In this document: in pieces, positions 1 through 39,153 of the stretch
Position numbering within the stretch: position 1 is the first letter of the stretch
How the letters are laid out: every line of letters begins with the position of its first letter
DNA from: Pseudomonadota bacterium
Lineage (GTDB): Bacteria; Pseudomonadota; Gammaproteobacteria; Burkholderiales; Burkholderiaceae_C
Assembly (NCBI GenBank): GCA_021812315.1
Contig: JAKANU010000002.1
Location: forward strand, 1-39,153
DNA length: 39,153 bases
Reading direction: 5' to 3'
The notes under the pieces: generated by a model
What the model saw: only the letters and a program-made list of their open reading frames with translations
The model's database searches: none
What the model was told of the DNA's origin: nothing
Translations under genes and position numbers: made by a program

Positions 1-698
1 CCAAGCACCACGTCAGTCCCGCCCTGATCGGCGTCGTCCACGACCACGGCGAGCTGATAGGCAAAGCAGCCGTCGGCGCGTAGCAGCACGAAGTCGCCGA
101 CCTGCGTTGCCACATCCTGCTGCTGGGCCCCGAGCCAGCGATCATGCCAGCGCACGACCCCGTTTGCTATCGAATCCGTAGCTGATTGCGCTTTAATGGC
201 GGGCGTTACATGAGGATTTGCCTGACAAATATCGGTTCTGAAGCGCCATGCGGGAGGGCTCTGCCCGGCGCCGCGGCTCGGGTCAGCCGCGCGGACCTTG
301 TCTGTGCGGCACGTGCCCGGGTAGACCAGTTCGGCGTGGCGCGGGCGTGGGCGCCCCAGGCGCTGCATCGCTAGCTCGATGGCCTTGCGCGAACAGTTGC
401 AGGGGTAGACCAGGCCCAGCGTCCGCAACTGATCCAGGGCGCGGTGGTAGCGCGCACTGCGCCGGGATTGCCAAAGCGGTGGCAGGTCCGGATGGAGCCC
501 GCACTGGTCCAATTGCTGGAGAATGACTCGATCCATGCCCGCGACGCAACGCGGCTGGTCGACGTCCTCGACGCGTACCAGCCACTGGCCGCCGTGGGCG
601 CGGGCATCGAGCCAGCTCGCCAGCGCCGCCACCAGCGAGCCAAGGTGCAAAGGCCCGGTCGGCGAGGGCGCAAATCGTCCAATATATTTTGAGGGCAT
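1..698 (-). CDS. gluQ: Glutamyl-Q tRNA(Asp) synthetase, 3' end cut by window edge
   Basis: Not in the ORF track (no stop in window). Manual reverse-strand translation from ATG at 698 gives [50 protein letters not shown]...[11 protein letters not shown]...[22 protein letters not shown], open to the left edge; class I aaRS-like GluQ motifs. Confidence 0.9.
163..230. repeat. Degenerate short interspersed repeat of Comamonadaceae type, lying in frame inside gluQ
   Basis: tttgctatcgaatccgtagctgattgcgctttaatggcgggcgttacatgaggatttgcctgacaaat resembles the remembered family motif 'aatagctgcttgcgctt...aagcgttagagcctgatttgc'; lower GC than the flanking gluQ sequence. Confidence 0.45.
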
Positions 699-731
699 TT
701 ACCCGACCCAGCGCACCGCAAGGTTTCGCCG

Positions 732-804
732 CCGGGCCGCCCCAAGGCGAAACGCGGCCCCCCCGGGGGGCAGGGAGCACACGCAGTGAGCGACCGTGGG
801 GGCC
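732..804. repeat. GC-rich intergenic repeat (Comamonadaceae-like 'gccgccccaaggcg...ggcccccccggggggcag...gtgagcg..gtgggggcc')
   Basis: Self-complementary core ggcccccccggggggc plus flanking motifs; sits between the oxidoreductase stop and the gluQ start. Confidence 0.5.
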
Positions 805-808
805 ATTT

Positions 809-1855
809 CTACACGGCCAACGCCAGTTCCAGCCCGGAGATGAAAGCGTCCTCCACCCGGTGTCCCAGGCACCAGTCGCCGCAGGCGCCCAGACCGGTGG
901 CGGCGTCCCACAGGTGGGTGCGGCCCAGCGCACGCGTGGTCTTGGCCTGGCGCCAGCGATGGCTCTGGATGTATGCTGGCTCGGCGCGGATGCCGGTGAT
1001 TTCGGAAAATGCCTTGAGCAGTTTGGCCTGCACCCGCATCGAGTCGTCTTCCAGATGTTCCTGTGACCAGGCGGTGCTGGCATGCACTGTCCAACGCTCC
1101 ACCGCAGCACGACCCGGTTTGCTTGATTCGCGCGCCAGCCAGGCGATGCGGTGATGCGTGCTGCGCGCCGCGTTCCACTGTGGGCCAAGGGCTGACAAGC
1201 CGGGTTGCATGGCCTGCGGAAACGCCAGCATCAGGCTCCAGCATGGTGCCACCTCAACCGCATCGATTTGCCGCACCAGCGGCTCGGCCAACGGGGCCGT
1301 CTGCAGCAACAGGCGAGCCGGGTTGGAGGGCGTGGCCATCAGCACCGCGTCGAACCCGGAGAATACCTGTTGCGTGCCATCGCGCCGCAGGCCGTGCAAC
1401 TGCCACTGCTGCGGGTGCAATGCATCGCCTTGCAGATGAACGATGGCCGTCGCGGTTTCAATGAGTTGCTGCTGTGCCAGTGGGCGCGCCCAGTGCGTGA
1501 GCAGCGAGCTCATGCCGGGGACCCCGACCCAATGCGCTTCGCGGGTTGGCGATCCGGGGTCGGCTGCGCGGCCCTGGGCATCGAGCAGGCGCACGCTGTT
1601 GGCGCTCCAGGGTTTGCACGTACCGGTGGCAGTTTGCAAAGCCCGGGCGAAGCGTGGTTCGCGCACCGTGAAGTACTGGGCGCCATGGTCAAAGGTTCCG
1701 AAGCTGGTGGAGCACGTGGCCATGCGTCCGCCCGGCTCAGCCTCCTTCTCGAACACCGCGACCCGGTACCCCGCCTGATGCAGGGTTCTGGCGCAGACGA
1801 TGCCGGCGATACCGGCGCCAACGACGGCGAATTTCCTGGCTCGAACTTGGGTCAT
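809..1855 (-). CDS. FAD/NAD(P)-dependent oxidoreductase (renalase / amine-oxidase-like)
   Basis: N-terminal dinucleotide-binding motif FAVVGAGIAGIVCARTLHQAGYRVAVFEKEAEPGGRMAT; FDHGAQYFTVREPRF. Confidence 0.88.
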   Translation of the reverse strand: MTQVRARKFAVVGAGIAGIVCARTLHQAGYRVAVFEKEAEPGGRMATCSTSFGTFDHGAQYFTVREPRFARALQTATGTCKPWSANSVRLLDAQGRAADPGSPTREAHWVGVPGMSSLLTHWARPLAQQQLIETATAIVHLQGDALHPQQWQLHGLRRDGTQQVFSGFDAVLMATPSNPARLLLQTAPLAEPLVRQIDAVEVAPCWSLMLAFPQAMQPGLSALGPQWNAARSTHHRIAWLARESSKPGRAAVERWTVHASTAWSQEHLEDDSMRVQAKLLKAFSEITGIRAEPAYIQSHRWRQAKTTRALGRTHLWDAATGLGACGDWCLGHRVEDAFISGLELALAV

Positions 1856-1890
1856 GGAGGTCTTTCCGGGATGAGGCTATGGGCCGGACT

Positions 1891-2829
1891 TTACACGCCC
1901 CGGTGTCTCTCGAGCAAAGCGCGGCGAGTCGCCGGCTGTTCGAGCTGGCCCAGCCACCACTGCAGGGCGCGGCCCCGGTCCGAGCGGGCGAGGCTGCGCC
2001 AAGCATAATCAACACGAATCACGCGCTGCGGGCGTGCCATTTTTCTGACCACCAGACGTCCGGTCTCGATATAGGCCCGCGCCATGCATTCCGGCACAAA
2101 GCCGCAGCCCAGCCCGCGCAATTGGGCATCGAGCTTGGCCTGCATGGTCGCCACCGTGAAGACCTCCTGTCCGGCGAGCAGGCCAATGGTCATCCCGGCG
2201 CCGCGTGTCACGGTGTCGGCGACCGCGACGGCCCGGTGCTGGCAAACGACTTCGTCTTTAAGCGGCTCGGATTCCCTGGCCAATGGATGATGCGGCGCCA
2301 CCGCATAAACAAAGCTCACCTCGCCCAGCGGCTTGCTGTGCACGTCGGCGTGGTTACCTGACTCGGTGACCCCGAGCGCGAGATCGGCACGGCCGGAGGT
2401 CAGGGCTTCGAGCGTGCCCGAAAGGGTTTCGTCACTGAGCTTGATGCGTGTCGGCGCGGCCAGGGCAAAGAAGCTCTCGCAAAGTTCCATGACGGTGGCC
2501 TTGGCAATGATGCTGTCGACCGCCAAGGTCAGTTGGGGTTCCCAACCCGTGGCCACCCGCTTGACCCGGTTGGCCACGGCATCGATTTCGCCGAGCAGCC
2601 GATTGCCCTCGTGCAGCAGTTCCGCCCCGGCGGTGGTTAGCCGGGCCTGGCGCGAGCTGCGGTCGAACAGCAGGACATCCAGTGCGTCCTCGATCTGGCG
2701 CACGCGGTAGGTCAGGGCGCTGGGCACGACGCCGAGCTGGCGCGCCGCCGCAGCAAAGCTTCCGGCGCTGGAAATGGTCTGCACCATGGCAAAGGCGTCA
2801 GGGGTTAACACATCGCGTGCGGTTTGCAT
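1891..2829 (-). CDS. LysR-family transcriptional regulator
   Basis: N-terminal wHTH: FAMVQTISSAGSFAAAARQLGVVPSALTYRVRQIEDALDVLLFDRSSRQARLTTAG; divergent from pirin. Confidence 0.92.
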   Translation of the reverse strand: MQTARDVLTPDAFAMVQTISSAGSFAAAARQLGVVPSALTYRVRQIEDALDVLLFDRSSRQARLTTAGAELLHEGNRLLGEIDAVANRVKRVATGWEPQLTLAVDSIIAKATVMELCESFFALAAPTRIKLSDETLSGTLEALTSGRADLALGVTESGNHADVHSKPLGEVSFVYAVAPHHPLARESEPLKDEVVCQHRAVAVADTVTRGAGMTIGLLAGQEVFTVATMQAKLDAQLRGLGCGFVPECMARAYIETGRLVVRKMARPQRVIRVDYAWRSLARSDRGRALQWWLGQLEQPATRRALLERHRGV

Positions 2830-2844
2830 GGGAGAGTCAATATA

Positions 2845-2861
2845 GTTCGAATATTTTGAAT
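2845..2861. promoter_or_regulatory. Candidate LysR operator in the divergent LysR/pirin intergenic region
   Basis: Dyad gTTCGAATATTTTGAAt (TTC-N9-GAA), 16 bp upstream of the LysR start. Confidence 0.35.
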
Positions 2862-2983
2862 GATGCCATCAAATTGGTCGGCCTGCCAGCGCCGGGCTTA
2901 CGCCTACAGTTCGTGGCACGGGCGTTGAACCTGGTGAAGCAGAACCGGTCGACGAGTGTGCAGGGTAAAGGAGCATTTCCAGG

Positions 2984-3682
2984 ATGAGAATTCGCAAATC
3001 CAAAGAGCGTGGCTATGCCGATCACGGCTGGCTGAAGTCGTATCACAGTTTTTCGTTCGCGAACTACTACGACCCGCTGTACATGGGCTGGGGCAACCTG
3101 CGCGTTATCAATGAGGACTGGATCGAGGCGGGCCGTGGCTTTGGCACGCATGGCCACCGTGACATGGAGATCGTCACCTACGTGCTCAGCGGATCGCTGG
3201 CACACAAGGACAGCATGGGCAATATCAAGACCATCCCGCCCGGTGATGTGCAACGTATGAGCGCGGGTACCGGTGTGCAGCACAGCGAGTTCAATGACGC
3301 CGCCAATGCAACGACGCATCTCTTGCAAATCTGGATTGAGCCCGAGGTCAGCGGTGGGCGACCCAGTTACGAGCAAAGAACATTCAGCGCGACGCAAAAG
3401 CGCGGCGCATTGTGCCTGATCGCGGCCAGGGATGGTGCCCGCGGCTCGGTGACCATGCGTGCTGACGCGCGCCTGTACGCCGGGCTGTTTGATGGCGCCG
3501 AGCTTGCGACCCTGCCGATGGTGCCGACACGCAAGGGCTACGTGCACCTGGTGCGCGGCCAGCTCGATGTCAACGGGGTGAGGCTGAGCGCGGGCGATGC
3601 CGCGCTCATCGAAGGCGAGAGTTTGCTCAGGCTGGACCAAGGCCAGGACGCCGAGGTTCTGGTGTTTGATCTGCGGTCCTGA
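2984..3682 (+). CDS. Pirin family protein
   Basis: MRIRKSKERGYADHGWLKSYHSFSFANYYDP...FGTHGHRDMEIVTYVLSGSLAHKDSMGN...SAGTGVQHSEFN: pirin cupin metal-site motifs. Confidence 0.95.
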   Translation: MRIRKSKERGYADHGWLKSYHSFSFANYYDPLYMGWGNLRVINEDWIEAGRGFGTHGHRDMEIVTYVLSGSLAHKDSMGNIKTIPPGDVQRMSAGTGVQHSEFNDAANATTHLLQIWIEPEVSGGRPSYEQRTFSATQKRGALCLIAARDGARGSVTMRADARLYAGLFDGAELATLPMVPTRKGYVHLVRGQLDVNGVRLSAGDAALIEGESLLRLDQGQDAEVLVFDLRS

Positions 3683-3744
3683 TCGGTTTTCTTTCCGGTG
3701 CGTGTCTAGCGCGTGCCAACATTTTCTTTAAAGGAGTCTGCGAA

Positions 3745-4299
3745 ATGGCAAGAGTGGTTGTGGTATTTCATTCAGGTTATGGTCATACGCTGCGCATGGC
3801 GCAAGCCGTGGCTGAGGGCGCCAACGCCGAACTGGTGGCGATTGATCCTCAGGGTGAGCTCACCGAGGCGGGCTGGAACACGCTCAACGCGGCCGACGCC
3901 ATCATCATGGGCTCACCCACGTACATGGGTGGTGTGAGCTGGCAGTTCAAGAAATTTGCCGACGCATCGAGCAAGCCATGGTTCAGCCAGGCCTGGAAAG
4001 ACAAGGTGTTTGCCGGCTTCACGAATAGCGCCACCATGAATGGTGACAAGCTCTCGACGCTGCACTACCTGTTTACGCTGGCCATGCAGCACGGCGGCAT
4101 CTGGGTCGGCACCGGCATGCTTCCCAGCAACAGCAAGGCTGCGCAACGCAACGACATCAACTACATTGGCTCGTCGGCCGGCGCCATGGCGCAGTCGCCC
4201 TCCGATGCCTCGCCCACCGAGATGTTGCCAGGCGACTTGCAGACAGCCACTCTGTTTGGCCAACGCGTTGCAGAAGTGAGCGCAAAGTTGCGCCCTTGA
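3745..4299 (+). CDS. Flavodoxin-fold NAD(P)H-dependent oxidoreductase (WrbA-like)
   Basis: ARVVVVFHSGYGHTLRMAQAVAEGANAE...ADAIIMGSPTYMGGVSWQFKKFAD; FMN-binding flavodoxin pattern. Confidence 0.88.
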   Translation: MARVVVVFHSGYGHTLRMAQAVAEGANAELVAIDPQGELTEAGWNTLNAADAIIMGSPTYMGGVSWQFKKFADASSKPWFSQAWKDKVFAGFTNSATMNGDKLSTLHYLFTLAMQHGGIWVGTGMLPSNSKAAQRNDINYIGSSAGAMAQSPSDASPTEMLPGDLQTATLFGQRVAEVSAKLRP

Positions 4300-4315
4300 C
4301 GGGTTTTTCAAATTA

Positions 4316-4336
4316 ATGGGCGCCAACCGCGCCCAT
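4316..4336. terminator. Perfect 8-bp hairpin downstream of the flavodoxin gene, possible terminator
   Basis: ATGGGCGC-caacc-GCGCCCAT; no strong T-tract on + strand. Confidence 0.3.
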
Positions 4337-4394
4337 CCGGCCAACAACCGGGCAAAATCGCCGTGTTCTGATCTTATGTCAGGGAGGAGCGGCA

Positions 4395-6335
4395 ATGTAT
4401 CGAATGTCTTGTCTGGTTGTCTTGCTGGGCGTGACGGCCATGGCCAATGCCCAGCCAGCGGCGGGAGTCTCGGAGCGCGACTTTTTGTCGGATATGCCGA
4501 TCGTCCTCTCGGTCTCCAGAATGCCCCAGCGACTCGATGAGGCGCCCGGTGCGGTGACGGTCATTGACCGCGAAATGATTCGACGCTCGGGCGCGCGGGA
4601 CCTTGCCGACCTGCTGCGCCTGGTGCCGGGATTTCAAAGCAGCATGGCGTTTGAGGACATCGCACCGCAGGCTAGCTACCACGGTGGCTTCGGTGGCTAT
4701 TCGAATCGCATCCAGGTGTTGATCGATGGGCGTTCTGCCTACTCGCCGTATTTCATTGGCAGCGTCGAGCCGGGATTGCAGTCGGTGGCGCTGGCCGACA
4801 TTGAGCGCATCGAAGTCTTGCGTGGATCCAATTCCGCCAGCTATGGCGCGCGTGCATTCCTCGGCGTTGTCAATATCGTGACCCGGCACACGATGGATAC
4901 TCTGGGTGCGCAGGCCAGCGTGAATCTGGGCAACAACGGGATTGCTGATGCAGGCGGCAGTTTTGGCTGGGGCATGGGCAACGCTACGTTTCGGCTCGGC
5001 ATGGACACCCGGGCCGACAGGGGCCTGTTGGGGGCAGTGGGCACCGACCGCGTCAGCCGTGTCAATTTCCGCTCTGACCTTCGTCTGAATAACCGCGATG
5101 AGCTTGAACTGCGCGCCGGTGCGGTGGCCATTGACGCCGGCAAGGGCTCAGCCTCGGACGTTGACAATCTGGCCCGGGATACGCGATTTCAGACGGGGTA
5201 TCTACAGCTTGACTGGCGCCGCGCCTTCAGTGAGGACGCTGACCTGAGGCTGAATTATTCCCATGCCGGGGAGTCCTACCAGGACAGCTTTCCCTATTCG
5301 CTGGTCGGCTTGGGGATTCCTGGGAGCGTTGACATCGATCTGAGTGGGCGCGGCAGCAACGATACCCTGTCCCTGGTGCATACCTGGCGGGCGGGCCCGA
5401 CGCTGCGCCTGGTCTGGGGCGGAGAGTGGCGCCGTGAGCGCATCCAGTCGGCGCCCTTGTACAACAGCGAAGCGACTCTGGTCACGGATTTTTCGCGTTG
5501 GTTTGGCAATGCCGAGTGGCGCCTGGCCCCGCGGTGGATCATCAATGCCGGCGCCATGGCCGAGAACAGCAGCACCGCCGGCAGCAACTTCGCGCCGCGA
5601 CTGATGTTGAACTGGCATTTTGCCGACGGGCAAACCTTGCGCGGCGGTGTTTCCAAAGCCTACCGCCCACCCAGCACCTACGAGCAATTTGCCGATGTCC
5701 GGTACACCTGGCAAGGTAGGCTGCTTCAAGTCAACACGCTGTCGAGCGGCAGTGTGCGGCCAGAGAGTGTACGTGCCAGTGAACTTGGCTATCTGGGCGA
5801 TATTCCTGCGCTCGGAGTCAATCTTGATGTGCGCGGGTTTTACGAACTCATTGGTGGCTTTATTCGGCAGAAGAACGCAGTGAGCCCAAGAGACTACGAG
5901 AATGCCGAAGACTTTGCCATCCGCGGTCTGGAATACCAATTGAAATGGCGGCCCTGGGCGGGTGCGCAGTTGCTGCTGGGCCAGGCCTGGGTTAACGTGG
6001 GATGGCCCGATCGGGGCCTGTACTCGGACCCGGGTATGGTGCTGGTGGCCCCCAAGTTGGCGACCACATTGTCGTTTTCTCAGAAACTGCCCGGGGGTCT
6101 GGACCTGAGCCTGATGCACCAGGACAGTGGTACGCGCACGCTGCAGGGTGCCGGGCGCGACGACCAGTCGGCCATGACCCGCACGGACTTCCGCCTAGGT
6201 GCGCCCCTGCACTTTGGAAGCCATCGTGGCGAATTGGCGCTTGTGGTGCAGAACCTAGGTTCGCCATATCCGGATTTCGCGCCGAAGTTCATGTTTGGGC
6301 GGCGCGCATTTGTGAGCCTGCAGATTGCCAATTGA
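4395..6335 (+). CDS. TonB-dependent outer-membrane receptor
   Basis: Signal peptide; plug domain SVSRMPQRLDEAPGAVTVIDREMIRRSGARDLADLLRLVPGFQ...VLIDGRSAYSPYF...IERIEVLRGSNSASYGARAFLGVVNIVTR; RBS gggaggag. Confidence 0.93.
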   Translation: MYRMSCLVVLLGVTAMANAQPAAGVSERDFLSDMPIVLSVSRMPQRLDEAPGAVTVIDREMIRRSGARDLADLLRLVPGFQSSMAFEDIAPQASYHGGFGGYSNRIQVLIDGRSAYSPYFIGSVEPGLQSVALADIERIEVLRGSNSASYGARAFLGVVNIVTRHTMDTLGAQASVNLGNNGIADAGGSFGWGMGNATFRLGMDTRADRGLLGAVGTDRVSRVNFRSDLRLNNRDELELRAGAVAIDAGKGSASDVDNLARDTRFQTGYLQLDWRRAFSEDADLRLNYSHAGESYQDSFPYSLVGLGIPGSVDIDLSGRGSNDTLSLVHTWRAGPTLRLVWGGEWRRERIQSAPLYNSEATLVTDFSRWFGNAEWRLAPRWIINAGAMAENSSTAGSNFAPRLMLNWHFADGQTLRGGVSKAYRPPSTYEQFADVRYTWQGRLLQVNTLSSGSVRPESVRASELGYLGDIPALGVNLDVRGFYELIGGFIRQKNAVSPRDYENAEDFAIRGLEYQLKWRPWAGAQLLLGQAWVNVGWPDRGLYSDPGMVLVAPKLATTLSFSQKLPGGLDLSLMHQDSGTRTLQGAGRDDQSAMTRTDFRLGAPLHFGSHRGELALVVQNLGSPYPDFAPKFMFGRRAFVSLQIAN

Positions 6336-6354
6336 CCGGGCTCGCGCAGGCATC

Positions 6355-7275
6355 ATGGCTTGGGGCGCGCGGATTCTTTGTTTCGTCCTGTTGACGGCGG
6401 GGGCAGCGCACGCGGCAAAGCTGGTCATCGTTGGTGGCGAGGCCGGTCCGGCCCATCAGGAGACGGCGCAGGCCATCGTCACCGAGTTCGAACGGCAAAG
6501 AGTCCCGGGGCTGGAGGTCGTCCAGCTCAAAGTCGCTGAAATCAGGGCCGTGGCGGATGCTGCGCCGACGTTGGTGGTGACGCTCGGTTCGGACGCCGCG
6601 CTGGCGCTGGTCAGGTTGGAAATTCGTGCGCCGGTGTTGTGCGCACTTCTGCCCAGGCGCAGCTTTGAGGAAGTGCTGCTGGCCGGAGCGCGCAAGGCGT
6701 CCTCCGAGTTTTCCGCCCTTTATCTGGACCAGCCGCTGGCGCGTCAGATTGAGTTGATCCGCCTGGCCCTGCCCTCGGCAAAGCGTATCGGCGTCCTGTT
6801 GGGACCGGAGTCGCGCCGGCAGGGCAGGGTCCTGAGCACGCTGTTGCAGGGCGGCGGCCTGCAACTGGTCGAGGCCAGCGTGGCCGGTGGCGAAGCAATC
6901 TTTTCGGGACTGCGACGCATCCTCGAAGACGCTGATGTGCTCCTGGCGCTGCCTGACCCGGAGGTCTACAACAGCAACAGCATTCAGAATATTCTGCTCA
7001 GCTCGTTTCGAGCGAGAGTGCCGCTGGTCGCCTTCTCGCCGGCCTACGTGCGTGCCGGGGCCCTGATGGCGCTGTACGCGACGCCGACCCAGGTTGGTGC
7101 GCAAACAGCGGCAATGGCGCGCAGCGTGGTCCAGGGCAAGGCGCTCGCGCCAACACCGCAATACCTGCAAGAGTTCAGTGTGGTGGTCAACGAACATGTT
7201 GCACGATCACTGGGACTCTCGCTCGATGCCACGAGGTTGGCGGCACAGTTGCGGCGCAAAGAGTTCGGGCCATGA
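6355..7275 (+). CDS. ABC-transporter-type substrate-binding protein (COG2984-like), no permease or ATPase nearby
   Basis: ATG at 6355 gives signal peptide MAWGARILCFVLLTAGAAHAA; LVVTLGSDAALALVRLEIRAPVLCALLPRRSFEEVL, ...YNSNSIQNILLSSFRARVPLVAFSPAYVRAGAL. Overlaps the next CDS by ATGA. Confidence 0.75.
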   Translation: MAWGARILCFVLLTAGAAHAAKLVIVGGEAGPAHQETAQAIVTEFERQRVPGLEVVQLKVAEIRAVADAAPTLVVTLGSDAALALVRLEIRAPVLCALLPRRSFEEVLLAGARKASSEFSALYLDQPLARQIELIRLALPSAKRIGVLLGPESRRQGRVLSTLLQGGGLQLVEASVAGGEAIFSGLRRILEDADVLLALPDPEVYNSNSIQNILLSSFRARVPLVAFSPAYVRAGALMALYATPTQVGAQTAAMARSVVQGKALAPTPQYLQEFSVVVNEHVARSLGLSLDATRLAAQLRRKEFGP

Positions 7276-9209
7276 AACTGGGCAGCATCACGGCGCGCAT
7301 GTTGCTGGCGGCGCTGGCTCCGGTGACCTTGATTGTCCTGTGGTTGGTCGGCGTCTTCCTGGTGACACGGATTGCCGACAACGACGAGGCGCATAGCCAG
7401 CGCAGCCGGTCGGTGGCGCGTCAACTTGCGGCGGCCAGCGAATATGGCCTGTTTTCTGCGAACCAGGCGTTCTTGCAAAGCCTGGCGCGCGCGGCCATGC
7501 GAGAGGGCGATGTGCGTTCGGTGGCGATCCTTGATGCCGAGGGTCGGATCCTCGCCAGCGCAGGCAAGGCGGGTTACCAGAGGCAGCCGCCAGCCGACAA
7601 CCAGGAAAGTGAGCAATCCGATTCGCGCACCGGCAACAAATTGTTGTCGCAGCCGATTTTCGCTACTCAGGTCAAGCTTGACGATTTGTTTGAATCGCAA
7701 AAGGCGCAAGTCCCCGCGCAACGCCTCGGGCAACTGTTGATCGAGTTTTCCCGCGACCGGGTGAAACGTCAGGAGCGCCAGATGTTGCTCGCCGGCGCGG
7801 TGGTTGCGTTGGGTAGCCTGATGCTGGGTGGTTTGCTGGCCGTGCGACTTGGCCGCGGCGTGATCCAACCGATTCTGCGGGCTTCCGAGATGATCGAGCG
7901 CGTCGGTGCTGGCGAATTGGGCGCGCGCGTGCAAGTCGGGCCCGACGACCCGCTGCACGATGTCCTGCGGGGCCTCAACGAGATGGCGCAGCGCTTGCAA
8001 TCCGGGCGCGACGAACTTGAGCAACGGGTCGATGCGGCGACCACTGCCCTGCGCCGGCAAAAGGACGAGGCTGAATCCGCAACGCAAGCGAAGTCGCGGT
8101 TCCTTGCCGCCGCGAGCCACGACTTGCGCCAACCGACGCACGCCCTTGGAATGTTTGTTGCGCGCCTGGGGCAAGTCGAGCACAGCGTAGAAGCCGGCCA
8201 ACTGATCGAAAAGATTCAGCTGGCCGTGGAGTCCTTGCAGGAACTGCTCGACGGCTTGCTGGATATTTCCAGGCTGGACGCCCAGGGGCTGGAGATTCAG
8301 CGGCAACCGGTGTCCCTGGCTGGAGTCTTTGAGCAGTTGCGCCGCGAGATGGAGGGCCTGGCCATCGAACGTGGACTGAGCCTGCGCGTACGTCCAACCA
8401 CCGCCTGGGTGTCAAGCGACCCGACGCTGCTCAATCGCATCCTGTCGAATTTGCTTGGCAACGCGTTGAGGTACACCGCCCGTGGCGGCGTCCTGCTGGC
8501 CTGTCGCGACAGGGTCGGGGCGGGTTGCGCCCGCATTGAGGTGTGGGACACCGGCATCGGCATCGCGCCGGAACATCAGCAGGCTGTGTTCGAGGAGTTC
8601 TACCAGGTCCAGGGCGCGAGCCGGAACGGCCGCAAGGGCATGGGCTTGGGGCTGAATATTGTCCAACGCGCGGCAAACCTGCTGGGCCATCGTTTGCAAC
8701 TGCGCTCACAGCCGGGCCGCGGCACCTGCTTCAGTCTTGAACTGCCGTTGCTACCCGGTGGCCCGCTGGTCGAACGCCGACGTTTCTCGCACGGTGACGG
8801 ATTTGACGACTTGAACGGGCACACCGTGCTGATCATCGAAGATGACGCACTCGAGCGGGAAGGCCTGGTGGTGTTGTTGCAGGGCTGGGGCGGCAGTGTT
8901 GTGGCGGCCGATGGGCTGGGCAGCGCCTTGAACTGCCTGGCTGAGACCGGGAGAATTGATTTGATCATCAGTGACTTCGATCTGGGCGAGGCCCACGACG
9001 GTGTCGAAGTCGTGCGCCGATTGCGCGCCGCCGCGGGCCAGGCGATCGCCGCATGCCTGATCAGCGGCAACACTGACCCGGCCACGCTACAGAGTGCACA
9101 GCAGGCGCAATTGACACTCTTGCACAAACCGGTGCGCCCGGCCAAGCTGCGCAGCCTGGTGCGCCATCTCCTGTCGCCGGATCAGCGCCCGGAGGACGCC
9201 TTGACGTAG
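7272..9209 (+). CDS. Hybrid sensor histidine kinase (TM-periplasmic-TM-HAMP-HisKA-HATPase-REC)
   Basis: H-box AASHDLRQPTHALGMF; N-box NLLGNALRYT; DTGIGIAPEHQ; GMGLGLNIVQRAA; C-terminal REC TVLIIEDDALEREGL...LIISDFDLG...HKPVRPAKL. Confidence 0.93.
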   Translation: MKLGSITARMLLAALAPVTLIVLWLVGVFLVTRIADNDEAHSQRSRSVARQLAAASEYGLFSANQAFLQSLARAAMREGDVRSVAILDAEGRILASAGKAGYQRQPPADNQESEQSDSRTGNKLLSQPIFATQVKLDDLFESQKAQVPAQRLGQLLIEFSRDRVKRQERQMLLAGAVVALGSLMLGGLLAVRLGRGVIQPILRASEMIERVGAGELGARVQVGPDDPLHDVLRGLNEMAQRLQSGRDELEQRVDAATTALRRQKDEAESATQAKSRFLAAASHDLRQPTHALGMFVARLGQVEHSVEAGQLIEKIQLAVESLQELLDGLLDISRLDAQGLEIQRQPVSLAGVFEQLRREMEGLAIERGLSLRVRPTTAWVSSDPTLLNRILSNLLGNALRYTARGGVLLACRDRVGAGCARIEVWDTGIGIAPEHQQAVFEEFYQVQGASRNGRKGMGLGLNIVQRAANLLGHRLQLRSQPGRGTCFSLELPLLPGGPLVERRRFSHGDGFDDLNGHTVLIIEDDALEREGLVVLLQGWGGSVVAADGLGSALNCLAETGRIDLIISDFDLGEAHDGVEVVRRLRAAAGQAIAACLISGNTDPATLQSAQQAQLTLLHKPVRPAKLRSLVRHLLSPDQRPEDALT

Positions 9210-9832
9210 CCGAAACGCGCGGCCTTGGTCACCGCCTGCAGCCGCGTAGCGGCGCCGAAAGCGCGCATCACGGCACTGACGTGGGTCTTGATGGTTTCCT
9301 CGGACAAATGCAATCTCTCGCCCATGTCCTTGTTTGAATGACCGTCGATCAGCAGGTACAGCACCTGCTCCTGGCGACGTGTCAGCGTGGGCAGATCCTG
9401 GCTCGACGCCGAGCCCTCGATTGCAGTGTGACCGGTGGCTTCGCGCAACTGCGCCGGCATGTAGATGTCTCCCGCAAGGACCGCCCGAACGGCCGCGAGG
9501 ATCTCGCTGCTCAGGCCGGTCTTGGTCAAGAAGCCGCAGGCCCCCTTGGCGAGAACCTGGCGCATCATGTTCGGGTTGATCGAACCCGAGAGCATGAGTA
9601 CCGGCAGTTCCGGATGCAGGCGGCCCAACAGATCCAGCGCCTGCATGCCGTTCATGTCGGGCAGGTGATAGTCCAGCAGCACCAGGTCCAGATCGGGGTT
9701 GCAGCGTGCCAGTTCAAAGGCTGCGGCACAGTGCGCCGCCTCGATCACCTCGACCGGCGCGGGTAGTCCCTGGAGAACCTGACGCAAGCCTTCGCGCACC
9801 AGCGCATGATCGTCGACAACAAGAATCTTCAA
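9182..9832 (-). CDS. NarL/FixJ-type response regulator (REC + LuxR HTH)
   Basis: LKILVVDDHALVREGLRQVLQ...LDLVLLDYHLPDMNG...LTRRQEQVLYLLIDGHSNKDMGERLHLSEETIKTHVSAVMRAFG. Likely TTG start at 9832 after GGAGAT RBS; track ORF extends to 9889. Confidence 0.92.
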   Translation of the reverse strand: MKILVVDDHALVREGLRQVLQGLPAPVEVIEAAHCAAAFELARCNPDLDLVLLDYHLPDMNGMQALDLLGRLHPELPVLMLSGSINPNMMRQVLAKGACGFLTKTGLSSEILAAVRAVLAGDIYMPAQLREATGHTAIEGSASSQDLPTLTRRQEQVLYLLIDGHSNKDMGERLHLSEETIKTHVSAVMRAFGAATRLQAVTKAARFGYVKASSGR

Positions 9833-9911
9833 GACTTTATCTCCCTTTCGTGCCGGCAGCGGATGCCTCGCAGCCAACCTCGCGCGCATGCTGGCGACAG
9901 GTCGTGCACTC

Positions 9912-9917
9912 TACAAT
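9912..9917 (+). promoter_or_regulatory. Candidate -10 element (TACAAT) 5 bp upstream of the dnaE ATG
   Basis: ctcTACAATgaatcATG; no evident Shine-Dalgarno and no clear -35. Confidence 0.35.
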
Positions 9918-9922
9918 GAATC

Positions 9923-12900
9923 ATGTTCGTTCATCTGCGTTTGCACACCGAGTTTTCCATTGTCGACGGCACCAACCGCATCCATGATATCGCCAGTTGT
10001 GCCGCCTCGGACCGGCAACCGGCATTGGCGATCACGGATTTGAGCAATCTGTTTGGTGCCATCAAGTTCTACAAGGCCGCGCGCAAGGCTGGCGTCAAGC
10101 CGCTGATTGGTGCCGAGGTCTGGCTGGAGGGCCCGGGCACAAGCGAGCCGGCGCTGTCTCGGGTCGTGTTGTTGGCGCAAAACCGACGCGGTTACCTGAA
10201 CCTTTGCGAATTGCTGGCGCGGGGCTGGACCCGACACAGCGGGCGTGGTCACGCGGCGCTGAAGTTCGCCTGGCTTGGCGAATTCAATGAGGGACTGATC
10301 CTGCTTAGTGGTGCCCAGGCGGGCCCGGTGGGTCAGGCGCTCATGCGCGGAGACGAGGCTGTGGCGTCGGACCTGGCGCTGCGTCTGGCCAGGATGTTCG
10401 TGCACCGCTTTTACCTGGAATTGCAGCGCGCCGGGCGCGCCGACGACGAAGTCTGCGTTCGTGCCAGCGTGGCATTGGCAGCACGCCTGGGTTTGCCGGT
10501 GGTGGCCACACATCCTGTGCAATTTACGCGCGCTGAGGACTTTGAGGCGCACGAAGCGCGTGTCTGCATCGCCGAAGGTGAGACCCTGGGCAACCGGTTG
10601 CGCGCGCGCAAATTCACGCGTGAGCAGTATTTCAAGTCGTCGGCGCAGATGCAGGCCTTGTTTGCCGACTTGCCCAGCGCGTTGGCCAACACGCTGGAAA
10701 TCGCCAAGCGCTGCAGCCTCACGTTTGAACTCGACAAGCCGCAGTTGCCTGAGTTTCCGACGCCTGAGCTCGACGGGCGGCGCTTGTCCGAACAGGAATA
10801 CTTTCGCCGCGCCTCGCATGAAGGACTGCAGCAGCGACTGATTCATCTCTATCCGCAGACCCAACGACGCGAGTCGGAGCAAGCGCGCTACGTGCAGCGC
10901 CTCGAGTTCGAAATTGCCACCATTCTGGAGATGGGTTTTGCCGGCTACTTCCTCATCGTCGGGGATTTCATCAACTGGGCCAAGACGCACGGATGCCCGG
11001 TCGGCCCGGGGCGCGGTTCCGGCGCTGGATCGTTGGTGGCCTATTCACTCAGGATCACTGATCTGGATCCATTGCAATACAACTTGCTCTTCGAACGTTT
11101 TCTGAACCCGGAGCGCGTATCGATGCCGGACTTTGACATCGATTTTTGCCAAAGCAACCGTGACCGCGTGATCGACTACGTGAAGGACAAATATGGCAAA
11201 GATGCGGTCAGCCAGATTGTGACTTTCGGTACCCTTGCGGCACGCGCTGCGGTACGCGATGTGGGGCGGGTGCTGGGCATGAGCTACACCTTTTGTGACG
11301 GGATCAGCAAGTTGATTCCGAACAAGCCCGGAATCAGCGTCAGTTTGCAAATCCCGCCACCGAACCGGGGCAAGGATGACAAGACGGTGTACGCCATCGA
11401 GGCCGAACCAGCTCTGGCGCAGCGTGAAGGCGCTGAGGAGGATGTCAAGATATTGCTCGAGCTCGCGCGCAAGCTCGAGGGTGTGACCCGCAACGTCGGC
11501 ATGCACGCCGGCGGTGTGCTGATTGCGCCGGGCAAGTTGACCGATTTTTGCCCTCTGTACCAGCAGCCCGGAAGTGAGTCGGCGGTGAGCCAGTTCGACA
11601 AGTATGACGTGGAGGCCATCGGTCTGGTGAAGTTCGACTTCCTGGGCCTCGCCACGCTGAGCATTCTCGAACTTGCCAAGAACATGATCCGCGCCCGACA
11701 TGCCGGTCGGGAGAATTTCACGTACGACGAGCTGGCCCTGGACGATCCGGCGGTCTATCTGCTCTTCGCGCAGGGTCAAACGGAAGCGGTATTTCAGTTC
11801 GAGAGTCGCGGTATGCAGGGGATGCTGCGCGACGCGCGTCCGAGTCGTCTGGAGGATCTGATCGCGATGAATGCGCTGTATCGTCCGGGTCCGATGGACC
11901 TGATTCAGACCTACATTGCGCGCAAACTCGGACGCGAACCGGTGCAATACCCTGATCCGCGCGTCGAGGGCATCCTCGGCGAAACCTATGGCGTCATGGT
12001 GTACCAGGAACAAGTGATGCAGATGGCGCAGATCCTCGGCGGCTATTCGCTGGGCAGCGCCGACGTGCTGCGTCGCGCCATGGGCAAGAAGGATGCCGAT
12101 GAAATGGCGCGTCAGCGCCAGACATTTCGCGACGGGGCTGCGGCCAACGGCCTGAGCCAGGCCAGTGCCGACGAAGTCTTCGACCTGATGGAAAAGTTCG
12201 CCGGGTACGGCTTCAACAAGTCGCACTCGGCTGCCTACGCCTTGCTGGCTTACCAGACGGCCTGGCTCAAGGTGCACTACACAGCCGAGTTTTTCTGTGC
12301 CAACATGACCGTGGAAATGGGCGACACCGACAAGCTCAGGGTCCTGTATGAGGATGCCATCCGGATGGGCGTCAGCTTTGAGCCTCCCGATATCAACCGT
12401 GGCAGATGCGGTTTTGAACCGGTGTCAGACAAGCTCATCCGCTATGGCCTGGGCGCGATCAAAGGCTCGGGTTCGCAGGCGATTGAAGCGGTGGTGATGG
12501 CTCGCGAAGGCCGTGGCGCAGCTCCATTTGGAACTCGGGCCGGTGACTTCACCAGTCTGTTTGATTTCTGTGTGCGGGTGGACCGCAGTCGGATCAACAA
12601 GCGCACCCTTGAAGCGCTGATCAAGGCCGGTGCTTTTGATTGCGTGGATCTGAATCGCGCCAGCCTGCTCGCCTCCGTTGATCTGGCATTTGAGTTCGGC
12701 GCTGCTGCGGTCGCCAACGCCGATCAGGGCGGATTGTTTGACGATCCGGGTGGCGACGATCACGGTTCGAGTTCGCAGGAGCCGGCCCTCGTACCGACCA
12801 ACCCCTGGGGCGTCAGGGAGCGTTTGTTGCAGGAGAAGTCGGCCCTCGGGTTCTATCTTTCCGGGCATCTGTTTGACGAGGTTGCATCCGAGGTCCGCCG

Positions 12901-13486
12901 TTTTGTCAAGCGCCGCATCGGCGACTTGATCGATACGCGCGAGCCGCAATTGCTCGCCGGCGTCATCGGCGAATTGCGGGTGGTCAACGGCCAGCGCGGC
13001 AAGCTGGCCCTGTTCAAGCTCGATGACAAGACCGGCGTCATCGAGGCACGCGCCGACGAGGCCACGCTTGAGCGCTACCACCGGCTGCTGCAGGACGACC
13101 AGACGGTGATCGTCATGGGGCGACCGCAACCCGACAAATTTTCCGGCGGCATGCAACTGACTGTGACGCAGCTCTGGGATCTGGATCAGGCGCGTTGCCG
13201 CTTTGGGAAATTCCTGCGCGTGCCTTTGCGCTCCAATGCAGCGTCCATACCCGATCTGGGCGCTCTGCTCAGGGAGTTTGCGCCTCGGCGCGAGCTGACA
13301 ACACAGGGCGAGGTCGTCTGGGGTCTTGCGGTGCGCTTGATGTTGTCGTGCCAGCAGCAAGGCGAGGTGGCATGTGCAGAGTTGCAATTGGCCGATGATC
13401 TCAAGTTCTTCCCGAGTGAGGCTGCGCTGGGTGCATGGCGGGCTTTGGTGGGATCCACTGCAGTGACCGTCGAATATGAGCAATAA
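9923..13486 (+). CDS. dnaE: DNA polymerase III subunit alpha
   Basis: PHP domain MFVHLRLHTEFSIVDGTNRI; PDFDIDFCQSNRDRVIDYVKDKYG; MNALYRPGPMDLIQTYI; FNKSHSAAYALLAYQTAWLK. Confidence 0.98.
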   Translation: MFVHLRLHTEFSIVDGTNRIHDIASCAASDRQPALAITDLSNLFGAIKFYKAARKAGVKPLIGAEVWLEGPGTSEPALSRVVLLAQNRRGYLNLCELLARGWTRHSGRGHAALKFAWLGEFNEGLILLSGAQAGPVGQALMRGDEAVASDLALRLARMFVHRFYLELQRAGRADDEVCVRASVALAARLGLPVVATHPVQFTRAEDFEAHEARVCIAEGETLGNRLRARKFTREQYFKSSAQMQALFADLPSALANTLEIAKRCSLTFELDKPQLPEFPTPELDGRRLSEQEYFRRASHEGLQQRLIHLYPQTQRRESEQARYVQRLEFEIATILEMGFAGYFLIVGDFINWAKTHGCPVGPGRGSGAGSLVAYSLRITDLDPLQYNLLFERFLNPERVSMPDFDIDFCQSNRDRVIDYVKDKYGKDAVSQIVTFGTLAARAAVRDVGRVLGMSYTFCDGISKLIPNKPGISVSLQIPPPNRGKDDKTVYAIEAEPALAQREGAEEDVKILLELARKLEGVTRNVGMHAGGVLIAPGKLTDFCPLYQQPGSESAVSQFDKYDVEAIGLVKFDFLGLATLSILELAKNMIRARHAGRENFTYDELALDDPAVYLLFAQGQTEAVFQFESRGMQGMLRDARPSRLEDLIAMNALYRPGPMDLIQTYIARKLGREPVQYPDPRVEGILGETYGVMVYQEQVMQMAQILGGYSLGSADVLRRAMGKKDADEMARQRQTFRDGAAANGLSQASADEVFDLMEKFAGYGFNKSHSAAYALLAYQTAWLKVHYTAEFFCANMTVEMGDTDKLRVLYEDAIRMGVSFEPPDINRGRCGFEPVSDKLIRYGLGAIKGSGSQAIEAVVMAREGRGAAPFGTRAGDFTSLFDFCVRVDRSRINKRTLEALIKAGAFDCVDLNRASLLASVDLAFEFGAAAVANADQGGLFDDPGGDDHGSSSQEPALVPTNPWGVRERLLQEKSALGFYLSGHLFDEVASEVRRFVKRRIGDLIDTREPQLLAGVIGELRVVNGQRGKLALFKLDDKTGVIEARADEATLERYHRLLQDDQTVIVMGRPQPDKFSGGMQLTVTQLWDLDQARCRFGKFLRVPLRSNAASIPDLGALLREFAPRRELTTQGEVVWGLAVRLMLSCQQQGEVACAELQLADDLKFFPSEAALGAWRALVGSTAVTVEYEQ

Positions 13487-13495
13487 TCGCCAGAA

Positions 13496-13546
13496 GGCTC
13501 ATTGTTACTGCTTGGTCCGCTACTGAGTTTGTAGCGCCAGGGAGCC
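13496..13546. terminator. Nested inverted repeat between convergent dnaE and tolA, possible bidirectional terminator
   Basis: Outer GGCTC/GAGCC and inner GCTAC-tgagttt-GTAGC (13519-13535). Confidence 0.3.
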
Positions 13547-13571
13547 ATGGGGAGGTTCGAGGCGCGCCAGA

Positions 13572-14414
13572 CTAGTCTTTGGGGCGAAAGCCGATGATCA
13601 GTGCTGGGGGCACTCGTCCATCGATGTCGCGCGGGAGTTCGGGGGTCTTGTCGATCGCCTTCAGGACCGCCTCGTCCCATTTGGCGACGCCGCTGGACTT
13701 GGTCAGCTTGCGGCTGAGAATGGCGCCGGTTGGCGCCGTTCGCACCTCCACTTCGGCCAGCGGGTTGCCGTCGATCATGTCGGCAAAAACAATGTTCGGC
13801 TTGATCCGTGCGCTGACGCGGCTGGCGTAGCTTGCAGATGGGCCGGAGGCTTGCAGGGCATGACCCGAGGACTCCGAAGCCCCGGTGGCACCCGCCAAGC
13901 CGCTGAGTCGACGCAAATTTGCCTGACGCTGCGCCTCAATGCGCTGGAGTTCCTGCTGCGCCGCCAGGGCCTCGCGACGCTTGGCCTCCTGGGCAGCCTT
14001 GGCCTTTTCTTGCGCCAGCCGTTGCTCGTGTTGGCGCTTTTGTTCGCGTTGCAGCCGCTCCTGGCGCTGCTGCTCAATCGCTTGTTGGTGCAGCCTTTCC
14101 AGCCGAACCTTTTCCTTCTCCAGCGCGATGGCGGGATCCGGTTGCGCCGGGCTCACCGGCAGCGGCGGCGTGGGCACCGGTGCGGGGGCAGGGGGCTCGG
14201 GAGCAGTCTCGATTGGCCTGGGTGCTGCGGCCTGCGGCACAGCCGACCAAAGTTCCGCCTCCGCGCTGAGCGTGAGCGCTTCACGTCGCCAGTGCACGCC
14301 CCAGGTGAGTGCCGCGAGCAGGGCTGCATGGGCGAGGATCGCCAGGCCGAGGGCACGTACCAACCCAGGCGTCGGGGGCGGCGCAAACTCAAGGCGATCG
14401 GCGGATAGTTGCAT
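13572..14414 (-). CDS. tolA: Cell-envelope integrity protein TolA
   Basis: Single N-terminal TM, long Q/E/R/A coiled-coil region, C-terminal YASRVSARIKPNIVFADMIDGNPLAEVEVRTAPTGAILSRKLTKSSGVAKWDEAVLKAIDKT; downstream of tolQR. Confidence 0.88.
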   Translation of the reverse strand: MQLSADRLEFAPPPTPGLVRALGLAILAHAALLAALTWGVHWRREALTLSAEAELWSAVPQAAAPRPIETAPEPPAPAPVPTPPLPVSPAQPDPAIALEKEKVRLERLHQQAIEQQRQERLQREQKRQHEQRLAQEKAKAAQEAKRREALAAQQELQRIEAQRQANLRRLSGLAGATGASESSGHALQASGPSASYASRVSARIKPNIVFADMIDGNPLAEVEVRTAPTGAILSRKLTKSSGVAKWDEAVLKAIDKTPELPRDIDGRVPPALIIGFRPKD

Positions 14415-14423
14415 GCCAAGCTA

Positions 14424-14843
14424 CTAGTTGGCGAGTTGCACCGACAGGCCCACGCGCGGGACCCCGGCGCGCTGCAGGGTGTCCATGACCCGGACCACGG
14501 TTTCGTAACGCAGGCTGCGGTCGGCGCTGATGACGACTGCGGAGTTGGCCAGTCCGGCTTGCGCCTGGCTGACGCTGCGGGCCAGATTTTGCAGATCGAG
14601 CCGGGTCGCTTTGTCGCCTACATTCATCGTCACGGATTCATCCTTGCCGATGAGCAACTGGATCACCGCGTCGGGCTGGCGCCTGGCCTTGCCAACGCTT
14701 GGCAGATCAATCACGCTGGGCGCAATCAGCGGCGCCGTGACCATGAAGATGATCAGTAGCACCAGCATCACATCAATGAAGGGCACCATATTGATTTCGT
14801 TGATGGTGCGGCGGCCGCGACCTCGACTGACCAGGGAGGGCAT
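14424..14843 (-). CDS. tolR: TolR (ExbD/TolR family)
   Basis: Trimmed from the longer track ORF: MPSLVSRGRGRRTINEINMVPFIDVMLVLLIIFMVTAPLI..., 139 aa. Confidence 0.92.
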   Translation of the reverse strand: MPSLVSRGRGRRTINEINMVPFIDVMLVLLIIFMVTAPLIAPSVIDLPSVGKARRQPDAVIQLLIGKDESVTMNVGDKATRLDLQNLARSVSQAQAGLANSAVVISADRSLRYETVVRVMDTLQRAGVPRVGLSVQLAN

Positions 14844-14856
14844 GGTCCGACTCCTT

Positions 14857-15549
14857 TCACTGGCCGGAGGCCGATTGCGTGCCCAGGTTACGCTGCAGGA
14901 TATTGGAGAACTCTTCAATGAAGGTCTCCAGCCTGATGGCAACGCGGTCGATGTCGCGCGCGAAACGGTTGTACGCGACGACCGCCGGGATGGCAGCAAA
15001 CAGGCCGATGGCGGTGGCGACCAGAGCCTCGGCAATGCCTGGTGCGACAGTTGCCAGGGTGACCTGCTGCAGCGAGGCCAACCCGGTGAAGGCGTGCATG
15101 ATGCCCCATACCGTGCCGAACAGGCCGACGTAGGGCGAGACCGAGCCGACCGAAGCCAGAAACGAGAGGTGAGTCTCGATGACATCCATTTCGCGCTGCA
15201 GGCTCGCACGCATGGCGCGACGCGCCCCGTCAAGCAGCGTACTGGCATCGGCAATGCGCTTCTCGCGCAGCTTCTGGAACTCCCTCATGCCACTGGCAAA
15301 GATGCGTTCCATAGGCCCGCAAGTGTGCGCATTGTTGGCGGCGGCCGCGAACAGCTCGTTGAGGCTGGTACCGGACCAGAAACCGCGCTCGAATCCATCG
15401 TTGAGGGTCTTGATTCTCTTGAGGGCAAACCATTTTCGAAAGATGGCGGCCCAGCTCGACACCGAGATGAACATCAGCAGCAGCATCACCAACTGTACGA
15501 CCAGGCTGGCATTGAGTACCAGATGAAGGATGGACAGGTCTTGCGTCAT
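14857..15549 (-). CDS. tolQ: TolQ (MotA/TolQ/ExbB proton channel)
   Basis: Trimmed start MTQDLSILHLVLNASLVVQLVMLLLMF; LSFLASVGSVSPYVGLFGTVWGIMHAFTGLA...APGIAEALVATAIGLFAAIPAVVAYN. Confidence 0.95.
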   Translation of the reverse strand: MTQDLSILHLVLNASLVVQLVMLLLMFISVSSWAAIFRKWFALKRIKTLNDGFERGFWSGTSLNELFAAAANNAHTCGPMERIFASGMREFQKLREKRIADASTLLDGARRAMRASLQREMDVIETHLSFLASVGSVSPYVGLFGTVWGIMHAFTGLASLQQVTLATVAPGIAEALVATAIGLFAAIPAVVAYNRFARDIDRVAIRLETFIEEFSNILQRNLGTQSASGQ

Positions 15550-15550
15550 T

Positions 15551-16096
15551 TCAGGGCTTTCGAGTCGTGGCCGCGCCCGATGGTTCCGCGGCCATTTCTG
15601 TGCTGCGCAGGCGCTTGGCGAGTTCATTGAGCACGGCATTGACGTATTTGTGCCCATCGGTCCCGCCAAACTCCTTGGCCAGTTCAATGCACTCGTTGAG
15701 CACGACCCGCCACGGGACATCCGGACAGTTCGCAAACTCAAAGGCGCCGATCCACAGGACCGCGTGCTCCACCGGCGAGATTTCGGCGAGCTTTCGGTCC
15801 AACAGCGGCAACAGCAGCGTGTCCAGTGCCTCGGACTGGCTGGCACAGCCCTGTAGCAAGGCCTCAAAGTGGACCGGGTCGGACTTGGAAAAACCGGCCA
15901 AATCCCGCGTGAAGGCGTCGATATCGGCGATCGGGTTTTTTCCTACCAGTCTCTGGTACAGGGCCTGCAAGGCGAATTCTCGCGAGCGGCTGCGCTGAGA
16001 TTTGCTGGCAGCCTTGCGAGCTCCGGTGGCGGTCAGGCCGCTGCGGATTTGCCGCGGCGGACGCTTCGGGGCTGCTGCTGCGTAGGGATCGGTCAT
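15551..16096 (-). CDS. nusB: Transcription antitermination factor NusB
   Basis: [27 protein letters not shown]...[33 protein letters not shown]; downstream of ribH with 4-bp overlap. Confidence 0.93.
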
Positions 16097-16569
16097 TGCA
16101 ACTCGGCCATCAGGTTCGCCATTTCGACCGCCACGCGGGCCGCGTCGCGACCTTTCTCGACTTGCCGGGCCTGCGCTTGCGCCACGTTCTCCGTCGTCAG
16201 GATGGCGTTGACGACGGGCAATTGGTAATCCAGGGCGACGCGAGTGATCCCGGCTGCGGATTCGTTGGCTACCAGCTCAAAATGATACGTTTCACCGCGG
16301 ATCACGCAGCCCAGCGCCACGAGAGCGTCAAAACTGCCATTTTCCGCCAGAGTGGCCAGTGCCAGCGTGACTTCCAGGGCACCGGGTACCTGAACCAGCT
16401 GGATGTTTTTCTCTTGAACACCAAGTTCGATCAGTTCCGCAGTGCAGGCCTGGGTCAGCGCCTGGGTCACCGGAAAATTGAAGCGTGCCTGCACCAGGCC
16501 AATCTTCAACTTGCGGCCTTGTAGCCGGGGATCGGTACCTGCCAGGGTTCCCTGTTCAGCCTCAAACAT
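16093..16569 (-). CDS. ribH: 6,7-dimethyl-8-ribityllumazine synthase
   Basis: [37 protein letters not shown]...[38 protein letters not shown]. Confidence 0.95.
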
Positions 16570-16592
16570 GCTTGGTCCTCGCCCGTGGGCAG

Positions 16593-17708
16593 CTACTTGG
16601 AGATGTATCCGACAATTTCCAGCCCGTAGCCGGCCATGCTTGGCATGCGCCGCGGGTTGCCCATCACGCGCATCTTGTGTACGCCGCACTCACGCAGGAT
16701 CTGCGCACCGATGCCATAACTGCGCAAGTCCATGCGACCTCTCTCAGGTCCGTGGCTGGAGCGCGCTGTTCCGTCGAACTGCGCCAGCAATTGCGCCGCA
16801 CTCTCCGTGCAATTGAGCAACACCACCACACCCTGACCCTCGGCCGCAATACGCTTCAAGGCGGCGTCCAGACTCCATGAGTGCATGGCGCGTCCGACCT
16901 CCAGGGCATCGAGAACCGACATGGGTTCGTGAACGCGCGCGGCCACCGTGTCGAGGGGGCCCCATTGGCCCTTGACCAGGGCCAGATGGACATCGTGCGT
17001 GGTCTGGTCCTTGAAGGCGTGAATTTCAAAGCTTCCGAAAGCCGTTTGAATGCTGTGCGTCCCCATCCGCTGCACCAGCGACTCCACCCGGCTGCGATGC
17101 TCGATCAGGTCGGCGATGGTACCAATCTTCAGCCCGTGCCGCGCTGCAAACAGTTGCAAATCTGGCAGTCTGGCCATGGTGCCATCATCGTTCATGATTT
17201 CGCAGATGACCGCCGCCGGGGCACAACCGGCCATCGCCGCAAGGTCGCAACCTGCTTCGGTGTGGCCGGCGCGCATCAGCACGCCACCGTCGACCGCCTG
17301 CAGGGGGAAGATGTGACCCGGCTGCACCAGGTCGCTGGGCCTGGCATCGGGGGCTACCGCAGCCTGCACGGTGCGCGCCCGATCGGCGGCGGAAATCCCG
17401 GTGCTGACGCCCTCTGCGGCTTCGATGGAAACGGTAAATGCGGTGTTCTTCTTGTCGCCGTTGCTCAGGGTCATGGGTGGCAACTGCAGGCGCTCGCAGC
17501 GTTCGCGGCTCAGCGTCAGGCAGATCAGGCCGCGGCCGAAGCGGGCCATGAAATTGATTGCCTCGGCGTTGACGTGCTCGGCGGCCAACAGCAGATCGCC
17601 TTCGTTTTCGCGATCTTCCTCATCGACGAGAATGACCATTCGACCGGCGCGCATGTCCGCGACGATGTCTTCAACCGGCGAAATGGCCACTGGGGAGAGT
17701 TCGCTCAT
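16593..17708 (-). CDS. ribB: 3,4-dihydroxy-2-butanone 4-phosphate synthase with degenerate GTP cyclohydrolase II-like C-terminus (RibBX-type)
   Basis: DHBP synthase motifs [50 protein letters not shown]-terminal domain lacks the GCHII zinc-site cysteine motif. Confidence 0.9.
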
Positions 17709-18397
17709 GCCTTGTCTTTCAAAAGGTGTTCTGGGGTGAATCGCCGTTCACTGTGTTGCGTTGGGCCGGTGTCCGAGGTGGGCGCCGTAGCAAGCATGCG
17801 CTCGACATACCGCGCGATCAGGTCAATTTCCAGATTGACCAGGGAACCTGCTCGGAGTCCCCCCAGGGCGGTGTTCTGGATCGTGTGCGGGATCAGGTTG
17901 ATGCGGGCCTCGCAGCCATCTTCTAGATCGTCAACACGGTTAACGGTCAAGCTCACACCGTTGACCGTCAGCGATCCTTTGTAGGCAAGGTACTTGCCCA
18001 GGGCTGGCGGTGCGAGGATGCGCAGATCCCAGCTTTCACCGACCTCGGCAAAGCTGATCACTCTGCCGATGCCGTCGACATGACCCGAGACCAGGTGGCC
18101 GCCAAGGCGATCATTGGCACGCAGGGCCTTCTCCAGGTTGATAGGGCCGGGCTGCGCGAGACCAGTGGTGCGCGCCAGCGATTCGGCCGAAATGTCGACG
18201 CAGAATGTGCCCGATGAAGGCTCCATCGCGGTGACGGTCATGCAGGCACCGTTGAGTGCGATGCTGTCACCGACGCTCACGTCGCCCAGGTAGTCTGGGG
18301 GGGCAAGGATGCGCAGTTGGCAGCCGTGGGCGCCCGATGCACCCAGGGGTTCTGCCAGGAGGATGCGTCCGACGCCAGTGATGATTCCAGTAAACAT
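17705..18397 (-). CDS. ribE: Riboflavin synthase alpha chain
   Basis: [12 protein letters not shown]...[17 protein letters not shown]...[13 protein letters not shown]...GVSLTVN; 4-bp overlap with ribB. Confidence 0.96.
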
Positions 18398-18490
18398 GAC
18401 TGCATTTTCGCAGGGATTCGGGGCCGCTCCGGCGTCGCGGCAAAAATCGCCTCATCAACGTGACACGGGACTGGCAACCGGCGCCTGCAT

Positions 18491-20329
18491 TCAATAGATG
18501 CCGGGGATGAATTTGTACGGCGTGGTGTTCTGATACGCTGTGTATTGCGGATTGGAACGACGCATGAAGGCATCCTCGCGTTCCGAGCGCAGCCAGTAAA
18601 TCGCCACCAGCATGCTCGCCGCAAACCACTGGGCAGGGCCACTCAAACCGCGCAGCTCCAGTGCCAGGAACATCAGCACCTCCATCGTATAACTTGGATG
18701 TCGCACCACGGCATAGAAGCCGCTGCGGCGCACGCCCTTGTCGGTCATCACACCAAACATCGTGCCAAGATTCCATATGGTGAGCATGTAGATCAGGTTC
18801 AGATAGGTTTCCACCCCCATCGCCAGGTAGCCGATAGCTCCTGAGGCGAAGATCGGGTCAGGTCCGACCAGTGCCGGCAACATCTGCCAGAACACCGCAC
18901 CGAGCAGTGGTCCGTAGCAGACCGCGTTGCTGATCCAGCCTGTAAGAGTGAAGTCAAGGTTACGGATGCGCTTGCCCCACAGGAAGCCAAGGATCGAGTG
19001 ACCGTAGCCAATCAGGCAGCCAATGATCGTCAGGGTCCAAAGCAGGTAACGCACTGTGAGGTGCAGCGATTCAATGGAGTCAAATTGTGGTCGGTGCGTC
19101 AGCATGTGGGCGATGGTCGCGCCGATCGAGCCGGTCGCGCTCAGCAATCGTCCGGCGTAGTCGGAGTCGCGCATGCCCGTGAGCAGCGTGCCAGAGTGTG
19201 GCCAGGCAATGTGCAGCGCGTGGCTGAGGTTGCCCTGGACAAAACCCAGCAGGGTGCGGGCAAAGGCAAACGCAATCACGCCATGCAGCAACCAGATGAC
19301 TGCGTCACGCCGTATTCCCGCCTGCATCCATCGATAGATGCCGCCGGAAAATTCGAGCCGTTGCCAGGCGAGTTGCAACGGCGAGCTGCGGGTCTGCCAC
19401 ATCAGCGCAAGATAGGACAGGGCGCCGATCCCGTACAGCCACACCAGCTTGTCCTTGAGCATTGCCGGCATTGAGATGGCCAGCCGGATCGGCTCGATCA
19501 GGGCCCAAGTCTGTGGCAGCAGATGTGCCAGCCAATCAAGCAGATAGACAGCAAAGGTGACGCTGACCCAGACCCACGCCATGCCCGCACCAAGTTGCAA
19601 CAGCCGGCGCACACCGGGCGTGAGAAGACGTCGCAGTCCCGGCATCATGTGTTCGCCGAGGATCAGCAACGGGGAGCGGCGTTGCCCTATCAGGACCGCC
19701 AGGTAAATGCACAGCAGCAGCATCACCGAAGCCAACTCAAAGGCACTGAGCCAGGAATGTTGGTCGAAGACCGCCTGCGTGCTGACCGTGAATTCGCTCG
19801 CCAGCAGGCCGGTGGCAGCGAGCTTGCCGTCGCCCGTCAGGCGCCCCTTGGATGTCTGCTCGCCAAGCTCGGTGAGAACGACGCCACCGACGCGCTTTCG
19901 ATCGCGGAACAGATTCAGGCGATCGCCGGGGCGCAGACCCAACTGACGACCGAGCCCAATTTCGACGAGATCACCGTGCTGCGCGGTGACCAGGCCCTGG
20001 CGGCCCATCGGCCAACGCATCGCGCCGGGGTCGAAACTCAGCAAGACGGTTTGTCCGTCAACACTTTCAACGCGGGCTTGGCCGATTGCCATGCGCCAGT
20101 CGCCGCTGAAACGGTAAATGGGCACCGTCTGGTCAGCCCTCAAGCCAGCCGCATTGGGGTAGGTGACAGCGATGTGCCTTGCGTCAACGATCCGCTCGAC
20201 GTCGGCGTGCCAGACGGCGGGACGATGCAGCAGGGCCAGAAGCAGCAGCAGCGCTGCCAGTACCAGCCCGATTTCGTAGGCGACGCTGCAGGTACGCTGC
20301 AGTCCGGGCAGTTGCAGGCTGAGCCTCAT
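18491..20329 (-). CDS. Multi-TM protein with C-terminal ICMT/phospholipid-methyltransferase-like domain and N-terminal tandem SH3-like extracytoplasmic region
   Basis: C-term GFYAVVRHPSYTMEVLMFLALELRGL...LRSEREDAFMRRSNPQYTAYQNTTPYKFIPGIY (GxYxxVRHPxY motif); several hydrophobic segments; N-term duplicated 'GLR(A/P)..(T/R)(V/L)x(I/L)(Y/F)R'. Confidence 0.7.
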   Translation of the reverse strand: MRLSLQLPGLQRTCSVAYEIGLVLAALLLLLALLHRPAVWHADVERIVDARHIAVTYPNAAGLRADQTVPIYRFSGDWRMAIGQARVESVDGQTVLLSFDPGAMRWPMGRQGLVTAQHGDLVEIGLGRQLGLRPGDRLNLFRDRKRVGGVVLTELGEQTSKGRLTGDGKLAATGLLASEFTVSTQAVFDQHSWLSAFELASVMLLLCIYLAVLIGQRRSPLLILGEHMMPGLRRLLTPGVRRLLQLGAGMAWVWVSVTFAVYLLDWLAHLLPQTWALIEPIRLAISMPAMLKDKLVWLYGIGALSYLALMWQTRSSPLQLAWQRLEFSGGIYRWMQAGIRRDAVIWLLHGVIAFAFARTLLGFVQGNLSHALHIAWPHSGTLLTGMRDSDYAGRLLSATGSIGATIAHMLTHRPQFDSIESLHLTVRYLLWTLTIIGCLIGYGHSILGFLWGKRIRNLDFTLTGWISNAVCYGPLLGAVFWQMLPALVGPDPIFASGAIGYLAMGVETYLNLIYMLTIWNLGTMFGVMTDKGVRRSGFYAVVRHPSYTMEVLMFLALELRGLSGPAQWFAASMLVAIYWLRSEREDAFMRRSNPQYTAYQNTTPYKFIPGIY

Positions 20330-20336
20330 CGACTCC

Positions 20337-22508
20337 TCATATCAGTTTCCCCCGGTAAGCGGCCGGGACGGCCAGGCGCACGGCGTCCTTGGACCATGGC
20401 GGTGCATTGGCAAGGGCTGCACGGTAGGCGTTGAGCGCCTGGCCCTGGTCTTTGGGTTCGATGGAATCATAGATCGTGCCCAACCTCATCCATGCATCCA
20501 CCGCACGCTCCGGCCACTTCCGGATGGCCGCCTGCAGCGCCGCCACCCCAAGTGCTTGATCGTGCAGGTCCAGCGCCAGTGAATAGGCGGTTTGAAACAG
20601 GTCGTTATCGATAAATCCCGAGGCCAGCAATACCCTGGCACGCCGCGCGGCATTCTGTGTGTCGCCTGAGCGGCTGGCCATCAGCACTTCGAGAGATGCC
20701 AGCGCGGGCGCATCGGGCTGTACCGCGATGGCGCGGTCCATGAATTGGCGCGCTGCCTGCAACTCACCGGATTGAATGTGTCCCCTGGCGACATTCGCCA
20801 GCATCGCAACCACGTAAGGTCTGGAACGCAGCACCGACTCCCAGATCCAGGTGGCGTTTTTCCAGTCGCCCCAGGTTGCCACGTTGTCGGCCACGATCGG
20901 CGTGAGCTTGCGGTAGTGCGGGTTGATTGCGATTCCCTGGCGGAGTAGGGCGAACATGCGTTGCTTTTCTCCACTCCATTGCTGCGCTCGCGGTTGCCCG
21001 GAGCGCGAAATGGTCAAGGCAATTCGCACTGCCTGAACGATCTTCGACTCGCACTCGGCGGCCTGTTGTGCGATGTAGAGGCCCACGCCAGTGCAGATTG
21101 CCGTGACCGACAGGACGAAAACCGAACACCATGGCCGGCAGGCGAAGCGACGCCACAGTCTCGACCGGCTGCGGTCCAGACGCAGGTCCGAGGCCGCCAG
21201 CAAGGCCAGGCTGAGAGCAAACAGGGCGCCGGTCCCGGCCATGCGCCAGGCGAATCCGGCGTTGCTCACCAGCAGGAACACCAGCAGGCTGCTCAGTGTC
21301 AGCGCGCGCATTGGTGCTTCGCGTTTGCCGGCGGATGTGCGATCCATCAGCGTTCGATAGGCACTCGCAAGCAGATAAGCGAGCAGACCCAACAGGAACG
21401 CCCAGCCGACCAGACCATATTCAGCGATCAGTTGCAAAGGTTCGTTGTGAGCGTAGTAATCGGTTTCGATCTGACTGCGCGCCTCCTGATAGCGCGGTGC
21501 CTGAACCTCCCAGGCACCGGCACCCACACCGGCCAGCGGATGCGCGGCAATCATTCGCAGGCTGGATTTCCACATCCGCGAGCGGATCGAAAACGAGCCT
21601 TGACTGTATTCGCTCGATCGGGCCATCGACAGCAGGCGCTCGCTGGCCCGGTGCAGGGCGTGCGTGCGCCCCGCCTCGGCAATCAACTCCCGGTTCGCTG
21701 TCGGAATCGAACCCAGTGCCAGCACCGAGGCAACAAACAGCGCCAGCAGGGCCAGGGCCTGAGCGCGCCGCCACGGCGTCGAGATCATCTGCGCGCGGGT
21801 GCGCACCACAAGGAGCGGCAGCAGCACCAGCAACAGCAACAGGCCGATCAGTGCCGAGCGCGTTCCGGTCATCAGCAGCGCGACAACGTTGAAGGCCAGG
21901 GAAAACAGTAACAGGAACACCGATGCCTTGTCTCTGACGCGGTACAGGAGGAGGACCGAGAACGGAAAAGTGCAGACGATAAACTCGCCGAAGAAGTTGC
22001 GATTGACAAAGGTTGAGGCCGGGTTCGGACCCTGCGCAAAGAACGACCAGTCGAACCAGAATTGCAATGCGGCCCACAACGAGGCCAGCACGGCTCCGAG
22101 ATGCAGGCCCCAGAGCAGGTAGCTCAGGCGTTCATGGGTCAGGGCGTTCAGTCCCAGCCACAGGATCAGACAAAAAACAAACCAGCGTACCGCCTCGACA
22201 CCTCCCAGATAGGTGTGCGACCAGAGCATGCTCCCCAGCGCGTAGGCCATCAGCGCCAGCGGCAGGTAGAGGATCTTGTGCCAGGAAAACCAGGCGCGGC
22301 GGGCGCGCGCTTGCCAGAAGCAGGCGAACATGCCCGCCAGCCCAGCAAAGGAAACCAAGATGGACTTGAACGTGTCCTGCACCAATTCCTGGCTGCGCGC
22401 GCCCAGGGCGGGCACCAGAATCATCATCAGCGCCAGCAGCAACGCCACCGATTTCGGGAAATCCGGCGTCGGTTCTTCGGTCACGGCTGTGGCGGGCTGC
22501 TCGACCAC
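20337..22508 (-). CDS. O-antigen ligase / Wzy_C-family polytopic protein with C-terminal TPR-like region
   Basis: Many TMs; MTGTRSALIGLLLLLVLLPLLV; Wzy_C-like HPLAGVGAGAWEVQAPRYQ...YYAHNEPLQLIAEYGLVGWAFLLGLLAYLL; C-terminal helical repeats. GTG start 15 nt past the ribD stop. Confidence 0.82.
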   Translation of the reverse strand: MVEQPATAVTEEPTPDFPKSVALLLALMMILVPALGARSQELVQDTFKSILVSFAGLAGMFACFWQARARRAWFSWHKILYLPLALMAYALGSMLWSHTYLGGVEAVRWFVFCLILWLGLNALTHERLSYLLWGLHLGAVLASLWAALQFWFDWSFFAQGPNPASTFVNRNFFGEFIVCTFPFSVLLLYRVRDKASVFLLLFSLAFNVVALLMTGTRSALIGLLLLLVLLPLLVVRTRAQMISTPWRRAQALALLALFVASVLALGSIPTANRELIAEAGRTHALHRASERLLSMARSSEYSQGSFSIRSRMWKSSLRMIAAHPLAGVGAGAWEVQAPRYQEARSQIETDYYAHNEPLQLIAEYGLVGWAFLLGLLAYLLASAYRTLMDRTSAGKREAPMRALTLSSLLVFLLVSNAGFAWRMAGTGALFALSLALLAASDLRLDRSRSRLWRRFACRPWCSVFVLSVTAICTGVGLYIAQQAAECESKIVQAVRIALTISRSGQPRAQQWSGEKQRMFALLRQGIAINPHYRKLTPIVADNVATWGDWKNATWIWESVLRSRPYVVAMLANVARGHIQSGELQAARQFMDRAIAVQPDAPALASLEVLMASRSGDTQNAARRARVLLASGFIDNDLFQTAYSLALDLHDQALGVAALQAAIRKWPERAVDAWMRLGTIYDSIEPKDQGQALNAYRAALANAPPWSKDAVRLAVPAAYRGKLI

Positions 22509-22523
22509 GCTGGTATGGCTGCG

Positions 22524-23633
22524 TTAGAACTCGTCGTGACCTTGGACTCTGGCGAGAAGGCGAAGATCCGGCCCGAGGCGCTCGGTGGACACGAACTCAA
22601 GGGCCGGCGCGGCCGAGAGTTCCTCAATCGGGCCAAAATGCGCCATGCCGCGGCCCTGTCCGATGAACTGCGGGGCAAGGTAGATCAGGAACTCGTCCAC
22701 CAGTCCGGCCTGAATCAGGGCGCCATTGAGCCGTGGACCGGCCTCAACATGCAACTCGTTGACTTCGTGTGCGCCGAGATCGTGCAGCATCGCTTGCAGG
22801 TCCACCTGGCCGCGCTCGCCGGGTTGACAGACAATGCGTACATTGCGCCTTTCAAGCGCTTCGCGTTTGTTGTCATTTATGGCTGAAACGTAGATGGATA
22901 GGGCACGAGGCGCTACAAAAACATGAGCGTCAGGGGGGGTTTGCAGGGTACTGTCGACAATCACCAGCTGCGGCTGGCGCTCGGTAGCGACGAGTCTGAC
23001 GTCAAGTCGTGGGTCGTCATGCAGCACTGTGCCGATGCCCGTGAGCAAGGCACAGGAACGTGCTCGCCAGGCGTGGCCATCGGCTCGCGCCGTCTCGGAG
23101 GTGATCCACTGACTTGTGCCGTTATCCAAAGCTGTCTTGCCGTCAAGCGAGGCGGCGATTTTCATCCGCACCCAGGGCCGCTTGCGGATCATGCGACTGA
23201 AGAAACCCAGGTTCAGCTCGCGCGACTGGACGGCACCAGGACCAGTTTCAACTTCGACACCAGCCGCGCGCAGCTTCGCCAAGCCACGCCCAGACACGAG
23301 GGGGTTGGGGTCGGCGATGGAGGCAAGCACCCGCTTGATTCCAGCATCGATCAGGGCGTCGCAGCAGGGTCCGGTGCGCCCTTGGTGAGAGCACGGCTCC
23401 AGGGTCACGTAGGCTGTCGCGCCGAGTAGGTTGGCGCCCGCCGCGCGCGCGCTGGCAAGGGCCATGATTTCTGCGTGCGGGCCACCGGCTTGCTGCGTAT
23501 GGCCCTGGCCGAGGATGCGCCCGTGGGCATCGGCAATCACACAGCCGACGCGCGGGTTCGGTGAACTCAGGGTCAGACTCGCGTTGGCCAACTCGAGCGC
23601 CCGCCCGATCAGGCGAGCCGGATCAGCCATCAT
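22524..23633 (-). CDS. ribD: Bifunctional diaminohydroxyphosphoribosylaminopyrimidine deaminase / 5-amino-6-(5-phosphoribosylamino)uracil reductase
   Basis: PNPRVGCVIADAHGRILGQGHTQQAGGPHAEIMAL...YVTLEPCSHQGRTGPCCDALIDAGIKRV...KIAASLDGKTALDNGTSQWITS. Confidence 0.97.
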   Translation of the reverse strand: MMADPARLIGRALELANASLTLSSPNPRVGCVIADAHGRILGQGHTQQAGGPHAEIMALASARAAGANLLGATAYVTLEPCSHQGRTGPCCDALIDAGIKRVLASIADPNPLVSGRGLAKLRAAGVEVETGPGAVQSRELNLGFFSRMIRKRPWVRMKIAASLDGKTALDNGTSQWITSETARADGHAWRARSCALLTGIGTVLHDDPRLDVRLVATERQPQLVIVDSTLQTPPDAHVFVAPRALSIYVSAINDNKREALERRNVRIVCQPGERGQVDLQAMLHDLGAHEVNELHVEAGPRLNGALIQAGLVDEFLIYLAPQFIGQGRGMAHFGPIEELSAAPALEFVSTERLGPDLRLLARVQGHDEF

Positions 23634-23677
23634 GCTTCACGGACCGTGGTTCGCGTTCTTCGGATTGCCTCTGCGAG

Positions 23678-24169
23678 CTACTTCCAGCACTTGTCACGCA
23701 AAGCGGTGTTGCCCGCCGTGGTTCCCGAGGCGACGCCCTTGATGCCAAGTGATGTGATCGTGAACGATCCGCACTCGTCACCGTCCATGCTGCCACCGGG
23801 CACCGGATCCATCCGTAGTACGAAGGCTGATTGGCTTAGCGTCGCATTCGGTATTGACAGTGTGTACAGTGCGGTACCGTCGGCCGGGGACTGTTGCAGG
23901 TTGCTCGGCACCTGGTTGATCACGTCGATGGTGCCATCGCGAACCTTGTCGTAACGGTCATTCGCACCATAAAACCGCTGCATGAATTGCGCCACTTGCA
24001 GCAGCTGGGTTCTGGCATCGGCCCGGTGGGCGCGGGCGATGTAGCCGGTGTAGGCGGGCAGGGCGATGGCAGCCAGGATGCTGATGATCGCCACCACAAT
24101 CATGATTTCGATCAGCGTAAAGCCTCTGCGTCGCGCCCGCCGCCTGCCTTGGGTATTACCTGATTGCAT
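23678..24169 (-). CDS. pilE: Type IV pilin protein (PilE-type)
   Basis: Prepilin site [62 protein letters not shown]; last gene of the minor pilin operon. Confidence 0.92.
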
Positions 24170-24211
24170 GATCCGTCTCCATGTTGAATGCCTTGGGTGC
24201 GTAACGCCAGT

Positions 24212-27200
24212 CTAGCGCATGAAGAGCTGGCGCCATTCGCGCGACTTCAGGCCGCTGACTGACGAGGAGCTTGTCGGACACGCTTTGGCGCCAACCTGAC
24301 CGCAGGTCAGTTCGACTTCGGTGCAGGTGTTTTGCGCGGTCACGATGCAGTAGCTGTCCTTGAGCGTTGTGGACTCGATCGTGATCGGTGTCGGGCGCCC
24401 GTCGACCGGGTCTTGCCAGCCGCTGACCAGCGCATCATTGGCGTCCACAATGCCGTCACCATTGGTGTCGAGCGTGGGTTTGGTTGGTCCAGAGCCCGTC
24501 AGGCCGTCCAAGACATAGGCCCAACCCGAACCGCTGCCAGTTTGTACGCACAGGTCTGCCGCAGCCGAGCTAACCGGCGACAGCGTGCTCGCCAGGATGA
24601 AGGTGCCGGCCAGTCGATCTTCCGGATAGACCAGACGCTCCCCACTGTTAGGCAGATTGATGTACCAGCCCCGGGTTCCGGTCAGACCATTGCCCCAGGT
24701 CAGCTTGTTGGTGGAGACGCGGTAGTAGGTCACTGCTGGCGTGCCCACACTCACGGCGGTGATGGATTGTTGCAGCAGCGATGTCAGGCCGGTGACGGCC
24801 GCGCCGGTTGGTGTCGTGGTCGCACCAAAGGGCTGCGCATCCCATACGCCATATAGGGTTTGCGCTGCGTAAGGCGCAACGGCGTCGGCGGCTTCAACAA
24901 ATTTGCCTGTTCCGAAAGCGACCACATAGCCGCCGTTCGGATGCGGCAAAACAGCCGGTGCCGCAGTGATGGGGTGGGTGGCACCAGCAGCGTACAGCGG
25001 GCTGAAAGTTGAACCGTTGGACAAACCAACCTTCCATGTACCGCTGGTGGTGCTGGAAAGGTCAAATTTCCACATGTTCCCCTTCAGGTCACCGGCATAG
25101 GCCCCGATGATGCGCTGGTTTGCGTCACGCACGACCCGCACACCGCCCAGGCCATTGCCACCACTGATGTCGGCCCGGATCTCCTGAATCAACCGACCCG
25201 TTTGCAGGTTGACCACAAACAGACTGGCTACGCCCGAGGTACTGGAAAATCCGTTGCCGAAGATGGCGACCCAGTCGCCGCTTAGCAAGATTCCGGCCTG
25301 CACTTCACTGAGCACATTGCCGAGATTGGCAAAGTTGGTTGTGGTCGAATTCACTTCCCACAGAACATTGGCTGCGGTCATCGTCAACGGGTTGGTCACA
25401 TCGAATGCAAATACCGATTTGGCCCCGGCCCCCGCCGTACTCAACAGCAGGTTCTTCCAGACACCGTTCAGATAGGCGTCCGCCTCGGTGTTGGGTCCGT
25501 CGACGTAATACTGATGGACGTAGGGCGTGACCGCCAACTTGGCGAGGTTGGGCACCACGGCCTGTGGCACAAAAGCAAAGGTTTCGACGCCCGTGCTGTC
25601 GCGAAATCCGTGCAGCATGCCGTCGTTGGCGCCGACGAACAGCACGCCTTCAGTGCGCGCCGCTTTGTTGGCAACAAAAGCCCGATAGTCACCAAATGAA
25701 TTGGCAGGAAGCAACTTTTCGTAGCTCATGTCAAGGTTGTTCAGAATGAACGCCGGGCTCGAGTTGACGATATCGCCCAGCACCGCTTCGCGGTTGCGCA
25801 AGGTGCCAGCGTTGCGAAGTTCGTTTGTGGCGTCACCGCGCAGGTACGCTATCAGGTCAGTTGTTAATCCGGTGTTGGTGGCGTCAAAGGTTACGGCGGT
25901 GCTGCCGTTCCAGGTCACGACGTTGCGCAGGCTCGGCGCCGGGATCGAGCTGATTGGGCCACCGGCCGAATTCGGTCCCCGCTCCACCTGCCAGAATGTA
26001 TGTTGCGGAACCTTGTCGTTGCCGGTGAGCGGATCGAGTTCGATGGCGGAAAGTCGGCCTGACCAGGTGCCGGGAACGTATTCCGGTTTGTACTTGCGTG
26101 TGCCATTCTTCAGGAATGTGGTCGAAACGGCAACGCCCGATAGTGTTTTTGGCAACCCCGCAATGGTGGTGAACATCTTGTTCAAACCTGCGGTTAGCTC
26201 GGTTGCGTTGCTCGCGTTGAGCAGCTCCCCGCGCCCGTTGATGGTGGCATGCCAAGTGTCATCGATCGTGGTCGGTGTATTGGCGGTTGGCGTTGGCCAC
26301 GACGTCGCTCCGGAGGTCAGATTCGCCAACATCGCTGCTGTGTGTGGCAAGGTACCGTCAATGCCCAGTGTGACCGCATAAAACGAGACGTTTTGCCAGG
26401 TTGAAGGGTTGTTGATGCCGTTCGAATTGATCACCGGCACCCGGTTCGCCAGATCCGCGCGCAGATCACGGCCCCAGTAGTACATGGCAATGTCGGCCAG
26501 CGTGTTGCTGGCACCGTCGGCATACGGTGGGCCTGGTGTGTAAACGAAATTCGGCCCGACCGCCGGTTTGATGCTGAAACCGGTGTTGTCGGCGTTGCCC
26601 GCAGTGCTTGGCTGTGTGCCGTTCCAGTAGCCGTCGGTCACCAGCATCGAGAACGATCGGCGGCAACTTGCGTGGCTCGCTATCGGTTCGGCCTTGCCCG
26701 GACCGCTGGCCGTGACCGTGCTGATGCCGGTCGATGACGGGTTGGGCAGGGTGGCCCAAGGTCCGTCGCTGTCGGTGCGCGAATAATACTTGCCGGTGTT
26801 GTCCACGGCGGTCAGGTTTGGCGTGCTGCTGGAGGCGCGCAGGCCATACAGCCAGTTGAAGAACGTGTCCTTGACCCCGCCAGGTGCACTAGCGTATGAG
26901 CCGACGCCCTGTTGCAGGCGTCCGCCGTCGATCTGGCTGATGGTGCCATAGCCCAGACGGATGGAATCGTCCTTGAGTGGTCGAAATGCCGCACCCAGGC
27001 CGGTCTTGGTCATTTCCAGGCGCGTGGTGTACCACTTGTTCCAGTTCGAATGGTTTTGTGCCTCCTCGCTGGCTGTGCATGAAGTCGCATTGGTCACGCA
27101 ATCGGTACGATTGATGAACTTGGGAAACAGGGCGCCGCCCGAAATCATGGGCGCGGTCACCTTGTTCGGGTAACTTGCTGTGCTACCGAAGACCACGCTC

Positions 27201-27640
27201 ATGACGGGAGGGGCGTAGGAGGGGTTGTAGTAGTCGCTCAAGCTACCAAGCTGAGCCGATGTGTAGGCACCTGAAGTGATGCGGAAATAGACCTCCCAGC
27301 CCGAGCTCGGGGCGTTCACGGCCATTGGGTTACCGAGGTAGTCCACCCGCGGGCGATAGCGAACGCGCGGGTCGTAATACAGGCGGTTGACGTCGGGCGA
27401 GAACTGGGCGTAGGTCTTGGTGCTTGGCCCGGGCATGCCAAAGGCGTCGCCAGTGCCACCCCACTGATAGATGTAGTTGGCGTCCATCGAGCCCGATGTA
27501 TCGAGGATCAGAACCAGGTTGGGTGCGACCGAATTGGGTCGGTTCAGCAGTGGTTCCTGCGCCAGTTGCGCGCGCACAGGGCTCAGCGCGGTGGCAATTA
27601 GCATCGCAGCGAACAGGGGTTTCAGGGAGCGTTTGAACAT
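24212..27640 (-). CDS. pilY1: PilC/PilY1 family type IV pilus tip protein
   Basis: Signal peptide; VWA-like LVLILDTSGSMDANYIYQW (MIDAS DxSxS); beta-propeller region; Ca-loop-like DTNGDGIVDANDALVSG; C-terminal LKSREWRQLFMR. Confidence 0.94.
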   Translation of the reverse strand: MFKRSLKPLFAAMLIATALSPVRAQLAQEPLLNRPNSVAPNLVLILDTSGSMDANYIYQWGGTGDAFGMPGPSTKTYAQFSPDVNRLYYDPRVRYRPRVDYLGNPMAVNAPSSGWEVYFRITSGAYTSAQLGSLSDYYNPSYAPPVMSVVFGSTASYPNKVTAPMISGGALFPKFINRTDCVTNATSCTASEEAQNHSNWNKWYTTRLEMTKTGLGAAFRPLKDDSIRLGYGTISQIDGGRLQQGVGSYASAPGGVKDTFFNWLYGLRASSSTPNLTAVDNTGKYYSRTDSDGPWATLPNPSSTGISTVTASGPGKAEPIASHASCRRSFSMLVTDGYWNGTQPSTAGNADNTGFSIKPAVGPNFVYTPGPPYADGASNTLADIAMYYWGRDLRADLANRVPVINSNGINNPSTWQNVSFYAVTLGIDGTLPHTAAMLANLTSGATSWPTPTANTPTTIDDTWHATINGRGELLNASNATELTAGLNKMFTTIAGLPKTLSGVAVSTTFLKNGTRKYKPEYVPGTWSGRLSAIELDPLTGNDKVPQHTFWQVERGPNSAGGPISSIPAPSLRNVVTWNGSTAVTFDATNTGLTTDLIAYLRGDATNELRNAGTLRNREAVLGDIVNSSPAFILNNLDMSYEKLLPANSFGDYRAFVANKAARTEGVLFVGANDGMLHGFRDSTGVETFAFVPQAVVPNLAKLAVTPYVHQYYVDGPNTEADAYLNGVWKNLLLSTAGAGAKSVFAFDVTNPLTMTAANVLWEVNSTTTNFANLGNVLSEVQAGILLSGDWVAIFGNGFSSTSGVASLFVVNLQTGRLIQEIRADISGGNGLGGVRVVRDANQRIIGAYAGDLKGNMWKFDLSSTTSGTWKVGLSNGSTFSPLYAAGATHPITAAPAVLPHPNGGYVVAFGTGKFVEAADAVAPYAAQTLYGVWDAQPFGATTTPTGAAVTGLTSLLQQSITAVSVGTPAVTYYRVSTNKLTWGNGLTGTRGWYINLPNSGERLVYPEDRLAGTFILASTLSPVSSAAADLCVQTGSGSGWAYVLDGLTGSGPTKPTLDTNGDGIVDANDALVSGWQDPVDGRPTPITIESTTLKDSYCIVTAQNTCTEVELTCGQVGAKACPTSSSSVSGLKSREWRQLFMR

Positions 27641-27703
27641 GAGGTTACCTCTTGTCATTCAGAGTGTCGTCAAAGGGTGCAGTTGCTGTATCGATAGAGC
27701 CAA

Positions 27704-28525
27704 TTAGTCGCCGCCATGGCTGCCGCCGTGGCCGTCGTGGTCACCGCCGTCGTCACCGCCGTCGTCACCGCCGCCGGTACTCGTACCTGTCGAAGTGCCC
27801 GTGGAAGTGCCCGTGGAAGTGCCCGTGGAAGTGCCCGTGGAAGTGCCGGTGGAAGTGCCCGTGGAAGTGCCCGTGGAAGTGCCCGTACCGGTTCCGGTAC
27901 CAGCGCCGGCGACCTGGATATGGGATTGAAGCCAGACCTCGGTACCCCTGGGGCGGCTGCGTGTGCTGTCCGCGGCCAGCACCTCGGGGCCAAAGCCGCG
28001 TGCCGTGATGACAAAGGCTGAGTTTGTGCTCACCGTGGTTGTGCCTGCTGGCATCACCGGCAGTGGTTCAACCATGCACTCTGGCGGGCGCTGGTAGGTA
28101 GTGGTCATGCCGGGCTGATTGACCAGGGTCAAGGGCAGCGCATAGGGCGCAGTGGAGGCCGTGCCATCCCAGTTAACCAGCTCACCTGCCGCATTGCGTT
28201 CACTCCACTTGGGCACAACTGAGTAGGGAAGTATGGTGGGCGTGCTGGTCGGGGTGGAGCTAGTGATTTGCTGCACCACCGAGTCCTCGCAGTAGCGCAA
28301 GGCGATCTCCGCAGCCTGCATGCCGAGCTCGGTTGTGCGCACGTTGCCGGCCACGGCCTCCGCGGAAGTCGCACCACGCATACCACTAACGGCCAACAGC
28401 GAGATCACCACCAGCAGGATCAAGGCAATGATCAGCACCACACCAGTTTGCCGGTGAACTTTGTGCGAGGAGCGCAAGCGCTCTGGTGTGAAAGTGTGAA
28501 AGACCTGGTTTGTCATGATGATCAC
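27704..28525 (-). CDS. pilX: PilX minor pilin with repetitive GT/TS tail and Gly/Asp/His-rich C-terminus
   Basis: TGVVLIIALILLVVISLLAVSGMRGATSAEAVAGNVRTTELGMQAAEIALRYCED...RGTEVWLQSHIQV then GTGTSTGTSTG...GGGDDGGDDGGDHDGHGGSHGGD; position in pil operon. Confidence 0.88.
   Translation of the reverse strand: MIIMTNQVFHTFTPERLRSSHKVHRQTGVVLIIALILLVVISLLAVSGMRGATSAEAVAGNVRTTELGMQAAEIALRYCEDSVVQQITSSTPTSTPTILPYSVVPKWSERNAAGELVNWDGTASTAPYALPLTLVNQPGMTTTYQRPPECMVEPLPVMPAGTTTVSTNSAFVITARGFGPEVLAADSTRSRPRGTEVWLQSHIQVAGAGTGTGTGTSTGTSTGTSTGTSTGTSTGTSTGTSTGTSTGTSTGGGDDGGDDGGDHDGHGGSHGGD
27792..27887. repeat. Tandem minisatellite: 8 units of 12 bp (gaagtgcccgtg), in frame in pilX
   Basis: Counted directly: 8 contiguous 12-mers with one internal substitution (unit 5, c to g) and a terminal base change in unit 8. 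Encodes (TGTS)n. Confidence 0.97.
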
Positions 28526-28540
28526 TCTCGAGGTTTGCAG

Positions 28541-29581
28541 CTAGTTACGCAATTCAACGGTCGTTGAGTAGGCTCGGCGCAGACGCAAGTCGGGTGCGCT
28601 TACCAAGTTGCCTTCGCAGTCGAGGTACTTCGCTGAGGCAGCGGAGTCGACCACTGGTGCCTCGCTGCGGACAACGACGCAAATGCGCACCGCGATGACT
28701 TTCTTCCAGCGCGAGGCGTCACTGGTCAGGGCGGCCAAGCTGGGTTCGGACAGGATCTGATCGGCGCGCAAATAGCCAACCACGCCGGTCACGGTTGCCG
28801 AAGTGCTCAGGGTGCCGTAGGTTAAGCGCATGTCTTCTATGTTTTCCACCAGCGGTTGCGCCGTGCTGGCACCGCCATTGCCCTTGCAATACAGACTCGG
28901 AGAGACGATGGCGGTAGATGTGCCAATGAAGAACCGGTTTTCGGCAACCGTGAACGTCACCGGGGTTGCCGTCGTGACGGTGCCGCCGACAATCGTGGGA
29001 ACGTTGTTTGCCGTGATGGTGGTCAGGGCGTTGCCAAGGCAGTCGGTAGGCGCGCCAGCCGTCGTGGGTATCGTGTTAAAGCGGTCGGCCTCATAGATGA
29101 CGGCAAGCGAGTCCGGCAACGTGCTGGTACCGGCGGCACAGGTCGATGTATCAAGGGTGTCGATCGTCGCAGTTGTCGACGTAATGTTGCCGAACCGACC
29201 AGTGCATCCACGGATGAATTTGAAATTCGACAGGGTGTACGTGGACGGTGAAACACTGAAGCCTGCGTAGGTCGGCGTGGGCATATAAACCGGGTTGCGC
29301 AGGCTCGCCAGTGTTGGCGTGCTGGCATCGACCCGGTTCGCACGCTTGGGATTGTTGCCCGCCATCCTCAGTTGTTGCGTCAATATCGCCAGCGCCGCCT
29401 GCGCAGCCTCGTTCATGCGGCTTTGCGCCTCGGCCATCTTGCCCGCGCTCGCCGCACCCAGGTAGGCGGATACGGCGGCCACGGCAATGATCAAACCGAT
29501 GGTCAGGGAGACCATCAGCTCAATCAGCGAAAATCCCCTGACAGATTGCTGTTGCGTCCGGGGGTGTTGACGGTTTGTCAT
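28541..29581 (-). CDS. pilW: PilW minor pilin
   Basis: VRG|FSLIELMVSLTIGLIIAVAAVSAYLGAASAGKMAEAQSRMNEAAQAALAILTQQLRMAGNNP; ATGA overlap with pilV. Confidence 0.92.
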   Translation of the reverse strand: MTNRQHPRTQQQSVRGFSLIELMVSLTIGLIIAVAAVSAYLGAASAGKMAEAQSRMNEAAQAALAILTQQLRMAGNNPKRANRVDASTPTLASLRNPVYMPTPTYAGFSVSPSTYTLSNFKFIRGCTGRFGNITSTTATIDTLDTSTCAAGTSTLPDSLAVIYEADRFNTIPTTAGAPTDCLGNALTTITANNVPTIVGGTVTTATPVTFTVAENRFFIGTSTAIVSPSLYCKGNGGASTAQPLVENIEDMRLTYGTLSTSATVTGVVGYLRADQILSEPSLAALTSDASRWKKVIAVRICVVVRSEAPVVDSAASAKYLDCEGNLVSAPDLRLRRAYSTTVELRN

Positions 29582-30135
29582 ATCTTGAACCTCACGTACA
29601 GGCAGCGCGGCTTGGGACGCGTGTAAGTGTTGGTGACCTGGGTCGGGCAATTGTCCGAGGTGCTGGGGTTGAGCGCGGCCAAGGTACTTGGCTCCTGCCA
29701 GATGATCCACAAATTGGCGGCACCAGCCAGACTGCAGGGTGTGGTATCGCAAGTCACCAGCACGCCGCCGGCCGGCAATTCGATACGTGCCGCTCGCTGC
29801 ACCGTGCTGTTGTCGAGAGCGGCGAGTTTTGCTGGGTCGCAAGTCGGGTAGGAACAGTTGACCAGGGGAACATCGCTGAAGGTGCCGTCATAGCTCATGG
29901 TCACGGTGTACGAACCGCTGGTGTACCCGGTTGGATTGGCACGGATGCGTTCGATGTGACTGGCAGCTATGTTGGCAGCGACGGCTCGCATGTTCGACAT
30001 CTTGGGTGCCTGGACTGCGTACGACAGCATGGCGCCAAGCGCAAGCAGACCAAACGACAGCAAAAGGATGGCGATCAGCACCTCGATTAGCGAGGCGCCG
30101 CACTGGCGATCATGGCTTTTGTAGACGGAGGTCAT
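29578..30135 (-). CDS. pilV: PilV minor pilin
   Basis: CGASLIEVLIAILLLSFGLLALGAMLSYAVQAPKMSNMRAVAANIAASHIERIRANP; ATGA overlap with fimT. Confidence 0.9.
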   Translation of the reverse strand: MTSVYKSHDRQCGASLIEVLIAILLLSFGLLALGAMLSYAVQAPKMSNMRAVAANIAASHIERIRANPTGYTSGSYTVTMSYDGTFSDVPLVNCSYPTCDPAKLAALDNSTVQRAARIELPAGGVLVTCDTTPCSLAGAANLWIIWQEPSTLAALNPSTSDNCPTQVTNTYTRPKPRCLYVRFKI

Positions 30136-30713
30136 TGGTAATTTGTCCCACAAGAGGAGTTTCCGTCGCCCGCAATGCGGGCGCGACCACCCAAGTTGAC
30201 ACACACCAGCCTCTGCACGGCATTGGCAAATGTGGGGTTGCCGCCAAATTGGAGGTTGGTCGCGGAAGTCAGATCAATGAACCGCCCAGTGGCGGTGAAG
30301 CGGAACTTGGTCGAGGAAGAACTGCGACCCGTTTCGACAATGGAGTCCAAGGTGGTGACAGGGGCCTGCACCCGCAGCACCGGTTCGGCCGCGTCCTTGT
30401 TTCCATCGCCATCGAGATCGTGAAAAATAATCCAGCCGCTGACCCAGCCATTGCCGCCGGGGCCAGACCCCGTACCGCAAACCGGGCTGCTAGCTTCCGG
30501 CGCGTCGCTGCGACACATCACCACATTGCCACCACGGCGGATCGCTTCGCTGCGGGCAAAGCGCATGTCGCCCAAAAAAGTGTTCACCGCACCGGACATG
30601 GTGTTGGACTGGATCAACTGTTTGAATGAGGGCGCGGCGAGTGTGGTCAGGATCGCCACGATGGCGATCACGATCATCAGTTCGACCAGGGTAAACCCGC
30701 GAGACTTGTTCAT
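30132..30713 (-). CDS. fimT: GspH/FimT family pseudopilin
   Basis: SRG|FTLVELMIVIAIVAILTTLAAPSFKQLIQSNTMSGAVNTFLGDMRFARSEAIRRGGNVVMCRS...GWIIFHDLDGDGNKDAAEPVLR. Confidence 0.92.
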   Translation of the reverse strand: MNKSRGFTLVELMIVIAIVAILTTLAAPSFKQLIQSNTMSGAVNTFLGDMRFARSEAIRRGGNVVMCRSDAPEASSPVCGTGSGPGGNGWVSGWIIFHDLDGDGNKDAAEPVLRVQAPVTTLDSIVETGRSSSSTKFRFTATGRFIDLTSATNLQFGGNPTFANAVQRLVCVNLGGRARIAGDGNSSCGTNYQ

Positions 30714-30801
30714 GGCGGTGAGTTTGGCGTCATCGCCAGGGTTTGGCTAGCGTCAATTGACAAACGGTGAGCTGGGGCGGACGGGCGGCACTGGAGTGAG
30801 C

Positions 30802-31251
30802 TTAGCGCCGTACTTCATCGACCAGGGTCTTGAATTCGGCGATGTCCTCAAACCGGCGGTAAACGCTGGCAAAGCGCACGTAAGCGACTTTGTCGAGTTT
30901 CTTCAGTTCGCGCATCACCAACTCGCCCAGCCGCGCCGATGGAACTTCGCGCGCGCCCAGGTTGAGCAGCTTTTCCTCCATGCGCTCGATGGCCGCATCG
31001 ACCCGGTCGGTGCTGACCGGGCGCTTGCGCAGTGCCAGCTTCATGGACGCCAGAAGTTTGGCGCGTTCATACTCGATGCGGCGGCCGTCCTTCTTGACGA
31101 CGGCCGGAAAACTGACGTCGGCACGCTCATAGGTTGTGAAACGCTTTTCGCAGGAGGCGCACTGACGCCGGCGCCGGATGAACTCGCCGTCTTCAGCGAC
31201 CCGGGTCTCCATCACCTGGGTCTCGGAGTGACCGCAAAACGGGCACTTCAT
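30802..31251 (-). CDS. nrdR: Transcriptional repressor NrdR
   Basis: [58 protein letters not shown]; Zn ribbon + ATP cone. Confidence 0.98.
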
Positions 31252-31260
31252 GGCCTCGGG

Positions 31261-32511
31261 CTAGGTCGCCCCATACACCGGGAACTGGGCCGTGAGAGCC
31301 GCGACCTTGGCGCGCACTGCCTCGATCTTCGCCGCATCGTTCGGATGCTCCAGCACATCGGCGATCAGGTTGGCTGTTTGGCGCGCCTGCTCGTCCTGGA
31401 AGCCGCGGGTCGTCATCGCTGGTGTGCCGATGCGCACACCGCTCGTGACCATCGGCTTTTCGGGGTCGTTGGGAATGGCGTTCTTGTTGATGGTCATGTT
31501 GGCACTTCCCAGCAGGCTCTCGGCCTGTTTGCCAGTGATGCCCTTGGAGCGCAGGTCCACCAGCATCATGTGACTTTGCGTGCCGCCACTGACAATGCGC
31601 AGGCCTCGCTCGCCCAGCGTTTGCGCGACGATTCTGGCATTGATCAGAACCTGCTGTTGATAAACTTTGAATGAAGGCGACAGCGCTTCCTTGAAGGCCA
31701 CCGCCTTGGCGGCGATGACGTGCATCAGCGGGCCGCCCTGCAAACCGGGAAAGACCGCGCTGTTGATGGCCTTTTCATGCTCGGGCTTCATCAGGATGAA
31801 GCCACCCCGCGGGCCGCGCAGGCTCTTGTGCGTCGTGGAAGTGACGACGTCGGCATGGGGTACCGGATTCGGGTAGACCCCGGCTGCTATCAGTCCGGCG
31901 TAGTGAGCCATGTCGACCATGAAGATGGCACCCACCTCGTGCGCGACGCGGGCAAAGCGCTCGAAGTCGATGCGCAGGCTGTAGGCGGAGGCACCGGCGA
32001 TGATCAGCTTGGGCCGGCACTCGCGGGCTTTGCGCTCCATAGCCTCGTAGTCGATTTCTTCCCTGTCGTTGAGTCCGTAACTCACGACCTTGAACCACTT
32101 GCCGCTCATGTTCAGCGCCATGCCATGGGTCAGGTGGCCGCCCTCGGCCAGGCTCATGCCCAGGATCGTGTCGCCGGGCTTGAGAAACGCCAGAAACACG
32201 GCTTCGTTGGCAGAGGCACCGCAATGCGGCTGCACGTTGGCGCAAGCGGCGCCGAACAATTGCTTGACCCGGTCGATGGCCAGTTGCTCGGCGACGTCCA
32301 CGAATTCGCAACCTCCGTAGTAGCGCTTGCCGGGGTAGCCCTCGGCGTACTTGTTGGTCAGGCGCGTGCCCTGCGCCGCCAGTACCGCCGGCGAGGCGTA
32401 GTTCTCGCTGGCAATCAACTCGATGTGCTGCTCCTGGCGGCGGTGCTCGGCCTCGATAGCGGCAAATATTTCTGGATCGGCTTGTTCAATGCGTGTGGCG
32501 TTGTCGTACAT
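31261..32511 (-). CDS. glyA: Serine hydroxymethyltransferase
   Basis: [60 protein letters not shown]-lysine region. ATG at 32511. Confidence 0.98.
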
Positions 32512-32552
32512 GGCGGTTTCTTGGTGCGGCGCGGTCAACGGCCGACTACAGG

Positions 32553-33362
32553 TCAGGAGGGAGTCAACATGGCGACTTTATCAGGCCCGGGCTCGGGCTT
32601 GGCTGGCAGGGCGGGTGCCGCCACGGTCTGAACCGTCACCAAGGGCACTGTCTGCCCCTTGGCTACCAGTTGCAGACGCGCGCGCTCTGCCATCACCTTG
32701 TCGGCATAGCCCCCGTCGTCGATTCCCGTCGCGCCGACGTAACAACGCAGGCCGCCCTCAAGCGTACCGGCGCGTTTGACGCATTCCTGCAACACGCTGG
32801 CGCCGACGCGCAAGTTGGTGACCGGATCGAAGGCGGCAAATTTGCCGCCAAAACTCTCGTATTTGTCGCTGTGAACTCGTGTCATGACCTGCATCAAACC
32901 TTGCGCGCCAACCGGACTCTGTGCGAACGGGTTGAACCCGGACTCCACGGCCATCACTGCCAGGATCAGCGTCGGGTCCTGTCGATTGCGCTGGCCGATC
33001 TCGTAAGCCTCGGTGACCAGGACACTCAGCGGCTCCGGCGCAACGCGGTATTTCCGGCTCAGCCAGTAGGCCAGTGCGGCCTGCTGCCGGGGGAGGTCGC
33101 GTGGGTCACTTGCGGTGGCGCGGTCAACTGAATCCATGCCGCTGTTCCATCCACTCACGGCAGCCTGGCGCGCTTGCAGCCAGCTGATGAGTTTGACTTC
33201 ACCGCCCTGGCGCAGGTCCGGACGCACGGCCAGCATGATCGCCGCGAACATGACCACGAGTCCAACCACGGCAAGGCCACTGTGGGTTACTTCAAAGAGG
33301 CCTTGGGCGACATCGGATGCGAAAGTTCGCAGCCCCAGGGTAAATTTATTCGACGCTGTCAT
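32553..33362 (-). CDS. Lytic transglycosylase (SLT domain), membrane-anchored
   Basis: TM near N-term; [41 protein letters not shown]...; ATG at 33362 after gaagagct. Confidence 0.88.
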
Positions 33363-33536
33363 AGCTCTTCCTTCTTCGGCGGGGCGCACCAGTGGCCGGC
33401 TGGCGTAGGTGGCACCTCGTTTGGGTTGGTACGCTATCAATATCCTGCCAGGGTTCCATGGATGGGGCAGAGATTTGAATATGCCGGGTTCGGCAGCGGG
33501 TTCGGGTAATCCCTTGGCTATGCCAAAGGTGCGCGG

Positions 33537-33566
33537 ATTCTAGGTTGACTTTATATATCAAGTCAA
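33537..33566 (-). promoter_or_regulatory. Predicted sigma70 promoter for the transglycosylase gene, embedded in a palindrome
   Basis: Minus strand TTGACT-N18-TAGAAT; the -35 lies in the 9-bp-arm dyad GGTTGACTT-tatatatc-AAGTCAACC (33543-33568). Confidence 0.5.
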
Positions 33567-33601
33567 CCATATCAAATGCAAGTATTATTCATAAAGAAAA
33601 C

Positions 33602-33630
33602 TTGAATTCAGTTCTTGGCGTGTTTAAACT
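33602..33630 (+). promoter_or_regulatory. Predicted sigma70 promoter of a candidate ncRNA / DUF349 leader
   Basis: TTGAAT-N17-TAAACT in an AT-rich stretch; predicted TSS about 33637. Confidence 0.5.
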
Positions 33631-33636
33631 GAAAAT

Positions 33637-33850
33637 GCCCGTCACGCGACGGGCGTAGCGCCGGCAGTAGCCAGTCCCTACCTCAGGGTAGCTGTGATGA
33701 AGCGGCCCCGGCGATTCATGGAGGCAATCTTTTGCCATCCAGCACGGCGGGACCTTACCCTCCAGTCGTGCGAACCAAGACAGCATGGACCTCGTGTTCG
33801 CTGTCGAGCCCGGCGGCACGGCTTGAGGCCAACCGACCGGGCTTTTGTCT
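33637..33850 (+). ncRNA. Candidate structured small RNA of about 210 nt, or long 5' leader
   Basis: Successive hairpins: GCCCGTC-acgc-GACGGGC (33637-33654); CGCCGG..CCGGCG (33659-33713) enclosing CTACC-tcag-GGTAG; TGGA-GGCAA-tctt-TTGCC-a-TCCA (33719-33741); GCACG..CGTGC (33742-33771); GACAGC..GCTGTC (33779-33805); then a terminator with T-rich tail. Confidence 0.45.
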
Positions 33851-33854
33851 TATT
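33808..33854 (+). terminator. Intrinsic-terminator-like hairpin ending the candidate ncRNA
   Basis: GCCCGG...CCGGGC followed by TTTTGTCTTATT. Confidence 0.5.
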
Positions 33855-33896
33855 AGTTGCCCGCCGACAAAATTTGCGGCGAAAATGTCCCTTTGC

Positions 33897-33926
33897 CCCG
33901 ACCGGCCTCTGGTCGGGTTTCGTTTC
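33897..33926 (+). terminator. Second terminator/attenuator-like hairpin, about 30 bp before the DUF349 ATG
   Basis: CCCGACC-ggcctct-GGTCGGG followed by TTTCGTTTCC. Confidence 0.5.
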
Positions 33927-33947
33927 CTGTTCTTGTTTGCGCGATCC

Positions 33948-36659
33948 ATGTTCCCCTTTGCTGCCACCCCAAAAGCCCCGGAAGTCCCGGAAACCACACC
34001 CGTTTCGGCCAGGGCAGTGGAGGCCCATCCCCTCGACGAATTGACAGGTGGCGCGTTTTCAGCGCCGACCTCGGGTGAGCGAACGGCGCGGATCAGGGCC
34101 TGGCTGGCGGGTGCGCCGGGCGTGGAACAGATGCAGATGGTCTTCAAGGAGCTCAGCGTCAAGGACAAAGGTGCCTCGAAACTGTTGCGCGAACGCCTTG
34201 ACGAAATCAAGCGCAGCCGCGGTCAGGCGAGCCTGGCCAACGAATGGGCTGAAAAGGCCGCTGTCCTGCTGGCCCTGCCCAAACTCAATATCGCCGATGC
34301 GATGGCCTGGCAGCGTGACGCCGCGAAGGCCGGCGCGCCGCTGAGCAAGGAGCCGCTGGCGGCGCTGCGCGGCCAGCTCAGCGAGCGCGTGCGATGCATT
34401 GAAGACTTGCAACATCGCGTCCAGGTTCAGCGCGAGGCCGCCGTGCTGCTGGCCCAGCGCATTGAGGTGCTGTCGACCAAGTCCTGGCGCGACGCGCAAG
34501 GGGTGGTTGATTCGCTGCGAAGCGACGTTGAGCACTGGCAGGCGCAGGCGAGGCAATTGTCGGACGACGCCAACTGGCCCAGCGTGGACAGCAAGTTCCC
34601 GCCTCTGCTGGAGGCTTCGCGAGCCCAGTTGCTGGTGGTCTGGCAAGCCTTCAGCGACGCGCTGGCGCAGGCCAGTGCCGCGGCAGACGATGCGGCGGCG
34701 GCGTTGCCTGCCGTTCCGGTCTGGGCCGATGAGTTGCGCGCTGCGCGCGGTCTGGCAGGCGAGGCGGCAGCCAAGCCCAAGCGGCCTGTCGTTGACCCTG
34801 AGCTCAGGGCCCGGGCCAACAGCAGCGTGCGTGAGGTGTTGTCGGTCCTGGAGAAGGAAGTGGCGCAGGGACACGGTAAGGCCAGCACGGGTGCGGCCTC
34901 GGCGTTGCGCAACGCATTGAAGGAATACGGCAGACTGATTGACACCCAGCTCGACGCGCAGGCACACGCGGCACTGGCAGCGGCGGGTGAGCTTGAGGGT
35001 TGGCAGCGCTGGCGTGCGGATCAGTTGCGCGAGGAACTGGTGACCAAAGCGGAAGGCTTGCTGGCGCGCCCGCAAGGGCAGGCGATCGGCGGAAGAAAGA
35101 TGCAGGAGAACTTGCGCGCCCTGCGTGAACAGTGGAAGCAGACGGACCAGGGAGGCGTTCCCAATCACGGGCTGTGGAAGCGCTTTGACGATGCGTGCAA
35201 CGAGGCACACAAGGTGGTCGAGGCCTGGCTCGAGAAGATCCGGGCGGAGGCCGCGGAGCACCGGGCACAGCGATTGGCGCTGATCGGGGAAGTCAATGCC
35301 TGGGCTGCGGCCAACCCCGTGGCACTGGACGATGACTGGAAGGGTTTCAACCGCATCCTGCATCAGTTCGGCGAGCGCTGGCGCGACGGCGGGCACGTCG
35401 GTGAGAAGGCTTTTGCCGAGTTGCAGCCGCTGTGGATGGCCGCCATCGAGGCGGCGGCGGCGCCGCTTGAGGCGATGCGAGAGCAAAGTCTGATCAAGCG
35501 TCAGGCGATGATTGAAGAGGCGCGATTGCTTGGCGAGGCCGCGCAGTTGCGCATCGACGCAGTCAAGGCGCTGCAACAGCGCTGGCAGGCCGAGTCGCAT
35601 TTTGTACCGATGGAGCGCCGCCAGGAGCAGAAGCTCTGGGATGCGTTTCGCAAGCCGCTTGATGAGGCGTTTAACCGCAAGTCGCAACAGCGTCAGCAGG
35701 CCGAGGCGGCCCTGGGCGAGCGCGACCGGGTTGTCCTCGAAGCGGCCCGGGCTCTGGAGCAGGCCAACAGCTCCGGGGATGCGCAAGGTATTCGCAGCGC
35801 CATGCACGCGCTGGAGGCCGCGCTGCGCGGACAGGCACAGGCGCAAGCCGCGGTGCTGGCCGCTGGGGAGCCCAATTCTGGGGATGATTCGTCGCCAGAG
35901 CCCGCAGCCAAAGCGAACAATGCTCCGGAAGTTGTAGCACAACAGGCCCCGGACGAGGCCGGCGCGGGCAGCAACACGCCGCCGCCGGCACCGGCCAAGC
36001 CGGCGGCGCGCCCGGTGGTGGCGGTACGTGGCGATGATCGCCCGGGGATGCAAAGGAGCGAGCCCGTGCCCGCGGATCGGGCACGCCGTGACGGCAAGCG
36101 TGACAAGTCCCGAGGCGCGCGCGAAGAAGTCTTTACGCCCGGCAGGCCAGCGTTGGCCCGTCGCGACGGGCGTTTGTCGCCGCGCGCCGAATTGCCGCGC
36201 CTGAGCGAGCCGGCCTTTCGGGCCCAGCGTGATGCGCTCGAACATGCCCAGTCGACCTTGCGCAAACTTGCTGCGCAGGCCCACGGCGAAGCCTTGACTG
36301 TGTTGCTCGAAGCTTGGGAAAAGCGCGATGCAGCGCAACTTCCATCGGCGCAGGCATTCGGCGCCCAAGTACCTGCGGCGACCCGCAACGCCTGGCTCAA
36401 GGCCTTGGGTCAGAGGCCGGGGGCCGACGCCGGGTCCGCCCTGCTGCGTCTGGAGATGGCCGCGGAGTTGCCGACCCCTGCAGAATATCTCCAGGCGCGG
36501 CGCGCACTGCAGTTGCAGTTGTTGACGCGGCGCAACGATCCGTCGCCGGCGCAAACCTGGGCTCAGGACGTGAGCCAGGTGCTCTCCAGCGAGTTTGATC
36601 CGGTCGCTGCTCGACGCTTGCAAAACGTACTCAAAGTGCTTTTCAGATCCCCCGCGTGA
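33948..36659 (+). CDS. DUF349 domain-containing protein
   Basis: ATG at 33948 (MFPFAATPKAPEVPE...); DUF349-like repeats such as LREQWKQTDQGGVPNHGLWKRFDDACNEAHKVVEAWLEKIRAEAAEHR; track start 33732 lies inside the structured leader and is unlikely. Confidence 0.85.
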   Translation: MFPFAATPKAPEVPETTPVSARAVEAHPLDELTGGAFSAPTSGERTARIRAWLAGAPGVEQMQMVFKELSVKDKGASKLLRERLDEIKRSRGQASLANEWAEKAAVLLALPKLNIADAMAWQRDAAKAGAPLSKEPLAALRGQLSERVRCIEDLQHRVQVQREAAVLLAQRIEVLSTKSWRDAQGVVDSLRSDVEHWQAQARQLSDDANWPSVDSKFPPLLEASRAQLLVVWQAFSDALAQASAAADDAAAALPAVPVWADELRAARGLAGEAAAKPKRPVVDPELRARANSSVREVLSVLEKEVAQGHGKASTGAASALRNALKEYGRLIDTQLDAQAHAALAAAGELEGWQRWRADQLREELVTKAEGLLARPQGQAIGGRKMQENLRALREQWKQTDQGGVPNHGLWKRFDDACNEAHKVVEAWLEKIRAEAAEHRAQRLALIGEVNAWAAANPVALDDDWKGFNRILHQFGERWRDGGHVGEKAFAELQPLWMAAIEAAAAPLEAMREQSLIKRQAMIEEARLLGEAAQLRIDAVKALQQRWQAESHFVPMERRQEQKLWDAFRKPLDEAFNRKSQQRQQAEAALGERDRVVLEAARALEQANSSGDAQGIRSAMHALEAALRGQAQAQAAVLAAGEPNSGDDSSPEPAAKANNAPEVVAQQAPDEAGAGSNTPPPAPAKPAARPVVAVRGDDRPGMQRSEPVPADRARRDGKRDKSRGAREEVFTPGRPALARRDGRLSPRAELPRLSEPAFRAQRDALEHAQSTLRKLAAQAHGEALTVLLEAWEKRDAAQLPSAQAFGAQVPAATRNAWLKALGQRPGADAGSALLRLEMAAELPTPAEYLQARRALQLQLLTRRNDPSPAQTWAQDVSQVLSSEFDPVAARRLQNVLKVLFRSPA

Positions 36660-36788
36660 GGCAGGGGTCGCTGAGTTGGCCCTGCCCGTGCCGCGCGGGC
36701 GTCGTTGGTATCATCGGTGGCGTCGGGACCTCTTAACCTGGCGAGCGACGGCTGCGACCCGGACACGAACATCGGGAGGGATGGAGCG

Positions 36789-38396
36789 ATGAATTCTGTT
36801 GACGACCTGCTGAGACTGCTCGAGCAACTCAACGACATCGGGAGCTCGCTATCGAGGGAGCGTGACACGACGCGGCTGCTCGAGCGTGTGCTTGTGGCGG
36901 CCAAGACGATCACGCGTGCCGACGGGGGCACCCTGTACCGGATGTCGCCTGATGGGCGCAGCTTGTGCTTCGAGATCCTGCGCACCGACTCGCTGAATCT
37001 GGCCATGGGAGGCACTTCCGGGGCACCTATCAGTTTTCCCGACTTGCCACTGCGTGATGATTCGGGAGCGCCGAATGATTCATTGGTGGCAGCCTACGCA
37101 GCGATTCACGTTCAGACGGTCAATATCGCTGACGCGTACGCCGAGCCTGACTTTGACTTTTCTGGCACACGGGTGTTTGATCAGCGCAGCGGTTACCGCT
37201 CGAAATCGATGCTCGCGGTGCCGATGAAGAACCAGCTCGGCGAGGTTATCGGGGTGCTGCAACTGATCAATGCACTCGACGAGCAAACCGGTGCGGTGGT
37301 CTCCTTTTCTCCGGCTGATCAGAGTCTGGCGGAATCGCTGGCCTCGCAGGCGGCCATCGCCTTGAGCAATCGGCTGTTGATGACGCAATTGGAGGAATTG
37401 TTTGGCTCGTTCGTTGGATTGATCAACCTCGCCATTGACGACAAGTCACCGCACACGGGCGGGCACTGCCAGCGCGTGCCGGCCCTGACGATGATGCTCG
37501 CCGACGCCGTGGCGCAAACCCGTGAAGGTCCGCTGGCATCATTTGTCATGAGCGATAGCGACCGCTACGAACTGCATATCGCCGGCCTCTTGCATGATTG
37601 TGGAAAGATCACCACTCCGGTGCATGTTGTTGACAAGGCGACCAAGTTGCAGACGCTGTTCGATCGCATCCACCTCATAGACACGCGCTTCGAGGTGCTC
37701 AAGCGCGACCTTGAGCTCCACGCCATGCGTCGGCGATTGGCGCTGCGTCCATGCGTTGATGCAAAGGCTGAAGCCGCGATCACGCGCAGCACCAAGGCGG
37801 CACTGGCAGATCTTGATGCGGATCGCGAATTCCTGCGTGCCGCCAACACGGGCGGCGAGACAATGGCCGAGGAGGCAATGCAGCGCGTGCGGCGAATCGG
37901 CAGCTCGCGCACCTGGCGTGACGTGAACGGCGTGCAGACCGAGTTCCTGACCGCCAACGAGGTTGAAAATCTTTGCATACGCTCCGGAACCCTGACCCGG
38001 CTTGAGCGTGACACGATCAATCACCATATCGTCGCGACGATCAAAATGCTGGAGCAACTACCCTGGCCAAGACACCTTAGGAATGTGCCTGAATATGCTG
38101 GTGGACACCATGAGCGCATGGACGGGCGCGGTTATCCACGCGGCCTGACACGCGAGCAGATGTCGGTGCAGGCGCGCATGATGGGTATTGCCGACATCTT
38201 TGAAGCGCTCACTGCCTGCGATCGTCCGTACAAGCCGGGCATGAAGCTGTCGCAGGCGCTGGCGACCATGAAGAAGTTCAGGGACAACGGGCATATTGAT
38301 CCGGACCTGTTCGAGGTCTTCATGAATCAGGGGGTCTACAAGCGTTATGCCGAGCAGTTTCTCGACCCCTGGCAGGTCGACGAAGTGGTGCCCTAA
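36789..38396 (+). CDS. GAF + HD-GYP domain protein (putative c-di-GMP phosphodiesterase)
   Basis: ATG at 36789; GAF region ERVLVAAKTITRADGGTLYRM...SMLAVPMKNQLGEVIGVLQLIN; HD at LLHDCGKITTPVHVVDK; GGHHERMDGRGYPRGL. Confidence 0.92.
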   Translation: MNSVDDLLRLLEQLNDIGSSLSRERDTTRLLERVLVAAKTITRADGGTLYRMSPDGRSLCFEILRTDSLNLAMGGTSGAPISFPDLPLRDDSGAPNDSLVAAYAAIHVQTVNIADAYAEPDFDFSGTRVFDQRSGYRSKSMLAVPMKNQLGEVIGVLQLINALDEQTGAVVSFSPADQSLAESLASQAAIALSNRLLMTQLEELFGSFVGLINLAIDDKSPHTGGHCQRVPALTMMLADAVAQTREGPLASFVMSDSDRYELHIAGLLHDCGKITTPVHVVDKATKLQTLFDRIHLIDTRFEVLKRDLELHAMRRRLALRPCVDAKAEAAITRSTKAALADLDADREFLRAANTGGETMAEEAMQRVRRIGSSRTWRDVNGVQTEFLTANEVENLCIRSGTLTRLERDTINHHIVATIKMLEQLPWPRHLRNVPEYAGGHHERMDGRGYPRGLTREQMSVQARMMGIADIFEALTACDRPYKPGMKLSQALATMKKFRDNGHIDPDLFEVFMNQGVYKRYAEQFLDPWQVDEVVP

Positions 38397-39153
38397 GTCG
38401 GCACCAGGCGACTGGGCTCGCCGTGGGCTTCATCTGCTCGCAGACGCAGCACGTCACCGCGCGGTGGATCGGCGCTGGCATCCCAGTCGGCGAGCACGAC
38501 GCGCGAGAGGCCATCGCCCAGGTCATGCCGCGCGGGCTGGTGCGTGTGGCCATGAATCAAGGTATTGGCTTGAGCGTCCTGCAGCCAACGGCGCGTGGCG
38601 TCGCGGTCCAGGTCAGCCGGGGCCATGCCTGTGGCCTTTCGGCTCGACTTTGTGGCCTCGCTGAACTGGCGTATCGCCTGCGCCTGTGTCCGACGTTCAT
38701 CGAGCGGCTGGGCCAGGAATTTTTGCTGCCACGACGGGGTCCGAACCTGAGCGCGAAAGCGCTGGTATTCGACGTCGTCCAGGCATAACGCGTCGCCGTG
38801 AGACAGCAGCCAGCGTTGGCCTGCGAAGCTCAGCACGCAAGGGTCCTCGATCAGGGTGAGGCCGCAGCGCGAGGCAAACCGTTCGCCGATCAGAAAGTCG
38901 CGATTGCCGTGCATGAAGAACAGGCTCAGGTGCCTGGAGGCGGCCAGCAGGACATCGGCGCAACGCGACTCCACTGCTGTGTCTGCACCGCCCTCCAGGA
39001 CGTCGTCTCCGGGCCAGAACTCAAACAGGTCGCCCAGAATGAACAGCGCGTCTGCGGGTGTGCGCTGCAGGTAATGGAACCATCGGTCAAACGTGGCCGG
39101 TTGATCCGCCCGCAGGTGCAGATCGGATATGAATTCGATGCGTTGCCAGTGCG
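38393..39153 (-). CDS. lpxH: UDP-2,3-diacylglucosamine diphosphatase, 5' end cut by window edge
   Basis: Reverse translation runs past the track ORF to the right edge: RIEFISDLHLRADQPATFDRWFHYLQRTPADALFILGDLFEFWPGDD...FMHGNRDFLIGERFA...LSHGDALCLDDVEYQRFR...LIHGHTHQPARH. Confidence 0.95.
   Translation of the reverse strand, partial: HWQRIEFISDLHLRADQPATFDRWFHYLQRTPADALFILGDLFEFWPGDDVLEGGADTAVESRCADVLLAASRHLSLFFMHGNRDFLIGERFASRCGLTLIEDPCVLSFAGQRWLLSHGDALCLDDVEYQRFRAQVRTPSWQQKFLAQPLDERRTQAQAIRQFSEATKSSRKATGMAPADLDRDATRRWLQDAQANTLIHGHTHQPARHDLGDGLSRVVLADWDASADPPRGDVLRLRADEAHGEPSRLVPT

Follow-up and report, generated by a model that had tools for sequence, protein, structure and literature searches.

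A Conserved Structured RNA of Comamonadaceae with a Possible Role as a Protein-Binding Regulator

Results and Discussion

A Predicted RNA Gene Adjoining a Lytic Transglycosylase Gene

In the window examined (the whole 39,153-nucleotide stretch of DNA that was analyzed), a divergent gene for a lytic transglycosylase with an SLT domain occupies positions 32553-33440 of the minus strand (longest ORF; Pfam PF01464, E = 1.1e-17). A gene for a DUF349 protein begins with an ATG at 33948 on the plus strand and extends to 36659 (PF03993, E = 1.9e-14). Between these two genes, a noncoding RNA (ncRNA) gene is predicted on the plus strand at 33636-33850, whose product would be ~210-215 nt long if its ends are correctly placed by its promoter and its terminator. 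The DNA adjoining the transglycosylase gene is best viewed as this RNA gene rather than as an empty intergenic stretch.

The RNA is preceded by a sigma-70-type promoter (33602-33630, plus strand) with a -35 element TTGAAT at 33602-33607 and a -10 element TAAACT at 33625-33630, separated by 17 nt. These elements had been proposed in an earlier reading made from the sequence alone (hereafter the sequence-only reading), and they can be read directly at these positions. The promoter is aligned across homologs in the genus of the window. Likewise, the arrangement TTG-N19..21-TANNNT ending 5-12 nt upstream of the 5′ hairpin is present in 81 of 100 homologs versus 1.6% in shuffled upstream sequence, and the spacing between the -10 box and this hairpin is mostly 5-6 nt among the homologs listed. 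Scoring the upstream sequence simply for its best promoter gave no separation from shuffles; the fixed geometry between promoter and hairpin alone distinguished the two.

The sequence-only reading had also described about 210 nt of hairpin-rich sequence ending in a terminator, and this segment resolves into six hairpins (P1 to P6), the last of which is the intrinsic terminator. The wider interval that it had assigned to the locus, 33537-33926, contains the RNA proper on the plus strand (~33636-33850), whereas the left end of the interval (33537-33566) is the promoter of the divergent transglycosylase gene on the minus strand. This promoter (TTGACT-N18-TAGAAT, 10/12) is conserved in the genus and lies outside the RNA. 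A further hairpin that had been noted between the RNA and the DUF349 start codon is real. It comprises 9 bp at 33897-33917 (plus strand, -16 kcal/mol), and is located outside the RNA, 3′ of its terminator and 30 nt before the DUF349 ATG. Next to it, a candidate DUF349 promoter (TTGCCC-N18-GAAAAT) can be proposed at 33857-33886 on the plus strand.

Within the genus of the window, the gene that follows the RNA is DUF748 in one locus (L012) and DUF349 in the others (L003-L011 and L013). Judging from gene order, this difference is a local gene loss or rearrangement. Genus members in which DUF349 comes next conserve the candidate DUF349 promoter, which is absent from L012, where the 9-bp hairpin has also been lost.

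Six Hairpins Whose Pairing Is Maintained among Homologs

All six hairpins are formed by the plus strand, and in aligned hits from across the family the order of elements is promoter, 5′ hairpin P1, a variable P2, P3, P4, P5, and terminator. The 5′-terminal hairpin P1 (33637-33654) has the sequence GCCCGUC-ACGC-GACGGGC (-14.6 kcal/mol, z = -3.95), and 3 of its 7 pairs carry compensatory changes in an alignment of 12 sequences. P2 (33660-33712) is a long, irregular hairpin that is nearly invariant in the genus, where its unpaired stretches AGUAGCCAGUC and GUGAUAAAGCGGC are conserved. Across the family it is variable, being lost or shortened in many members, and in the window sequence P2 alone folds no better than shuffles (z = -0.74).

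The most conserved element is P3 (33720-33739), which conforms to GGnnGCAAU(C/A)NNUUGCnnCC. Among 98 divergent sequences, its 8 pairs are 98.9% paired with two-sided changes at 4 of them, and its first G, G8, AAU, and UU, which are mostly paired positions, are invariant in all 98. P4 (33742-33771) is built on a GGGAC...CUCC core. Its inner stem is 89.4% paired in the same 98 sequences, with two-sided changes at 3 of 3 pairs, and its outer stem shows an A-U/G-C exchange in the 12-sequence genus alignment. The loops or arms of both P3 and P4 are rich in C and U (UCUC, CUCC). P5 (33779-33805) has the form GAC(A/G)GC...GC(U/C)GUC with an internal loop, and is 99.5-99.7% paired with two-sided changes (98 sequences).

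The terminator, P6 (33807 to ~33850-33855), consists of a stem and a U-rich tail, AGCCCGGCGG...CCGACCGGGCUUUUGUCUUAUU (-24.3 kcal/mol, z = -3.2). Its stem is 96.3% paired in the 98 sequences, including switches from G-C to C-G, and its U-rich tail is usually interrupted (UUUCUUGUUUU). When hairpins of the window sequence were folded singly, P1, P3, P4, and the terminator each proved to be well beyond shuffles.

The predicted 223-nt transcript folds with -101 kcal/mol compared to -82.9 ± 5.0 kcal/mol for shuffles (z = -3.6), and the 12-sequence genus alignment, evaluated with RNAalifold, yields -86.5 compared to -39.3 ± 4.3 kcal/mol for column shuffles (z about -11). Covariation across the family was assessed on 25 core pairs in a sequence-only MAFFT alignment of 98 divergent copies. 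Standard pairs fill 96.9% of the core pair cells, and two-sided changes are found at 16 of the 25 pairs. Such changes account for 186 cells versus 52 ± 7 in shuffles, a count reached by 0 of 500 shuffles, and thus covariation among relatives is present beyond chance. Sliding the pairing partners by 1-3 columns lowers pairing to 33-56%, although this control somewhat favors the structure because the same alignment had served to derive it. In addition, the pair tables contain far more G-U exchanges than A-C exchanges, which identifies the plus strand as the strand that folds. On the basis of these patterns of base change, the locus is a conserved structured ncRNA whose folded shape has been preserved by evolution.

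Distribution within Comamonadaceae and Absence from Rfam

Soil, fresh water, and the surroundings of plants abound in Comamonadaceae, among them Variovorax, Acidovorax, Rhodoferax, Polaromonas, and Curvibacter. Homologs of the RNA were located by blastn in 11 of 36 sampled relatives from the genus of the window, where they are 75-83% identical and lie beside the same transglycosylase gene. A covariance model of the core (R1), made from the 12-sequence genus alignment and trained on this genus only, matches 89 of 301 family genomes, and across 399 genomes drawn from the order it finds family members only. A second covariance model (R2), made from the 98 divergent copies, matches 166 of 400 family genomes, representing 60 of 126 sampled genera. 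Loci were fetched for 14 family members that are found only with R2 and lie outside its training set, and in 11 of these the RNA resides beside the transglycosylase gene, which independently validates the model.

Outside the family but within the order, R2 gives only weak matches (E = 1e-4 to 4e-3), which are unsupported because the transglycosylase gene is present in none of the fetched loci. Apart from these, the homologs found across the order are confined to one family. A pattern scan of named genomes returned 89 stretches. All titles among them that bear a genus name point to Comamonadaceae (Rhodoferax, Variovorax, Curvibacter, Hydrogenophaga, Ramlibacter, Polaromonas, Acidovorax, Diaphorobacter, Xenophilus, and Hylemonella), and the remainder are metagenome-assembled genomes. 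The RNA is present as a single copy in nearly all genomes. No copy was detected in some family genomes rated 99-100% complete, a result to be read with the tendency of fast filters to lose weak matches. A plasmid collection contained no match to the RNA, and the core pattern was not matched in viral contigs. By these genome counts, the RNA is characteristic of Comamonadaceae and is carried by at least 60 genera.

A scan against the 4227 families of Rfam 15 gave no match in the window at the gathering threshold and none at relaxed thresholds. The same scan of 20 distant homologs returned only a ZMP/ZTP riboswitch, located on the side of the transglycosylase gene that faces glyA. The sequence-only reading, which could not assign the RNA to a known class, is borne out on this point. 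In the literature searched (subscription papers and preprints lay outside the search), we found no earlier description of an RNA regulator that fits. We conclude that the RNA is a new family among structured bacterial ncRNAs that is absent from Rfam 15. Being single copy, nearly invariant in its core, and present in at least 60 genera, the RNA offers a directly testable candidate for a regulator at the family level, as well as a model for genome annotation.

A Possible Protein-Binding Mode of Action

The segment at 33636-33850 almost certainly represents a genuine ncRNA gene with its own promoter and terminator, rather than a chance folding. The proposal of a small RNA gene, which had been one of two offered by the sequence-only reading, is supported by the promoter, the terminator, the covariation, the more than 100 homologs, and the lack of an Rfam match. 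We predict that transcription of the gene yields a short, stable RNA, with P1 protecting the 5′ end and the terminator hairpin protecting the 3′ end. The product would be a regulatory RNA that presents its P3-P5 core to a protein partner, and this partner would be sequestered or guided by the RNA instead of the RNA pairing with an antisense target. For the full description, namely an independent, trans-acting, highly structured ncRNA that offers its P3-P5 core to a protein and does not act as an antisense RNA, we judge the chances to be about even.

The pattern of conservation is what suggests protein binding as the main mode, a suggestion that might prove right or wrong with equal ease. Within the core shared by the family, unpaired columns with at least 90% conservation never form runs longer than two. 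Because the core has no conserved unpaired stretch and most of the invariant P3 bases take part in pairs, recognition by a protein is favored over antisense pairing. However, two features speak against the protein-binding proposal. The unpaired stretches of P2 that are conserved at the genus level could be an antisense seed, and the CU-rich sequences of P3 and P4 could pair with ribosome-binding sites.

These features would suit a base-pairing sRNA, dependent on Hfq or ProQ, that represses or activates mRNAs via P2 or via the CU-rich loops of P3 and P4. In size, promoter, and terminator the RNA matches a classical sRNA, and the U-rich tail, the UCUC and CUCC loops, and the patchy presence in the genus point in the same direction. 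Indeed, trans-encoded sRNAs that depend on Hfq or ProQ and carry C- or CU-rich loops resemble the Comamonadaceae RNA in size, promoter, terminator, and organization as a stand-alone gene. Unlike them, the Comamonadaceae RNA lacks a conserved unpaired seed in its family-wide core and has its conservation concentrated in stems. Moreover, the hairpin that could supply a seed, P2, is dispensed with or abbreviated in many members, and the tail is usually broken. We consider base pairing a possible but doubtful main function.

A more specific form of the protein-binding proposal can be put forward only tentatively. Perhaps the RNA is a global regulator specific to Comamonadaceae that works by binding a protein, much as 6S and CsrB do but without being related to them, and is recognized through the invariant GCAAU(C/A)NNUUGC hairpin.

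Genes Downstream of the RNA

The most constant neighbor of the RNA is the divergent transglycosylase gene, which lies upstream in 175 of 189 loci (some genomes are counted twice). Among the 189 loci, the first gene 3′ of the RNA encodes either DUF748 (AsmA-like) or DUF349 and is always co-oriented when found, and in longer loci the RNA is followed by DUF748 and then, ~4 kb further, by DUF349. That a co-oriented gene follows in nearly all loci argues against an independent gene. Together with the strong terminator that ends the RNA, this arrangement would be expected of a cis-acting 5′ leader (an attenuator or a riboswitch) of a DUF748/DUF349 operon for which premature termination is the ground state. 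The sequence-only reading had offered as its other proposal a long leader that controls DUF349 through tandem attenuators.

Several observations run counter to a leader function. The two alternative first genes are unrelated, and DUF349 directly follows the RNA in part of the family only, rather than being a constant associate. In three genomes of one genus (g85), the RNA resides at another site (L074, 2943-3063; L076, 3015-3134; L079, 2920-3039), and these copies are matched by R1 with E values of about 1e-9 to 1e-10. In the two g85 loci with genes listed, a coding region precedes the RNA and the gene that it faces is convergent, so that no co-oriented gene lies directly 3′ of the RNA. The genes around the relocated RNA of L074 encode an acyl-CoA dehydrogenase and a cytochrome c, the latter being the convergent gene. 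Furthermore, the RNA is missing beside the transglycosylase gene in four members of the genus of the window, of which three clearly keep DUF748 there.

The change of the next gene, the relocation, and the absence of the RNA where its neighbors are kept indicate that no particular downstream gene is required by the RNA or invariably found with it. On these grounds the DUF349 leader is abandoned. Likewise, no competing antiterminator was seen in the consensus structures, and DUF349 has a separate candidate promoter 3′ of the RNA. A cis-acting leader of either gene is therefore improbable, and comparison of the loci makes it very probable that the RNA acts in trans.

Comparison with Known RNA Classes

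A dual function, in which the RNA would in addition code for a small peptide, is very unlikely. GC-rich DNA will always offer some short ORFs, but no conserved ORF exists in the RNA (each of the six frames has a stop in at least 56 of 100 homologs), and base pairing governs how the sequence changes. The earlier remark that the region carries no recognizable protein agrees with this finding.

It is extremely unlikely that models have missed a divergent housekeeping RNA of the 6S, SRP, RNase P, or tmRNA class. Although the RNA is highly structured, single copy, and family-wide, 6S RNA lies beside zapA, SRP RNA occupies a separate locus in the six relatives tested, neither the window nor the 20 distant homologs produce an Rfam match for this RNA, and some nearly complete genomes yield no copy.

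Among these classes, 6S RNA (ssrS, RF00013) is similar in being ~180-220 nt long, single copy, structured, and transcribed from its own promoter. It acts on a protein, as we propose by inference for the Comamonadaceae RNA. However, its rod with a central bubble and paired ends is absent from the Comamonadaceae RNA, whose consensus structure strings separate hairpins together instead of forming a closed rod. The 6S model, named as a check by the sequence-only reading, falls short of its threshold at the locus and gives no match there even at E values up to 10. The true 6S RNA lies beside zapA in the genome of the window (C236) and in most relatives tested.

The CsrB, RsmY, and RsmZ RNAs also present tandem hairpins that end in an intrinsic terminator, and offer a functional analogy for the sequestering of a protein. 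In contrast to them, the Comamonadaceae RNA lacks repeated GGA in hairpin loops and has no Rfam match. The RNA does not display the several ANGGA motifs in hairpin loops that mark a CsrA/RsmA-sequestering sRNA; its GGA sequences are located in stems or at stem edges. The RNA is most at home among the orphan structured ncRNA motifs collected in Rfam, whose kind is defined by conserved structure, and differs from them in lying outside the 4227 families of Rfam 15.

No tRNA or tmRNA is present at the locus, nor is there a match to SRP RNA (RF00169), which is encoded at a separate locus in 6 of 6 relatives tested. SRP RNA was not found in the 428-contig draft genome from which the window derives, which is probably an assembly gap.

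Two further observations concern the transglycosylase gene. The ZMP/ZTP riboswitch on its glyA side is present in 10 of the 20 relatives scanned and appears to be missing from the window, where no riboswitch was found in the gap between the two genes (32538-32553) and the reading frames are only ~15 bp apart. At its other end, a near-perfect inverted repeat at 33542-33568, GGTTGACTT-N8-AAGTCAACC, lies over the transglycosylase promoter. Genus members conserve one half, AAGTCAACC, and the repeat is possibly an operator.
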